Source: Alkalispirillum mobile
GTDB lineage: Bacteria; Pseudomonadota; Gammaproteobacteria; Nitrococcales; Halorhodospiraceae
DNA length: 64,000 nt
Direction: 5' to 3'
NCBI RefSeq assembly: GCF_003664325.1
Contig: NZ_RCDA01000002.1
Coordinates: 124,001 to 188,000, forward strand
Shown here: positions 1 through 64,000 of the stretch, in pieces
Layout: each line of letters starts with the position of its first letter
Position numbering within the stretch: position 1 is the first letter of the stretch
Notes under the pieces: generated by a model
Told to the model about the DNA's origin: nothing
What the model saw: only the letters and a program-made list of their open reading frames with translations
Database searches by the model: none
Program-made: the position numbers and the translations under genes

Positions 1-1130
1 AAGAGATCCTCAACCCCTCTGATGACCCGGCGGGGGCCTCGCGCATCCTGGAGCTGGACAAGGCCATCAACACGGTCGAGCGCTACAACCGCAACGCCGA
101 CCAGGCCGAGACCCGGCTGGGGCTGTCGGAGAACGTGCTGTCCGAGTTCGGCAACACCCTGCAGCGGGTGCGCGAGCTCTCCGTGCAGGCCGCCAACGGC
201 TCCCAGGACAGGGAGACTCGGGCCTATATCGCCTCGGAGCTGCGCGAGGCCCAGGACCAGCTGGTGCAGCTGGCCAACACCGACGACGGCAACGGCGAGT
301 ACCTGTTCGCCGGCTCCGAGACCCGCACCCAGCCCTTCACCAAGACTGCCGGCGGCAAGGTGGAATACAACGGGGACCAGGGCCAGCGCGAGGTCCGCAT
401 CGGCCCCTCCCGCACCATCGCGGTGGACAACTCCGGCTTCGATGCCTTCATGAAGATCCCGAATGGCAACGGGCAGTACCAGGTGTCCGAGGATTCGGAG
501 AACGCTGGCAGCGGCATCATTACCGTGGGGGATACCCCAGCAAGGTTGAACCCGGATGAGCGGTTCGTGGTGGAGTTCTCCGAGGATGGAGGAGAGCTCA
601 CCTACACCGTTTACGCGGGTGACCCGAGTGAGGAGAATCCCGTTGATGGTTTAGAGCAAGAACCCTACGAGCCCGGCATGACCATCAGCATCCCGACCGG
701 TAACGATAACGCTCAGGAACTCCAGGTGAAGATGGACGGCAACCCGGCCGACCGTGACAGCTTCAACGTCGAAGCCGCGCAACCCCAATCCATCTTCAAG
801 TCCGTGGACGACCTCATCAAGACCCTGGAAAACGATGGCGACGGCCCGGCCATGAACAACGCCATCAACCGCTTCCTTGCCGACATCGACCAGGGCATGG
901 AGAACGTCGTCCGGGTCCGGTCCGAACTGGGCGCGCGCATGAACGCGCTGGACTCCAGCCGCGACGCCAACGAGGGGGCGCTGCTCGACCTGAAATCGGC
1001 CAAGTCGAAGCTGGAGGATCTGGACTACGCCGAGGCCAGCGGCCGTTTCAACCAGGAGCTGGTGGGCCTGCAGGCTGCCCAGCAGACCTATACCCGGCTG
1101 CAGGGCCTGTCCCTGTTCGACTTTATCTGA
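1..1130 (+). CDS. flgL: Flagellar hook-associated protein 3 (FlgL), 5' end missing
   Basis: FlgL is the hook-filament junction protein, exported through the flagellar type III apparatus and placed between FlgK and the flagellin filament. The frame is open from base 3 at the window edge, so the start codon and first residues are outside. The visible N-terminal part contains the flagellin-family stretch ILNPSDDPAGASRILELD, followed by a coiled region (VLSEFGNTLQRVRELSVQAANGS). The C-terminus ends with the typical LQAAQQTYTRLQGLSLFDFI. The middle third is variable and less GC-rich, as expected for the exposed domain. About 375 residues are visible, near the usual family length, so little is missing. 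The next gene is convergent and ends 3 bp away. Confidence 0.95.
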   Translation, partial: EILNPSDDPAGASRILELDKAINTVERYNRNADQAETRLGLSENVLSEFGNTLQRVRELSVQAANGSQDRETRAYIASELREAQDQLVQLANTDDGNGEYLFAGSETRTQPFTKTAGGKVEYNGDQGQREVRIGPSRTIAVDNSGFDAFMKIPNGNGQYQVSEDSENAGSGIITVGDTPARLNPDERFVVEFSEDGGELTYTVYAGDPSEENPVDGLEQEPYEPGMTISIPTGNDNAQELQVKMDGNPADRDSFNVEAAQPQSIFKSVDDLIKTLENDGDGPAMNNAINRFLADIDQGMENVVRVRSELGARMNALDSSRDANEGALLDLKSAKSKLEDLDYAEASGRFNQELVGLQAAQQTYTRLQGLSLFDFI

Positions 1131-1133
1131 GGG

Positions 1134-1808
1134 TCAGGCTGACCCCGGTTGATCGGCGGTTGGGCAATCGGCCGCCAGCGGGCAGGCCCCGCAACGGGGC
1201 TTCGGCCGGCAGGTATCCTTGCCCAGGGCCACGATCTGGGCGTGGTAGTCGTTGTACAGCGCCACGTCCGGCCCCAGTGCCTGCTCAATGGTCCCGCGCA
1301 GCACGTCATACCCCTCATCCCCCGACACCAGCCCCAGCCGGGAGAGGATGCGGCGGGTGTAGGCATCAATGACAAACACCGGCCGCTCGAAGGCGTAGAG
1401 CAGGATGTCGTCGGCCGTCTCCCGGCCCACCCCGTGCACCGCCAGCAGGCGCTCGCGCAGGGGGTCGGTGTCCAGCCCCGCCAGCCCCTGCTCGCCCCCG
1501 TTCTCCAGCCAGGCGGTGCACAGCGCCCGCAACCGCTTCGTCTTGACGTTGAAGTAGCCGGAAGGGCGAATCGCCTCGGCCAGGGTGTCGGTGGGACAGT
1601 CCAGCATGGCCCGCGGCGCCAGCAGGTCCTCTGCCTGCAGCCGGGCGATGGCCTTTTCCACGTTGGTCCAGGCGGTGTTCTGGGTGAGCACTGCACCCAC
1701 CGCGATCTCGAAACGACCGTCTCCGGGCCACCAGTCCAGGTGGCCGTGGTGGGCGCGCAGCGCCTGGTAGATGGCCTGGAGCCGGGGGCCGGTGAGCGCC
1801 TGGGGCAT
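1134..1808 (-). CDS. Endonuclease III-like HhH-GPD DNA glycosylase (MagIII-like)
   Basis: 224 residues. Base-excision repair glycosylase of the HhH-GPD superfamily. The helix-hairpin-helix VHGVGRETADD lies at about 124-134 and the catalytic aspartate is D148 in VIDAYT. Four cysteines that could hold a 4Fe-4S cluster are C200, C206, C209 and C215. At the position of the EndoIII lyase lysine (LPGVGRKTA) this protein has glutamate E130. That suggests a monofunctional glycosylase of the MagIII type (3-methyladenine excision) rather than a bifunctional Nth. The first Fe-S spacing is CX5C rather than the usual CX6C. The gene is convergent with flgL and lies downstream of the YciK-like SDR with a gap of about 10 bp, so the two are probably cotranscribed. 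Confidence 0.85.
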   Translation of the reverse strand: MPQALTGPRLQAIYQALRAHHGHLDWWPGDGRFEIAVGAVLTQNTAWTNVEKAIARLQAEDLLAPRAMLDCPTDTLAEAIRPSGYFNVKTKRLRALCTAWLENGGEQGLAGLDTDPLRERLLAVHGVGRETADDILLYAFERPVFVIDAYTRRILSRLGLVSGDEGYDVLRGTIEQALGPDVALYNDYHAQIVALGKDTCRPKPRCGACPLAADCPTADQPGSA

Positions 1809-1817
1809 GCGGACCGA

Positions 1818-2576
1818 TCAGCGGCCGAGGGTCAGGGACTGGCCGTGGACGTCCCGGCTTTCCGGACCCAGCAGCCAGGTGAAGGCGCCGGCCACGTCGT
1901 TGCCGGTGGGCAGCTTGCTCTGGTCTTCGCCGGGGTACCCCTGATAGCGCAAGTGGGTGCGGACGGGGCCCGGGTCCAGGCTATTGACCCGCACCGATGT
2001 CGTGTCGGCCATCTCCGCGGCGAGGATGCGCATCAGCCCCTCTACCCCGGCGGCCGAGACCCCGTAGGCACCGGAGTAGGCCATCTGCTCGCGCCCCTCG
2101 CGGGCGCTGGTGAACAGCAGCGAGGCGTCCTCGGACTTGCGCAGCAGGGGCAGGCAGGCGCGGGTAACGAGGTAGGGGGCGTGCAGGTTGATGTGCACGG
2201 TGATGAACCACGATTCCAGGTCGTAGATCTCCGCCGGCGCCGGGCGACCCAGCACGGCGGCACAGTGCAGCAGGCCGTCCAGCCGGCCGAAGTTCTCGGT
2301 CAGCCGGTCGCGCATCTCGTCGTAGTCCTCGGGCATGGCGCCCTGGAGGTTCATCGGGTAGAGCGCGGGCTCGGCGGGGCCTCGGCCGTCCAGGTCGTCG
2401 TAGAGCCGCTCCAGGCTCTTCATGTCCTTGTCCAGGGCAACCACGGTGGCGCCGGCTTCTGCCAGTTGGCGGCAGACGGCGCCACCAATCCCGCCGCAGG
2501 CGCCGGTCACCATGATGACGCGGTCCTGGAAGTGCTCGGGGGACGCCTTGTAGTTGCCGCTGAGGGGGTTGCTCAT
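1818..2576 (-). CDS. YciK-like short-chain dehydrogenase/reductase
   Basis: 252 residues with a Rossmann fold. The cofactor motif TGACGGIG is at 24-31 and a segment like NAG (LLHCAAVLG) is near 102-110. The active-site tyrosine is Y171, with S157 in the expected serine position. The usual YxxxK motif reads YGVSA, so the catalytic lysine is replaced by A175. Overall order and N-terminus resemble YciK, which sits beside mupP/ubiG in pseudomonads, and the same genes lie about 4 kb away here. Substrate is unknown. The missing lysine argues for an altered or lost reductase activity. The start ATG at 2576 has only a weak upstream purine stretch. Alternative: a divergent FabG-like reductase. Confidence 0.85.
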   Translation of the reverse strand: MSNPLSGNYKASPEHFQDRVIMVTGACGGIGGAVCRQLAEAGATVVALDKDMKSLERLYDDLDGRGPAEPALYPMNLQGAMPEDYDEMRDRLTENFGRLDGLLHCAAVLGRPAPAEIYDLESWFITVHINLHAPYLVTRACLPLLRKSEDASLLFTSAREGREQMAYSGAYGVSAAGVEGLMRILAAEMADTTSVRVNSLDPGPVRTHLRYQGYPGEDQSKLPTGNDVAGAFTWLLGPESRDVHGQSLTLGR

Positions 2577-2595
2577 GCCGCTTTTGCCTCGGTAT

Positions 2596-3441
2596 CTAGT
2601 TGGGTTTGGGTGTCTTGCGTGCCGTGCGCCAGGCGATCCAGAGCTTGCGCAGCGGGGTCAGGTGAACGCGCCGCTGCAGCATCGGCAGCCCCTGGCGCTC
2701 CAGCTCGTCCAGCAGCCGTTGGTAGAGCGCGGCCAGTACCAGTGCCGGGCGCTGCGCGGCGCGGTCACTGTCGGCCAGGCCGTCGTCCGCCTGGCGGAAG
2801 AAGTCCCGCGCCCGGTCCACCTGTTGTTGCAGGAGGGTCTGCAGCCCGGGGTGATCCGCCGGCAGGTCCAGCAGGGCATCCCGGGAGAGCCCGGCGGCGT
2901 GGATCTCGTCCTCCGGGAGGTAGAGCCGTCCGGCCCGGGCGTGCCGGCCCAGTTGGCGCAGCCGGCCGGTGAGCATCAACGCCATGCCCAGATGATGGCC
3001 GAAGCGTGCACTTTGCGGGTCAGTATACCCGGCGTGGCGCATGGCCAGTTCGGCCATGGCGCAGCCCACCTGGTGCCCGTACGCGGACAACTCCCGGAAG
3101 CTGGGGTAGAGGCCGTACTCCAGGTCCATCCCGGTGCCGGTAATGATGTCCTGGAACCGGTCCCGGGGTAGCCCGGATTGAACCGCCGGCAGCAGGGCGT
3201 GGCCCACCGGGTGTTCCGGTTGCCCCCGGTAGATGCGGTCCAGCTCCTCGCGCCACCAGCTCAGTTTGGCCTGCCCCACCATGGGGTCACTCACCTGCGC
3301 CGGTATGGCGGACACCTCCGCATGGAAGGCGTGCAGCGCCAGCAGCCCGTCGCGCTGGTCGGGGCGGGCAAAAAGCAGGGCGTAGTGGAGGCTGGAGCCG
3401 GGCGGCGCAGCCTTGCTGCGGCAGTAGTCCAGTGGTTGCAC
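2596..3441 (-). CDS. Phytoene/squalene synthase-fold protein lacking aspartate-rich motifs
   Basis: About 281 residues from a proposed GTG at 3441; the frame is open further upstream to an ATG at 3555, so the start is uncertain. I prefer the internal start because the family begins just before LDYCRSKAAPPGSSLHYALLF. The order of motifs matches squalene/phytoene synthases (LLALHAFHAEV, KLSWWREELDRIY, RLYLPEDE). However, the two DXXXD motifs that bind diphosphate-Mg are absent: HAEVS and GRLRQLG stand where they should be. This resembles the NDUFAF6-like branch of the family, linked to respiratory complex assembly in mitochondria, more than true terpene synthases. It is divergent from the ATP-grasp gene. 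I would not call it a carotenoid or hopanoid enzyme. Confidence 0.75.
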   Translation of the reverse strand: MQPLDYCRSKAAPPGSSLHYALLFARPDQRDGLLALHAFHAEVSAIPAQVSDPMVGQAKLSWWREELDRIYRGQPEHPVGHALLPAVQSGLPRDRFQDIITGTGMDLEYGLYPSFRELSAYGHQVGCAMAELAMRHAGYTDPQSARFGHHLGMALMLTGRLRQLGRHARAGRLYLPEDEIHAAGLSRDALLDLPADHPGLQTLLQQQVDRARDFFRQADDGLADSDRAAQRPALVLAALYQRLLDELERQGLPMLQRRVHLTPLRKLWIAWRTARKTPKPN

Positions 3442-3584
3442 GGGGCGGCACGCGTCGTCGGTAAACAGAACGGCTAATCTAACACGGTGCGGCCTGGGGA
3501 CGCAGCGCCTTGAAATGGCGCACCGTGAATCCCAGCTTGATAGATAGCCAGTCATTTATGTGATGTTCGAGAGGGGGTGGTGGT

Positions 3585-4883
3585 ATGGCGCAGAAGAACA
3601 TCTTCGTATTCGGCCTGAATGAGGAAAACCACGCCTTCCTCAAGCGCGTCCGGCACGCGGAGGATTACACCTTTCACCGTCTGCTGGATCAGTCTGAACT
3701 GGTGGAACGGGATGACTACGACATCCCCCACCTGATGGAGAAGGTCCATGCGCGACTGAAGGGGTTCCAGGGCTCGGTGGACGGGCTGATCCACTACATC
3801 GACTTCCCGGTCAGCACCACGGTGCCGCTGCTGGCTCGGGAGTACGGGCTGCCCTCCGCCTCCCTGGAGGCCGTCCTCTGTTGTGAGCACAAGTATTGGG
3901 CCCGGGTGGAGCAGGCCAGGGTGATTCCCGAGGCCTGCCCGCCTTTCGCTGCCTTCGACCCCTTCGATGAGGGCGCGCGGGAGCGGCTGGAGGCCGAGAT
4001 CGGGTACCCCTTCTGGGTGAAGCCCATCAAGTCCTTCTCCAGCTACCTGGGCTTTCGCATCGACGGGCCGGAGGATTTCGAGCGGGCCCGGAGGCGGCTC
4101 CGTGAAGAGATTGGCCGCTTCGCCGAACCCTTCGACTACCTGCTCGACCACGTGGACCTCCCGGAGGCCGTGCGCGGTGTGGGTGGTGGTCACTGCCTGG
4201 CGGAGGGCATTATCGGCGGCGAGCAGTGCACCCTGGAGGGCTACGGTTACCAGGGCGAAATTCATGTCTACGGGGTGATTGACTCGGTACCGGAGGCCAA
4301 CGGCATCTCCTTTCGCCGTTATCAGTACCCCTCGGCCCTGCCGGCGTCGGTGCAGCAGCGCATGATCGACCAGTCGCGCCGGTTCATGCAGCACATCGGC
4401 TACGACAATGCGCCCTTCAATATCGAGTTCTACTGGGATCGTGCGCGCGATCACGTCTGGCTGCTGGAGGTGAATACCCGGTTGTCGCAATCCCATTGCT
4501 ATCTGTTCGAACAGGTGGATGGCGTCTCGCACCAGGAGGTGGCCGTCGACCTGGCCCTGGGCCGGGCCCCGGAGTTCCCCCAGCGGCAGGGGGCGTCGCC
4601 CATGGCCGCCAAGTGCTTTGTGCGGGCGTTCGAGGACGGCAAGGTCACTCGGGTGCCCACCGAGGCGGAGGTGCGGGCGCTGGAGCGGCGTTATCCGGGC
4701 ACGCGCATCGAGGTGCACGCCCGGGAGGGCGCCTGGCTCTCCCGGCTCTGGGATCAGGACAGCTACAGTTACTGTCTGGCGCTGGTGTTCCTGGGCGGCG
4801 AGAATGAAGAGGACATCGAGGCCCGTTTCGAGGCGATCCGCGACGGGCTGGATTTCCGCATCGAGAAGCCGGAGGTGGCCTGA
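3585..4883 (+). CDS. ATP-grasp domain ligase of unknown substrate
   Basis: 432 residues. ATP-grasp enzymes join a carboxylate to an amine or thiol via an acyl phosphate. The N-terminal domain starts NIFVFGLNEEN. ATP-grasp landmarks are the lysine stretch FWVKPIKS (K146), the hinge LAEGIIGGE (E207) and the metal-binding EVNTRLSQSH (E295, N297). A small C-terminal domain follows residue about 335. The start has a strong GAGAGGGGG Shine-Dalgarno. The stop codon overlaps the start of the hydrolase gene (TGATG), so the two are translationally coupled. The family is broad (D-Ala ligase, biotin carboxylase, peptide ligases) and I cannot assign a substrate. The partner suggests ligation and hydrolysis of one class of amide or ester. 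Confidence 0.88.
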   Translation: MAQKNIFVFGLNEENHAFLKRVRHAEDYTFHRLLDQSELVERDDYDIPHLMEKVHARLKGFQGSVDGLIHYIDFPVSTTVPLLAREYGLPSASLEAVLCCEHKYWARVEQARVIPEACPPFAAFDPFDEGARERLEAEIGYPFWVKPIKSFSSYLGFRIDGPEDFERARRRLREEIGRFAEPFDYLLDHVDLPEAVRGVGGGHCLAEGIIGGEQCTLEGYGYQGEIHVYGVIDSVPEANGISFRRYQYPSALPASVQQRMIDQSRRFMQHIGYDNAPFNIEFYWDRARDHVWLLEVNTRLSQSHCYLFEQVDGVSHQEVAVDLALGRAPEFPQRQGASPMAAKCFVRAFEDGKVTRVPTEAEVRALERRYPGTRIEVHAREGAWLSRLWDQDSYSYCLALVFLGGENEEDIEARFEAIRDGLDFRIEKPEVA

Positions 4884-6925
4884 TGCCGCAGAAACCGCAG
4901 GTGATACCCCTGAGTGAACTGCCCGAACGTGTCCGGGTGGTCGAGAACCTGTGGATCCCCATGCCGGACGGGGTGCAGCTGGCGGCCCGGGCCTGGATCC
5001 CGGAATCCGCCGTGCACGATCCGGTGCCGGCCATCCTGGAGTACATCCCCTACCGAAAGCGGGAGTTCACCCGGCCGCGCGATGATGCCACCCACGCCTA
5101 CCTGGCCGGTCACGGCTACGCCTGCGTGCGGGTGGATATCCGTGGCAGTGGCGAGTCGCAGGGGCTGCTGACCGATGAGTACCTGCCCATTGAGCTGGAT
5201 GACGGTGAGGCCATTCTGCGCTGGTTGGCCGAACAGGACTGGTGCAATGGCCGGGTGGGGATGATCGGCATCTCCTGGGGCGGCTTCAACGGGTTGCAGC
5301 TGGCGGCCCGGCAGCCTCGGGAGCTGGGCGCCATCGTCACCGTCTGTTCCACTGACGACCGCTACACCGATGACGTGCATTACATGGGCGGGTGTCTGCT
5401 CGGCGACAACCTCTCTTGGGCGTCGGCCATGTACAGCCATTCTGCGCTGCCGCCCGATCCCGCCCTGGTGGGTGACGGCTGGCGGGAGGAGTGGCACAAG
5501 CGCATGGGGGGGAGCGGCTTCTGGCTGGAGGACTGGCTGAGCCACCAGCGCCGGGATGAATACTGGCGGCACGGCTCCATCAACGAGGATTACAACTCGG
5601 TACAGATCCCGGTGATGGCGGTCTCGGGATGGGCGGACGGGTACTCCAACGCGGTTTTCCGCATGCTGGAGAACCTGCCGGGTCCGCGAATGGGCCTGGT
5701 GGGGCCGTGGGGCCACAAGTACCCCCACCAGGGGGTGCCGGGGCCGGCCATCGACTTTCTGGGCGAGGTGCTCCGCTGGTTCGACCGCTGGCTCAAGGAG
5801 GTACCCAACGGGGTGGAGTCGGAACCCATGCTTCGGGCCTGGGTGCAGGACACCATGCCGCCGATCACCGGGGCGCGGCACCGGCCCGGGCGCTGGGTCG
5901 CGGAGCCCGGCTGGCCCAGCCCGGGCGTGCGCCGCGAGTGCCTCGCATTGCGTCCGGGGCAGATCGGCGACAGCAGCGCCCGGCCGGCGGAACACACCGA
6001 TCTGACCCTGCAGTCGCCGTTGTCGGTGGGGCTGTTTGCCGGGCGCTGGTGTTCGTTCACCGCCACCCCGGATCTGCCCCATGATCAGCGCGAGGAGGAC
6101 GGCGGCGCGCTGATCTTCACCAGTGACCCGCTGGAGCAGGACCTGGAGTTATTGGGGCAGCCGGCGGTCACCCTGATGGTGGCGGCCGACAAGCCGGTGG
6201 CCCAGGTGGCAGTGCGGTTGTCGGAGGTGGCGGCCAACGATGAGGCCACGCGCCTGACCTACGGGCTGCTCAACCTCACCCACCGCAATGGCCACGACGA
6301 CCCCCAGCCGCTGGAGCCGGGCGAGTTCTACAGCGTGCGGGTGAAGCTGAACGACATCGGTCAGCGTATCCCGGCCCGGCACCGCCTGCGGGTCTCCATC
6401 TCCACCTCTTACTGGCCGCTGGTCTGGCCGGCGCCGGAGTCGCCGCGGCTCACCTTCCTCACCGAGGGCTGCTGCCTGGAACTGCCGGTGCGGGAGTCGG
6501 CGGCCGAAGAGGAGAATCTGCGCCGGCCCGGGCCAGCGGTACAAAGCCCCGGACCGGCGATGACGCTGCTGCAGCCGCGCGATTACGGCTGGACGGTTAC
6601 CCGGGACCTGGCGTCCGACCGCTCCACGCTGGAGGTCAAAAAGGACGAAGGGGCCTTTCAGCTGGACGAGATTGGCCTCAGCATGCGTATCCGCACCGTG
6701 GAGTGGTACAGCCACACCGGCAACCAGTACGGCTCGGTGCGCGGCGAGACCCGGGCGGTGCGTGAGCTGTGGCGGGACGACTGGCGGGTGCGGGTGGAGA
6801 CCCGCACCGTACTCACGTCCGATGCGGGCCAGTTCCACCTGCGTGCGGAGATGGACGCCTACGAGGGCGATGAGCGGGTCCACGCGCACAATATCTCGCG
6901 CAGCATCCCGCGGGACTTGATTTGA
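4883..6925 (+). CDS. CocE/NonD family (S15-type) alpha/beta hydrolase
   Basis: 680 residues, the usual length for cocaine esterase or X-Pro dipeptidyl-peptidase-like hydrolases. The N-terminal alpha/beta hydrolase domain has the nucleophile elbow GISWGG (S131), an acidic segment VSGWADGYSN near 250 and a histidine in GPWGHKYPHQG near 275. A beta-rich C-terminal domain follows and includes PARHRLRVSISTSYWP near 500. No signal peptide is visible, so it is probably cytosolic. It overlaps the ATP-grasp gene by one base and no other gene follows in the unit. Natural substrates of the family are diverse (acyl-amino acids, esters, peptides). The last 120 residues look like an added domain and I do not recognise a specific function. 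Confidence 0.9.
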   Translation: MPQKPQVIPLSELPERVRVVENLWIPMPDGVQLAARAWIPESAVHDPVPAILEYIPYRKREFTRPRDDATHAYLAGHGYACVRVDIRGSGESQGLLTDEYLPIELDDGEAILRWLAEQDWCNGRVGMIGISWGGFNGLQLAARQPRELGAIVTVCSTDDRYTDDVHYMGGCLLGDNLSWASAMYSHSALPPDPALVGDGWREEWHKRMGGSGFWLEDWLSHQRRDEYWRHGSINEDYNSVQIPVMAVSGWADGYSNAVFRMLENLPGPRMGLVGPWGHKYPHQGVPGPAIDFLGEVLRWFDRWLKEVPNGVESEPMLRAWVQDTMPPITGARHRPGRWVAEPGWPSPGVRRECLALRPGQIGDSSARPAEHTDLTLQSPLSVGLFAGRWCSFTATPDLPHDQREEDGGALIFTSDPLEQDLELLGQPAVTLMVAADKPVAQVAVRLSEVAANDEATRLTYGLLNLTHRNGHDDPQPLEPGEFYSVRVKLNDIGQRIPARHRLRVSISTSYWPLVWPAPESPRLTFLTEGCCLELPVRESAAEEENLRRPGPAVQSPGPAMTLLQPRDYGWTVTRDLASDRSTLEVKKDEGAFQLDEIGLSMRIRTVEWYSHTGNQYGSVRGETRAVRELWRDDWRVRVETRTVLTSDAGQFHLRAEMDAYEGDERVHAHNISRSIPRDLI

Positions 6926-6946
6926 TCGCGGCCCGGCGCGGCCTGC

Positions 6947-7609
6947 TCAGGGCAACCAGCGCAGCATGTCTGAGGGGCTGGCGATCAGGCCGTCCGCGCC
7001 CCAGCTGACAGGGTGGTCACCGGCCCCCAGGTAGCCGAACAGGGCGGCCAGTGTCATGCAGCCGGCGTGGTGGCCGGCCTGGATGTCCCGCAGGGCGTCG
7101 CCGGCGGTCAGGCAGTGCTGCGGGGCCACGCCCAGCTGGCTGCAGGCGGCCTGCATGGCCGCCGGGTGGGGCTTGGGCTTTGCGGCGGTGTCGCCGCAGA
7201 CCACCGCCCCGGCCCGCCGGTCCAGGCCCAGGGCTGCCAGCAGCGGCCGGGTGAGTCGTTCCGGTTTGTTGGTCACGATCCCCCAGGGCAGGCCCTGCGC
7301 TTCCACCCGCTCCAGCACCGCCTCCATGCCGGGGAAGGGGCGGGTCCGCTCGGCGATGTGCGCCTCGTAGTGCTGCAGCATGCGCTCATGCAGCCCCGGC
7401 ATGTGGGGGTCATCCGGGGCCAGGGCCAGGGCGTGGCAGAGCATCACCACGGCACCGTGCGACACCGTGGGCCGGATACGGGCATCGGGCAGGGGGGTGC
7501 GGCCTTCCTCCACCAGTACACGGTTCAGGGCATCGGAGAGGTCTGCGGCCGTGTCCAGCAGGGTGCCGTCCAGGTCGAACAGGACCCCTTCTACCTCGCG
7601 ACCCCGCAT
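6947..7609 (-). CDS. mupP: HAD phosphatase, MupP-like (N-acetylmuramic acid 6-phosphate phosphatase) or Gph
   Basis: 220 residues from the ATG at 7609, which abuts the ubiG stop. The frame is open upstream to 7732, but that part overlaps ubiG. HAD motif I is FDLDGTLLDT (D12, D14). Motif III contains KPKPHP and motif IV TAGDALRDIQAG; a C1 cap lies between. By sequence alone this is annotated phosphoglycolate phosphatase. The neighbours ubiG and mtaD match the pseudomonad mtaD-ubiG-mupP unit, in which the phosphatase dephosphorylates MurNAc-6P during peptidoglycan recycling. I therefore favour MupP on context, with Gph as the alternative. Confidence 0.88.
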   Translation of the reverse strand: MRGREVEGVLFDLDGTLLDTAADLSDALNRVLVEEGRTPLPDARIRPTVSHGAVVMLCHALALAPDDPHMPGLHERMLQHYEAHIAERTRPFPGMEAVLERVEAQGLPWGIVTNKPERLTRPLLAALGLDRRAGAVVCGDTAAKPKPHPAAMQAACSQLGVAPQHCLTAGDALRDIQAGHHAGCMTLAALFGYLGAGDHPVSWGADGLIASPSDMLRWLP

Positions 7610-8358
7610 CACGCCCCGGCCCCGGCCGGTGCCGGACCACGCTGGTAGTGGGCCAGGTAGTTGACGCTGGTATCGTCGGTCAGCCGGTACTGCCGGGTCA
7701 GCGGGTTGTAGGTGAGCCCCTTCAGTCCGCAAAGCTGCAGGTCTGCCTGGCGGGCCCAGCTGTCCAGTTCCGACGGGCGGATGAAGTGCTGCCAGTCATG
7801 AGTACCCTTGGGCAGCAGTTGCAGCACATGCTCGGCGCCGACGATGGCGAAGAGATAGCTCTTGGGGTTGCGGTTTAGCGTGGAGAACACCACCTGACCG
7901 CCCGGCTTGACCAGGTGGGCACAGGCGCGCACCACGGAGGCCGGGTCCGGAACGTGTTCCAGCATCTCCAGGCAGGTGACCACGTCAAAGCGCGGTTCGT
8001 CCGATTCCGCCAATTCCTCCACGGTGATCTGGCGGTAATCCACCTTCACTTCCATCTCCAGCGCATGCAGCCGCGCCACCTGCAGTGCGGGCTTGGACAT
8101 GTCGATGCCGGTGACCTCGGCCCCCCGCCGGGCCATGCCTTCGGCTAGGAGGCCGCCGCCGCAGCCCACGTCCAGGATGCGCCGGCCCTGCAGTCCGCCC
8201 AGGCACTGGGCGACGTAATCCAGGCGCAGGGGGTTGATGTCGTGCAGCGGCTTGCATTCGCCTCCCGGATCCCACCAGCGCGAGGCGGCGGCATCGAACT
8301 TGGCCACCTCGTGGGCGTGGACGTTGCGTCGGGTGGTGTTGGTCACCGATTCAGTCAT
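7609..8358 (-). CDS. ubiG: Ubiquinone biosynthesis O-methyltransferase UbiG
   Basis: 249 residues. UbiG performs both O-methylations of the ubiquinone ring using S-adenosylmethionine. Characteristic features are the N-terminal [21 protein letters not shown], the SAM-binding motif [16 protein letters not shown], and EMLEHVPDP. The start ATG overlaps the mtaD stop (ATGACTGA), and the stop overlaps the phosphatase start. The order mtaD-ubiG-mupP suggests that S-adenosylhomocysteine made by UbiG could be a substrate of the neighbouring deaminase, which is an inference. The length matches the family. Confidence 0.95.
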
Positions 8359-9679
8359 GGGGGGCCTCCGGGGCGATTCGGGCCTGCCAGGCCCGGGTGC
8401 GTGCCAGGATGTCGGCCTCGTCCAGGGTGGTGAGGCGGCGCTCATTGAGCAGCAGCCGGCCCGCCACCCAGACGTGGCTGACTTTGTCCCGCTGGCTGGT
8501 GTAGACCAGTTGCGAGACCGGGTTGTAGAGCGGTTCACTCTCCAGGCCGGAGAGGTCGATGGCGCACAGGTCGGCGTACTTGCCGGGGGTGAGCGAGCCG
8601 ATCTCCTCGTCCAGGCCCAGGGCGCGGGCCCCGTCCAGGGTCGCCATGCGCAACGCCCGGTGGGCGGGCAGGGCGGCCGCATTGCCGCTGGCCGCCTTGG
8701 CCAGCAGGGCCGCGGTGCGCACCTCGCCCAGCAGGTCCAGGTCGTTGTTGCTGGCCGCACCGTCGGTGCCAATAGCCACGTTGATGCCGCGGTGCTGCAT
8801 CTCGTGCACCGGGCAGAAGCCGCTGGCCAGCTTGAGGTTGGACTCGGGGCAGTGCACCACGTGGACACCGGTTTCCGCGATGCGGTCCAACTCGTCGCTG
8901 TTCAGCTGGGTCATGTGTACGGCGATCAGCGACGGGTTCAGCAGGCCCAATCGGTCCAGCCGCTCCAGCGGGCGCTGACCGGTGGTGGCGACGCTTTCCA
9001 TCACCTCGCCGGCGGTCTCATGCACGTGCATGTGGATGCGGGTGTCCAGCTGATCGGCCAGCACGCGGATCCGCTCCAGCCACTGCGGCGAGACGGTATA
9101 GGGGGCGTGGGGCGCGAACACGGTGCTGATGTGCGGGTGATTGCGCCAGGCGTCGTGCAGGGCCAGGCCCTTGTCCAGGTAGTCCTCCGGGCCACTGCCG
9201 TAGGGCGTGGGCATGTCGATGACGATCATGCCCAGCACCGCGCGCATCCCCACCCGGTCCGCGAGCCGGCCGGTGACTTCCGGGAAGAAGTACATATCGG
9301 AGAAACAGGTGGTGCCGCCGCGCAGCATCTCCGCCATGGCCAGCTCGGCACCGTCGTGCACGAAGTCCGCTGAGACGTGCTTGCCCTCCGCCGGCCAGAT
9401 ATGGTCCTGCAGCCAGGTCATCAGGGGCAGGTCGTCCGCCAGGCCCCGCATCAGGCTCATGGCGTTGTGGGTGTGGGCGTTGACCAGCCCGGGGATCAGC
9501 GCGTGGGTGGCCAGCTGCTGGTGCCGATCGGCCTGGTACTGCTGCTCCGCCTGCGCGGTGGGCAGGCAGTCGATGATGCGCCCGTCGCGGATGGCCACGG
9601 TATGGTGGGACAAGGTGGTGCCTTCCGGCTCAACGGGGATCACCCAGCGGGCGGAAACCAGGCTGTCGACCTTCTGCAT
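8351..9679 (-). CDS. mtaD: 5'-methylthioadenosine/S-adenosylhomocysteine deaminase (TRZ/ATZ amidohydrolase)
   Basis: 442 residues. Amidohydrolase that deaminates MTA and SAH to the inosine derivatives in methionine-cycle salvage. Metal ligands are visible as the HxH in [14 protein letters not shown], histidines in IHMHVHE and [14 protein letters not shown], and the aspartate in [15 protein letters not shown]. The start ATG at 9679 lies about 155 bp from the divergent mtnA, the next enzyme type in MTA salvage. It is the first gene of a three-gene minus-strand unit with ubiG and mupP, linked by 4-8 bp overlaps. The pseudomonad equivalent has the same neighbours. Confidence 0.92.
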
Positions 9680-9773
9680 CGTGTCTTTCTCCGGGTGTCG
9701 CGTCGGATGCCGGCTATTGTGGCACCAACGGGCCGCCCCGGGAAATTGCCGAACCCCGTTCGTCCGCCAGCCG

Positions 9774-9801
9774 AGGCGATACCCAGCCCAGGCGATACAA
9801 T
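9774..9801 (+). promoter_or_regulatory. Two 9-bp direct repeats overlapping a possible mtnA -10 box
   Basis: AGGCGATAC occurs at 9774-9782 and again at 9790-9798, 16 bp apart. The second copy runs into TACAAT (9796-9801), a good -10 match about 35 bp upstream of the mtnA ATG. No convincing -35 hexamer is present 17 bp upstream, which fits a promoter that needs an activator bound to the repeats. This is an inference from sequence only. Confidence 0.35.
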
Positions 9802-9835
9802 GGGCCATCAAGGATGCAACCGAATCGGAGTGCCC

Positions 9836-10876
9836 ATGCCCCGCAACGACACCGTACGCGCCCTGGACTGGCAGGGTGACCATCTGCGGCTGCTGGACCA
9901 GCGCCGCTTGCCGGTGGAGACCACCTGGCTCGACTGCCGTACCGCCCCGGAGACGGCCGACGCCATCCGCGACATGGTGGTGCGGGGGGCGCCGGCCATC
10001 GGCATTGCCGCCGCTTACGGTGTGGTGCTCGCGGCCCGCTCGGCGCTGCGCCGGCAGCCGGAGGACTGGCGGGGGGCCATGGCCAACGACCTGACACGCC
10101 TGCGCACTGCCCGGCCCACCGCGGTCAACCTGTTCTGGGCCCTGGACCGCATGCAGCGGATGATCGACAGTGATCCGACCGACCCGCTGCAGGTGCTGGA
10201 GGCCGAGGCGGTCGCCATTCACCAGGAGGACCTGGCGGCCAACCGCCGCATGGGCCACCTGGGGGCCCAGCTGATCCCCGCGGGTGCCCGCGTGCTGACC
10301 CATTGCAACACCGGCTCGCTGGCCACCGGGGGCTACGGCACCGCGCTGGGGGTGATCCGCAGTGCCTGGGCCGGCAAGGGCCTGGCCGCTGTGTACGCCG
10401 ACGAAACCCGCCCCTGGCTGCAGGGGGCAAGGCTGACCGCCTGGGAACTGGTGGCCGACGCCATCCCGGTGAAGCTGATCGCCGAGGGGGCGGCGCCGCT
10501 GCTCATGCAGCGTGGTGAGGTGGACTGGGTGATTGTCGGCGCCGACCGGGTGGCGGCCAACGGCGATACCGCCAACAAGATTGGCACCTACGCGCTGGCC
10601 CTGGCCTGCAAGGCGCACGGGGTGAAATTCATGGTGGTGGCCCCCTCCAGCACCATCGACCTGGACTGCCTGAGTGGGGAGGATATCCCCATCGAGGAGC
10701 GCCCCGCGGAGGAACTGCTTTATATGAACGGGCGGCGGGTGGCCGCCGAGGGGGCAGGGGCCTGGAATCCCGTGTTCGATATCACTCCCGCGGAGCTGAT
10801 CGACGTGCTGGTCACCGAACGTGGCGTGGTGAGCGATTTCGTCGGCAAGGGGGTCAGTGCGCTGTTCGATATCTGA
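9836..10876 (+). CDS. mtnA: S-methyl-5-thioribose-1-phosphate isomerase
   Basis: 346 residues from the ATG at 9836. MtnA converts MTR-1-phosphate to methylthioribulose-1-phosphate in methionine salvage. Family motifs are [17 protein letters not shown], the active-site cysteine in [21 protein letters not shown], and the aspartate in [19 protein letters not shown]. The C-terminus [17 protein letters not shown] is typical. It is divergent from mtaD, which acts on the same nucleoside. The rest of the MTR pathway (mtnBCD) is not in the window. The frame is open upstream of 9836, but the extra part is not conserved-looking. Confidence 0.94.
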
Positions 10877-10947
10877 CGCGCCCGGAACACCGGTCGCCGC
10901 CCCTTGGCTACACTCCGGGCAACAGCCGGCAAGGGGAAGGTATTGCC

Positions 10948-12345
10948 ATGAAGGAGCAGCAGTTCGATACCGTCGTGATCGGTAGCGGGCCCGGCGGTGA
11001 AGGGGCGGCACTGACGCTGTCCAAGGGCGGCAAGCGAGTTGCGGTGGTGGAGGCCCACTCGGAGGTGGGGGGTGGTTGCACCCACTGGGGCACCATCCCG
11101 TCCAAGGCGCTGCGGCACAACGTGCGCCGGATGATGGAGTACAACACCAACCCGCTGTTTCACGACGTGGGCGCCCCGAAGCGGCTGTCCTTCCCCCGGG
11201 TGCTGCGTTTCGCCCAGCAGGTGGTCAACCGGCAAGTGGGGCTGCGGGCGAACTACTACAGCCGGAACGATATCCCGGTGATCCACGGGCGGGCCCGGTT
11301 CATCGACGAGCACACCCTGGAGGTGCAGGGTGCCGAGGGCAAGGTGGTGCGCCTGCACGCGGAGCGCTTTCTGATCGCCACCGGCTCCCGTCCCTACCGC
11401 CCCGACGGCGTGCCCTTTGACCACCCCCGGGTCTGTGACAGCGACAAGGTCCTCTCCCTGGCGCACACCCCGCGGACCATCGCCATCTTCGGCGCCGGCG
11501 TGATCGGTTGCGAGTACGCCTCCATTTTCCGCGGGCTCGGGGTCAAGGTGGACCTGATCGACAACCGCGAGCGGCTCCTGACCTTCCTGGATAACGAGAT
11601 CTCCGATGCGCTCAGCTACCACCTGCGGGAACAGGGCGTGATCATCCGTCACGACGAGTCCTTCACCGGGGTGGATGCCCACGACGACCACGTCCGTGTC
11701 CATCTGGATTCCGGCAAGCAGATCAAGGCCGACATCCTGCTCTGGGCCAACGGGCGCAGTGGCAACTCGGAGGACATGGGGCTGGAGGCACTGGGAATAG
11801 AGCCGAACAGCCGGGGGCAGCTGCAGGTGAACGAGAACTACCAGACGGCCCAGGCCCACATCTACGCGGTGGGCGATGTCATTGGCTACCCCAGCCTGGC
11901 CAGTGCGGCCTTTGACCAGGGGCGCTTTGCCGCCTCGCACATGCTGAATGGCCGCTGCGATTACCGGCTGGTTCAGAATATTCCCACCGGTATCTACACC
12001 ATCCCGGAGATCAGTTCGGTGGGCAGCACCGAGCAGGAGTTGACTGCCGCCAAGGTGCCCTACGAGGTCGGGCACGCCTTCTTCAAGGACCTGGCCCGGG
12101 CGCAGATCGCCGGCCAGAACGCGGGCATGCTGAAGCTGCTCTTTCACCCCGAGACCCTGGAACTGCTGGGCATCCACTGTTTCGGGGACCAGGCCGCGGA
12201 GATTGTGCACATTGGCCAGGCCATCATGGCCCAGCCCGGAGAGGCCAATACGCTGATGTACTTCCTGACCACCACCTTCAACTACCCGACCATGGCCGAG
12301 GCCTACCGGGTGGCGGCGCTGAACGGCTACAACCGCCTGCGCTGA
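10948..12345 (+). CDS. sthA: Soluble pyridine nucleotide transhydrogenase
   Basis: 465 residues. FAD flavoprotein that moves hydride between NADPH and NAD+ in the cytosol. The N-terminal FAD motif is [13 protein letters not shown]. The active-site segment [17 protein letters not shown] has a single cysteine, as in E. coli SthA and unlike dihydrolipoamide dehydrogenases, which have CX4C. The NAD(P) motif is [18 protein letters not shown] and the second FAD contact is [23 protein letters not shown] Shine-Dalgarno (AAGGGGAAGG) precedes the ATG. It is convergent with the NfeD-like gene with no gap between the stops. Confidence 0.96.
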
Positions 12346-12741
12346 TCAACGCCGGTCTGCATCCGCATCGGCTGGTCGTACCTGCAACGTCAGGCCCTCG
12401 GCGTCGACGATGCGCACTTTCGCCCCGCGAGGGATCGGGGCGTTGTCGATACTGCGGGCGCGCCAGCTCTCGCCCCGAATATGCACCCGCCCGACGGGGG
12501 CGAGCGCGGTGCTCACCCGGGCGGTACCGCCGATCAGGGCCTGCCCGCCGTAGGGGGCGTCGTGATCCAGTGCCGGTCGGTACAGCGGGTAGAGCAGCAC
12601 GTCCTTAACCAGCCAGACGAGAAAGAGCGTGCCGGCGGTCCTGCCGCTCACCCAGCCGGCGGACCAGGCCCACCACCCCAGGCAGGCGATGAGCAGCAGG
12701 CCGGGGAGTTGCAGCAGCGTGTAACGGACCAGGGGGCTCAT
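12346..12741 (-). CDS. NfeD-like membrane protein
   Basis: About 131 residues. I chose the ATG at 12741 because GGAG sits 8 bases upstream; a GTG at 12756 would add five residues. Two hydrophobic helices lie at the N-terminus (LLQLPGLLLIACLGWWAW and a second near TLFLVWLVKDVLLYPLY). A C-terminal OB-like beta domain follows, with GGTARVSTALAPVGRVHIRGESWRA. NfeD proteins usually partner with stomatin/SPFH proteins in membrane quality control, but no SPFH gene is next to it here. The charged tail ends DADADRR. Confidence 0.78.
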   Translation of the reverse strand: MSPLVRYTLLQLPGLLLIACLGWWAWSAGWVSGRTAGTLFLVWLVKDVLLYPLYRPALDHDAPYGGQALIGGTARVSTALAPVGRVHIRGESWRARSIDNAPIPRGAKVRIVDAEGLTLQVRPADADADRR

Positions 12742-12819
12742 GCACGGTACTCCCACGGGTGACTTCGCGGCAGGGCCTGGGGCAGAGTGTCGGGTAGCTG
12801 CCGAGCCACAGGGGGTTCA

Positions 12820-13233
12820 ATGGAGATCACCTACCGCGACGATGCCAGGCCCACCCCGGAGCAGGCAATCGCGCTCTATCGCCGCACCACGCTGGGCCCG
12901 CGCCGGCCGGTGGACCGCCCGGATATCTTCCGGGGCATGTTGGACAACGCCAGCATCATGATAACCGCCTGGTGCGGCGATCGCCTCGTGGGGGTGGCCC
13001 GGACGCTGACTGACTACGACTACGTGGCCTACCTGGCCGATCTTGCGGTGGACGAGGCCTTCCAGGGTCGCGGCATCGGTCGGCGCCTGATCGACGAGAC
13101 ACGCCAGCGTCTGGGGGCCGAGTGTCAGATCGTGCTGCTCGCAGCGCCCCAGGCCAATGACTACTATCGAAAGTTAGGGTTCGAGCACAATCCGAGAGCC
13201 TGGATGCTGCAGGGCGGAGACAATAACGGCTGA
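12820..13233 (+). CDS. GNAT family N-acetyltransferase
   Basis: 137 residues. The ATG at 12820 is preceded by AGGGGG at a 4-base spacing; a GTG at 12787 is possible but has no such site. The acetyl-CoA binding motif A region reads LADLAVDEAFQGRGIGRRLIDETRQR and contains the Q/RxxGxG/A signature. The tail YYRKLGFEHNPRAW is typical of the fold. The acceptor substrate is unknown. It is first in a plus-strand series with the divergent SDR and the gamma-glutamyltransferase-like gene (gaps 15 and 18 bp), so an operon is likely. Confidence 0.87.
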   Translation: MEITYRDDARPTPEQAIALYRRTTLGPRRPVDRPDIFRGMLDNASIMITAWCGDRLVGVARTLTDYDYVAYLADLAVDEAFQGRGIGRRLIDETRQRLGAECQIVLLAAPQANDYYRKLGFEHNPRAWMLQGGDNNG

Positions 13234-13248
13234 TCGCCGGGAGGGGAT

Positions 13249-14037
13249 ATGGACCTGGGGCTGCAAGGCCGCAACGCCATTGTGCTGGGTGCCGGCCGGG
13301 GGCTGGGGCGGGCGATTGCCCTTGCCTTGGTTCGTGAGGGAGCGAACGTGCTGGTCTGTGCCCGCCACCAGGAAAGCCTTGAGAAGACGGCGCACACCCT
13401 GCATGAGACGGGCCCGGGGCGGGTGGCCGTTCACGCCGCGGACCTGGGCGAGCCTTCGGCGGCGACGGCCATCCATTCCGCCGCGGCGGAGCAGTTGGGG
13501 CCGGTGGATGTCCTGGTCAACAATAGCGGCGGTCCGCCCCCGGGGCCCATCGCGGATGCGGCCAGGGCCACTTGGCAAGCACAGTTCCAAGCCATGGTGT
13601 TACCGGTTTTCGAGCTGACGGCGCTGTGTCTGCCGGACATGCGGAGCAGGGGCTGGGGGCGAGTCCTTACGGTTGTGTCCAGCGGTGTCGAGCAGCCCAT
13701 TCCCAACCTGGGGCTGTCGAACGGGCTGCGCAGCAGCATCGTGGGCTGGAGCAAAACGCTGGCCAACGAGGTGGGTGGCGATGGCATTACCGTCAACTGC
13801 CTGGCGCCGGGCCGGGTGGCCACGGACCGGACGCGGCAGATTGACCAGGCAAACGCCGAGCGGCAGGGCCTGCCGTTGGAAACGGTGCAACGCCAGTCGC
13901 AGGCGCAGATCCCGTTAGGCCGCTACGGGGCCCCGGGGGAGTTCGGTGACACCGCGGCGTTCCTCGTCTCCGAGCGGGGCGGTTACATTACCGGCAGCGT
14001 CATCCGGGTGGATGGCGGGCTGGTCAAATCGGTGTAG
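13249..14037 (+). CDS. Divergent SDR family oxidoreductase without the YxxxK motif
   Basis: 262 residues. Rossmann-fold protein of the FabG-like superfamily with the cofactor motif GAGRGLGRAIA near 11-21 and LVNNSGGPPPGP near 85-96. Where the catalytic Tyr-x-x-x-Lys should lie, the sequence is NLGLSNGLRSSIVGWSKTLA, so the tyrosine is replaced. The C-terminal half (ITVNCLAPGRVATDRT, and GGYITGSVIRVDGGLVKSV at the end) is fully family-like. A subgroup of SDRs with an LSN(A/G)LR motif exists, so this looks like a conserved divergent branch rather than a mutation. Function unknown. It lies between the GNAT and ggt-like genes on the same strand. Confidence 0.85.
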   Translation: MDLGLQGRNAIVLGAGRGLGRAIALALVREGANVLVCARHQESLEKTAHTLHETGPGRVAVHAADLGEPSAATAIHSAAAEQLGPVDVLVNNSGGPPPGPIADAARATWQAQFQAMVLPVFELTALCLPDMRSRGWGRVLTVVSSGVEQPIPNLGLSNGLRSSIVGWSKTLANEVGGDGITVNCLAPGRVATDRTRQIDQANAERQGLPLETVQRQSQAQIPLGRYGAPGEFGDTAAFLVSERGGYITGSVIRVDGGLVKSV

Positions 14038-14055
14038 CTGGAGGAGGGGCACCCT

Positions 14056-15642
14056 ATGCGGTTCCAGAATCCGTTCACGTCGCGGCGCAGCCCGGTGCTG
14101 GCGGACAACGTGGTGGCCACGTCCCACCCTTTGGCCGCACAGGCCGGGCTGGACGCCATGGCCCGTGGCGGGAACGCGGTGGATGCGGCCCTGGCCGCGG
14201 CCATCACCCTGACCGTGGTGGAGCCCACCGGTAACGGAGTGGGCAGCGATGCCTTCGCGATTGTGCACGATGGTCGAAGATTACACGGCCTCAATGCCAG
14301 CGGCCGCGCCCCGGCGGCCTGGAGCCCGGAATACTTTATCGGCCACGATGCCATGCCCGCCGTGGGCTGGGACTCGGTGACCACCCCTGGTGCGGTATCC
14401 GCCTGGGTGGCCTTGTCCAAACGGTTCGGCGCCTTGCCCTTCGAGCGGTTGTTCGAGCGGGCGGTGGTGCTGGCGGAAGAGGGCTTTCTGGTCTCACCGG
14501 TCATCGCCACCCTGTGGGCCAACGGGGCTAACAGGTTGGGTGACCAGCCCGGCTTTGCCGGGGCGTTTCTCCCGGACGGGCGGCCGCCGCGCGCGGGGGA
14601 GCGCTTCCGCCACCCGGCGCTCGCCGACACCCTGCGCCATATCGCCGAGTCGGGCGGTGAGGCGTTCTACCGCGGGCGGCTGGCCCGGCGCATTGCCGGT
14701 GCCGCGCGGGAGCACGGCGCGGCGCTTACCGAGGCGGACCTGGCGGGTCACCGGCCGGAGTGGGTGGACACCCTGGCTGTCCGCTACCGGGGGCGTCAGG
14801 CCCACGAGCTGCCGCCTAACGGGCAGGGCCTGGCGGCCCTTATCGCCCTGGGTATCCTGGAACGGACCGAGATGCCGGAAGTGGCCCCGGACAGCGTGCC
14901 CGGGCTGCACCTGCAGATCGAGGCCATGAAACTGGCCCTGGCGGACACCCAGGCCTACGTCGGTGATCCGGCGGCCATGACGGTGCCGCCCGAGACCCTG
15001 CTGGGCCCCACCTACCTGGACCGTCGCGCTACCCAGATCGACCGGCGGGTGGCAGGGGACCCGGGGTACGGTGTGCCGAGCCCCGGGGGGACGGTCTACC
15101 TCACCACCGCCGATGCCGAAGGCCGGATGGTTTCGTTCATCCAGTCCAATTTCCTCGGGTTCGGCTCCGGGGTGGTTGTGCCGGGCACCGGGATCAGTCT
15201 GCAGAACCGGGGGGCGGGGTTTGTCCTGACGCCGGGCCATCCTAACCAGGTGGGGTCGCGAAAACGGCCTTTTCACACCATCATCCCCGGTTTCCTGACC
15301 CACCCCGACGGCACCCCGCTGACCAGTTACGGCGTGATGGGCGGCCCCATGCAAGCCCAGGGGCATGTCCAGATGGCGGTGCGGCTGGTGGACTTCGACC
15401 AGAGCCCCCAGACCGCTTGCGATGCCCCGCGTTGGCGGGTGTTGGGCGGCCGCCAGGTGGCGGTGGAGGCCACGCTGCCGCAGCGGACCGTGCGGGGGCT
15501 GACGGAGTTGGGCCACGAGCTGAGTGTGGAGGCGCCGGAGGCCGCCTTCGGTTTCGGCGGGGCCCAGATCATCCAGCGCCTGGGCGACGGTTACGTGGCC
15601 GGCTCCGATCCGCGCAAGGACGGTCAGGCCGTCGGCTTCTGA
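14056..15642 (+). CDS. Gamma-glutamyltransferase-like Ntn hydrolase (YwrD type)
   Basis: 528 residues. Ntn-hydrolase of the gamma-glutamyltransferase family, which self-cleaves before a catalytic threonine. The start has a strong GGAGGAGGGG site. Family motifs are ATSHPLAAQAGLDAMARGGNAVDAALAA and EPTGNGVGSDAFAIV. The likely cleavage point is T346 in SPGGTVYLTTADAEG, followed by MVSFIQSNFLGFGSGVVVPGTGISLQNRG. The motif TVYL replaces the TTHxS of classical Ggt, which places it with YwrD-like members whose substrates are less clear. No signal peptide is visible, so it is probably cytosolic. It is convergent with the TRAP transporter operon. Confidence 0.88.
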   Translation: MRFQNPFTSRRSPVLADNVVATSHPLAAQAGLDAMARGGNAVDAALAAAITLTVVEPTGNGVGSDAFAIVHDGRRLHGLNASGRAPAAWSPEYFIGHDAMPAVGWDSVTTPGAVSAWVALSKRFGALPFERLFERAVVLAEEGFLVSPVIATLWANGANRLGDQPGFAGAFLPDGRPPRAGERFRHPALADTLRHIAESGGEAFYRGRLARRIAGAAREHGAALTEADLAGHRPEWVDTLAVRYRGRQAHELPPNGQGLAALIALGILERTEMPEVAPDSVPGLHLQIEAMKLALADTQAYVGDPAAMTVPPETLLGPTYLDRRATQIDRRVAGDPGYGVPSPGGTVYLTTADAEGRMVSFIQSNFLGFGSGVVVPGTGISLQNRGAGFVLTPGHPNQVGSRKRPFHTIIPGFLTHPDGTPLTSYGVMGGPMQAQGHVQMAVRLVDFDQSPQTACDAPRWRVLGGRQVAVEATLPQRTVRGLTELGHELSVEAPEAAFGFGGAQIIQRLGDGYVAGSDPRKDGQAVGF

Positions 15643-15664
15643 CCCGCGACCCGCCTGAGGCGCT

Positions 15665-17713
15665 TTACCCTGCAGCATCAGCGCTGGGTGCCAGCGGCCG
15701 GGCCTGCAATACGCGCCCGGTGCGCCAAAGGCCCCAGCCGGCCAGCGCCAGTACCGGCACCGCGACCGCCCACCCCACGCGCTCATCCGGATACAGCACG
15801 ACCACCAGGCTCAGCAGGCCCAGCCCCAGACGAAAGCCCCAATCCCTGGCCCGGCTCCCCTCGAAACGGCCCTGGAATGTGAAAATGACCCCCAGTGTGC
15901 CGATCAGTAGCAGGCCGAATGCGGGCAATTGCGCCACGCCCGGTTCCAAGACCAGACCGGGCCGGGTGAACACCCCTACTATCAGGATGAGCAGCGGCAC
16001 GCAGAGCCCCAGCGCCGAGATCATGGTCTGCACGAAGGGCGCTTCGGCAATCCGCGAGGTGACGGCGGCCACCAGGGAGGTCGGGGGCGACAGCTCGCCG
16101 AAGGCCGCGACCAGGAAGGCGAAGAAGTGCGCCACCCAGGGGTCCACCCCCGCTCGGATCATGAACGGGGTCACCACCACGGCGACGATGATATACGTGG
16201 GGGCGACCGGCAGCCCCATGCCCACCAGGTAACCGAACGCGAAGGCCACCAGCACCATCAGGGACAGGTGGGCACCGGCCGTCTCCATCAGCAGGATACC
16301 GACCTTGGTGGGGACCCCGGTGATCGTGAACGTGGCGGTGAGGATGCCCAGGGTGGCCAGCAGGACGGTCAGCTCGGCGGTGTTGGTGGAAAAGGTCTCG
16401 ATCAGCCGGATGAAGGGCCGGAACAGGGTCCGGAGCCGCTCCAGGGTCAAAAGCCGCCCGAACTGCCTCCGCAGTGCCCAGAAAAAGCGCGCCAGGAAGA
16501 GGCTCGCCAGGGCCAGGAACAGCCCCATGAACACCAGCTGCGCGGATGACATGGCCGCGCGCCGCTCCACGCCCATGAACCAGATCAGCCCGATCACGGC
16601 GAGCGCGTAGGCTGAGAGATTGACGATGTCCACCCAGTTGATGGGCTCCTTGCGTGGAGCGACTTCCCGCTGCATGTAGCGTCCAGCCAGCAGGTAGACG
16701 GCCACGCTGACACCGATGAAGTAGAGGATCGCCGGGGCGAAGCCCCGCGCCACCACGTCGAAGTAGCTGACGCGCATGTACTCGGCCATCAGGAACGCAC
16801 CAATGCCCATCAGCGGCGGCATCAGCTGCCCCCCCAGGGACGAGGCGGTCTCGACGGCGGCCGCCTTTACCCGCGGAAAACCCGCCCGGATCAGGACCGG
16901 GATGGTGGCCGAGCCGGTGGTCGCCGCATTCGCGGCGCCGCTGCCGGATACCGCTGCCACCGAGAAGCTGCCTATCACCGCAGCCTGCGGCAGCAGCCGG
17001 GGTGCGCGGGTGGCCAGTCGCGAGCTGCCGGCCAGTATCGACTCGATACAGCCGAAGGCCCGCAGGGCGGCGAGCACCAGCATGAACGAGCCGATCAGCG
17101 TCAGGCCGAGCTGTGGCAGGCGTTCGAACACCCCCGTGGAGATCTCCAGGCTGGTGGCCGTCAAAATGCGGTTCCAGCTCATGCCCGGGTGGTTGAACAT
17201 GCCGGGTACGAACTGCCCGTAGGCGGTATACAGGATGAGCAGTGCGATCACGATGGCCAGGGCCAGGTAGCGTCGGCGGGTGTACTCCAGGGTTAGCGCC
17301 ACCACGATGCCACCGGCCACCTTGTCGGCGTCATTCCAGAACCCCACCCGGTAAACGCGGATCTGCTCGAACTCGGTGACGAGGTAGTATGAGGCGTAGA
17401 CCAACGCCCCGGCGTAGACGATACCGATCAGGGTGGCGATCAGCGGCGGCAGCAGGGGGTAGAGATTGTCGTGGCGCAGGTCGTTGATGAAGGCGATCGC
17501 CACCGCGATCGGCACCATGGTGACGGCCAGCAGCGTGGCGCCCCCCGCGCCGGTGAAGTAATAGATGCTGAGATAGCCGAAGAAATAGAGCGACAGGCCG
17601 TAGAACAGCAGTTGGGAAAGGATGTGGCAACCTTGGTGCACCGGGCTCCGCCGGCGCGAGGCGTCGACTTGAGGGGGTGCGCCCGCCTTGCTCGTCGCTT
17701 GCTGTTGGCTCAT
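15665..17713 (-). CDS. TRAP transporter fused permease (4TM/12TM), TAXI type
   Basis: 682 residues, almost all hydrophobic helices. The N-terminal part is the small DctQ-like subunit fused to the large DctM-like one, as is usual for TAXI-TRAP systems. The large subunit shows conserved stretches SGAANAATTGSATIPVLIRAG, SLGGQLMPPLMGIGAFLMAEY and GELSPPTSLVAAVTSRIAEAPF. Na+ or H+ driven import into the cytosol is the family role. It follows the solute-binding protein gene on the same strand, with a 126-bp gap that contains a perfect hairpin. A short soluble tail ends PLAPSADAAG. Confidence 0.93.
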   Translation of the reverse strand: MSQQQATSKAGAPPQVDASRRRSPVHQGCHILSQLLFYGLSLYFFGYLSIYYFTGAGGATLLAVTMVPIAVAIAFINDLRHDNLYPLLPPLIATLIGIVYAGALVYASYYLVTEFEQIRVYRVGFWNDADKVAGGIVVALTLEYTRRRYLALAIVIALLILYTAYGQFVPGMFNHPGMSWNRILTATSLEISTGVFERLPQLGLTLIGSFMLVLAALRAFGCIESILAGSSRLATRAPRLLPQAAVIGSFSVAAVSGSGAANAATTGSATIPVLIRAGFPRVKAAAVETASSLGGQLMPPLMGIGAFLMAEYMRVSYFDVVARGFAPAILYFIGVSVAVYLLAGRYMQREVAPRKEPINWVDIVNLSAYALAVIGLIWFMGVERRAAMSSAQLVFMGLFLALASLFLARFFWALRRQFGRLLTLERLRTLFRPFIRLIETFSTNTAELTVLLATLGILTATFTITGVPTKVGILLMETAGAHLSLMVLVAFAFGYLVGMGLPVAPTYIIVAVVVTPFMIRAGVDPWVAHFFAFLVAAFGELSPPTSLVAAVTSRIAEAPFVQTMISALGLCVPLLILIVGVFTRPGLVLEPGVAQLPAFGLLLIGTLGVIFTFQGRFEGSRARDWGFRLGLGLLSLVVVLYPDERVGWAVAVPVLALAGWGLWRTGRVLQARPLAPSADAAG

Positions 17714-17788
17714 TGCCTGGCCCGGTCCGGGAAGGCCCGCCGCGCTCCACCAGCGGAGGCGACGGGCAGAGGGATGAATGGTCAGGCA

Positions 17789-17810
17789 ACGGGCGGCGCT
17801 AGCCGCCCGT
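17789..17810 (-). promoter_or_regulatory. Perfect hairpin between TRAP binding-protein and permease genes
   Basis: ACGGGCGGC (17789-17797) and GCCGCCCGT (17802-17810) form a 9-bp GC stem with a 4-base loop. There is no U-run on the minus strand after it, so it is unlikely to be a complete terminator. Placed between binding protein and permease, it may protect or process the upstream mRNA so that the binding protein is made in excess. That is an inference from position. Confidence 0.5.
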
Positions 17811-17839
17811 CCGGTTCAGCCCGGCAGGGTCGGCGGGCC

Positions 17840-18874
17840 TTACCGGTAGACCCAGTCGTCCCACTCTTCTTCCCAGGCATCGTGTTCCTGCAGGAAGCGG
17901 GCAAGGCCGGGGTGTATCGGTACGCTCCCGCCACTGGCGGCCACGCCCCGGTGCTGCAGGCCTACCATGTCATCGTCCACCTGGGCGAAGGATTCGTTGG
18001 CCTCCCGCAGCTCCCCGGCCTTCTCCTTGATGATCGTCAGCATCTCGTAAAGGTCATCCTCGGGGACGTCGGGGCCCAGGTGAAAGCCGTAGAAGAAGGG
18101 TACGAAGTGCGCCTCGTCGACGCCGATGTCGGTGTCAAAGCGGTCCGCCGCGACGGTGACCACCTCCATGCCCGCGGCCTCAATGGCCGCCCGTTCCTCC
18201 TCGGAGGGGTTGAGGATCCCGGTGTCGGCGGACAGCATCGCCTCGTTGACCCAGGGGGCGACACTGGTCTGGCCGCTGGTGTAGGCGATGAAGGCGTCAA
18301 TGGTGCCTTCGTTGAGCGACGACCCGGCAATGCTCAGGTCGATCTCGGTGTACTCGTGGCCTACGTCCACGGCGCCCATGGCGCGCTCTAGCTGGGCGCG
18401 CACGTCCCACGGAGCTGGTCCGGTGAAGACCGGCGCGCCGGCCAGGTCTGCCCAGCCATCGTAGTCATCGAGTTCGTCCGCCCGGACAGCCAGGCCGACT
18501 TCCATGGTGTAGGCCCAGAAGGACTGGACCGGTTCCCGCTTCATCTGGTCACGGAAACCACTGAAGCGGCCCGAGTCATCGGCCAGTTCCGCAAACGCTA
18601 CGTCGGCCCCGTAGTAGCCGTCGAATTCCTCGAGCGCGTAACCGCGCACCGAGGCCACGGCACCCGCGGTGGGCAGAACGGTGATGTTATAGCCCTCCCA
18701 TTCGCGGTTCAGGATGGTCATCAAATCCACCTTCACCGCGTACCCGGCCGAGCCGGTGGCCGATGTGGCCCAGCGCAGTTGGGTCACGTCCTGGGCGGTG
18801 GCGGCGGAGGTCAGCCCCCCGATCAGGGCCAGGGTTCCGGCGGCAGCAACCGTCTGGATGGTTCGACACCTCAT
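17840..18874 (-). CDS. TAXI family TRAP transporter solute-binding protein
   Basis: 344 residues. The N-terminal signal peptide has a hydrophobic core (VAAAGTLALIGGLTSAATA) with likely cleavage near AxA-Q, so the mature protein is periplasmic. The mature start LRWATSATGSAGYAVKVDLMTIL and the VLPTAGAVASVRG motif are typical of TAXI binding proteins. These deliver ligands such as glutamate or C4 acids to a fused TRAP permease, here the downstream gene. The mature protein is strongly acidic, consistent with a halophilic or alkaliphilic host. The ligand cannot be read from the sequence. Confidence 0.92.
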   Translation of the reverse strand: MRCRTIQTVAAAGTLALIGGLTSAATAQDVTQLRWATSATGSAGYAVKVDLMTILNREWEGYNITVLPTAGAVASVRGYALEEFDGYYGADVAFAELADDSGRFSGFRDQMKREPVQSFWAYTMEVGLAVRADELDDYDGWADLAGAPVFTGPAPWDVRAQLERAMGAVDVGHEYTEIDLSIAGSSLNEGTIDAFIAYTSGQTSVAPWVNEAMLSADTGILNPSEEERAAIEAAGMEVVTVAADRFDTDIGVDEAHFVPFFYGFHLGPDVPEDDLYEMLTIIKEKAGELREANESFAQVDDDMVGLQHRGVAASGGSVPIHPGLARFLQEHDAWEEEWDDWVYR

Positions 18875-19067
18875 GGCTCTCCTCCATCTGTGTTTTAAAT
18901 CGTTCTTCTTGGGGCTGGCCCCGAGGGCAACCCGCGCCCTGGTGCCGTTATCAGGGGTGTCCTTCGCGCCCCGTTACGCGGGGTCTCCTGAATTCAGTCT
19001 TGTAGCCCTTTGCAGGGAGGTCAAGGTGGCGTGTTTCCGAAGTGCAGCATGGGGCGGCCGGCGACAA

Positions 19068-19083
19068 GCCCCCGGCCGGGGGC
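19068..19083 (-). terminator. GC palindrome after the EAL-HDOD gene
   Basis: The 16-bp perfect palindrome GCCCCCGGCCGGGGGC lies 4 bp past the stop of the EAL-HDOD gene on the minus strand, followed by TTGT. It could act as a weak intrinsic terminator or 3' stabiliser. No long U-tract is present. Confidence 0.4.
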
Positions 19084-19087
19084 GCAC

Positions 19088-20320
19088 TTAAGTGCCGGCG
19101 AGGCTGTGAGGGGAACGGGTGGGGGTGATGACGTCCATGATGTCGTCGGCCCAGGTCAGCGCCTGGAGATAGGCCTTGGCAAGGCTGCTTTCTGCCGGTG
19201 TGGAATCCAGTGCGTGCCAATGGCCCTGCTCGTAATCGCAGACGCACTGCAGTACCCGGCCCAGCGGGCCCGCCCGGTGCAGCAGGGCCTCCTTGATCTC
19301 GTCGGTCAGGGGCAGCGATGACACCACCTCCTCCATGGGTTGATTAAGCAGGCTGTCCAGCAGGGAGAGCAAGCCGGCGGTGAAGCAGGCCGTAGGGCTT
19401 GCCGTCCGGAACTCGCGTGCCAGCAGTTCGCACATGCGGGCCCGCGCCAGGGCAATACGGCACAGCTCTGGCGGCTTGTCGTCCACCGCGGACAGCGAGA
19501 TCAGCAGAATCCAGGTGCGCACGGTGCGAGTGCCCAGCATCAGCAATGCGTTGCGCAGCGATTCGATGGGGCGACGGGGGGCGACGGCGGCGGAATTGGC
19601 GCAGCGAAGCAGCCGGTAGACCAGCACCTGGTCCTGCGCGATCAGGGTTTCCAGTTCGGCGAAATCGGCATCCTCATCGTTGAGCTTGGCCAGCAACGGC
19701 ATCAGTCCGATCTTGCTGTTGGCGTGCCGTTTGCCAGAGACGAGGTTGGGGCGGCTGAAGTAATAGCCCTGGAAGAAATCAAAGCCCAGATCGCGGCAGA
19801 TCCGAAACTGCCAGTCGGTTTCGATCTTTTCCGCCAGTAACTGCACGTTAAAGCGCCGCATCTGCGCCACCGTCCGTGCCAGCTCGGTCTCCGAGGCCTG
19901 TTGTACCTCCAGCTTGACCAGGTCCGCGCAGTCCAGCACCGGGTCGAACTCCGGCCGGTAGTCGAAGTCATCCAGGACGATCAGGTAGCCCTGGTCGGAC
20001 AGCTGCCGAATGCCCTCGACGAGCGGTGGATCGGGTCGGATGTCCTCAAGGACCTCCAGCGCGACCTGGCCGGGAGGGAAAGGGAGTTCGTATTCGCCGG
20101 TCAGGTAGGGCCGGGTCAGGTTCACAAAGGCGGGGACATCACCCACCAGGCGCTCCAGGCCGATCTCGGTGAAGGTGTTTACCAACACCTGACTGGTGGC
20201 CTGGTCGCCGTCCACTACACCGGCGTGTCCCGGCTGGTCGCCGCGGTAGAGCAACTCATAGGCGACGACTTCCAACTCGCGGTTATAGATGGGCTGGCGG
20301 GCTACGAAGATGTTGTCCAC
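19088..20320 (-). CDS. EAL-HDOD (YuxH-like) signalling protein
   Basis: 410 residues. An N-terminal EAL domain (about 1-200) is followed by an HDOD domain (about 200-400). The first motif reads YELLYR instead of EAL. Other metal-site elements survive: FVNLT, LDDFDY, VKLEV, AEKIET and FQGYYFSRP. Proteins of this architecture are often inactive phosphodiesterases that bind c-di-GMP or act through protein contacts. The HDOD part contains LIAQDQVLVYRLLRCANSAAV. It may control motility or surface attachment, but there is no motility gene beside it. The gap to the upstream nhaP2 stop holds an inverted repeat. Confidence 0.88.
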   Translation of the reverse strand: MDNIFVARQPIYNRELEVVAYELLYRGDQPGHAGVVDGDQATSQVLVNTFTEIGLERLVGDVPAFVNLTRPYLTGEYELPFPPGQVALEVLEDIRPDPPLVEGIRQLSDQGYLIVLDDFDYRPEFDPVLDCADLVKLEVQQASETELARTVAQMRRFNVQLLAEKIETDWQFRICRDLGFDFFQGYYFSRPNLVSGKRHANSKIGLMPLLAKLNDEDADFAELETLIAQDQVLVYRLLRCANSAAVAPRRPIESLRNALLMLGTRTVRTWILLISLSAVDDKPPELCRIALARARMCELLAREFRTASPTACFTAGLLSLLDSLLNQPMEEVVSSLPLTDEIKEALLHRAGPLGRVLQCVCDYEQGHWHALDSTPAESSLAKAYLQALTWADDIMDVITPTRSPHSLAGT

Positions 20321-20390
20321 CGGGGCCGGGCCTCTGATCGGGGGTGAGCGGTTCGACTCTCAAGTATTGTCTGGTGTGAATGCTATTCAA

Positions 20391-20419
20391 CAAAAACAAC
20401 GGAATCTTGGTTGTTTTTG
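20391..20419. repeat. 10-bp perfect inverted repeat between nhaP2 and the EAL-HDOD gene
   Basis: CAAAAACAAC (20391-20400) and GTTGTTTTTG (20410-20419) are exact inverted copies around a 9-base centre. It is AT-rich in a GC-rich neighbourhood. It lies about 35 bp after the nhaP2 stop and 70 bp before the EAL-HDOD start. It could be an operator for the downstream gene or a terminator of nhaP2; the sequence does not decide. Confidence 0.45.
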
Positions 20420-20452
20420 CCCTCGGGCGCGCATGCACCCATGCCGTCACCG

Positions 20453-22171
20453 CTAGCTTAGCTTCAGGCCGACCTTTACGATGCGGTTACCCTCCATTTC
20501 CCGCACCGTAAATTGCAGGTGGTCCAGCCGGACCCGGTCGCCGACCACGGCCTTGCCGCGGAACAGGTGCAGCAGGTAATCGCTCAGGGATTGGCCGGGC
20601 TCCACCCGGGGCGGGAGGTTGAAGCCGTAGACCGCGGCCAGGTCGCCCAGCCGGGTGTCGCCGTCCAGGGTGAATTCACCGAAGAAGCGCTGCTCCTCCA
20701 GGTGCGCCGGACCCGCGGGGGCGACGAACATGCGGTCCAGTGCCGGCAGGTCCTCGGGCAGGCTGAGCAGGTAGATCTGGTCACCGGGGCGCAGGATGTC
20801 GCCCTGCTCCTCGTGTACCGGCGTGCCGCCCCGGAACAGGGTCAGCACGCGGGCGCTGTTGGGGAGCCGAAGGTTGTGCACGGGTTTGTACAGTGCCGGG
20901 CTATCCGCCTTAATGCGGTAGGAGACGAACTCGTAGTCCGCCTGTTGCGGCACATCCAGTTCCACCCGCTCCGTCTGGCCGGCATCCGGCGGCAGTTCCA
21001 AGCGGAGCAGCCGTGCCACCGGCGCGATAGTCCAGCCCTGGACCACCAGCGAGAGCAGCACCACGAAGAAGGCCACGTTGAAGAATTGCTCGGCCCCGGC
21101 AAGCCCGGCCACCAGTGGGAAGATGCCCAGGATGATGGGGACGGCACCGCGCAGGCCCACCCAGGCGATGAACAGCTGCTCCCGCCAGGGGAAGCGGAAG
21201 GGGGCCAGGCAGGTGAACACCGCCAGGGGCCGGGCCAAGAAGATCAGCGCCAGGCCCACGATGGCGGCTTTCGGGGCGACCGGCAGCAGCTCGGATGGGG
21301 TGACCAGTACCCCCAACATCACGAACATGGTGATCTGCGACAGCCAGGCCATGCCGTCGTTGAAGCGCTGGATGTTCTGTGCTGCCTGGATGCGCCGGTT
21401 GCCCACGATCAACCCGGCCAGGTAGACGGCCAGGAAGCCGCTGCCCCCGGCCACGGCAGCGGCGCCGAAGATCACCAGCCCGCCCCCCAGGGCGAGCAAT
21501 GGATACAGGCCCGGGGTCAGTTGCAGGCCGTTGATGGTGTAGGCAAGTAGGAAGCCGCCCAGTACCCCGATCAGCGCCCCCAGGCCCATCTGCTGGACAA
21601 ACTCCAGGCCCATGCCCCAACCAAGACTCGCGTGCTGGCCCATCAGCAACTCGATGAGTGCCACGGTGAGGAAGATGGCCATGGGGTCGTTGCTGCCCGA
21701 CTCGATCTCCAGGGTGGCGGCCACCCGCTGCTTGAGCTCGAGCCCCTTGGAGTGGAGCAGGGAGAAGACCGCAGCGGCGTCCGTGGAGCCGACAATGGCG
21801 CCGATCAAGGCTGCCTCCAGCCAGCCGAGGCCAATGGCGTAGCGGGCCACCAGGGCGGTCAGCCCGGCGGTAATCACGACCCCTACGGTGGCGAGGGCAA
21901 CCGCCGGACGCAGCCCCACCCGGAAGCTGCTGGTACGGGTGCGCAGACCGCCGTCGAACAGAATAACGGCCAGGGCCAGGCTGCCGATCAGGTGTGCGGT
22001 CTGGAAGTCGTCAAAGCCCAGCCCCCCCAGACCCTCTTCGCCCAACAGCATGCCGATGACCAAAAAGACCAGCAGCAGCGGTGCACCAATCCTGTTGGAT
22101 ATGACGCTGGCGATTATGCTGATCAGCAGGAGCAGGCTGCCGAAAAATATGACCTGGCTGGTGAAGTCCAA
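20453..22171 (-). CDS. nhaP2: K+/H+ antiporter NhaP2-like
   Basis: 572 residues. CPA1-type antiporter in the inner membrane, expelling potassium or sodium in exchange for protons. About 12 membrane helices occupy residues 1-395; the ion-site region includes ILFDGGLRT and ESGSNDPMAIF. A cytosolic TrkA-C domain follows (VSYRIKADSPALYKPVHNLRLP to GDQIYLLS), then a CorC/HlyC-like C-terminal domain. This order is that of NhaP2/CvrA. Translation starts at TTG (22171), supported by GGAAGG six bases upstream. Useful in a saline or alkaline habitat. It is divergent from the cyclophilin gene. Confidence 0.93.
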   Translation of the reverse strand: MDFTSQVIFFGSLLLLISIIASVISNRIGAPLLLVFLVIGMLLGEEGLGGLGFDDFQTAHLIGSLALAVILFDGGLRTRTSSFRVGLRPAVALATVGVVITAGLTALVARYAIGLGWLEAALIGAIVGSTDAAAVFSLLHSKGLELKQRVAATLEIESGSNDPMAIFLTVALIELLMGQHASLGWGMGLEFVQQMGLGALIGVLGGFLLAYTINGLQLTPGLYPLLALGGGLVIFGAAAVAGGSGFLAVYLAGLIVGNRRIQAAQNIQRFNDGMAWLSQITMFVMLGVLVTPSELLPVAPKAAIVGLALIFLARPLAVFTCLAPFRFPWREQLFIAWVGLRGAVPIILGIFPLVAGLAGAEQFFNVAFFVVLLSLVVQGWTIAPVARLLRLELPPDAGQTERVELDVPQQADYEFVSYRIKADSPALYKPVHNLRLPNSARVLTLFRGGTPVHEEQGDILRPGDQIYLLSLPEDLPALDRMFVAPAGPAHLEEQRFFGEFTLDGDTRLGDLAAVYGFNLPPRVEPGQSLSDYLLHLFRGKAVVGDRVRLDHLQFTVREMEGNRIVKVGLKLS

Positions 22172-22301
22172 AAGGGCCTTCCGGTTAGCTTGATTGGTGC
22201 GGCATCCGGCCGCAGTCTAACGCAAGCGGCAGGCGTCTGCGGCTGCCAAGCGCGTGCTGCTGGGGTATTCTAAGGGGTCACGCGGTTTAGAGAGAATCAT
22301 A

Positions 22302-22922
22302 ATGGCACTGCGCGCAGCCGGTAAGGTGATTACTTTCATGTTTTTTATCGGTCTGTCCGTTGCCGTGGCGAAGGCCGTCGGCGGCGAGATGGATCACCCG
22401 GATAGTCAAAACCAGCAAACGGAGACCCCCATGGTTGTATTCGAGACCAGCCACGGAAAGCTCACCCTGGAGCTGTTCCCCGAAGAGGCACCCATCACCG
22501 TGGAGAACTTTCTCCAGTACGTTGATGACGGCTTTTACGATGGCACTATCTTCCACCGCGTGATCCCCGGCTTCGTGGTTCAGGGGGGTGGCTTCGACGA
22601 GGACTTCCAGCAGAAGCCTACCCGTGATCCGATCAAGAACGAGGCTGATAACGGTCTGAAGAACGAGCGCGGCACCCTGTCCATGGCCCGCACGCAGCAG
22701 CGCGACAGCGCCACGTCGCAGTTTTTCATTAATCTGGCCGACAACGCCTTCCTCGACCACGGCACGCGCGATTTCGGGTACGCGGTGTTCGCGCGGATCA
22801 CGGACGGCATGGACGTGGTGGACAAGATTGCCCAGATCCGGACCGGTAACCGTGGCATGCACCAGGATGTCCCGGAAGAGGACATCGTCGTGCAGCGGGC
22901 CTACCGCAAGGGCGCCGAGTAA
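22302..22922 (+). CDS. Cyclophilin-type peptidyl-prolyl cis-trans isomerase with N-terminal membrane/signal segment
   Basis: 206 residues from the ATG at 22302. Cyclophilins speed proline isomerisation during folding. The first 30 residues carry a hydrophobic segment ([18 protein letters not shown]), giving an exported or anchored form. The catalytic domain starts at [16 protein letters not shown] and contains [34 protein letters not shown] and [19 protein letters not shown]. An internal ATG at 22431, exactly where cytosolic PpiB proteins begin, has its own GGAG six bases upstream. Two forms from one gene are therefore possible. It lies upstream of gyrA with a promoter in between. Confidence 0.92.
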
Positions 22923-22960
22923 CCACCCCCTCTGCAGGCGCGGGTGCCCCCCGCTCCTGT

Positions 22961-22969
22961 GCTAGAATG
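22961..22969 (+). promoter_or_regulatory. Extended -10 promoter element upstream of gyrA
   Basis: TGCTAGAAT fits the extended -10 pattern TGnTATAAT with one mismatch. It lies about 100 bp upstream of the gyrA start in the gap after the cyclophilin gene. No clear -35 hexamer is present, which extended -10 promoters can tolerate. A leader of about 90 nt would result. Confidence 0.5.
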
Positions 22970-23067
22970 ACCGCCTTTACGCGGGCGCGCAGCCTGCCCC
23001 CGGCCACTCGGGCCGCGGGGTGGCGTTGTGCGCCTTAGACCTGTTTTGCAGCGAGTCGAGATCCCGG

Positions 23068-25656
23068 ATGGCGAGCGTCGCTAGAGAGATACTGCCCGTA
23101 AACCTGGAAGACGAGATGCGGCAGTCCTACCTGGATTACGCCATGAGCGTGATCGTGGGCAGGGCGCTGCCGGATGTGCGAGATGGCCTCAAGCCGGTGC
23201 ACCGGCGCGTGCTTTACGCCATGCGTGAGCTGGGGAACGACTGGAACAAGTCGTACAAGAAGTCCGCGCGCGTGGTCGGTGACGTGATCGGTAAGTACCA
23301 CCCGCACGGCGATTCCGCGGTCTACGACACCATCGTCCGGATGGCGCAGCCCTTCGCCATGCGCTACATGCTGGTGGACGGTCAGGGTAACTTCGGGTCC
23401 ATCGACGGTGATGCGGCCGCCGCCATGCGTTACACCGAGGTGCGCATGGCCCGCCTGGCCCACGAGCTGCTGGCGGACATCGAAAAAGAGACCGTTGACT
23501 ACCTCGACAACTACGACGGCTCCGAGAGCGAGCCGACGGTGTTGCCGACGCGGGTGCCCAACCTGTTGGTCAACGGGGGCTCCGGCATCGCGGTGGGCAT
23601 GGCCACCAACATCCCCCCGCACAACATCGCCGAGGTCATCGATGCCTGCGTGGCGTTGATCGATGACGACACCCTCGACATCGACGGGCTGATGGAATAC
23701 CTGCCGGGGCCCGATCTGCCCACCGCGGGCATCATCAACGGCACCGCCGGCATCCACGAGGCTTACCGTACCGGCCGCGGCCGCATGGTAATGCGGGCTC
23801 GGGCCGAGATCGAAGAGGACGACAAGTCCGGCAAGCCGCGCATCATCGTCACCGAGTTGCCCTACCAGGTGAACAAGGCGCGGTTGCTCGAGAAGATCGC
23901 CGAGCTGGTCAAGGAAAAGCGCGTCGAGGGCATCACCGAACTGCGCGACGAGTCCGACAAGGACGGTATCCGCGTGGTCATCGAGCTGCGCCGGGGCGAG
24001 GTGGGCGAGGTGGTGCTCAACAACCTCTACCAGCACACCCAGCTGCAGACGGTGTTCGGCATCAACATGGTGGCGCTGGTGGATGGCCAGCCCAAGCTGC
24101 TCAACCTGCGCCAGATCCTTGACGCCTTCGTCCGCCACCGCCGCGAGGTGGTCACCCGCCGCACCATCTTCGAGCTGCGCAAGGCGCGCAACCGCGCCCA
24201 CATCCTCGAGGGGCTGGCGGTGGCGCTGGCCAACATCGATCCGGTGATCGCCCTGATCAAGGCCTCGCCCGGCCCGGCGGAGGCCAAGACCGCACTGATG
24301 GGCCGGGTCTGGGCGCCCGGCATGGTCACCGACATGCTCGATCGCGCCGACGCCACCACCCCGGACGACCTGGAGCCCGGCGTGGGGCTGGGAGAGGACG
24401 GTTACCGCCTGAGTGCGGCCCAGGCGCAGGCGATTCTCGAGTTGCGCCTGCACCGGCTGACCGGTCTGGAGCAGGACAAGATCCTCGAAGAGTACCGCGG
24501 GCTGCTGGATCAGATCGCCGAGCTGATCCATATCCTGGAGAGTGGCGACCGCCTGATGGAGGTCATCCGCGAGGAGCTGGTGGCCATCCGCGAGCAGTAC
24601 GGTGATGAGCGCCGCAGTCAGATCATGCCGCAGGCGCTGGACCTGACCCTGGAGGATCTGATCACCCCGCAGGACGTGGTGGTCACGCTCTCGCACAATG
24701 GCTATGCGAAGTCGCAGCCGCTGGACAGCTATCGCGCCCAGCGTCGCGGCGGGCGGGGCAAGAGCGCCACGGCCATGAAGGAAGAGGACTTCGTCGACAA
24801 GCTGTTCGTGGCCAACACCCACGACACGCTGCTCTGCTTCTCCAGCCACGGCAAGTGTTACTGGCTCAAGGTCTACGAGCTGCCCCAGGGCAGTCGGCAG
24901 AGCCGCGGCAAGCCCATCGTCAACCTGCTGCCGCTGGAGAAGGACGAGCGCATCAACGCCGTGCTGCCGGTGCAGGAGTTCGATGAGGCGCACTTCGTCT
25001 TCATGGCCACCCGCAACGGCACGGTCAAGAAGACGCCGCTGTCCCACTTCTCCCGGCCGCGCAGCAACGGCATCATCGCCCTGGATCTGCGGGGCGACGA
25101 CTGGCTGGTGGATGTGGCCATCACCGACGGCAGCCGCGACGTCATGCTGGTCTCGGACGCTGGCAAGGCGATCCGCTTCGAGGAGAGCGAGGTGCGCGCG
25201 ATGGGCCGCACCGCCGCCGGTGTCCGTGGCATCCGGCTGGATTCGGGTCAGCGGGTGATCGCGCTGCTGATCCTCGGCGAGGGGGATATCCTCTCGGCCA
25301 CCGCCAACGGCTTTGGCAAGCGTACCCCGGTGGAGGAATACCCCCTGCGGGGTCGCGGCGGCATGGGCGTCATCTGCATCCAGACCAGCGACCGCAACGG
25401 CGAGGTGGTCGGTGCGGTGCAAGTGGTGGATGAAGACGAGATCATGCTCATCACCCGCCACGGGACCCTGGTCCGCACCCCGGTGGCCGATATCTCCCGG
25501 CTGTCCCGTAACACCCAGGGGGTCAAGCTGATCAGTCTGGACACTGACGAGACCCTGGTGGGCCTGGCGCGCATTGAGGCCCTGGGCGACGAGGACGATG
25601 ACGAGGCCGCTGAGGCCGGGCCTGAATCCGGCAGTGCGCCGGAGCCCTCGGAGTGA
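23068..25656 (+). CDS. gyrA: DNA gyrase subunit A
   Basis: 862 residues from the ATG at 23068. Breakage-reunion subunit of gyrase, which introduces negative supercoils. Numbering matches E. coli: the catalytic tyrosine is Y122 in AAAMRYTEV. In the quinolone-resistance region, S83 and D87 are both present ([15 protein letters not shown]), the sensitive-type residues. The C-terminal beta-pinwheel carries the GyrA box QRRGGRGK, needed for DNA wrapping. The tail is acidic ([15 protein letters not shown]). The frame opens further upstream, but the chosen start gives the family N-terminus [20 protein letters not shown]. serC follows. Confidence 0.98.
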
Positions 25657-25711
25657 TATGGCCCTCTAATCCCTTTCGGATCTGACACACAGCACCAGAA
25701 GGAGACTGCCG

Positions 25712-26794
25712 ATGTCCCGCGTGTATAACTTCAGTGCCGGCCCCGCCATGCTGCCGGAAGAGGTCCTTTGTCAGGCCAGGGACGAGATGCTGGACTGGCA
25801 GGGCTCCGGTATGTGTGTCATGGAGATGAGTCACCGCGGCAAGGAGTTCGTCAGCATCGCGGAGCAGGCCGAGGCGGACCTGCGGGAGCTGATGGGCATC
25901 CCCGACAACTACAAGGTGCTCTTCCTGCAGGGGGGCGCCACCGGGATGTTCTCGGCCATTCCGCTGAACCTGCTGCGCGGCCGGAACAAGGCGGACTACA
26001 TCAACACCGGGGCCTGGTCGAAGAAGGCCATCGCCGAGGCGAAGAAGTACTGCGAGGTCAACGTCGCGGCCAGCGGCGAGGCCAGCGACTTCATGAGCAT
26101 TCCCGCCCGCTCCGGTTGGCAGCTGTCTGATGACGCGGCCTACCTGCATTACACCCCCAACGAGACCATCAGCGGGGTGGAGTTTCACGCGGTGCCGGAG
26201 GTGGGAGATACGCCCCTGGTGGCGGACATGTCCTCCACCATCCTCTCCCGCCCGGTGGATGTTTCCCGGTTCGGGCTGATTTACGCCGGGGCCCAGAAGA
26301 ACATCGGCCCGGCCGGCATCACCCTGGTGATCGTGCGCGAGGACCTGATCGGCGAAGCCCGCCCCGACACCGCCATGGTCTGGGATTTCGCCAAGCAGGC
26401 CGGGGCGGACTCCATGCTCAACACCCCGCCGACCTACGCGCTGTACATCGCCGGTCTGGTGTTCCAGTGGTTGAAACGCCACGGCGGGTTGGAGGCCATG
26501 GGCGAGATCAACCGTCGCAAGGCGGAGAAGCTCTACCGGGCGATCGATGACTCTCCCTTCTACAGCAACCCCGTGGACCCTGACTGCCGTTCCTGGATGA
26601 ACGTCCCCTTCGTGCTGGCCAAGCCGGAGCTGGATGCCACGTTCCTGGACGAGGCCAAGCGGCAGGGCCTGACCACGCTCAAGGGGCACCGCTCGGTCGG
26701 CGGTATGCGTGCGAGCATCTACAACGCCATGCCGGAGGCAGGCGTCGACAAGCTCATTGAGTTCATGCAGGACTTTGAACGGCGCAATGCCTGA
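25712..26794 (+). CDS. serC: Phosphoserine aminotransferase
   Basis: 360 residues. PLP enzyme that makes 3-phosphoserine from 3-phosphohydroxypyruvate; it also serves pyridoxal synthesis. The N-terminus VYNFSAGPAMLPEEVL and the MEMSHRGKEF motif are diagnostic. The PLP lysine lies in YAGAQKNIGPAG. An AGAAGGAG ribosome site precedes the ATG. It is followed at 11 bp by serA, so two consecutive steps of serine synthesis are adjacent. Confidence 0.97.
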   Translation: MSRVYNFSAGPAMLPEEVLCQARDEMLDWQGSGMCVMEMSHRGKEFVSIAEQAEADLRELMGIPDNYKVLFLQGGATGMFSAIPLNLLRGRNKADYINTGAWSKKAIAEAKKYCEVNVAASGEASDFMSIPARSGWQLSDDAAYLHYTPNETISGVEFHAVPEVGDTPLVADMSSTILSRPVDVSRFGLIYAGAQKNIGPAGITLVIVREDLIGEARPDTAMVWDFAKQAGADSMLNTPPTYALYIAGLVFQWLKRHGGLEAMGEINRRKAEKLYRAIDDSPFYSNPVDPDCRSWMNVPFVLAKPELDATFLDEAKRQGLTTLKGHRSVGGMRASIYNAMPEAGVDKLIEFMQDFERRNA

Positions 26795-26805
26795 GGGGGT
26801 GTCCC

Positions 26806-27975
26806 ATGTACCGGATCCTGACCTTTAACAACATCTCGGTGAAGGGGCTGGAGCGGTTTCCGCGCGATCAGTATGAGACTTCGTCCGATATCGCCCATCC
26901 CGATGCCGTCATGCTGCGCTCGCACAAGCTCCAGGAGAGCGAGGTGCCGGAGGCCGTGCTGGCCGTCGGGCGCGCCGGCGCCGGTGTCAACAACATCCCG
27001 GTGGAGGCGATGAGCCGCCGGGGCATCCCGGTGTTCAACGCCCCCGGCGCCAATGCCAACGCGGTCAAGGAGCTGACCATCGCCGGGCTCTTCCTGGCCG
27101 GGCGTCATATCTGCCAGGCCTGGGCCTTCGCCCGTGACCTCGACGGGACCGATGCCGAGATCAACGCGGCGGTGGAGCAGGGCAAGAAGCGCTTCACCGG
27201 TTTCGAACTGCCCGGCCGCACCCTGGGCGTAATCGGGCTGGGCGCCATCGGGGTGGAGGTGGCCAACACCGCCATCGCCCTCGGCATGAACGTGGTGGGC
27301 TACGACCCCGAGATCACCGTCCGCCGCGCCTGGCAGCTCTCCAGTCGGGTGGACCAGGCCCACAGCGTGGACGAACTGATGAGCCGGGCGGACATGGTCA
27401 CCGTTCATGCGCCGCTCAACGAGGCCACCCGGGGGTTGATCAACGGCAGTCGCCTGGCCGCGGCCAACCCGGGGTTGGTCCTGCTCAACTTCGCCCGCTC
27501 CGAGGTGGTGGAGGAGCAGGCGGTGCTGGAGGCGCTGGACCGAGAGCACCTGGCCGGCTACGTCTGCGACTTCCCCAGCAACGCCCTGAAGGGGCGCGAC
27601 AACGTGATCGCGCTCCCGCACCTGGGGGCCTCCACGGTGGAGTCGCAGGAGAACTGCGCCATCATGGTTGCCGACCAGCTGCGCGAATATCTGGAGACCG
27701 GCAACATTCGCAACGCGGTGAACTTCCCCGAGGTGGTGATGCCCCGGGGCGGCAAGGGTAATCGGCTGTGCGTGGTCAACGCCAACGTGCCGAATATGCT
27801 CGGCCGGATCTCCACGGCGCTGGCCGATGCCGGGTTGAATATCGAAGACATGTACAACAAGTCCCGTGACGAGCTGGCCTACACGGTAGTGGACGTGGAG
27901 GGTGCCATCCCCCCAGCGGTGGTCGAGACCATAGGCGCCGTGGAGGGGGTGCTGCGCGTGCGGGTGATCGAGTGA
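26806..27975 (+). CDS. serA: D-3-phosphoglycerate dehydrogenase
   Basis: 389 residues. First enzyme of serine synthesis: oxidises 3-phosphoglycerate with NAD+. The NAD site is TLGVIGLGAIGVEVANTAIALG. The catalytic region includes LLNFARSEVVEEQAVLEAL and the histidine in VIALPHLGASTVESQENCA. A C-terminal ACT domain begins about residue 315 (RLCVVNANVPNMLGRIS), which is likely to mediate allosteric control by serine. It lies between serC and pheA. Length is that of the short SerA class (about 390) rather than the long form. Confidence 0.96.
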   Translation: MYRILTFNNISVKGLERFPRDQYETSSDIAHPDAVMLRSHKLQESEVPEAVLAVGRAGAGVNNIPVEAMSRRGIPVFNAPGANANAVKELTIAGLFLAGRHICQAWAFARDLDGTDAEINAAVEQGKKRFTGFELPGRTLGVIGLGAIGVEVANTAIALGMNVVGYDPEITVRRAWQLSSRVDQAHSVDELMSRADMVTVHAPLNEATRGLINGSRLAAANPGLVLLNFARSEVVEEQAVLEALDREHLAGYVCDFPSNALKGRDNVIALPHLGASTVESQENCAIMVADQLREYLETGNIRNAVNFPEVVMPRGGKGNRLCVVNANVPNMLGRISTALADAGLNIEDMYNKSRDELAYTVVDVEGAIPPAVVETIGAVEGVLRVRVIE

Positions 27976-27988
27976 GGCTTTTGCAAGC

Positions 27989-29092
27989 ATGAGTGAGGAA
28001 CAGGCGCCACTGGACGATCAGGCCGCCCTGCAGCAGGTGCGGGCGCGCATTGATGCGCTGGACGATGAGATCCTCCGTCTGGTCAGCGAGCGCGCCCGGA
28101 TGGCCGAGGAAGTGGCGCGGGTGAAGCGCGAGGCCGGCCATACGAGCGATTTCTACCGCCCCGAGCGGGAGGCGCAGGTACTGCGGCGGGTCCGTCAGAC
28201 CAACCCCGGGCCGTTGGGCAATGAGGCCGTCACCCGCTTGTTCCGCGAGATCATGTCCGCCTGCCTGGCCATACAGCTGCCCCTGCGGGTGGCCTTCCTG
28301 GGGCCGGAGGGCACCTACACCCAGGAAGCGGCGCTCAAGCACTTCGGCCATTCCATGGGCACTGCGCCCCTGAGCACCATCGCGGAGGTCTTCCGCGAGG
28401 TGGAGTCCGGGGCCGCCCACTACGGGGTGGTGCCGGTGGAGAATTCCACCGAAGGAGTGGTCACCCATACCGTGGACCGGTTCCTGAACTCGCCGTTGCA
28501 GGTGGTCGGAGAGGTCCAGTTGCCGATCCACCATGCGCTTGCCAGCCGGGAGACGGAGTGGAGCGGGATACAGCGGATCTACTCCCACCAGCAGGGGCTG
28601 GCCCAGTGCCGGGCCTGGGTGGACACCCATCTGCCGGGCGTGGAGCAGGTCCCGGTGACCAGTACCGCCGAGGCCGCGCGCATGGCGGCCGCGGAGGGCG
28701 GGGCGGCCGCCATCGCCAGCGAGGCGGCCTGCGAGCTGTACGAGCTGCCGGTGCTGGCCACCCACATCGAGGATGAACCCGGCAACACCACCCGGTTCCT
28801 GGTGGTGGGTCCCGAGTCACCGCCGCCCAGCGGCGATGACAAGACCTCGCTGGTCATCAGCCGGGCCAATCAGCCGGGCGGGCTCTACCGGTTGCTGGAG
28901 CCGCTGGCCCGGCATGGCCTGAACATGACCCGGATCGAGTCGCGGCCGGCGCCGCAGGGGGTTTGGGAGTATGTCTTCTTCGTGGACCTGCTCGGCCACG
29001 CGGAGGATGAGGCCGTGCGCGCTGCCCTGGCGGAGATCCAGGAGCAGGCCAGCCTCTGTCGAGTGCTGGGCTCCTACCCCAGGGCGCTGTGA
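27989..29092 (+). CDS. pheA: Bifunctional chorismate mutase/prephenate dehydratase
   Basis: 367 residues. Makes phenylpyruvate from chorismate. An N-terminal AroQ mutase domain (about 10-95; LQQVRARIDALDDEILRLVSERARMAEEVARVK) is followed by prephenate dehydratase (about 97-275; VAFLGPEGTYTQEAALKHFG, and TTRFLVVG near its end). A C-terminal ACT domain (LVISRANQPGGLYRLLEPLA, with the ESRP motif) is expected to mediate phenylalanine feedback. It follows serA by 13 bp. The downstream gap before hisC contains a hairpin. Confidence 0.97.
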   Translation: MSEEQAPLDDQAALQQVRARIDALDDEILRLVSERARMAEEVARVKREAGHTSDFYRPEREAQVLRRVRQTNPGPLGNEAVTRLFREIMSACLAIQLPLRVAFLGPEGTYTQEAALKHFGHSMGTAPLSTIAEVFREVESGAAHYGVVPVENSTEGVVTHTVDRFLNSPLQVVGEVQLPIHHALASRETEWSGIQRIYSHQQGLAQCRAWVDTHLPGVEQVPVTSTAEAARMAAAEGGAAAIASEAACELYELPVLATHIEDEPGNTTRFLVVGPESPPPSGDDKTSLVISRANQPGGLYRLLEPLARHGLNMTRIESRPAPQGVWEYVFFVDLLGHAEDEAVRAALAEIQEQASLCRVLGSYPRAL

Positions 29093-29139
29093 CCCCCCGG
29101 GGGAGCCGGGTCGTTACACCACGACAAGCCCTGTCTGCG

Positions 29140-29159
29140 GGGTGCCCGTGTTGGCACCC
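29140..29159 (+). promoter_or_regulatory. Hairpin in the pheA-hisC gap
   Basis: GGGTGCC (29140-29146) pairs with GGCACCC (29153-29159) around CGTGTT. It lies about 30 bp before the hisC start and has no U-tract, so it is not a standard terminator. It may set the relative level of hisC-tyrA-aroA against pheA. No obvious leader peptide rich in aromatic codons is seen. Confidence 0.35.
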
Positions 29160-29186
29160 TGCGCGGCCAGGGGAGAGGATCAGATC

Positions 29187-30329
29187 ATGAGCGACAACCG
29201 GACCGATTGGACCCGCCTGGCCGTGTCCGGCGTACGGGCCTTGGCGCCCTACGAGCCGGGCAAGCCCATCTCGGAGCTGCGCCGTGAGTACGGTGTCAGT
29301 GACGTCATCAAGCTGGCCTCCAACGAGAGCCCGCTGGGGCCCTCGCCCAAGGCCCTGGCCGCGGCCAGGGAGGCGGTGGCCGAGGTGCACCGCTACCCGG
29401 ATGGGAACGCCTTTGAGCTCAAGGCGCGGTTGGCCGCCCAGCACGGGGTGGCGCCGGAGTGCATCACGCTGGGCAACGGCTCAAACGACGTGCTGGCACT
29501 GATTGCCCAGGCCTTTCTGGGCCCCGATCGCGAGTCGGTCTTCTCCCGGCATGCGTTCGCCGTCTACCCCATTGTTACCCAGGCGGCGGGTGCGGTGGCG
29601 CGGGTGGCGCCGGCGCTGGGGGGTGACAGCGGGCAGCCCCACGGGCACGACCTGGCGGCCATGCAGGGCTTGATCGGCGAGCGCACCCGGGTGGTGTTTG
29701 TCGCCAACCCCAACAACCCGACCGGCACCTGGGTGGGCGAGGGTGCGCTGCGCCGCTTCATCGAACAGGTTCCGACGGATGTCCTGGTGGTGGTGGACGA
29801 GGCGTATTTCGAGTACGCCCGCGCCCTCTCTGACGATATCCCGGACGCGAGCCGGTGGCTGGACGAGTTCCCCAACCTGATCGTCAGCCGTACCTTCTCC
29901 AAGGCATACGGGCTGGCCGGCCTGCGGGTGGGGTATGCGTTGAGCCACCCCGACGTGGCGGATCTGCTCAACCGCGTGCGCCAGCCCTTCAACTGCAACG
30001 GCGTGGCCCAGGCGGCGGCCCTGGCGGCGCTGGACGATGCGGCGCACCTGGAGCGGTCGATCGCGCTGAACACCGAGCAACTGCGCCTGATGGAGCAGGA
30101 ACTGCAGCGCATGGGGCTCGCGGCTCTGCCCTCCGCCGGCAATTTCCTCTGCTTCGACGTGGGCGGCGGTGCCCAATCGGTCAACGAGGGGCTGTTGCGG
30201 GCCGGCGTCATCGTGCGCCCGGTGGGGGGGTACGAACTGCCGGGATACCTGCGCGTCTCCGTCGGGCTGCCCGAAGAGAACCGGCGTTTCCTGGATACCC
30301 TGGATCAGCTCATCACTGCGCCGGCATGA
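29187..30329 (+). CDS. hisC: Histidinol-phosphate/aromatic aminotransferase (HisC2 type)
   Basis: 380 residues from the ATG at 29187 with an AGGGGAGAGG site. Class II PLP aminotransferase. Motifs are KLASNESPLGPSPKAL, FVANPNNPTGTW, the PLP lysine in SRTFSKAYGLAGLRVGY and the arginine in GYLRVSVGLPEENRRFL. Sequence alone says HisC. Its place between pheA and tyrA suggests it transaminates aromatic keto acids (phenylpyruvate or prephenate) as well as, or instead of, imidazole acetol phosphate. The stop overlaps the tyrA start (ATGA). Confidence 0.94.
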   Translation: MSDNRTDWTRLAVSGVRALAPYEPGKPISELRREYGVSDVIKLASNESPLGPSPKALAAAREAVAEVHRYPDGNAFELKARLAAQHGVAPECITLGNGSNDVLALIAQAFLGPDRESVFSRHAFAVYPIVTQAAGAVARVAPALGGDSGQPHGHDLAAMQGLIGERTRVVFVANPNNPTGTWVGEGALRRFIEQVPTDVLVVVDEAYFEYARALSDDIPDASRWLDEFPNLIVSRTFSKAYGLAGLRVGYALSHPDVADLLNRVRQPFNCNGVAQAAALAALDDAAHLERSIALNTEQLRLMEQELQRMGLAALPSAGNFLCFDVGGGAQSVNEGLLRAGVIVRPVGGYELPGYLRVSVGLPEENRRFLDTLDQLITAPA

Positions 30330-31216
30330 CTGATCGTGCCTTGATTCATCGCCTCTGTGTCATTGGCGTCGGCCTGATCGGTGGCTCCCTGGCCCGGGCG
30401 CTGCGCCACGCCGGAGCCGTGGACCAGGTGGTCGGTTGCGGGCGCAACGCCGATACCCTCCAGCGCGCCGAGGCGCTGGGCGTCGTGGACCACTACACCA
30501 CCGACCCGGCGCATGCGGTGACCGGTGCCGACATGGTGGTGGTCTGCGTGCCATTGGGGGCCATGCGCGGGGTCTTCGAGCAGATCCGCGGCCACCTGGC
30601 GCCGGACGCGGTGCTGACCGATGGGGGAAGCGCCAAGGCATCGGTCATCGAGGATGCCCGCGCTGCTTTCGGCGACCTGCCGGCCGGCTTTGTGCCCGGC
30701 CATCCCATCGCCGGCACGGAGAAGAGCGGCGTGGAGGCTTCCTTTTCGCGGCTTTACAACCACCGCCGGGTCATCCTCACGCCCGTGGCGGAGAGTGCCG
30801 AGTGGGCAGTGGACCGCACCCGTCGGATGTGGGAGGCAGCCGGGGCGCGGGTGACCTCCATGTCCGCCGAGCACCACGACGACGTGCTGGCCGCCACCTC
30901 GCACCTGCCCCACGCCCTGGCCTTCGGGCTGGTGGATACCCTGTCCCGGTGGGAGGGCGAGCAGGAGATCTTCGAATACGCGGCCGGTGGCTTCCGCGAT
31001 TTCACGCGCATCGCCTCGTCCGACCCGGTGATGTGGCGGGACATCTGCCTGTCGAACCGGGAGGCCCTGGCCCGGGCGCTGCGCAGATACACCGAGGATC
31101 TGCAGCGGCTGACCGAACTGGTGGAACGGGGCGACGGGGCCGCGCTGGAAGACATCTTCCAGCACGCCAAGGCGCGTCGCGACCGATTCGTCGCGCTGCT
31201 AGAAGACAAACACTAG
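30326..31216 (+). CDS. tyrA: Prephenate dehydrogenase
   Basis: 296 residues. Oxidative decarboxylation of prephenate (or arogenate) for tyrosine. The NAD(P) site is LCVIGVGLIGGSLARALRHAG. Substrate-binding and catalytic histidines appear in VPGHPIAGTEKSGVEASF and SAEHHDDVLAATSHLPHALA. The start overlaps hisC by 4 bp, and aroA follows after 15 bp. In Pseudomonas tyrA and aroA are one fused gene; here they are separate. Confidence 0.96.
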   Translation: MTDRALIHRLCVIGVGLIGGSLARALRHAGAVDQVVGCGRNADTLQRAEALGVVDHYTTDPAHAVTGADMVVVCVPLGAMRGVFEQIRGHLAPDAVLTDGGSAKASVIEDARAAFGDLPAGFVPGHPIAGTEKSGVEASFSRLYNHRRVILTPVAESAEWAVDRTRRMWEAAGARVTSMSAEHHDDVLAATSHLPHALAFGLVDTLSRWEGEQEIFEYAAGGFRDFTRIASSDPVMWRDICLSNREALARALRRYTEDLQRLTELVERGDGAALEDIFQHAKARRDRFVALLEDKH

Positions 31217-31231
31217 TTTCTGGAGAACACC

Positions 31232-32533
31232 GTGGAATTTCATGTGCAACCCGGCGGGGCCCTGCGTGGCAGGCTGCGCGTCCCCGGCGACAAGTCCATC
31301 TCCCACCGCGCCATCATGCTCGGCGCCCTGGCCGATGGAGCGACCTGCATCAGCGGCTTCCTGGAGGGCGAGGACGCCTTGGCCACCCTCCGCTGTTTCC
31401 GCGCCATGGGGGTGGATATCGACGGCCCTCACCAGGGGCGGGTCACGGTGCAGGGGGTCGGCTTGCGCGGGTTGCAGGCGCCCGGTGCCCCACTGGAACT
31501 GGGTAACTCGGGCACGTCCATGCGTCTGCTCTGCGGTCTGCTGGCCGGGCAGTCCTTCGACGCCACCCTGACCGGGGATCACTCCCTGTCCCGCCGCCCC
31601 ATGCGCCGGGTGATCGACCCGCTCACCGCTATGGGGGCGGTGATCGAGAGTGCCGGGGCGGGTACCGCGCCACTGACGGTGCGCGGTGGGCAGCCGCTGC
31701 ACGGCATCGACTACGAACTGCCGGTGGCCAGTGCCCAGGTCAAATCGGCGCTGCTGCTGGCTGGGCTGTACGCCAGTGGGCGGACCTGCGTCACCGAGCC
31801 GGCCCCCACCCGGGACCACACCGAGCGGATGCTGAGCGGTTTCGGTTACCGCGTGGAGCGGGACGGCAGCCGGGTCTGTGTCGAGGGCGGTGGCCGGCTG
31901 CAGGGGGGCGAGATCGAGGTGCCGGCGGATATCTCCTCGGCTGCCTTCTTCCTGGTCGGGGCCAGCATCGCCGAGGGCTCCGATATGACACTGGAGCACG
32001 TGGGCATGAACCCGACTCGCACCGGTGTGGTGGACATCCTCCGCCTGATGGGTGCGGATATCCAGGTGCAGAACGAGCGGGTCGTGGGCGGTGAGCCGGT
32101 GGCTGACCTGCGGGTACGCAGCGCGCCGCTGAAGGGTATTGCCATCCCGGAGCACCTGGTGCCGCTGGCCATCGACGAGTTTCCGGCACTGTTTATCGCC
32201 GCCGCCTGTGCCGAGGGCGAGACGCTGCTGACTGGCGCGGAAGAGCTGCGGGTCAAGGAGAGCGACCGGATCGCGGTAATGGCCGACGGTCTGAACACCC
32301 TGGGCGTGACCGCCGAGCCGCGGCCGGACGGCATGCGCATCGTCGGTCAACCGGAGTGGGGCGGCGGCCGGGTGCACAGCCACAGCGACCACCGGATCGC
32401 CATGGCCTTCACCATGGCTGCCACCCGGGCCCGCGACGTCATCCACATCGAAGACTGCGATAATGTGAACACCTCGTTCCCCGGCTTTGTTGAACTGACC
32501 CGCGAAGCCGGGGTCGCCGTGGCCCGCCAATGA
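31232..32533 (+). CDS. aroA: 3-phosphoshikimate 1-carboxyvinyltransferase (EPSP synthase)
   Basis: 433 residues, GTG start with GGAG 7 bases upstream. Transfers enolpyruvyl from PEP to shikimate-3-phosphate on the way to chorismate. Diagnostic segments are VPGDKSISHRAIMLGALADG, LGNSGTSMRLLCGLLAGQ, LPVASAQVKSALLLAGLYA and the late HSHSDHRIAMAFTMAA. Glycines and alanines of the glyphosate-relevant loop read GNSGTSMR. The chorismate product feeds pheA and tyrA upstream. Confidence 0.97.
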   Translation: MEFHVQPGGALRGRLRVPGDKSISHRAIMLGALADGATCISGFLEGEDALATLRCFRAMGVDIDGPHQGRVTVQGVGLRGLQAPGAPLELGNSGTSMRLLCGLLAGQSFDATLTGDHSLSRRPMRRVIDPLTAMGAVIESAGAGTAPLTVRGGQPLHGIDYELPVASAQVKSALLLAGLYASGRTCVTEPAPTRDHTERMLSGFGYRVERDGSRVCVEGGGRLQGGEIEVPADISSAAFFLVGASIAEGSDMTLEHVGMNPTRTGVVDILRLMGADIQVQNERVVGGEPVADLRVRSAPLKGIAIPEHLVPLAIDEFPALFIAAACAEGETLLTGAEELRVKESDRIAVMADGLNTLGVTAEPRPDGMRIVGQPEWGGGRVHSHSDHRIAMAFTMAATRARDVIHIEDCDNVNTSFPGFVELTREAGVAVARQ

Positions 32534-32558
32534 GGCACCCGGGAAGGAGCGAACCAAC

Positions 32559-33257
32559 ATGACAGGACAGGCTGACAACAAGGCCCCGGTGCTCGCGATC
32601 GACGGCCCATCCGGGTCCGGGAAGGGGACCATTGCCCGGGCCGTGGCCGCCGAGCTGGGCTGGCACCTGCTGGACAGCGGAGCGCTCTACCGCCTGACGG
32701 CACTGCACGCCTGCCGCCAGGACGTGCCCCTTGACGATGAGCACGCCCTGGCCGATCTGGCGGCAGGCCTCCCGGTTGCCTTTCTGCAGGATGAGCAGGG
32801 CGAGCCGCATATCCAGCTGGCCGAGGAGGACGTGACCTGGCAGATCCGCACCGAGCAGGTCGGCGATGCGGCCTCCCGCGTGGCCGCCATCCCCGTCGTC
32901 CGCGAGGCGCTGTTGCAGCGCCAGCGCGATTTCCGGCAGTCCCCGGGGTTGGTAGCCGACGGTCGTGACATGGGTACGGTGGTCTTCCCCGACGCGCAGG
33001 TAAAGATCTTCATGACAGCCAGCGCGGAGGAGCGGGCCCGCCGGCGCTACAATCAGTTGAAGGAGCAGGGGGTGGGTGTTACGCTTGCGAGTCTTTCGGA
33101 GGAGATTGCCGAGAGGGACCGTCGCGATGCCGAGCGCAGCGCCGCGCCCCTGCGGCCCTCCAGAGACGCCCTCGAGCTGGACACCACGGGCGTGCCCGTG
33201 GATGAAGTGATAGGGCGGGTGCTGGCGCAGGTGCGAGCGCGTCTCGCCGGCACATGA
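32559..33257 (+). CDS. cmk: Cytidylate kinase
   Basis: 232 residues. Phosphorylates CMP and dCMP. The P-loop reads AIDGPSGSGKGTIARAVA near 13-30. The CMP-binding region includes LLDSGALYR and VADGRDMGTVVFPDA. The lid arginines lie in ASAEERARRRYNQL. AAGGAG precedes the start. cmk followed by rpsA is a widely conserved pair in gammaproteobacteria. Confidence 0.97.
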   Translation: MTGQADNKAPVLAIDGPSGSGKGTIARAVAAELGWHLLDSGALYRLTALHACRQDVPLDDEHALADLAAGLPVAFLQDEQGEPHIQLAEEDVTWQIRTEQVGDAASRVAAIPVVREALLQRQRDFRQSPGLVADGRDMGTVVFPDAQVKIFMTASAEERARRRYNQLKEQGVGVTLASLSEEIAERDRRDAERSAAPLRPSRDALELDTTGVPVDEVIGRVLAQVRARLAGT

Positions 33258-33402
33258 AACGCAGTGGAGTATCGCGATAATCCGATATCGCGGTCGTTAA
33301 GGGGGAAGGCGTGGTCCAGACCGGTTCAGGGCCGGGTGACCAGGCCTTTCGTGGTTTTCAGACAACCGAACGGTCCGTACGCGGTCCGGGACACATCGAG
33401 CA
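33258..33402 (+). promoter_or_regulatory. rpsA leader: inverted repeat and no clear Shine-Dalgarno
   Basis: This 145-bp gap holds the 7-bp inverted repeat CGCGATA (33273-33279) / TATCGCG (33286-33292) just after the cmk stop. The bases directly before the rpsA ATG (ACACATCGAGCA) lack a purine-rich ribosome site. In E. coli rpsA is also translated from a structured leader with a poor Shine-Dalgarno and is repressed by free S1, so the same mode is likely here. A promoter for rpsA is expected in the gap, but I cannot place it securely. Confidence 0.5.
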
Positions 33403-35088
33403 ATGACCGAAAGCTTTGCAGAACTGTTTGAGGAGAGCCTTGCCAACACCGATATGCGCCCCGGCGCAATCGTCAAGGGCATGGTCGTGGCCATCGACGG
33501 CGATCACGTGGTGGTCAACGCCGGGCTGAAGTCCGAGGCGGTCATCCCCGTCTCCCAGTTCTACGACGAGGAAGGCAACCTCGAAGTAGATGAGGGTGAT
33601 GAGGTTGAGGTCTCCCTGGATGCCGTGGAAGACGGCTTCGGCGAGACGCGTCTCTCCCGCGAGAAGGCCAAGCGGGCGTACGCCTGGCGCTACCTCGAAG
33701 ACGCCTACGACAAGGGCGAGGCCGTCAAGGGCCAGATCAGTGGCAAGGTCAAGGGCGGTTTCACCGTCGATCTGGGCCACATCCGCGCCTTCCTGCCCGG
33801 CTCCCTGGTGGATATCCGGCCGGTGCGCGACACCACCTACCTGGAAGGGCGCGACCTGGAATTCAAGGTCATCAAGCTCGATCCGCGCCGTAACAACGTC
33901 GTGGTTTCCCGCCGTGCCGTGGTCGAGGAAGAGTACTCCGCCGAGCGCGAGCAGCTGCTCGAGAAGCTCCAGGAAGGCCAGGTGCTCAACGGCATCGTCA
34001 AGAACCTCACCGACTACGGGGCGTTCGTGGACCTGGGCGGCATGGACGGCCTGCTGCACATCACCGACATGGCTTGGCGCCGGGTCAAGAACCCCTCCGA
34101 GGTGGTCGAGGTCGGCCAGGAGATCGAGGTCAAGGTCCTCAAGTTCGACCGCGAGCGCAACCGTGTCTCCCTGGGCCTGAAGCAGCTGGGCGCCGATCCG
34201 TGGGAGAACATCGGTGGTCGTTACCCCGAGGGTGCCCGCGTCCCGGGCCGTGTCACCAACATCACCGAATACGGTGCCTTCGTCGAGATCGAAGAGGGCG
34301 TCGAGGGTCTGGTGCACGTCTCCGAGATGGACTGGACCAACAAGAACGTCAACCCCGCCAAGATGGTCGCCATCGGCGACGAGGTCGAGGTAATGATCCT
34401 CGACATCGACGAGGAGCGTCGTCGCATCTCGCTGGGCATGAAGCAGTGCCTGCCCAACCCGTGGGACGAGTTTGCGGCCACCCATCAGAAGGGCGATCGG
34501 GTTGCCGGCCAGATCAAGTCGATCACCGACTTCGGTATCTTTGTCGGCCTCGACGGCGGCATCGACGGCCTGGTGCATCTGTCCGACCTCTCCTGGGGCG
34601 AGGCCGGCGAGGAAGCCGTGCGCAACTACCGCAAGGGCGAGGAAGTCGAGGCGGTGGTGCTCTCGGTGGACCCTGAGCGTGAGCGCATCTCGCTGGGCAT
34701 CAAGCAGCTGGCCCAGGATCCCTTCGGCTCCTGGCTGGCGGACCACCCCAAGGGCTCCATCGTCAAGGGCACGGTCAAGGACGTGGAGGCCAAGGGTGCC
34801 ACCGTGTTGCTCGAAGGCGACATGGAAGGCTACATCCGCGCTTCCGACATTGCCCGCGACCGCGTCGAGGACGCCCGCACGGTGCTGAACGAGGGCGAGG
34901 AGATCGAGGCCAAGTTCGTGGGCGTGGACCGCCGCAACCGCATGGCCAACCTCTCCATCAAGGCCAAGGACCAGGCTGACGAGCAGCGCCTGGTGCAGGA
35001 TCACGCCCGGCCCACCGGTCCCGCCGGTACCACGGCCCTGGGTGACCTGCTCAAGGAGCAGCTGGGCGAGCAGAACGACGACCGCTGA
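33403..35088 (+). CDS. rpsA: 30S ribosomal protein S1
   Basis: 561 residues, the standard length of proteobacterial S1. Six S1/OB repeats are visible, for example [21 protein letters not shown] (first), [19 protein letters not shown] (third), [20 protein letters not shown] (fourth), [20 protein letters not shown] (fifth) and [19 protein letters not shown] (sixth). The protein is very acidic. S1 recruits mRNA with weak ribosome sites to the 30S subunit. The start is set by [13 protein letters not shown], the conserved N-terminus. A hairpin covers the stop codon. Confidence 0.98.
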
Positions 35089-35097
35089 TCGGTCGTC
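35077..35097 (+). terminator. Hairpin over the rpsA stop codon
   Basis: GACGACCG (35077-35084) pairs exactly with CGGTCGTC (35090-35097) around CTGAT; the rpsA TGA lies in the loop region. No U-tract follows, so it is more likely an mRNA end-stabilising or partial termination structure. Confidence 0.45.
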
Positions 35098-35216
35098 CCG
35101 CAACGTTGACGGGTGGCCACCACGGCCGCCCGTGCGCTGCATTGTCGTCGGTGGGGCCTTGGTAACCGGGGTCCCGCCGTTTTTGCTTCAGTACCCGGGA
35201 TTCAGGCAGACAGCCA

Positions 35217-35519
35217 ATGACCAAATCCGAACTGATCGAAGTCATTGCGAGTAAACAGCATCATCTGGCTCACAAGGATGTCGAACTCGCCGTAAAAACC
35301 TTGCTCGAGCAGATGAGCGAAACCCTGGCCGGTGGTGAGCGGATCGAGATCCGGGGTTTTGGCAGTTTTTCCCTCCATCACCGTCCCCCGCGTATCGGCC
35401 GGAACCCGAAAACCGGCGAACCGGTGGCACTGCCTGGCAAATACGTGCCACACTTCAAACCAGGGAAGGAGTTGCGCGACCGTGTAAACGAGGGTCGGCA
35501 CAACCCCATTCAGTCCTGA
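35217..35519 (+). CDS. ihfB: Integration host factor subunit beta
   Basis: 100 residues. DNA-bending protein that acts with IhfA in nucleoid structure, transcription and recombination. The N-terminus [14 protein letters not shown] and the beta-arm [22 protein letters not shown] are diagnostic, with the intercalating proline in the arm. It is downstream of rpsA as in most gammaproteobacteria. IHF also bends CRISPR leaders in some type I systems, but I saw no good IHF consensus in the leader in this window. Confidence 0.97.
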
Positions 35520-35554
35520 ACGGCATCGAATACGCCAGGGTAGGGTAAGACACC

Positions 35555-35848
35555 ATGCGAAAGCCAATAATAATAGTCTTTGTTCTCATCGTGGCCGCCC
35601 TGGGGCTCAGCTTTGCCACCCTCAACGCCGACGACGTGGTGGTGGACTTCTTCTTCGGCGAGGCCGATCTGCCCCTTTCCTTTGTGCTTGTCGTCACCCT
35701 TATCCTCGGGGCGATCCTGGGTGTGCTGGCTAGCCAGGTGGTGGTCTTCCGCAAACGGCGCGAGATCCGGAAGCTCAAGCGCCAGGTCAACGACGCCCAG
35801 AAAGAGCTCAACGAACTGCGTCGCCTGCCGCTGAAGGAAGGGCGCTGA
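35555..35848 (+). CDS. lapA: LapA family inner-membrane protein (DUF1049)
   Basis: 97 residues. Two membrane helices are present (IIIVFVLIVAALGLSFATL and LVVTLILGAILGVLASQVVVF), followed by a short basic coiled segment (KRRREIRKLKRQVNDAQKEL-like). LapA acts with LapB in regulating LpxC turnover and lipopolysaccharide assembly. It lies 9 bp before lapB, the usual partner. Confidence 0.93.
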   Translation: MRKPIIIVFVLIVAALGLSFATLNADDVVVDFFFGEADLPLSFVLVVTLILGAILGVLASQVVVFRKRREIRKLKRQVNDAQKELNELRRLPLKEGR

Positions 35849-35857
35849 GCAAACCCC

Positions 35858-37030
35858 ATGCTGGAGTTGCTATGGCTGCTGCTGCCCGTGGCGGCGATGT
35901 CCGGGTGGTTCGCTGGACGTCGGAGCGCCACCCGTGGCTCGAGCACCAACTCCCGGCAACTGCCCGAGGCCTATTTCCAGGGGCTCAATTACCTCCTTAA
36001 CGAGGAGCGCGACAAGGCGCTGGAAGTCTTCACCCGCATGGTGGAGGTGGACAGTGACACCGTTGAGACCCACCTGGCCCTTGGCAGTCTGTTCCGACGG
36101 CGCGGCGAGGTGGATCGCGCCATCCGCATTCACCAGAACCTCATTGCCCGTCCCGCCCTCAGTCGTCAGCAGCGGACCTACGCGTTGCTGGAACTGGGTG
36201 AGGATTACATGCGGGCAGGCCTGCTGGACCGGGCGGAGACCCTGTTCGAGGAGGTCATCGAACTCAACCACCACGTGGAGCCGGCCCTGCGCCAGCTGCT
36301 GGCCATCTACCAGCAGGAGAAGGAGTGGGACCAGGCGATCGGTGCGGCACTCCGCCTTGAGAAAAGCGTGTCGCAGAACATGCACCCGCAGGTGGCGCAC
36401 TTCTATTGCGAGATGGCCAGGGAGGCGCGGGCCGAGGGCGACCTCGGCCGCGCGCGTGCCCTGTACAAGCGGGCCTTGACGCATGACCCGCGCTGCGTGC
36501 GTGCCAGCATCGAGTCCGGGGCGCTGCACCTGGAAATGGGTAACCCGAGACAGGCGGTGCGCCTGTACGAACAGGTACCCCAGCAGGCGCCGGAGTTTAT
36601 CGGCGAAGTCCTGGAGGGGCTCCACGCGGCCTTGGCGAGCCTGAACCAGTTGGAGCGGTACCCGGCCTTCCTGGACCGCCTGCTGGCCACCAGCCAGGCG
36701 CCCGCGCCGGTGGTCTTGGCAAAGGTCGACTGGCTCTGTGCCGAATCGGGGGCCGACGTGGCCGCGAAGTGGCTGGCCGGGCAGTTGCACTCGCAGCCCT
36801 CGGTGCGAGGGCTGCTCCGCCTGGTGGAACTTACCGAGGGCGCCGAGCGGCCCTCGGAGGACCAGCGGCTGGAACAGGCGGTCGAGCACGTGCTGTCAGC
36901 CCTCCTGGCGGTACGGGCCCAATACCTGTGCGGCCAGTGCGGGTTCACCGCCCGGACGCTGTTCTGGCAGTGCCCCGGCTGCAAGAGCTGGGGCAGCATT
37001 CGCCCCCTGCGCGGGGTAGAGGGAGAGTGA
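35858..37030 (+). CDS. lapB: Lipopolysaccharide assembly protein LapB (YciM)
   Basis: 390 residues. An N-terminal membrane anchor (LELLWLLLPVAAMSGWFAGRR) is followed by a long series of TPR helices (about 35-340) and a rubredoxin-like zinc ribbon at the C-terminus. The ribbon shows CGQC near 351-354 and CPGC near 366-369. LapB directs LpxC to FtsH and so limits LPS synthesis. Architecture and partner lapA match the E. coli protein. pyrF follows 3 bp after the stop. Confidence 0.96.
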   Translation: MLELLWLLLPVAAMSGWFAGRRSATRGSSTNSRQLPEAYFQGLNYLLNEERDKALEVFTRMVEVDSDTVETHLALGSLFRRRGEVDRAIRIHQNLIARPALSRQQRTYALLELGEDYMRAGLLDRAETLFEEVIELNHHVEPALRQLLAIYQQEKEWDQAIGAALRLEKSVSQNMHPQVAHFYCEMAREARAEGDLGRARALYKRALTHDPRCVRASIESGALHLEMGNPRQAVRLYEQVPQQAPEFIGEVLEGLHAALASLNQLERYPAFLDRLLATSQAPAPVVLAKVDWLCAESGADVAAKWLAGQLHSQPSVRGLLRLVELTEGAERPSEDQRLEQAVEHVLSALLAVRAQYLCGQCGFTARTLFWQCPGCKSWGSIRPLRGVEGE

Positions 37031-37033
37031 TTG

Positions 37034-37744
37034 GTGTCTGACCCGAAGTTGATCATTGCCCTGGATTACCCGGAGGCGGGCCCGGCATTGGCATTGGCCG
37101 ACCGGCTGAGCCCGGCGCGTTGCGCGCTGAAGGTGGGCAAGGAGCTGTTCGTCGCCGAAGGGCCCCGGCTGGTGGAGCAGCTTGTCGGGCGAGGGTACCG
37201 CGTTTTTCTCGATCTCAAATTTCATGACATCCCCAACACCGTGGCGGGTGCCTGTCGCTCGGCCGCGCGACTGGGTGTGTGGATGGTCAACGTCCATGCG
37301 CTGGGCGGCAGCGAGATGATGCAGGCAGCACGCGAGGCCTTGGGAGATTCCAATGACCGCCCGCTGCTCACGGCGGTGACGGTGCTGACCAGCCACAGCG
37401 ATGCGACCCTTCACGAGATCGGACTGGCAGGCCCTGCGGACGGGGCGGTGCGGCGCCTGGCCGGCCTGGCCCAGGGCGCACGGGTGGACGGCGTGGTCTG
37501 CTCGGCACAGGAGGCGGGTCTGGTTCGGGAAACCTGCGGAGGGGCGTTCCTGCGGGTCACGCCGGGGATCCGGCCCCAATGGGCCGCCCGCGGGGACCAG
37601 ACCCGGGTGCTGGGGCCGGCGCAGGCGCTGGCCCGTGGCGCGACCCACCTGGTAGTGGGGCGGCCGGTCACCCAGGCCGACGATCCCATGGCCGCGTTGC
37701 ACCGCCTGGAGGCGGAACTGCGCGGCGACCCGCCGGCATCCTGA
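37034..37744 (+). CDS. pyrF: Orotidine 5'-phosphate decarboxylase
   Basis: About 236 residues. Last step of UMP synthesis. Key residues lie in [15 protein letters not shown] and the charged tetrad [14 protein letters not shown] (K, D, K, D). The phosphate-binding loop is VTPGIRP and [17 protein letters not shown]. Either TTG (37031) or the adjacent GTG (37034) may be the start; both share the AGGGAGAG site and I use GTG. The stop overlaps the srkA start by one base. Confidence 0.95.
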
Positions 37745-38733
37745 TGCCCGCGCCCGTCGATCACCCCTACGCAGCCCTGGGGCCCGGCCAGGTGCTGGAC
37801 GCCATCGAGGCCCTCGGTTTCCTGCCGGACGGGCGGTTTCTGGCACTGAACAGTTACGAGAACCGCGTCTACCAGGTGGGCCTGGAGGAGGCCGCGCCGT
37901 TGGTCGTGAAGTTCTACCGGCCGGAGCGCTGGAGTGACGAGGCCATCCTCGAGGAGCACGCCTGGTGTGAGGAACTGGTCGCGGCCGAAATCCCGGTGGT
38001 GCCCCCGATGCGGATCAACGGTCGCACGTTGCATTGGCACGAAGGCTTCCGTCTGGCCGTCTACGAGCGCCGCGGTGGCCGGGCACCCGCTCTGGATAAC
38101 CCGGAGGTGCGCCTTCGGTTGGGGCAGTTCCTTGCCCGCATCCACACCGTCGGAGAGGCCGCCGACTTCCACCACCGCCCGGCGATCCGGGAGACCGGCG
38201 TGGCCCGCGACCATCGGGATTGGTTGCTCCAGGCGGGGTGGATACCGGTGCACATCCAGGAGGCCTACCGGGGCGTGACCGACCACCTGCTGATGCTGTT
38301 GGAGGCCCGGTTCGCCGATGCCGGTGCCTGGCGCGCGATCCGGCTGCACGGTGACTGCCACGCCGGCAACATTCTCTGGCGCGACGGCGAGGGCCCGCAT
38401 TTCGTGGACATGGACGACTGTCTCACCGGCCCGGCGCTGCAGGACCTCTGGATGCTGCTCTCCGGTGAGCGTGCGGAGCGCACGGAACAGCTCTGCGACC
38501 TGCTGGAGGGGTATGAGCAATTCCGCGACTTTGATCGGCGGGAGCTGCACTTGATCGAGGCGCTGCGCACCCTTCGGATTATGGGCTATGCCGTCTGGCT
38601 GGCGCGGCGCTGGCACGATCCGGCGTTTCCGCAGGCCTTCCCCTGGTTTGGTAGCGATCGGTACTGGGAGGAGCACTTGTTGGCGCTGCGGGAGCAGGTG
38701 GCGGCCATGGAGGAGCCGCCGTTGATGGTCTGA
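37744..38733 (+). CDS. srkA: Stress response kinase A (YihE/RdoA family)
   Basis: 329 residues from the ATG that overlaps the pyrF stop (TGATG). Aminoglycoside-phosphotransferase-fold Ser/Thr kinase. The N-lobe has NSYENRVYQVGLEEAAPLVVKFYRPERW with the ATP lysine in VVKFYRP. The catalytic loop is LHGDCHAGNILW and the metal-binding segment FVDMDDCLTGPALQDLWMLL. E. coli SrkA helps cells survive envelope and oxidative stress. It is convergent with the DedA gene, 2 bp apart. Confidence 0.95.
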   Translation: MPAPVDHPYAALGPGQVLDAIEALGFLPDGRFLALNSYENRVYQVGLEEAAPLVVKFYRPERWSDEAILEEHAWCEELVAAEIPVVPPMRINGRTLHWHEGFRLAVYERRGGRAPALDNPEVRLRLGQFLARIHTVGEAADFHHRPAIRETGVARDHRDWLLQAGWIPVHIQEAYRGVTDHLLMLLEARFADAGAWRAIRLHGDCHAGNILWRDGEGPHFVDMDDCLTGPALQDLWMLLSGERAERTEQLCDLLEGYEQFRDFDRRELHLIEALRTLRIMGYAVWLARRWHDPAFPQAFPWFGSDRYWEEHLLALREQVAAMEEPPLMV

Positions 38734-38735
38734 CC

Positions 38736-39434
38736 TCAGGCCACCAGTTCCAGGACCGAGACCACCATGCCCAGCGTGACCAGGGCAATCACCGCCAGCC
38801 GCCAATGCCGCGCGCCGCTGGGCAGGCCCTTGCGGAGGCGGCGCCGCCCCCACAGCCAGCCGAGCCCCGCCAGTAGCACGGCGGCCGCCAGAAACGGCAG
38901 CGCTGCTCGGCCCGCCTCGCCCAGTGCGGCCTCTAGCGACGTGCCCGCGCCCAACCCCAGCCCCAGCCAAACCACTGCCCACAGGGGGGCGGAGAGCAGA
39001 TTGCTGATGAAGAACAGGCGCCGGTCCATGTCCAGCATGCCCGCCACGGCGGGCAGGGTAGAGCGCATTGGCTTGGCGAAGCGGCAGACGATGAGGCTGA
39101 GCGCGCCATGGCGGGCGAGGAAGGCCTGGTTGCGCTCCAGCAGCCCCGGGTGGTGGCTGAAGGGCCAGAGCCGGGGCGTTCGGTCACGCAACCGGTAACC
39201 GAGCGCATAGTTCGCTGCCCCGCCCACCAGGGCGCCGGAGGCCGCCCCGGCGAAGGCGGGGAGCAGCAATAGGGGGTCGGATGCCGCCAACGCACCGACC
39301 ACGAAGACGATGCTCGCCGCGGGGATCAGGTAGCCGATCACCAGCAACGACTCCAGCATCACGATGACGAACAGCCCGGCGGCCAGCCATAACGGGCTGT
39401 CCGCCAGGGCTTTGACCAGTGGCCCGAGGTCCAT
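38736..39434 (-). CDS. DedA family membrane protein
   Basis: 232 residues. VTT/SNARE-associated domain membrane protein; some DedA proteins flip undecaprenyl phosphate or phospholipids across the inner membrane. About five hydrophobic segments are visible. The family motif around GGAANYALGYRLRDRTPRL and RFAKPMRSTLPAVAGMLDM, with the conserved F-x-R-x2-P-like arginine, supports the call. It is last in the minus-strand group DUF1244-Fur-CDF-DedA. The exact lipid substrate is unknown. Confidence 0.9.
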   Translation of the reverse strand: MDLGPLVKALADSPLWLAAGLFVIVMLESLLVIGYLIPAASIVFVVGALAASDPLLLLPAFAGAASGALVGGAANYALGYRLRDRTPRLWPFSHHPGLLERNQAFLARHGALSLIVCRFAKPMRSTLPAVAGMLDMDRRLFFISNLLSAPLWAVVWLGLGLGAGTSLEAALGEAGRAALPFLAAAVLLAGLGWLWGRRRLRKGLPSGARHWRLAVIALVTLGMVVSVLELVA

Positions 39435-39437
39435 CGG

Positions 39438-40601
39438 TCAGCTACCCAGGTGGGCCAGCAGGCGGATGCGCCCCACGTAGGGGATATGTTCCGCGCGCTC
39501 CTGTAACTGTTGTTGCAGGGCGGGCAGCCGACCGGCCTGTGGGGCATCATCGAGGCCCGTGATGATCAGGTCTACGTCCAGGTGGCCATCGCGGTAGTGG
39601 AGGATCGCGCGGTTGTGGGGGTAGTCATCCAGCAGCTGCCCCCAAGCGCTGCGGAGCTCGGCCTCGGCCCGCCGGCGCAGCGGCAGCTTGGCGCTGCGCC
39701 GGGCCTCGGGGAGGCCTTCGTGGTCCACGTGTACCAGCACCTCGGCCACGTGATCCACCTCCCGGCACAGTCGGTAGAGGACGGCATCGCTGATGCGGTG
39801 GCCTTCCGAGACGCTGATGTCCTGGGCGACCCGGATATGCACGTCCACCAGGGTGTCGGAACCCATGCGGCGGGTACGTAGATCGTCGTGCCCCTCGACC
39901 CCGTCTACGCTGTCGATGATTCGGCCTATGTAGGCCAGCTCATCCGGGTCCAGCCCGGTATCCACCAACTCGCGGGCGGAGTGCCAGGCCAGCCGCCAGC
40001 CGACTGCCCCGATCATCAGCGCGACCACCAGCGCGGCCAGGGCGTCGAGCCACGGGACGCCAGCCATGGCCCCGGCGACACCGATAATCACGACGACCGA
40101 GGACAGGGCATCGGAACGGTGGTGCCAGGCGTTGGCGTGGATCAGGTCGGAGCGGACCACGCGGGCGACGCGTTTGGTGTAATGGTAGAGCCCCTCCTTG
40201 GCGAGTACCGAGAAGACGGCGGCCGCCAGTGCGATCCAGCCCGGGGTGAGCAGGTCCTCGGGGTTCATCATGCGGATGGCGGCATCGTAGGTGAAGCCGC
40301 CCGCCACCAGCAGCAACAGGGCGCCGACGCCGACGGTGGCGGCGGTCTCGATGCGGGCGTGGCCGTAGGGGTGATCCAGGTCGGCGCCGTAGCTGCCCAC
40401 GCGGGCAGCCCAGAGTACCAGTGCGTCGCTGACCAGGTCGGAGAGGGAGTGGACGCCGTCCACGATCAGGGCCTGTGAGTGCCCGATAACACCGGCGATG
40501 ATCTTGCCGATCGCCAGCAGCACATTGACCAGGGAGCCGACCAGCGTCACCCGGCGCTTGGCCTGGTAGTCGTCCCCGTTCAACAGCGATTCAGCGCTCA
40601 T
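39438..40601 (-). CDS. Cation diffusion facilitator (CDF) metal efflux transporter
   Basis: 387 residues. Six membrane helices (about 15-215) and a cytosolic metal-binding C-terminal domain. Metal-site motifs are HSLSDLVSD in helix 2 and HRSDALSSVVVI in helix 5 (HxxxD pairs), typical of Zn or Fe/Mn exporters driven by protons. The C-terminal part has the VDVHIRVAQDISVSEGHRISD segment seen in ZitB/FieF. The start overlaps the stop of the Fur-family regulator by 4 bp, suggesting metal-responsive co-expression. An extension of about 80 residues follows the usual domain. Confidence 0.93.
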   Translation of the reverse strand: MSAESLLNGDDYQAKRRVTLVGSLVNVLLAIGKIIAGVIGHSQALIVDGVHSLSDLVSDALVLWAARVGSYGADLDHPYGHARIETAATVGVGALLLLVAGGFTYDAAIRMMNPEDLLTPGWIALAAAVFSVLAKEGLYHYTKRVARVVRSDLIHANAWHHRSDALSSVVVIIGVAGAMAGVPWLDALAALVVALMIGAVGWRLAWHSARELVDTGLDPDELAYIGRIIDSVDGVEGHDDLRTRRMGSDTLVDVHIRVAQDISVSEGHRISDAVLYRLCREVDHVAEVLVHVDHEGLPEARRSAKLPLRRRAEAELRSAWGQLLDDYPHNRAILHYRDGHLDVDLIITGLDDAPQAGRLPALQQQLQERAEHIPYVGRIRLLAHLGS

Positions 40602-41074
40602 TGCCGTTGCGGCGCTCCCGGATGGCTATCGTCACGGCAGTGGGGGCATACCGCGAAGAACTCCATGCTGTGACTGATGTCGCTGTAGCCGCGGGCGCGC
40701 AGTTCTTCCTCCAGCCAATGGGGCGGGCAGACATCCATCGGCTCCTTGCCGTGGCAGACGCGGCAGACCACGTAGTGCCGGTGGTGGCCGGTCTGGTCAT
40801 TCAGTTCGAAACGCGCGTTGCTGTCACCGAACTCGTGGCGCTGCACCAGGCCCACCCGTTCAAAGTCGGCCAGGCAGCGGTAGACCGTCACCAGGTCGCA
40901 GGCCTCCGCGCCCATCCGGCTGTGGATCTCCCGGCTGCTCAGGGGCTGCTCGGCCACGGCGAGGACTTGCAACACATGGCGTCGCGGGCGGGTATTACGC
41001 AACCCGCTGTGCCGCAGCCGCTCCTGTCGGCGCTGGCTGTCCGCGCTGTTCTGGCTGCCCTTGTCGCTGGTCAT
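40598..41074 (-). CDS. Fur family metalloregulator (Zur-like)
   Basis: 158 residues. Winged-helix repressor that uses a divalent metal as co-repressor. DNA-binding domain about 20-95 (RNTRPRRHVLQVLAVAEQPLSSREIHSRM, VTVYRCLADFERVGLV). Metal and dimer domain: GHHRHYVVCRVC, then CPPHW and CPHC for structural zinc. Its stop overlaps the CDF exporter start, so zinc (Zur) is more likely than iron as its signal; this is an inference. FolE2, which is Zur-controlled in many bacteria, is encoded 6 kb away. Confidence 0.9.
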   Translation of the reverse strand: MTSDKGSQNSADSQRRQERLRHSGLRNTRPRRHVLQVLAVAEQPLSSREIHSRMGAEACDLVTVYRCLADFERVGLVQRHEFGDSNARFELNDQTGHHRHYVVCRVCHGKEPMDVCPPHWLEEELRARGYSDISHSMEFFAVCPHCRDDSHPGAPQRQ

Positions 41075-41099
41075 GCCGGTTCCCCGTCGCCTTGGGCGA

Positions 41100-41405
<306 letters not shown>

Positions 41406-41491
41406 AGTCTTGTGTGCTGGCAACCTGAGTGTTGTTTGGGAAATACCATGCGTATCCGTACATCTTACCACTGAGCAGCGGACCGTGTGCC

Positions 41492-41529
41492 GGGCGGGAG
41501 GGGCTGGGCGGGTTCGGGGGCTAGGGGGG
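41492..41529 (+). other. G-quadruplex-type run of seven G tracts
   Basis: Seven runs of three or more G (41492-94, 41496-98, 41500-03, 41506-08, 41510-12, 41516-20, 41524-29) are separated by 1-3 bases, which meets the G3+N1-7 rule many times over. It lies in the gap between typA and the DUF1244 gene, both on minus, 10 bases from a strong hairpin. Structure formation is predicted, not shown. Confidence 0.6.
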
Positions 41530-41538
41530 CGGTACGGC

Positions 41539-41566
41539 GGGTCCCGGTCGGGGGTGACCGGGACCC
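41539..41566 (-). terminator. Strong hairpin after typA
   Basis: GGGTCCCGGTC (41539-41549) pairs perfectly with GACCGGGACCC (41556-41566), an 11-bp GC stem with a six-base loop. It starts 10 bp past the typA stop on the minus strand, where a terminator is expected. A T-run is missing, so termination may rely on the stem alone or on the G-rich block behind it. Confidence 0.65.
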
Positions 41567-41575
41567 CGATGGTGG

Positions 41576-43384
<1,809 letters not shown>

Positions 43385-43573
43385 GGAGTCCGTGGGGTCG
43401 TTGCTGATTTGGGGGCGCTATCATCGGGTAGTTGGCGCCCGGTGTCGAGGGTTTATTGCCGGTCTTTGTTACTATGTGCGGTTTTCGGGCGCCGGGAGGG
43501 GCACCGCCCGCGCCCCGCACCCGTCGAACGGGGGCAACCGCCGCGCCGTATTCCAATCTTGCGAGGTCTCGTC

Positions 43574-44464
43574 ATGGGCATGGGTCTGAAAACCCTGCAG
43601 AAGCGTCTCGGTCATCTGACCGGTACCGCCATCCGTGATTACCGGATGATTGAGGAGGGCGACCGGATCATGGTCTGCCTGTCCGGGGGCAAGGACTCCT
43701 ATGCGCTGCTCGATACCCTGCTGCGGTTGCAAAAGCGGGCGCCGGTGCGCTTCGAACTGGTGGCGGTGAACCTGGACCAGAAGCAGCCGGGTTTCCCGGA
43801 GCACGTGTTACCCGAGTACCTGGAATCGGTGGGCGTGCCCTATCGCATTCTGGAGGCGGACACCTATTCGACCGTGGAGCGGGTGATCCCCGAGGGCAAG
43901 ACCAAGTGCTCCCTCTGTTCCCGACTGCGTCGGGGGCTCCTCTACGGGGCGGCCGAGGAGATGGGCTGCAGCAAGATTGCCCTGGGCCACCACCGGGATG
44001 ACATCCTTGAGACCTTCTTTCTGAACCTCTTTTACGGCGGCCGCCTGGCGGCCATGCCGCCGAAACTGCGCTCCAACAGCGGCAAGCACGTGGTGACCCG
44101 GCCCCTGGCCTACGTGCCGGAGCCCTACCTGGAGCGGTACGCCGAGCGCATGGCCTTCCCGATTATCCCCTGCACCCTGTGCGGTTCGCAGCCGGACCTG
44201 AAGCGTCAGATGATCAAGGCGATGCTCAAGGAGTGGGGCGAGATCGAGCCGCGGCGGCTGGCGAATATCTTCAGCGCCCTGCAGAACGTGCAGCCCTCGC
44301 ACCTGGCGGACAAGAATCTGCACGATTTCGTGAACCTGGTGGGCAGCGTGCAGCCGGGTGAAGACCCCGTCTCGGCGCTGGAGACGCCCCACGGGGGCGG
44401 CGAGGGTTTCCCGGCGGTGGACGTGCCGGTGAACGAGGTCCGTACCGCCGACTCCGGCCCATAG
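43574..44464 (+). CDS. ttcA: tRNA 2-thiocytidine(32) synthetase TtcA
   Basis: 296 residues from the ATG at 43574. Thiolates cytidine 32 of certain tRNAs using an Fe-S cluster. The PP-loop is [17 protein letters not shown]. Cluster cysteines are found in [11 protein letters not shown] and [36 protein letters not shown] is also diagnostic. The frame opens far upstream but the family N-terminus starts here. It is convergent with the TolC-like gene, with a 28-bp gap. Confidence 0.96.
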
Positions 44465-44492
44465 CTCCCACGATCACCAGAGGGGCGGTGGG

Positions 44493-45953
44493 TTAGGGCT
44501 CGCGGGCGCCCAGCAGAAAATCGTCCACCTCGTTGACGGTGCTGGCGTCCATGGCCAGGCCCACCGCCGCCTGCAGTTCCAGGTAGCTGAGCAGGTAAGC
44601 GTAGCGGGCGGCGGTCAGGTTGCGCGCCACGGCGTAATGACGCTGCTTGGCCTGCAGCAGGTCGGCGGTGGTGCGCATGCCGGCCTCCAGGCCCTCCGCC
44701 ACGGCCTCTTCGGTGCTGCGTGCGGAGCGCAGGGCCTGTTCCAGGGCCATGATGCGCTCGCGCCCGCTATTCAGGTTGCGGCTGGCCTCCTGCGCCTGCA
44801 GCCGGGCCCCGCGGCGGATCTCGGTCAACTCCTGCCGGGCGGCATCCCGCTCCGCCTCGCTCTGCCGCACCCGTGAGCGGGTGCGGCCACCGGTATAAAG
44901 TGGCATGGAGAGCTGCACGCGGACGCTGGCGCCTTCCACGTCCAGCCGGTCACCGACGCCCAACGGCCCCTCGTCCTGCCAGCTGCGGCTGTACCGGCCC
45001 ACCAGGTCCACCTGGGGCTGATGGGCTGCGCGGCTGAACTGAATCTCCTGGCGGGCGATTTCCAGGTCGCGCTGGGCTACCTGCACCGTGAGGTTGTAGC
45101 GCTCGGCCAGCCCCGCCCAGTGGTCCGGCTGCGGCGGGTCCAGCGGTGAGGGGCGGAACTCGGGGTTGATTGGGGCCAGAGGGCCAGGCAGCGGGCCTGC
45201 CAGCTGCTGCAACTGCTCGCGGGCCAGGTCCCGGTCGTTGTGGGCACTGACCCGCTCGGCGCGGACCTGGTCGCGGCGGGAGCGTGCCTCGTCCACGTCG
45301 GTGCGGCTACCGATGCCCGCCTCCAGGTTGCTGCGCGCCCGCGCCAGCTGCGCCTCCACGGCCTCCAGTTCGGCTTCCACCAGGCGCACGGTCTCATTGG
45401 CCAATTGGAGTTGGAAGTAGGCCTCGGCTACCTGCAGGATCAGGTTCTGATGCGCCAGGTCCAGCCCCAGCTCCGCTGCGGAGACCTGGCTGCGGGCCTG
45501 CTCCAGGCGAGCGAAGTTCTCCCGCCGGTAGAGGGGCTGGACCACCTGCACCGCCCCCTGGCGGGTTTCGTAGCCGCTATCGAAGCGGTCGGAGATGCCG
45601 ATCTCGTCGGTGATTCCGGAGGCGGGGCCGATACCCGGTATGTCGGTGTCATCCAGCCCGAGGTCCAGGCGGGTCCGCTCATCGGTGTAACCCCACTGGG
45701 CCTCGATACCCACCTGGGGCAGGAACGCCGAGCGCGCCTGGGGCAGGGCCTCGCGGCTCGCGCGCAGGCGGTCTTGCTCTGCGGCAAAGCGGGCGTTGTA
45801 CTCCAGGGCATTCTGGTAGATGTCGACCAGGCTGGCGTCGTGCTCGGTGGCGTGGGCCACCGGCACGGTAGCCAGCAGGGCCGCGATCAGCAGGTTTCTC
45901 AATGGACGCTCTATCCCTTTCGCCGGGGCTGCTGTTTGGCCCATTGTAACCAC
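44493..45953 (-). CDS. TolC family outer membrane efflux channel
   Basis: 486 residues. The N-terminal signal peptide includes LRNLLIAALLATVPVAHA, after a short leader; a second ATG three codons in may be the true start. Repeated OEP domains with long alpha-helices follow, containing QARSAFLPQVGIEAQWGY and GIGSRTDVDEARSRRDQVRAERV, and the second half repeats the pattern. Forms trimeric channel-tunnels for type I secretion or RND efflux. No inner-membrane or adaptor genes are adjacent, as with E. coli tolC. Confidence 0.92.
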   Translation of the reverse strand: MVTMGQTAAPAKGIERPLRNLLIAALLATVPVAHATEHDASLVDIYQNALEYNARFAAEQDRLRASREALPQARSAFLPQVGIEAQWGYTDERTRLDLGLDDTDIPGIGPASGITDEIGISDRFDSGYETRQGAVQVVQPLYRRENFARLEQARSQVSAAELGLDLAHQNLILQVAEAYFQLQLANETVRLVEAELEAVEAQLARARSNLEAGIGSRTDVDEARSRRDQVRAERVSAHNDRDLAREQLQQLAGPLPGPLAPINPEFRPSPLDPPQPDHWAGLAERYNLTVQVAQRDLEIARQEIQFSRAAHQPQVDLVGRYSRSWQDEGPLGVGDRLDVEGASVRVQLSMPLYTGGRTRSRVRQSEAERDAARQELTEIRRGARLQAQEASRNLNSGRERIMALEQALRSARSTEEAVAEGLEAGMRTTADLLQAKQRHYAVARNLTAARYAYLLSYLELQAAVGLAMDASTVNEVDDFLLGAREP

Positions 45954-46003
45954 AGCCGCCCGTTATTGCCCGGGCGGTGGCGCCAGGGAAGGCTGTCGCG
46001 GGG

Positions 46004-46825
46004 TCAGCGTCGGGGCTCGCCGGTCTTGTCGTGCTCGATCTCGGCGAAGGCAGAATGGTTGTGAATGGACTCGAAGTTCTCGGCGGTGACGTTGTAGGCC
46101 AAGACCCGGTCTTCGTCATTCAAGCGGATGGCCACGTCGCGCACCAGGTCCTCGACAAACTTGGGGTTCTCGTAGGCCCGCTCGGTGACGTACTTCTCGT
46201 CCGGGCGCTTGAGCAGCGCGTACAACTCGCAGGAGGCCTCTTCCTCGACCAGGTCGATCAGGTCCTCCACCCACAGCAGGTCGCGGGTGCGGGCGGTGAC
46301 CGTGATGTGCGAGCGCTGGTTGTGGGCCCCGTAGCGGGATATATCCTTGGAGCAGGGACAGAGGCTGGTGACCGGGACCACCACGCGGATGCCCAGTTCC
46401 GGCTCGCCTTCGTGGATCTCGCCGATGAAGGTCACCTGGTAGTCCATCAGGCTCTGTACGCCGGTGACCGGCGCGGACTTGCGCACGAACAGCGGAAAGT
46501 CCATCTCGATGTGGCCGGACTCCGCCTCGAGCCGCTCGGCCACCTCGTGCAGCATTTCGCGGAAGGACTGCACCGTGATCTCGGTGTCGTGCCCCTCGAG
46601 GATCTGCACGAAGCGGGACATGTGCGTGCCCTTGAAGTGCTGAGGCAGGTTCACATACATGTTGAAGGTTGCAACCGTATGCTGCTCCTCGCCGTCCCTG
46701 ACGCCCACCCGGACCGGGTGGCGGACATCTTTAATGCCCACCTTGTTGATCGGGATGCGGCGGCTGTCCTGACGGGCCTGCACATCCTCAATGGAGCAGG
46801 TGGCGAGCTTTTCTGCCTCGGGCAT
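46004..46825 (-). CDS. folE2: GTP cyclohydrolase FolE2 (type IB)
   Basis: 273 residues. Converts GTP to dihydroneopterin triphosphate, the first step of folate synthesis; the type IB enzyme can use metals other than zinc. Motifs: [13 protein letters not shown], the [13 protein letters not shown] region, the catalytic cysteine in [23 protein letters not shown] and [22 protein letters not shown]. Commonly controlled by Zur and used when zinc is scarce. A palindrome overlapping the -10 box lies upstream. It is separated from ispA by 69 bp on the same strand. Confidence 0.95.
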
Positions 46826-46876
46826 GATGTTACGTCCTCGGATTCTTGACTATCCGCGTCGGTTGATAGATGCGAA

Positions 46877-46889
46877 CGATAGTATATCG
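46877..46889 (-). promoter_or_regulatory. Palindrome overlapping a -10 box upstream of folE2
   Basis: CGATAGTATATCG is a perfect 5-3-5 inverted repeat. On the minus strand it contains TATACT (46886-46881), a strong -10 hexamer about 50 bp from the folE2 start. A symmetric operator over the -10 is what a repressor such as the Fur-family protein of this window would use. It does not match the published Zur consensus closely, so the link is a guess. Confidence 0.4.
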
Positions 46890-46894
46890 CGATT

Positions 46895-47815
46895 TCAATG
46901 GTCGCGGCCAATGCAGTACTCGGCGATGCCGCGCAGTACATCGGCGCGCTGATCAAGTGCGGAGAGCGACTCCAGCGCATCCTCGATCAGCCGATCGGCG
47001 GTCTCGCGGGCCTCGGCCATGCCAATCAGCGCCGGGTAGGTGGCCTTGTCCTGGCGCTGGTCGGAGCCCTGGGATTTGCCCAGGGCCTCGGTGTTGCCCT
47101 CCACGTCCAGGATGTCGTCGCGGATCTGGAAGGCCAGGCCGACGCACTTGCCGTAGTGGTCCAGTTGCTGCAATAACTCCTCGTCCACCGGGCCCGCCGC
47201 CAGTGCGCCCAACTGCACGCTCGCGCGGATCAGCGCGCCGGTCTTGTGGATGTGCATGTCCTCCAGCTGGGCGATGTCCAGCTGCCGGCCGGTGGCGGCG
47301 AGGTCGATGGCCTGCCCGCCCACCATTCCGCGGGAGCCGGATGCCAGCGACAGGGCCTCGATCATCCGCAGCCGGGCCCGGCAGTTCTGGGTGCCGGTGC
47401 GGTCGTGGGCCAGTATGTGGAAGGCAAGGGTCTGCAGGGCATCACCGGCCAGGATGGCGGTGGCCTCGTCGAAGGCCTTGTGGCAGGTGGGCTGACCGCG
47501 GCGCAGGTCGTCGTCATCCATGGCCGGCAGGTCGTCGTGGATGAGCGAGTAGGCGTGGATGCACTCCACGGCACAGGCCGGCCCCTCCAACTGCGACAGC
47601 TCTGCACCCACCGCCTGCCCGGTGGCAAACACCATGATGGGGCGCATCCGCTTGCCGCCCGCCAGAGCTGAGTAGCGCATTGCCTGGTGCAGGCGGGCGG
47701 GGTGAGTCTCTGGTTCGGGCAGCCAGTAGTCGAGCGCCTGTTCCACCCGCGCGCGCCAAGTGGGGGCGACCCGCTCAAGCGCCGCGATGTTCGGGGTCTT
47801 CGAAGGCTTGCTCAT
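46895..47815 (-). CDS. ispA: Farnesyl/geranylgeranyl diphosphate synthase
   Basis: 306 residues. Chain elongation of isoprenoid diphosphates for quinones, carotenoids and undecaprenol. First aspartate-rich motif in [23 protein letters not shown], second in [26 protein letters not shown] is the substrate-binding lysine-arginine stretch. The start overlaps the end of xseB by 41 bp, the usual xseB-ispA arrangement; dxs, often third, is not present here. Product length (C15 versus C20) cannot be fixed with confidence. Confidence 0.95.
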
Positions 47816-48038
47816 GGGCGTCCGCCCCTTGGCCGATAAGGGTTTCCACTTTCTGCTCTGCGTCCTGCAAAGCCTTCTGGCAGGCGCGGGTCAACTCCAC
47901 GCCGCGTTCAAACTGGCGCAGGGACTCCTCCAGCGAGAGCTCGCCGCGCTCCATGCGCTCGACCAGGCCTTCCAACTCCTTGAGCGCAGCCTCGAAATCG
48001 AAGGATTCGGTATCAGATGAACCAGAGGGGGTATCCAT
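47775..48038 (-). CDS. xseB: Exodeoxyribonuclease VII small subunit
   Basis: 87 residues. Several copies bind XseA to form ExoVII, a single-strand-specific nuclease. The core [43 protein letters not shown] is diagnostic. Acidic tails at both ends. Upstream of and overlapping ispA; xseA is elsewhere. It is divergent from parE across 174 bp. Confidence 0.94.
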
Positions 48039-48212
48039 GGGGCTTCCTGCAGGGCTTGCGAAGCGGTGTAGCGCCGCGCCATCGCGGCCGTTGAGACGGC
48101 TAAAGCTAACCCGGCGGTCCCCGCGCGGTCAACGCGATGCTATTCGCGCCGGCCCGGTGGTGGCGTTACACTCCAGCACGCTTGTCGTTTAACAGGAGGC
48201 AACGCCCCGTCC

Positions 48213-50105
48213 ATGAGCAACCGTTACGACGCCGCGGATATCGAGGTCCTGACCGGGCTGGAGCCGGTGCGCAAGCGCCCCGGCATGTACACCGATACCA
48301 CCCGTCCCAACCACCTGGCCCAGGAGGTCATCGACAACAGTGTCGACGAGGTTATGGCCGGCCACGCCACCCGCGTGGACGTGACGCTGTTCCGGGACGG
48401 CAGCCTGCAGGTGCGGGACGACGGCCGGGGCATGCCGGTGGATGTGCACCCCGGGCAGGGGCGCCCCGGGGTGGAGGTGATTCTCGGCACCCTGCACGCG
48501 GGCGGCAAGTTCTCCGGCAAGAACTACCAGTATTCCGGTGGCCTCCACGGGGTCGGTGTCTCGGTGGTCAATGCGCTCTCCCGAAGGCTCGAGGTGCGGG
48601 TCCGTCGTGGCGGCGTCGAGTACATGATGAGCTTCGCCCACGGGGACAAGACCTCGGACCTGACCGAGGTGGGCAAGGTGGCCAAGAAGGACACCGGCAC
48701 CACGCTGCGGTTCTGGCCGGACGCCAAGTACTTCGACTCGCCAAAGTTCTCGGTGCCGCGCATGCGCCATGTGCTGCGGGCCAAGGCGGTGCTCTGTCCG
48801 GGGCTAGTGGTGCGCTTCTACGATGAGGCCTCGGAAGAGGAGACCGTCTGGTGCTATGAGGACGGCCTCAAGGACTACCTGTGCGGTGCCCTCGAGGAGT
48901 GGCCGACCCTGCCCACCGACCCCTTCGTCGGCCGGATGACCTCCGAGCACGAGGCCGCCGAATGGGCAGTGACCTGGCTGCCGGAGGGCGGTGAGGCCGT
49001 CACCGAGAGTTACGTCAACCTTATTCCGACGGCGCAGGGGGGGACCCACGTCAACGGGTTGCGCTCCGGGCTCACGGAAGCGATCCGCGAGTTCTGCGAG
49101 TTCCGCAACCTACTGCCGCGTGGCGTGCGCATTACCCCCGAGGATGTCTGGGAGCGGGTCAGCTACGTGCTGTCCGTGAAGCTGGAGGACCCGCAGTTCT
49201 CCGGCCAGACCAAGGAGCGGCTCTCCTCCCGCGAGTGCGCCACCTTCGTCTCCGGCGTGGTCAAGGATGCCTTCAGTCTCTGGCTGAACCAGCACGTGGA
49301 GGACGCCGAGGCCATCGTTCAGCTGACCATCTCCGCCGCCCAGCGGCGGATGCGGGCCTCGCGCAAGGTGGCCCGCAAGCGCGTCACCCAGGGGCCGGCC
49401 CTGCCGGGCAAGCTGGCGGACTGCACCGCCCAGGACCCGGGCCGCACCGAGCTCTTCCTGGTGGAGGGGGATTCCGCCGGAGGCTCCGCCAAGCAGGCGC
49501 GGGACCGGGAGTTCCAGGCGGTCATGCCCCTCCGCGGCAAGATCCTCAACACCTGGGAGGTGGCGCCCGAGGAGGTGATGGCCTCACAGGAGGTGCACGA
49601 CATCGCCGTGGCCCTGGGGGCAGACCCCGGCTCCGAGAACCTGTCTGGCCTGCGCTACGGCAAGATCTGCATCCTGGCCGATGCCGACCCCGACGGCGCC
49701 CACATCGCCACCCTGCTGTGCGCGCTGTTCCTCAAGCACTTCCCCGCCGTGGTCCGGGCCGGCCACGTGTTCGTGGCCATGCCACCGCTCTACCGCGTCG
49801 ACGTGGGCAAGCAAACCCTCTACGCCCTGGATGAGCACGAAAGGCAGGGCATCCTGGACCGTATCGCTGCCGAGAAGCTGAAGGGCAAGGTGGCCGTCAC
49901 CCGCTTCAAGGGCCTGGGTGAGATGAACCCGCTGCAGCTGCGCGAAACCACCATGGCCCCCGATACCCGCCGGCTGGTGCAATTGATGGTGGACGACGAC
50001 GAGGCCACCGAAGCGCTGATGGCGCAGCTGCTTGGCAAGCGGAACGCCTCGCAGCGGCGGCGGTGGCTGGAGGAGAAGGGGAATATGGCGGAGCCGATGG
50101 TTTGA
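48213..50105 (+). CDS. parE: DNA topoisomerase IV subunit B
   Basis: 630 residues. ATPase subunit of the decatenating enzyme. GHKL motifs: EVIDNSVDEVMAG, VRDDGRGMPVDVH, YSGGLHGVGVSVVNALS. TOPRIM domain: LFLVEGDSAGGSAKQARD and ADADPDGAHIATLL. The length and the short C-terminal part fit ParE rather than the longer gammaproteobacterial GyrB. parC is not in the window. The gene marks the left border of the CRISPR-Cas locus. Confidence 0.96.
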   Translation: MSNRYDAADIEVLTGLEPVRKRPGMYTDTTRPNHLAQEVIDNSVDEVMAGHATRVDVTLFRDGSLQVRDDGRGMPVDVHPGQGRPGVEVILGTLHAGGKFSGKNYQYSGGLHGVGVSVVNALSRRLEVRVRRGGVEYMMSFAHGDKTSDLTEVGKVAKKDTGTTLRFWPDAKYFDSPKFSVPRMRHVLRAKAVLCPGLVVRFYDEASEEETVWCYEDGLKDYLCGALEEWPTLPTDPFVGRMTSEHEAAEWAVTWLPEGGEAVTESYVNLIPTAQGGTHVNGLRSGLTEAIREFCEFRNLLPRGVRITPEDVWERVSYVLSVKLEDPQFSGQTKERLSSRECATFVSGVVKDAFSLWLNQHVEDAEAIVQLTISAAQRRMRASRKVARKRVTQGPALPGKLADCTAQDPGRTELFLVEGDSAGGSAKQARDREFQAVMPLRGKILNTWEVAPEEVMASQEVHDIAVALGADPGSENLSGLRYGKICILADADPDGAHIATLLCALFLKHFPAVVRAGHVFVAMPPLYRVDVGKQTLYALDEHERQGILDRIAAEKLKGKVAVTRFKGLGEMNPLQLRETTMAPDTRRLVQLMVDDDEATEALMAQLLGKRNASQRRRWLEEKGNMAEPMV

Positions 50106-50390
50106 ATGAGCAGGTTCCCCATCCTGCTCTGCCTAACCACGGTCATTATGAGCTGTTGAATTTGAATGGCTGAACGCCATTTTAAGTTGCAATGTCCGGG
50201 ATGAGTAACATCCGGGCGATGAAATGGCAGTAATTGTGGATATTGGGACAATCCCGCATTCTTTCCAGTGAGTGTGTCCACAGGTCGGGGTTGGGGTGCT
50301 GAGTTCAGGTCCGGGACATCAGGGTGGGTAGGTAAAGGCACGAATGGGCGCACCTGCTACCTTTAAAAGCATAAGGGGAAGAAAGCGGTC
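50106..50390 (+). promoter_or_regulatory. 285-bp gap between parE and the CRISPR-Cas locus with several hairpins
   Basis: No gene is visible. GAGCAGG (50108-50114) pairs with CCTGCTC (50123-50129) right after the parE stop. AATGGC (50165-50170) pairs with GCCATT (50176-50181), followed by a short T stretch, a better terminator candidate. Near the far end GGTAG (50327-50331) and CTACC (50357-50361) flank a segment followed by TTTAAAA, about 25 bp before the cas start. The stretch is less GC-rich than the genes on its left. The cas4-cas1 promoter should lie here; I could not fix it. Confidence 0.45.
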
Positions 50391-52142
50391 GTGAACATTC
50401 CGGCCAAGGAGTGTGAATTGGACACCCCACACCCTGCCCAACAGGAGCTGCCCTTACCCTTCCCGGAACTTTCCGGTGACCAGCCCCTGTTGCCGGCGCG
50501 CATGCTGAACGAGTTTGTCTATTGTCCTCGCCTCGCGTACCTGGAATGGGTGCAGGGCGAATGGGCGGAGTCCGCCGACACCGTTCAGGGTCGGCATGTG
50601 CACCGCCGGGTGGACCAGCGTAAAGGCAAGCCCCTGCCCGAGGCCGATGCTCTGGACAAGGAAGAAAAACTGCATGCCCGCTCGGTGACCTTATCCTCCA
50701 ACTCCCTCGGGCTGATCGCCAAAATGGATCTGGTGGAGGCGGAAGGGGGAACGGTTGTTCCGGTGGACTACAAACGGGGTCGGCGGCCCCATGTGGCAAA
50801 GGGAGCCTACGATCCAGAGCGGGTGCAGGTCTGCGCCCAAGGCATGTTGCTGACAGAACACGGTTACACCTGCGACCAGGGGATGCTCTACTTCGCGGGC
50901 TCCCGCGAGCGGGTCAACGTGGTGTTCGATGAGGAACTGGTGTCTTTGACCCGGTCATCCCTCAGCGGGTTGCGGCTACTGGCCGATTCCGGGCGTATTC
51001 CCCCTCCGCTGGAGGACAGCCCGAAGTGCAGCCGTTGTTCCCTGGTCACCCTCTGCCTGCCTGATGAAGTCAATTTCTTGAAACGGGGGCTGGGGCAGTT
51101 GCGCCCCATTGCGGTGGCCAGAGAAGAAGCCCTGCCGCTCTATGTACAAGCGAACAAGGCAAAGGTTTCAAAGCGGGGCGAGACCCTCGAAGTGAAAGTG
51201 GATGACCAGCCTGCTGCGGTCGCGCGGTTGGTGGAGACCTCGCAGGTGGTTCTGATGGGCAACGTCTACCTCACCACGCCCACCTTGCACGAACTGCTGC
51301 GACGGGAGATCCCCGTGACCTGGCATTCCTATGGTGGCTGGTTTCTGGGCCATACCGTGGGCACGGGCCACAAGAATGTAGAATTGCGAACGGCCCAGTA
51401 TCAGGGCAGCTTCGATGAACAGGTCTGTTTACGCGTGGCCCGTGGATTGGTACGCGCCAAGATACTCAATGCTCGCACCCTGATGCGTCGCAACTGGAGG
51501 GTAGACGAAGAAGACCCCAAACCGGTTCTGAAGGATATGCGCCGTTTGGCGGATCAGGCTACACGTGTGTCCGGGTTGGATAGCCTCCTTGGCGTCGAGG
51601 GTGCCGCTGCCTCGGCCTACTTCGGCCATTTCAACCGGCTGATAAGGCGAAAGGATGAGGGGGATACGTTCCGATTCGAGTTCAGTGGCCGGAACCGCCG
51701 CCCGCCCACCGATCCGGTCAATGCGTTGTTGTCGTATGCCTACAGCCTTTTGACCAGGACCTGGAGCGTAACCCTGACGGCGGTGGGCTTCGACCCCTAT
51801 CGGGGTTTTTACCACCAACCCCGATACGGCCGACCAGCCTTGGCTCTGGACATGATGGAGCCCTTTCGGCCCCTAATTGCCGATTCAGCGGTGTTGACCG
51901 CAATCAATAATGGAGAAGTCCGACCCACTGATTTCTTGAAGGCAGGCAGTGCCATAAACCTGACCCCGGATGGCCGGAAGCGGTTCATCGCCGTCTATGA
52001 ACGTAGGCTCTCGCAGGAGATCACCCATCCCTTGTTCGGCTACCGGATTAGCTATCGGCGGCTATTGGAGTTACAGGCGCGCTTGCTGGGCCGCTTTCTC
52101 TTGGGCGAGATACCCGATTACCCGAACTTCATGACCCGATGA
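50391..52142 (+). CDS. cas4-cas1: Cas4-Cas1 fusion protein (type I-G adaptation)
   Basis: 583 residues. Combines the PAM-selecting exonuclease Cas4 (about 35-230) with the spacer integrase Cas1 (about 240-583). Cas4 part: RecB-type nuclease residues D113, D126 and K128 (PVDYKRG), Q150, and Fe-S cysteines C45, C213, C216 and C222. Cas1 part: metal ligands E403 (LLGVEGAAAS), H475 (FYHQPRYG) and D487/E490 (LDMMEPFRP). The fusion is a marker of types I-G (old I-U) and some others. GTG start with AGGGGAAG upstream; an ATG at 50502 would cut the nonconserved first 37 residues. cas2 follows 15 bp later. Confidence 0.95.
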   Translation: MNIPAKECELDTPHPAQQELPLPFPELSGDQPLLPARMLNEFVYCPRLAYLEWVQGEWAESADTVQGRHVHRRVDQRKGKPLPEADALDKEEKLHARSVTLSSNSLGLIAKMDLVEAEGGTVVPVDYKRGRRPHVAKGAYDPERVQVCAQGMLLTEHGYTCDQGMLYFAGSRERVNVVFDEELVSLTRSSLSGLRLLADSGRIPPPLEDSPKCSRCSLVTLCLPDEVNFLKRGLGQLRPIAVAREEALPLYVQANKAKVSKRGETLEVKVDDQPAAVARLVETSQVVLMGNVYLTTPTLHELLRREIPVTWHSYGGWFLGHTVGTGHKNVELRTAQYQGSFDEQVCLRVARGLVRAKILNARTLMRRNWRVDEEDPKPVLKDMRRLADQATRVSGLDSLLGVEGAAASAYFGHFNRLIRRKDEGDTFRFEFSGRNRRPPTDPVNALLSYAYSLLTRTWSVTLTAVGFDPYRGFYHQPRYGRPALALDMMEPFRPLIADSAVLTAINNGEVRPTDFLKAGSAINLTPDGRKRFIAVYERRLSQEITHPLFGYRISYRRLLELQARLLGRFLLGEIPDYPNFMTR

Positions 52143-52157
52143 TGGGAGGGCCGCGCG

Positions 52158-52448
52158 ATGAGTGAACACCTTTACATTGTGGCGTACGACATTTCCTGCC
52201 CCAAGCGGTGGCGTCGGGTTTTCAAGCTCATGAAGGGGTATGGGGAGTGGCTACAGTTATCGGTCTTTCAGTGCCGGTTATCTCGGCAGCGTCATGCAGA
52301 GCTGGTGGCCCTCCTTGACGGCATTATTCACCACGAGCATGATCACGTGGTGACCATGGAAGTCGGCTTGGCGGACAAGATCAGCCCCAAGGTTACGAGT
52401 CTGGGCAAGGATTACGAGCCCGTAGCCCGCGAACCGGTTATTGTCTGA
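52158..52448 (+). CDS. cas2: CRISPR-associated endoribonuclease/integrase subunit Cas2
   Basis: 96 residues. Forms the scaffold dimer between Cas1 dimers during spacer integration. Ferredoxin-like fold: [38 protein letters not shown], with the conserved aspartate D11 after the first strand. GGGAGGGCCGCGCG precedes the ATG. It is the last gene before the leader and array, on the same strand as cas4-cas1. Confidence 0.96.
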
Positions 52449-52695
52449 GCGCTGTCCATGGATCTGAAGTTGCCTGTTGTCGCCAAGGCTGTGCTGCCCG
52501 GGACGAGCGAGCGGTTCGGTTATGGACGTCACGCCGGGGAGCGCTCGAATTGGCGTAGATCATTAAAAATATGGGAGTTTTTCCTGTCCGGTCGAGGGTT
52601 GGCCGGCATTGGCCCTAACGCCTTCGCAGTAAACGAGCGAACCCCTCGCACTGAGGCTCCAAGAGCGTTGCCACACAGCCAGCGCGAGGGGCGCT
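52449..52695 (+). promoter_or_regulatory. CRISPR leader with inverted repeats abutting the first repeat
   Basis: 247 bp between cas2 and the array. An AT-rich core (around 52560-52580) could be part of the array promoter. CCCCTCGC (52642-52649) has an exact inverted copy GCGAGGGG (52684-52691). The last 15 bases form a second element, AGCGC-GAGGG-GCGCT (52681-52695), whose stem extends to the first G of repeat 1. The two structures share bases and would exclude each other. No clear IHF consensus was seen. Leader polarity is supported by the degenerate repeat at the other end of the array. Confidence 0.7.
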
Positions 52696-55155
52696 GATTC
52701 CACGGCTGAAATGCCGTGGCCTCATTGAAGCTGCCGCTCCTTCCAGGCGCCGATCTGCTCCCGTTGCAGATTCCACGGCTGAAATGCCGTGGCCTCATTG
52801 AAGCGGTGGTGATCGCCTTGCCCTTGTCCACGTCGCCGCCTGGATTCCACGGCTGAAATGCCGTGGCCTCATTGAAGCAAGACCATGGTCATGGTCTTCT
52901 CGCGCCTGTCGGAACTGCGATTCCACGGCTGAAATGCCGTGGCCTCATTGAAGCCTCCGGGCGGACGGTCCAGGGTGTTTGTATCATGGTGGATTCCACG
53001 GCTGAAATGCCGTGGCCTCATTGAAGCACGGCCTACGCGGCGTTGACGCACATCATCGCCCGCTGGATTCCACGGCTGAAATGCCGTGGCCTCATTGAAG
53101 CACGGCCAAGTCGTACAGCTTAGTCGCCATAATCAAAACGATTCCACGGCTGAAATGCCGTGGCCTCATTGAAGCGCCAGAGGGGGGTGGCGATACCCTA
53201 CCGGGCGATTATGATTCCACGGCTGAAATGCCGTGGCCTCATTGAAGCCATGGGCATTCGGGTCCTGGAGGGAGTACCGGGACTAGATTCCACGGCTGAA
53301 ATGCCGTGGCCTCATTGAAGCTGCTGCATGTTCTCCAGCACTCTGCGCTCTCCTTCAGTGATTCCACGGCTGAAATGCCGTGGCCTCATTGAAGCATCTG
53401 CTCAATCAGTTCTCGCACTTGGTCGCGACTGAACGATTCCACGGCTGAAATGCCGTGGCCTCATTGAAGCGATATATAGGGGGGGGACAAGCGGGCACGG
53501 TGCCAGGGATTCCACGGCTGAAATGCCGTGGCCTCATTGAAGCGTTGGCGGCGAGCTTGGCGTCGGCCACCGCCTGGTCGATTCCACGGCTGAAATGCCG
53601 TGGCCTCATTGAAGCCTCCCACGCAACCGTGCGGTAAGAAACAACGTATGCCTGATTCCACGGCTGAAATGCCGTGGCCTCATTGAAGCGTTACGCTCTC
53701 TTCCTTTTGGCTCTTGTTCTCGGGTTGATTCCACGGCTGAAATGCCGTGGCCTCATTGAAGCATGGCTGGGTGGAGTGGAGTGGTAACCCGTCCCGGTGG
53801 ATTCCACGGCTGAAATGCCGTGGCCTCATTGAAGCGTTTTGTCGCCTGTATCGAGACATTTCAACTAAACAGCGATTCCACGGCTGAAATGCCGTGGCCT
53901 CATTGAAGCGCTCCCCCTGCTCATCGAGCGGGACCGACTCACCGGGATTCCACGGCTGAAATGCCGTGGCCTCATTGAAGCACTACACCTACGTGGCAGT
54001 TCCTCGGCCAGCCCCGGGCAGATTCCACGGCTGAAATGCCGTGGCCTCATTGAAGCGATGACGCCCTCTGCCACTACCCAATTGGGGTTATCGATTCCAC
54101 GGCTGAAATGCCGTGGCCTCATTGAAGCCCTGGAGGCGCACCCGCTGGGCATCTACCGCCACGGGCGATTCCACGGCTGAAATGCCGTGGCCTCATTGAA
54201 GCTTCGCGGGCGTTTCACCCACCGCCTCCTCCTCGGCTTGATTCCACGGCTGAAATGCCGTGGCCTCATTGAAGCGTCGCGGCCGGGCCATATATTTACG
54301 GCAAGCGTAGCGATTCCACGGCTGAAATGCCGTGGCCTCATTGAAGCGGGCCCCTCGAACGCGACAATGCTGTTCACGTCCACGGTGATTCCACGGCTGA
54401 AATGCCGTGGCCTCATTGAAGCGCCACAGTCTCCAACGTCCCCATGTCCATCCCCTCGGATTCCACGGCTGAAATGCCGTGGCCTCATTGAAGCAGTGTT
54501 GGAGGCGACAAAGTAGTGATTATCGCCGGCCGGATTCCACGGCTGAAATGCCGTGGCCTCATTGAAGCGAGACGCCGGATCGGTGGGACTTGGTGCCGAT
54601 CCGCTTGTACTGATTCCACGGCTGAAATGCCGTGGCCTCATTGAAGCCTAAATTCTTTAAACGGAATGTCGTACTCTAATGAGGATTCCACGGCTGAAAT
54701 GCCGTGGCCTCATTGAAGCCACTGAGTCTGACCTGGTCATCATCGACCCCGACGCCCAGATTCCACGGCTGAAATGCCGTGGCCTCATTGAAGCATAAAT
54801 CACGTTGTCCGATACGCCTAGCGATTCGCGATTCCACGGCTGAAATGCCGTGGCCTCATTGAAGCCTTCACCCGGGCGCGGTCTACTTCGATCCGATGGA
54901 CGATTCCACGGCTGAAATGCCGTGGCCTCATTGAAGCCGCAGACGCGCCTCGTTGAGTCGCACCCGTGCCATTAGAGATTCCACGGCTGAAATGCCGTGG
55001 CCTCATTGAAGCGAGCTGCTGGACGATCCGGTGGATCAGCGCTTCCAGGATTCCACGGCTGAAATGCCGTGGCCTCATTGAAGCCCCACTCTGCCTGACT
55101 ACGAACAGGCCGTGCTGAACGGTTCCACGGCCGAAATGCCTTGGCTCGGTGAAGG
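52696..55155 (+). CRISPR. CRISPR array, 34 repeats and 33 spacers (type I-G)
   Basis: 33 repeats of 36 nt, identical as read, begin GATTCCACGG and end CATTGAAGC. Starts run from 52696 to 55049, and a 34th degenerate repeat ends the array at 55155. Each repeat holds a hairpin, CCACGGC-TGAAAT-GCCGTGG, for Cas6-type processing, followed by a tail ending ATTGAAGC, the typical 5' handle. Spacers are 35-43 nt, most 36-39; the longest (43 nt) is at 54569-54611. Leader and cas4-cas1-cas2 are at the left, so new spacers should enter at 52732. Targets were not searched. Confidence 0.99.
55121..55155 (+). repeat. Degenerate terminal CRISPR repeat
   Basis: GGTTCCACGGCCGAAATGCC followed by TTGGCTCGGTGAAGG differs from the consensus by several substitutions and one deletion. 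The hairpin arm is spoiled (GCCTTGG in place of GCCGTGG). Drift of the oldest repeat is the usual sign of the leader-distal end. Confidence 0.9.
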
Positions 55156-55337
55156 TTCGGGGATGGGGTTCATCGTAAGCCGTCGCACCGGCCCGATGGC
55201 CCGACGCCGGTTACGGGGTGCGGCCCACCGACATCTTCGCAACTTTAAAATAGTATATATCAGGGCTGTGAGGTGATGGGTGAGGCAGTATCACCATCCC
55301 GAGTGCCAGTTGCAGCTGGGCGTGCACGTGTGTGCTG
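55156..55337. other. Gap between array end and csb2
   Basis: 182 bp without a gene. It contains an AT-rich patch (about 55241-55262, TTTAAAATAGTATATATC) that stands out from its GC-rich surroundings. No convincing terminator is seen for either the array transcript (plus) or the effector operon (minus), which meet here. Confidence 0.5.
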
Positions 55338-56870
55338 TTACGTCTGATCTTCGGTGGCCCGGAATATCCCTAGCCCGTAATGACAGCCAAATCCCAATGC
55401 CAATGGTCCTTCCACCGTGCTCGGAAAAGTGATCTGCAGGAAATGCCCACGGGTATCGGGCTGGGGCAGTCGCTTGCGGGTGGACCGGAAGCGGTGAAAG
55501 TGCACAGGGCGATACTTCATTCCGCCGACGTTCACACGGGGCACCACGGATACGTCCTCCGGTTCAGGCAGGCCTCGCTCGCGGCATTCACGGGCGAGCT
55601 GTTCCGCAATGCCGAAGCGCTTCTTGGCGTGCCATGGATGAAGGTAAGGGGTTACCGAGTGCCAAACATGCCCTCTGCCCAGGTATATAGAATCGGAAAC
55701 ACCGGCCACCGTCCCAGCACCCTCGAACAGCACCTGCCAGTCGCCACCATCCCGGTCCCAAAGCCGAGTAATACGGTCCAGAGCCCGGATGGCCTCTGCA
55801 GAAAGACCGGCAGGGGCATGGACCAGGATATGGTCGATGTGGCCGTCCCCGTCAGCGTCCTCTGGCAGGTAGAAGGCGTGGCCATGGCGGTTGTTCGCGG
55901 GAAGGTTGTGGCCGGAGAGAACGGGGGGAATGTGGCCAGCGTTAACTTGTTCCGCTTTCTTGATGGCAGCCAGACGGCTGATCTCGCTGATTCGGATGGC
56001 GTCGACCAGACGAGGGAGTGGTTTGCCGGCCAGCGCCAGACGGGCGGTGGTGGCTGCTGTCCGGCGTTGGCGCTGGCGCCGCGCAGCGGGGGTCGGCGCG
56101 AAGGTGGCGTAAGGTCGCTGGTAGGTAACGTATTGTGCACCAGGGGGCAGGCTCCAGCCTGCCTGCTGGAGGTCGCCGGTGTCCACCCGCAACGCGCCGG
56201 CCAGCGTTTCCGGCAGGGAGTCCAGGATCCGTTGCTGCGGCTTCTTAAGTCGCTGGGCGTTGAGGCCATGGGCGGTGACCACCTCAGACCGCCAGGGGCC
56301 GTACTCGGCAGGCGAAATCGGCGCGAGCAAGCGTACCGGTTCCAACGCCTCGCCAGTCTCGGGGTCCACTGCCAGCGCCGAAGGTCGGCAGTTGGGTGTT
56401 TCATTCGGGGCGTCGAGCAGCCGTGCCTCCACCCAGCTCTCCGCACGGCCCAAAAAGCCGAGGTCGCCAAGCAGCCCGTCAAGCAGGCTGCGCTGCTCGT
56501 CGGTGAGTGACACCGACCAATCCACAATCAGCTCGGCCTCCGGACTGAGACGGGCGAAGGCGTCGAAGATCAGTGAGGTGTCCTCTCGGCCACCCTTAAG
56601 GCGACCCTGAGGCATATAGTGGCGGCTATGGGCGCGAATGGCGGGCGGCAACCGGTAGGTGGGTAGCTTATGGGACAGCGCCTCGATGAGAGCGTCTAGT
56701 TGCTCCACTGGATAGCGCTCTTCCCAACCCTTGCGGTGGAAGGTCGCTAACAGGGCACGCAGGATGCGCCAAGGTGACGGCGGCCACTCCACCTCGGCCT
56801 CGTTGACGTGGCGCCCCCAAGGGGTAGCGTGATAACGCCCAGCCGGGAAGCGAAAGGCAATGGCAACCAT
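55338..56870 (-). CDS. csb2: Csb2 (Cas5-Cas6 fusion, GSU0054 family), type I-G
   Basis: 510 residues. In type I-G this protein joins a Cas5-like part, which caps the crRNA 5' end, with a Cas6-like part that cuts the repeat hairpin. The N-terminal RAMP domain begins AIAFRFPAGRYHATPWGRHVNEAEVEWPPSPWRILRALLA. In the C-terminal part, H329/H331 (NNRHGHAFYLP) and H344/H347 (GHIDHILVHAP) are candidates for catalysis. A glycine-rich loop (LGFGCHYGLGIF, 492-503) closes the domain. It starts 2 bp after the csb1 stop and is last in the effector operon. Confidence 0.93.
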   Translation of the reverse strand: MVAIAFRFPAGRYHATPWGRHVNEAEVEWPPSPWRILRALLATFHRKGWEERYPVEQLDALIEALSHKLPTYRLPPAIRAHSRHYMPQGRLKGGREDTSLIFDAFARLSPEAELIVDWSVSLTDEQRSLLDGLLGDLGFLGRAESWVEARLLDAPNETPNCRPSALAVDPETGEALEPVRLLAPISPAEYGPWRSEVVTAHGLNAQRLKKPQQRILDSLPETLAGALRVDTGDLQQAGWSLPPGAQYVTYQRPYATFAPTPAARRQRQRRTAATTARLALAGKPLPRLVDAIRISEISRLAAIKKAEQVNAGHIPPVLSGHNLPANNRHGHAFYLPEDADGDGHIDHILVHAPAGLSAEAIRALDRITRLWDRDGGDWQVLFEGAGTVAGVSDSIYLGRGHVWHSVTPYLHPWHAKKRFGIAEQLARECRERGLPEPEDVSVVPRVNVGGMKYRPVHFHRFRSTRKRLPQPDTRGHFLQITFPSTVEGPLALGFGCHYGLGIFRATEDQT

Positions 56871-56872
56871 GG

Positions 56873-60000
<3,128 letters not shown>

Positions 60001-60004
<4 letters not shown>

Positions 60005-62508
60005 TGGTAGCCCCCTTGCTGTTCCTCTCGCGAGGCCCGCCAGTCTGCGATGCGTACCAGGGCTTCCTCCCATGCGAGTCGGAAGGGCCCGTGATGATCG
60101 AGAAGGCGCCGAGTGCGTTCGGCCCATGAGGGCCCTTGTACGCCGGTGCCCAGCCGCATGAGGTCGAGGCGCAGTTGAACCGGCTCCATACGGATGCCAT
60201 CGAACTCTAGGGCAGGCAGTCGGTCACCGGCCCAGACGCCCCGGGCGTAGAGGGTGCTTGGGTCCGGCGGCTCTTTTTCGCCCGGAAGTGCCCGCAGTCC
60301 AAGCCGGACGCGGCCGTGATGGGCTGCGATCAGATAGGCAATACGGTCCCTTAGCGCTGGCTCCAATTCCGGCCCTCCCGCTTCCAGCCAGGCCAGGGCG
60401 GAAGCCAGTTCGTGGCGAAAGCCGGGTCGCTCTTCACGGCTACCGTCAGCCTGCACAAGGTGATAGTCGGGGCGACCGCCATGATCGGATTTTGCCCAAG
60501 GGCCGTCGGGTGAGTCCGGGATGAACCCAATGCCGCGCTGAAAGGCTTCGTGCGCCTTGCCAACGTCGTGCCAGCGTGCGGCGGGGACGAGGGCCTCGCG
60601 TTGTGCCTGAGGGAGATCAAGTGCCTCAGCGAGCGCCGTCATGGCAGCGGCGACGTCTGAGAGGTGTTTTCGCAAGGTGACCCGGCGGCCGATAGCGGTC
60701 ATGCGTTCGCTACCGAAGCCTTCCTCGGCCTCGCTGCGCTGCCTTGGTGCGAGTGCCACCGGCCCAACAGCACCGGGCAGGAAACCTTGCTCCAGGTCGT
60801 AGCCGCCGTCGGCAGCATCCAGCATGAGAGTCTGCCCAGGCCGGGTCTCTTCGGCGGTGCGGATCCGGACCCATGCCCCTTCACGGTGGTTGCCTCCCAG
60901 TGGGTCGAAGCGCCAGGCCAGTGGTTTGTCCCGCCCCGAGGCCTTGCGGCGTGTGGCGGGCAGGTTTTTGGTCAAGTGCGCTCGCACTTGCGTGATCGAG
61001 GCGGGGCACAGTTCCCCGCGTTCGGGAGCGGGCTCGTCTGCTGCATCCGTGCCCTCCAGATCGCGCCAGAAGACCTGGACCTGGGGGGTGCCGGCATCTC
61101 GAATGTAAGGGGAGACATCGACGTCAAAGCCGGATAAGTCAGGGTCGGTGTTGAACAACTCCAGCAGGTCGCGGCGGCGCAGTACTTGGCTGAGAGGGCG
61201 CGGTTCGGTGACCGGTGGCAGATCCCCTGGGCTGGCGGAAGGGGTGGCTTCCAGTTGCACGCGCGCGGCCGCTAGCGCTTCCGCACTGTAGGGAAGGGCC
61301 AAGCTGCCAACCTCTTCGGCCATATCGATCCACCGGATCTGTGCGTTTTCGAACAGCCCGGCCCGGTTGCAACGGCCGAAACGCTGTACCAGCGAGGCCC
61401 AGGGGGCCAACTCGGTAAACAGGACTCGGCTGTCCAGGTCGACCCCGGCCTCCACGGCCTGGGTGGCCACGACGATGCGGCCCTCAGTACCAGGCGTTTC
61501 TTGGATGCGATGCTCCAGCGCGGAGCGTTCCGCGGGGCGGAAGCGGGCGTGCAGGAGAAGCCGTTCTGCGTCTGACCCTGCCAGCGCATCGTACAGCGCT
61601 TGGGCGCGCTCCACCCGGTTGACGATGACCAGTGTCTGCTCCCCGGGGTGGTGTGCGCTGAGGATTTCGGCGGCCAGGCTCTGGATGTACTCCTTATGCC
61701 CCTTTTGCGTTCCGTCCGTTAGTCGGGTGGTGGCCGCTTGCAGCGTCTTGGGGGCGTATGCACGGGCGTGAACCCCGGATGACTGCCGATCCTTCTCGTC
61801 GAGTTCCAGCCGCTTCAGCCCGGTCTTGCAGTGCGGCCGGAAATCCACAGTCTCTAGCCACTCATTCCGCAGTGTTGCGGAGACCCATACACTGTGTGAC
61901 GGTGCGGCAGTGCCGATATCGCGGCGGAAGGCTTCAAGCTGGGTGGTCGTAGGTAGTGCCGGGCCCATGAGCTGCACCTCGTCGAAGACCCAGAGGGCAT
62001 CGTTGTGCAGCAGGGCATAATGCACGGGCCACTGGTAGCGGCTCATGCCGTACCCCCGCATCAGTGCCCGGGAGAGCAACATGTCCTGAGTGCCAATCAG
62101 GATCGCCTCTTGTTCTGGATGTGCGGCCCAGGCCCCTCGTGCAAGGTCCGGTTCACCGCCCATTACGGTGTGAACCGCAATCTTCCCCGTCTCACCGGAT
62201 TCTCCCAATAGGCCGAGTCGATGCAGCCAGGTGCGAACGTTAGTGACGGTCTGCTCAACCAGCACCCGCATGGGCAGGCACCAGATCAGACGCCTGGGTG
62301 CATCCGGGTTTGGCGCCACGCGGACGCCATCGGCACGAATACCCCGCTGATAAAGCCATGCCAGGGTGAGGCCCGCAGTTTTTCCCAAACCGGTGGGAAT
62401 GTGCACAACCTCCGGCCATGGCTCCGTGGCCAGGCGGGTTTGGTAGGGGTAAGGGTATTTGAGCGCGGTGGCTTGGTGGAACAGTGAAGTGAAGTCCTGC
62501 ATTATCAA
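60001..62508 (-). CDS. cas3: Cas3 helicase-nuclease with C-terminal HD domain (type I-G)
   Basis: 835 residues. Degrades target DNA after Cascade binding. Helicase first: Walker A HIPTGLGKT (K43), Walker B DEVQ (176-179), VWVSATL, and late motifs ATQAVEAGVDLDSRVLFTEL and QRFGRCNRAG. The HD nuclease is at the C-terminus: RWHDVGKAHEAF (H647, D648, K651), FRHE (H699), AAHHGR (H730/H731) and IADW (D822). This order is the reverse of the usual HD-first Cas3 and is typical of I-G. All HD residues are present. First gene of the minus-strand effector operon; its stop overlaps csx17. Confidence 0.95.
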
Positions 62509-62707
62509 ATTCCGTGGGGTTCACTAAGTCGTGTGCAGGAAATTAATGCAGCACAACCCATCCTTGGATGTCGGTTTCGGGCTATCAGCTACACCAATTT
62601 TGGTAATTTAATATGTGAAACGCTAGTCCCTTTTCTGCCATCTTTCAATATCCGAAGAATTGACTAGCCTGATCGGACGCGAAGTGGCGTTTAGAGGAGC
62701 ATGCCAG
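62509..62707. promoter_or_regulatory. AT-rich divergent promoter region of the cas3 operon and methyltransferase
   Basis: 199 bp between divergent genes, clearly less GC-rich than its surroundings. ACCAATTTTGGT (62593-62604) is a perfect 5-2-5 inverted repeat next to a TAATTTAATATG stretch that on minus gives TATTAAAT, a -10 candidate for cas3. No clean -35 at 17 bp was found. The repeat is a possible operator. Confidence 0.45.
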
Positions 62708-63376
62708 ATGACAGGATTCAGTATCGGGCTCGATGAGCAACTCGGCACTTACCTGCAGAACGTCGGGGTGCGAGAGGACGACGTACTGATCCGCCTGCGC
62801 GAGGCCACAGCGGAGCTGCCTAACGCCCAGATGCAGAGCGCGCCGGAGCAGGGGGCGCTGATGCAGTTGCTGCTGCGGCTGATGGGCGCGCGCCGGGTGA
62901 TCGAGGTGGGCACCTTCACGGGCTATGGCGCCCTGTGGATGGCGCGGGGCCTGCCGGCGGACGGGCGGCTGGTCTGCTGCGAAATGGAGCAGCGCTACAT
63001 CGATTTCGCCCGACCCTATTGGCAGGAGGCCGGTGTCGAGGGGCGTATCGAGGTCCGCCTGGGGCCAGCGCTGGAGGCCCTGGACGAGCTGCTGGCGGCG
63101 GACCAGGCCGGGGCCTGGGACATGGCCTTCATCGACGCCGACAAGGCCGGCTATGTGGACTATTACGAGCGCTGTCTGCAACTGGTCCGGCCCAATGGGC
63201 TGATCCTGGTCGACAACACCCTCTGGTATGGCCGGGTGGCCGACCCTGAGGTCAAGGATGAGAGCACGGAGGCCATCCGGCATTTCAATCAGTACGTGGC
63301 CGATGACGACCGGGTGGATCTGGTGCTGGCGCCCGTTGCGGACGGCCTGACCTTCTGTCGCAAGCGGGCCGCCTGA
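62708..63376 (+). CDS. Class I SAM-dependent O-methyltransferase (caffeoyl-CoA/catechol OMT type)
   Basis: 222 residues. The ATG at 62708 is set by GAGGAG nine bases upstream. Motifs: SAPEQGALMQLLLRLMGARRVIEVGTFTGYGALWMA (SAM site), CCEMEQRYIDFARPYW, and the metal-binding aspartates in MAFIDADKAGYVDYYERCL and VDNTLWYGRV. Members methylate catechol-like or CoA-bound phenols with a divalent metal. The substrate here is unknown. It lies outside the cas operon and has the high GC of the core genome. Confidence 0.93.
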   Translation: MTGFSIGLDEQLGTYLQNVGVREDDVLIRLREATAELPNAQMQSAPEQGALMQLLLRLMGARRVIEVGTFTGYGALWMARGLPADGRLVCCEMEQRYIDFARPYWQEAGVEGRIEVRLGPALEALDELLAADQAGAWDMAFIDADKAGYVDYYERCLQLVRPNGLILVDNTLWYGRVADPEVKDESTEAIRHFNQYVADDDRVDLVLAPVADGLTFCRKRAA

Positions 63377-63385
63377 GAGGGCAGC

Positions 63386-64000
63386 GTGTCCAGCCGGGCA
63401 GGCAAGGGCGTGCTGAGGCGCAGCGGCGGGCTCTGGCTGACCCTGCTCTGTGCCGCACTGGTGGTGGCCGCGTGGCTCTGGGTGCCGCCCTTTCCCCAAC
63501 CGGAGGCCTACCACGACTTCGCCGACCGCCGGCAGGTGCTGGGCATTCCCCATTTTGGCGACGTGGTCTCAAACGGGGTGTTCCTGCTTGTGGGGCTGTA
63601 CGGCCTGGCCCAGACGCGCCGGCTTCAGGCCCGCCACGCTTTCCGGCCCGCCACCGACGCCTGGCCCTATTACGCGCTGTTTCTGGCCACGCTGGGTGTC
63701 GCCTTCGGTTCCACCTATTACCACCTGGACCCGGACCATTGGCGGCTCTACTGGGACCGGTTGCCGATCAGCCTGGCCTTCATGGCGATCTTCTCGGCGG
63801 TGCTGGGGGAGCGTCTGCCGGCGCGGGCCACCCCCTGGCTGTTACCGTTGCTGCTGCTGACCGGTGCGGCTGGTGCGACCCACTGGTTGATCACGGAGTT
63901 GGCGGGGCAGGGTGATTTGCGCCTTTACCTGCTGGTGCAGGCGGTACCCATTCTGGTGGCGGTCGTCTGGATCGGGATGCGGGGCGGGCGCTACACCCGC
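63386..64000 (+). CDS. Alkaline ceramidase-family (phytoceramidase-like) membrane protein, 3' end missing
   Basis: 205 codons are visible from a GTG at 63386 (AGAGGG upstream); the frame is open to the window end. A first hydrophobic helix (LWLTLLCAALVVAAWLW) is followed by a loop with YHDFADRRQVLGIPHFGDVVSN and several more helices. Conserved histidines and acids of the CREST/alkaline ceramidase superfamily are visible: YHDFADRR, STYYHLDPDHWRLYWDRLP and THWL. These hydrolases cut ceramide-like amides at the membrane. The natural substrate in bacteria lacking ceramide is unclear. It lies 9 bp after the methyltransferase. Confidence 0.85.
   Translation, partial: MSSRAGKGVLRRSGGLWLTLLCAALVVAAWLWVPPFPQPEAYHDFADRRQVLGIPHFGDVVSNGVFLLVGLYGLAQTRRLQARHAFRPATDAWPYYALFLATLGVAFGSTYYHLDPDHWRLYWDRLPISLAFMAIFSAVLGERLPARATPWLLPLLLLTGAAGATHWLITELAGQGDLRLYLLVQAVPILVAVVWIGMRGGRYTR

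Follow-up and report, generated by a model that had tools for sequence, protein, structure and literature searches.

Introduction

For the type I-E system of E. coli, PMC10011333 describes a leader in which IHF occupies positions -9 to -35 from repeat 1, upstream elements are located at -50 to -55, and Cas1-Cas2 is placed at -1 to -4. According to the same source, IHF bends the leader, by which the elements at -50 to -55 are brought to touch Cas1-Cas2 at the leader-repeat junction. For type I-F, Cas2 has been reported to contact conserved inverted-repeat motifs of the leader (PMC12259127). The presence of boxA upstream of natural CRISPR arrays has also been reported (PMC7862264, citing Stringer et al.). 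For type I-G, a study on Cas4/1 from M. barkeri leaves the role of IHF-like host factors open (PMC10504553).

How integrases containing Cas4 find the first repeat of an array is poorly known. Among the titles listed in the literature covered here, none dealt with leader motifs of type I-G; the two surveys in which such motifs are likeliest to appear, Santiago-Frangos et al. 2021 and Buyukyoruk et al. 2025, lie outside that coverage, so that a first description is not claimed.

The CRISPR-Cas Locus of Alkalispirillum mobile and the Leaders Compared

The leader described here is part of a stretch of 64,000 nucleotides from Alkalispirillum mobile that was analysed as a whole and is called the window. 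Its CRISPR-Cas locus is of type I-G, as the earlier note on this DNA had assigned it, with five proteins (the Cas4/Cas1 fusion, Csb1, Csb2, Csx17, and Cas3g) all matching their NCBIfam profiles above the cut-off. By the same profiles, csb2, csb1, csx17, and cas3g follow on the opposite strand. The adaptation genes and the first repeat are located as follows:

50391-52142, forward strand: cas4g/cas1g fusion gene (NF049935, E 3.3e-252)
52158-52448, forward strand: cas2 (TIGR01573, E 4.8e-9)
52696-52731, forward strand: repeat 1 of the array, 36 nt, GATTCC...GAAGC (Rfam CRISPR-DR16, 36.2 bits, cut-off 35)

Because the last array repeat (55121-55155) is degenerate and the repeats end in ATTGAAGC, the leader was assigned to 52449-52695. 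When searched as DNA against its own genome, the leader matched only itself, the remaining 32 matches being repeats of its own array. Among RNA families, only the CRISPR repeat reached the cut-off at 52300-52800; a match to the P35 family in this region (21.6 bits, cut-off 70) was taken as chance. Neither a sigma-70-like promoter, the single promoter consensus scanned, nor a terminator was found at 52400-52800.

For comparison, 82 loci were scanned, consisting of the best 80 of 324 loci found, the window's own locus (L009), and L015. The latter two were used from a first list of ten loci, in which L010-L014, on contigs equal in length to those of loci in the 80-locus set, were taken to be identical with the latter, L016, ending inside cas1, was left out, and L017 and L018 were tried among further loci (see below). 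Repeat 1 was detected in 76 of the 82 loci, with six having no detectable repeat after cas1. Removal of three near-identical leaders left 73, the window included, which are type I-G by their Cas4/1 similarity, a class that rests on Cas4/1 and not on the effector genes. The repeats are mostly 36 nt long (52696-52731 in the window), and their hairpin loop varies by one base, for which the 5' flank compensates. In the following, negative positions are counted upstream from repeat 1.

Two Inverted Repeats Adjacent to Repeat 1

The earlier note had described two inverted repeats in the leader, with a possible extra pair reaching into repeat 1. Both were found in place by direct reading, and C52680 is indeed able to pair with G52696, with which repeat 1 opens:

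52642-52649 and 52684-52691, forward strand: CCCCTCGC and GCGAGGGG, left and right arm of the first inverted repeat
52684-52691, forward strand: the right arm GCGAGGGG by itself, real, yet not conserved as partner of the left
52681-52695, forward strand: second inverted repeat AGCGC-GAGGG-GCGCT, arms AGCGC at 52681-52685 and GCGCT at 52691-52695, register not conserved

A repeat finder extended the arms of the first pair to 12 bases each, 11 of them complementary (92%; 52642-52653 and 52680-52691), and RNA folding lengthens this stem by AGCG (52636-52639) against CGCT across a bulge of 2 nt. The leader RNA of the window folds with a z of -3.9 when repeat 1 is included; for its last 60 nt alone the z is -3.6, the third lowest among the 73 leaders. 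Dinucleotide shuffles of a 248-nt stretch, made up of the leader and one base of the repeat, contained a perfect 8-bp inverted repeat (loop of 3-60 nt) in 16.5% of cases; when the last 61 nt of this stretch were shuffled, the share was 4.3%. For a 6-bp hairpin with a loop of 3-8 nt, the respective values were 29% and 15%. Each inverted repeat alone is weak evidence, since shuffles reach them often; both are real, but weakly above chance.

When the leaders of the relatives were aligned, conserved symmetry was absent. Over the 73 leaders, combining the left arm of one leader with the right arm of another gave pairing as good as that of the native arms (p 0.33-0.51, four versions), and the full match of 8 of 8 bases was found in the window alone. 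Four leaders, L019, L069, L074, and L081, share CCCCTCGC, yet none of them has GCGAGGGG; L019 has the closest Cas4/1 (76%) among the best 80 of 324 relatives. Within the last 42 bases, GCGAGGGG was identified in two of the 73 leaders, the window and L063, where it stands opposite GCCCTCGC as a 7-base match. A helix scan of the last 70 bp of the 73 leaders revealed none at either reported register; the sole helix to exceed the 95% level set by 60 column shuffles consists of three pairs inside the conserved motif described below. At the first register, pair -47/-12 has a z of 2.8 and the other seven pairs have values of -1.0 to 0.6, while all five pairs of the second register lie between -1.0 and 0.6. 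The AGCGC/GCGCT hairpin was thus rejected as an element in register, having no helix support across the 73 leaders. A stem that shapes the RNA, or a structural switch, as had been suggested from the two overlapping repeats, agrees with the low folding energy of the window leader but is without comparative support. Judged from the leaders compared, the right arm and both 'stems' are a peculiarity of the Alkalispirillum mobile genome.

Several signals exceed expectation across the set. GCGAG, the reverse complement of CTCGC, occurs within the final 18 nt in 15 of the 73 leaders, with 1.7 or 3.3 expected. Seven leaders hold an inverted repeat of 8 bp or more in their last 61 nt (1.55 expected) and five a junction stem of 5 or more in their last 17 nt (1.3 expected), the mean stem being slightly raised (p 0.03). 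The last 60 nt fold in an ordinary manner across the set, with a mean z of -0.77 versus -0.55 in a control stretch. The excess of GCGAG (52684-52688 in the window) amounts to about 4.5- to 8.6-fold, at positions scattered from -14 to -7.

A Motif Locked to the Leader-Repeat Junction

In the first inverted repeat, the left arm belongs to a sequence motif of which most leaders contain three copies, accompanied by a boxA-like element:

52641-52650, forward strand: motif copy 3, ACCCCTCGCA (consensus AGCGCTCGCA), -55 to -46 from repeat 1, containing the left arm
52540-52549, forward strand: motif copy 2, direct, AGCGCTCGAA, at -156
52506-52515, reverse strand: motif copy 1, inverted, AGCGAGCGGT (consensus TGCGAGCGCT), at -190 and 34 bp before copy 2
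52558-52570, forward strand: boxA-like element GATCATTAAAAAT (search string GCTCTTTAAAAAT), with 2 mismatches of 13 in the window

Copy 3 was identified with at most three mismatches at -56 to -54 in 72 of the 73 leaders. In 71 of 73, its core CTCGCA begins between -52 and -50 with no more than one mismatch, compared to 8 and 6 of 73 in two control windows. When the 73 leaders were aligned at the junction, the two strongest blocks were -55 to -44 (AGCGCTCGCAAA) and the last five bases (GGGCT), with weaker conservation between -34 and -7; the left arm is thereby among the most conserved stretches in the last 75 bp of the leader. A conserved element about 50-55 bp upstream of repeat 1 is present, as expected for a leader of the type I-E kind. 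On the basis of this alignment, the left arm CCCCTCGC is this position-locked motif of type I-G leaders, which probably marks the site of new spacer insertion and is a good candidate for the docking site of the Cas4/1-Cas2 integrase. Of the proposal that the inverted repeat guides Cas4-Cas1-Cas2 docking, the part that held is the left arm, which falls on the conserved, position-locked motif; the inverted repeat as such did not, its pairing being neither conserved nor covarying.

Most leaders contain AGCGCTCGCA three times, inverted at about -190, direct 33-34 bp further on, and direct at -55. In register, copy 1 has at most two mismatches in 63 of the 73 leaders, and copy 2 is present with at most two mismatches at -157 to -152 in 70; as a pair in register, with at most three mismatches each, copies 1 and 2 were found in 70, at a spacing of 33-34 bp. 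In L048, L055, and L092 these two copies are out of register, and the three leaders were excluded from the covariation and spacing tests. In the remaining 70, the distance of copy 3 to the junction has an sd of 0.48 bp and the mutual spacing of copies 1 and 2 one of 0.43, whereas relative to the junction copies 1 and 2 have values of 1.4 and 1.2. Copy 3 is thus locked to the junction and copies 1 and 2 to each other, which suggests two modules. With kinship ignored, copies 2 and 3 (p 0.009) and copies 1 and 3 (p 0.012) co-vary, and for copies 1 and 2 no significant covariation was detected (p 0.21).

The stretch from copy 1 to copy 2 folds well as RNA, with a z below -2 in 38 of 70 leaders. 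An RNA stem of copies 1 and 2 was nevertheless rejected, since their covariation is not significant and the stretch of the window folds no better than shuffles (z -0.30). The 24-bp interior between the two copies (52516-52539 in the window), as read from the 53 leaders with a gap of 24, is itself conserved, opening with a TG close to its first bases and having a run of CCCGG towards its end. The boxA-like element follows copy 2 at about -137 in 61 of the 73 leaders with at most three mismatches, and in none of the shuffles. The two rRNA leaders of the genome carry GCTCTTTAACAAA.

Elsewhere in the window, nine further matches to the motif with at most one mismatch were identified, one of them inside cas3, and none within 600 bp upstream of the cas4/1 or cas3 starts. 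On contig C5 of the same genome (110-10447), six minus-strand occurrences of AGCGCTCGAA follow one another at intervals of about 1.8-2.2 kb, resembling long repeats in tandem.

The IHF-Like Site and the Junction Element

Between copy 3 and repeat 1, two further elements were recognized in the set, and a gene for an IHF subunit is encoded in the window:

35217-35519, forward strand: gene for IHF subunit beta (NF001222, 156.7 bits, cut-off 115; TIGR00988, 156.1 bits, cut-off 119.95)
52673-52685, forward strand: place of the relatives' IHF-like site, start -23, degenerate in the window
52687-52695, forward strand: junction-proximal element, consensus GnGnGGGCT, in the window AGGGGCGCT, overlapping the right arms of the inverted repeats

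Leaders were scored against the IHF consensus WATCAANNNNTTR. A sharp peak was obtained at start -23, where a score of 7 of 9 or higher is reached by 13 of the 73 leaders, with 0.15 expected. At starts -25 to -20, the best score is at least 6 in 25 leaders (about 7 expected from shuffles) and at most 4 in 36. The best score of the window near -23 is 4 of 9, with a mean of 4.1 in shuffled leaders. Both IHF subunits are encoded by the genome, IHF-alpha (L101) and the IHF-beta listed above, each above its NCBIfam cut-offs; the third PF00216 gene of the genome is closest to HU-beta, below the cut-off for the latter.

Since the set shows an IHF-like site at -23 and the genome encodes IHF-alpha and IHF-beta, IHF more likely acts together with the motif. 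That leader symmetry acts in place of IHF is thus less likely for the set, but it is possible for the window leader alone, with its score of 4 of 9; this leader may have a weaker IHF site or use another bending route.

In the junction element, C at -2 is present in 70 of the 73 leaders and G at -5 in 56. The conserved junction sequence at -1 to -4 (consensus GGGCT) is present, the window deviating at -4. A group of leaders, among them L023, L043, and L070, has a long dyad AAGnCCTTG..CAAGGnCTT centred at about -23 (range about -34 to -12) over the IHF-like site. As a conserved hairpin, this dyad was rejected, its pairs -30/-16 to -26/-20 having z values of 0.3-1.1, though long versions occur in single leaders.

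Further Loci and Type I-C Leaders

Eleven further loci were inspected, of which L017, L018, and L108 are without an array and L104 is without a usable leader. The anchor of L109 was reset to its array, and L107, type V-B by annotation, was inspected separately. Copy 3 was found at -56 or -55 with 0-3 mismatches in six of the seven usable leaders, two of these copies having three mismatches, a level reached by about 9% of shuffles. The copy 1/2 pair is present 33 bp apart in four of the six. The array of the Rhodothermus marinus plasmid pRMAR01 (L106), which adjoins a Cas4/1-like gene of 48% identity, has the copy 1/2 pair and no copy at -55. The boxA-like sequence of this plasmid lies before the pair and not after it, about 190-120 bp before repeat 1. 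The closest sequence to boxA in L103, in L105 (from a Cereibacter plasmid), and in L109 lies at about -121 and has 3, 4, and 5 mismatches, respectively.

For type I-C, 27 loci were collected; five had no array and three a single stray anchor, so that 19 leaders were used. In 17 of the 19, a motif of different sequence, GGTTCGCG, lies between -56 and -54 with no more than two mismatches (2.2 expected in the searched stretch). An inverted upstream pair with at most three summed mismatches is likewise present in 17 of 19 (0.8 expected), its gap being exactly 25 in 14. An IHF-like site scoring at least 7 of 9 lies at -24 to -22 in seven. In L138, all three copies read GGTTAGC. In 14 of the 19 leaders, with kinship ignored, copies 1 and 2 (p 0.002) and copies 1 and 3 (p 0.016) co-vary, and no significant covariation was detected for copies 2 and 3 (p 0.27). 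From this comparison L123, L130, L131, L133, and L134 were dropped for a weak or off-spacing pair or an uncertain repeat boundary, an omission that favours the covariation result.

Types I-C and I-G thus have in common a copy at -56 to -54, an upstream inverted pair, 33 bp apart in most I-C leaders, and, in a part of the leaders, an IHF-like site at about -23. They differ in the motif, GGTTCGCG instead of AGCGCTCGCA, and in the place of the pair, commonly about -176/-143 in I-C and -190/-156 in I-G. With a common layout and a different motif, the motif follows the cas subtype, which suggests the adaptation proteins as its readers rather than a host regulator or an RNA stem.

Proposed Role of the Motif and Alternative Explanations

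We consider it likely that copy 3 serves for docking upstream of the junction in the manner of type I-E, here in an I-G form, as judged by analogy and from the leader sequences. The adaptation complex, Cas4/1-Cas2, would read copy 3 of AGCGCTCGCA as double-stranded DNA. At 46-55 bp upstream of the leader-repeat junction, copy 3 would be one DNA bend away, and folding of the leader would be brought about by a bending protein, as a rule IHF at about -23. In the folded leader, copy 3 would touch the complex seated on the junction element and repeat 1, and this contact would mark the first repeat for insertion. With the same degree of confidence, the symmetry with the junction sequence appears to be an accident of the window leader, or at most a local elaboration. 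The observations on which this proposal draws are the motif, its position, the three-copy layout, the IHF-like peak in a part of the set, and the I-C layout with another motif; from analogy, we infer the binding protein, the bend, and the effect on spacer uptake. Several results fit this proposal less well: the IHF score of 4 of 9 in the window and of at most 4 of 9 in 36 of 73 leaders, the R. marinus array without a copy at -55, the two of six further copies at -55 with three mismatches, and the non-significant covariation of copies 1 and 2 in I-G and of copies 2 and 3 in I-C.

The symmetry itself could be functional, with the arms pairing as a cruciform or in the transcript, or serving as two inverted sites for a two-fold symmetric integrase, and with the two repeats as alternative states. 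The exact 8-bp match (4.3% when the last 61 nt are shuffled), the folding z of -3.6 to -3.9, and the z of 2.8 for pair -47/-12 are in line with this, as are the excess of GCGAG (15/73), of repeats of at least 8 bp (7/73), and of junction stems (5/73), and the inverted-repeat motifs contacted by Cas2 in type I-F (PMC12259127). It is nevertheless improbable, since swapped arms pair equally well (p 0.33-0.51), the remaining register pairs have z values of -1.0 to 0.6, the four relatives with CCCCTCGC are without GCGAGGGG, the positions of GCGAG scatter, and the folding of the last 60 nt is ordinary in the set. That the whole arrangement has no function and is a chance symmetry of a GC-rich leader is the least probable explanation and is hardly credible: the two inverted repeats are weak when taken alone, but the left arm is highly conserved within the last 75 bp, and its copy recurs in six of seven further leaders. 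For the pairing, as distinct from the left arm, chance symmetry is likely.

Control of transcription would be a different role for the motif, its copies being sites of an array regulator, with copy 3 as a third operator and boxA as an antiterminator. In most leaders the boxA-like element is directly preceded by copies 1 and 2 as an inverted pair of fixed spacing, and the stretch between them has a z below -2 in 38 of 70, as such a role might predict. Copy 3, however, is phased to the junction, and the motif changes with the cas subtype. The window keeps copies 1 and 2 as motifs, yet its stretch folds poorly (z -0.30), and of its nine other motif matches one lies in cas3 and none within 600 bp upstream of the cas4/1 and cas3 starts. 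Regulation of transcription is therefore unlikely, though less so than the two explanations above.

Extending the docking reading of copy 3, a more tentative possibility, which we hold to be rather doubtful, is that the Cas4-bearing integrases of I-G and I-C share a platform of three sites. The inverted pair, 33-34 bp apart and thus fitting a two-fold symmetric complex, would be a loading or waiting site, and the copy at -55 would receive the complex via the IHF bend. The motif would have co-evolved with the Cas1/Cas4 lineage and would so encode subtype-specific recognition of the array.

The motif at -55, the two upstream copies, and the I-C layout provide exact bases to mutate, with the prediction that exchanging the motif would exchange the subtype specificity as well. 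Orphan arrays might also be assigned, and their orientation recognized, with the help of the motif.

Comparison to Known Systems

To our knowledge, type I-F systems are without Cas4. Like those of I-G, the type I-F leaders described in PMC12259127 contain motifs, also inverted repeats, that are read by the integrase together with IHF. Type I-F differs by its Cas2/3 fusion, and the likeness is one of description.

The boxA-like element of the window resembles GCTCTTTAACAAA of the genome's own rRNA leaders as well as GTTCTTTAAAA, which PMC7862264 gives for the Lens array of L. pneumophila; it has two mismatches to the search string and is a candidate boxA by its sequence.

Unlike E. coli type I-E, the I-G leaders contain two extra motif copies at about -190 and -155, and in the window the IHF site is unrecognizable. 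The likeness between the two is one of layout and comprises a junction element, a candidate bend site between -9 and -35, seen as an IHF-like site in a part of the set, and an upstream element at -50 to -55, as described for type I-E in PMC10011333.
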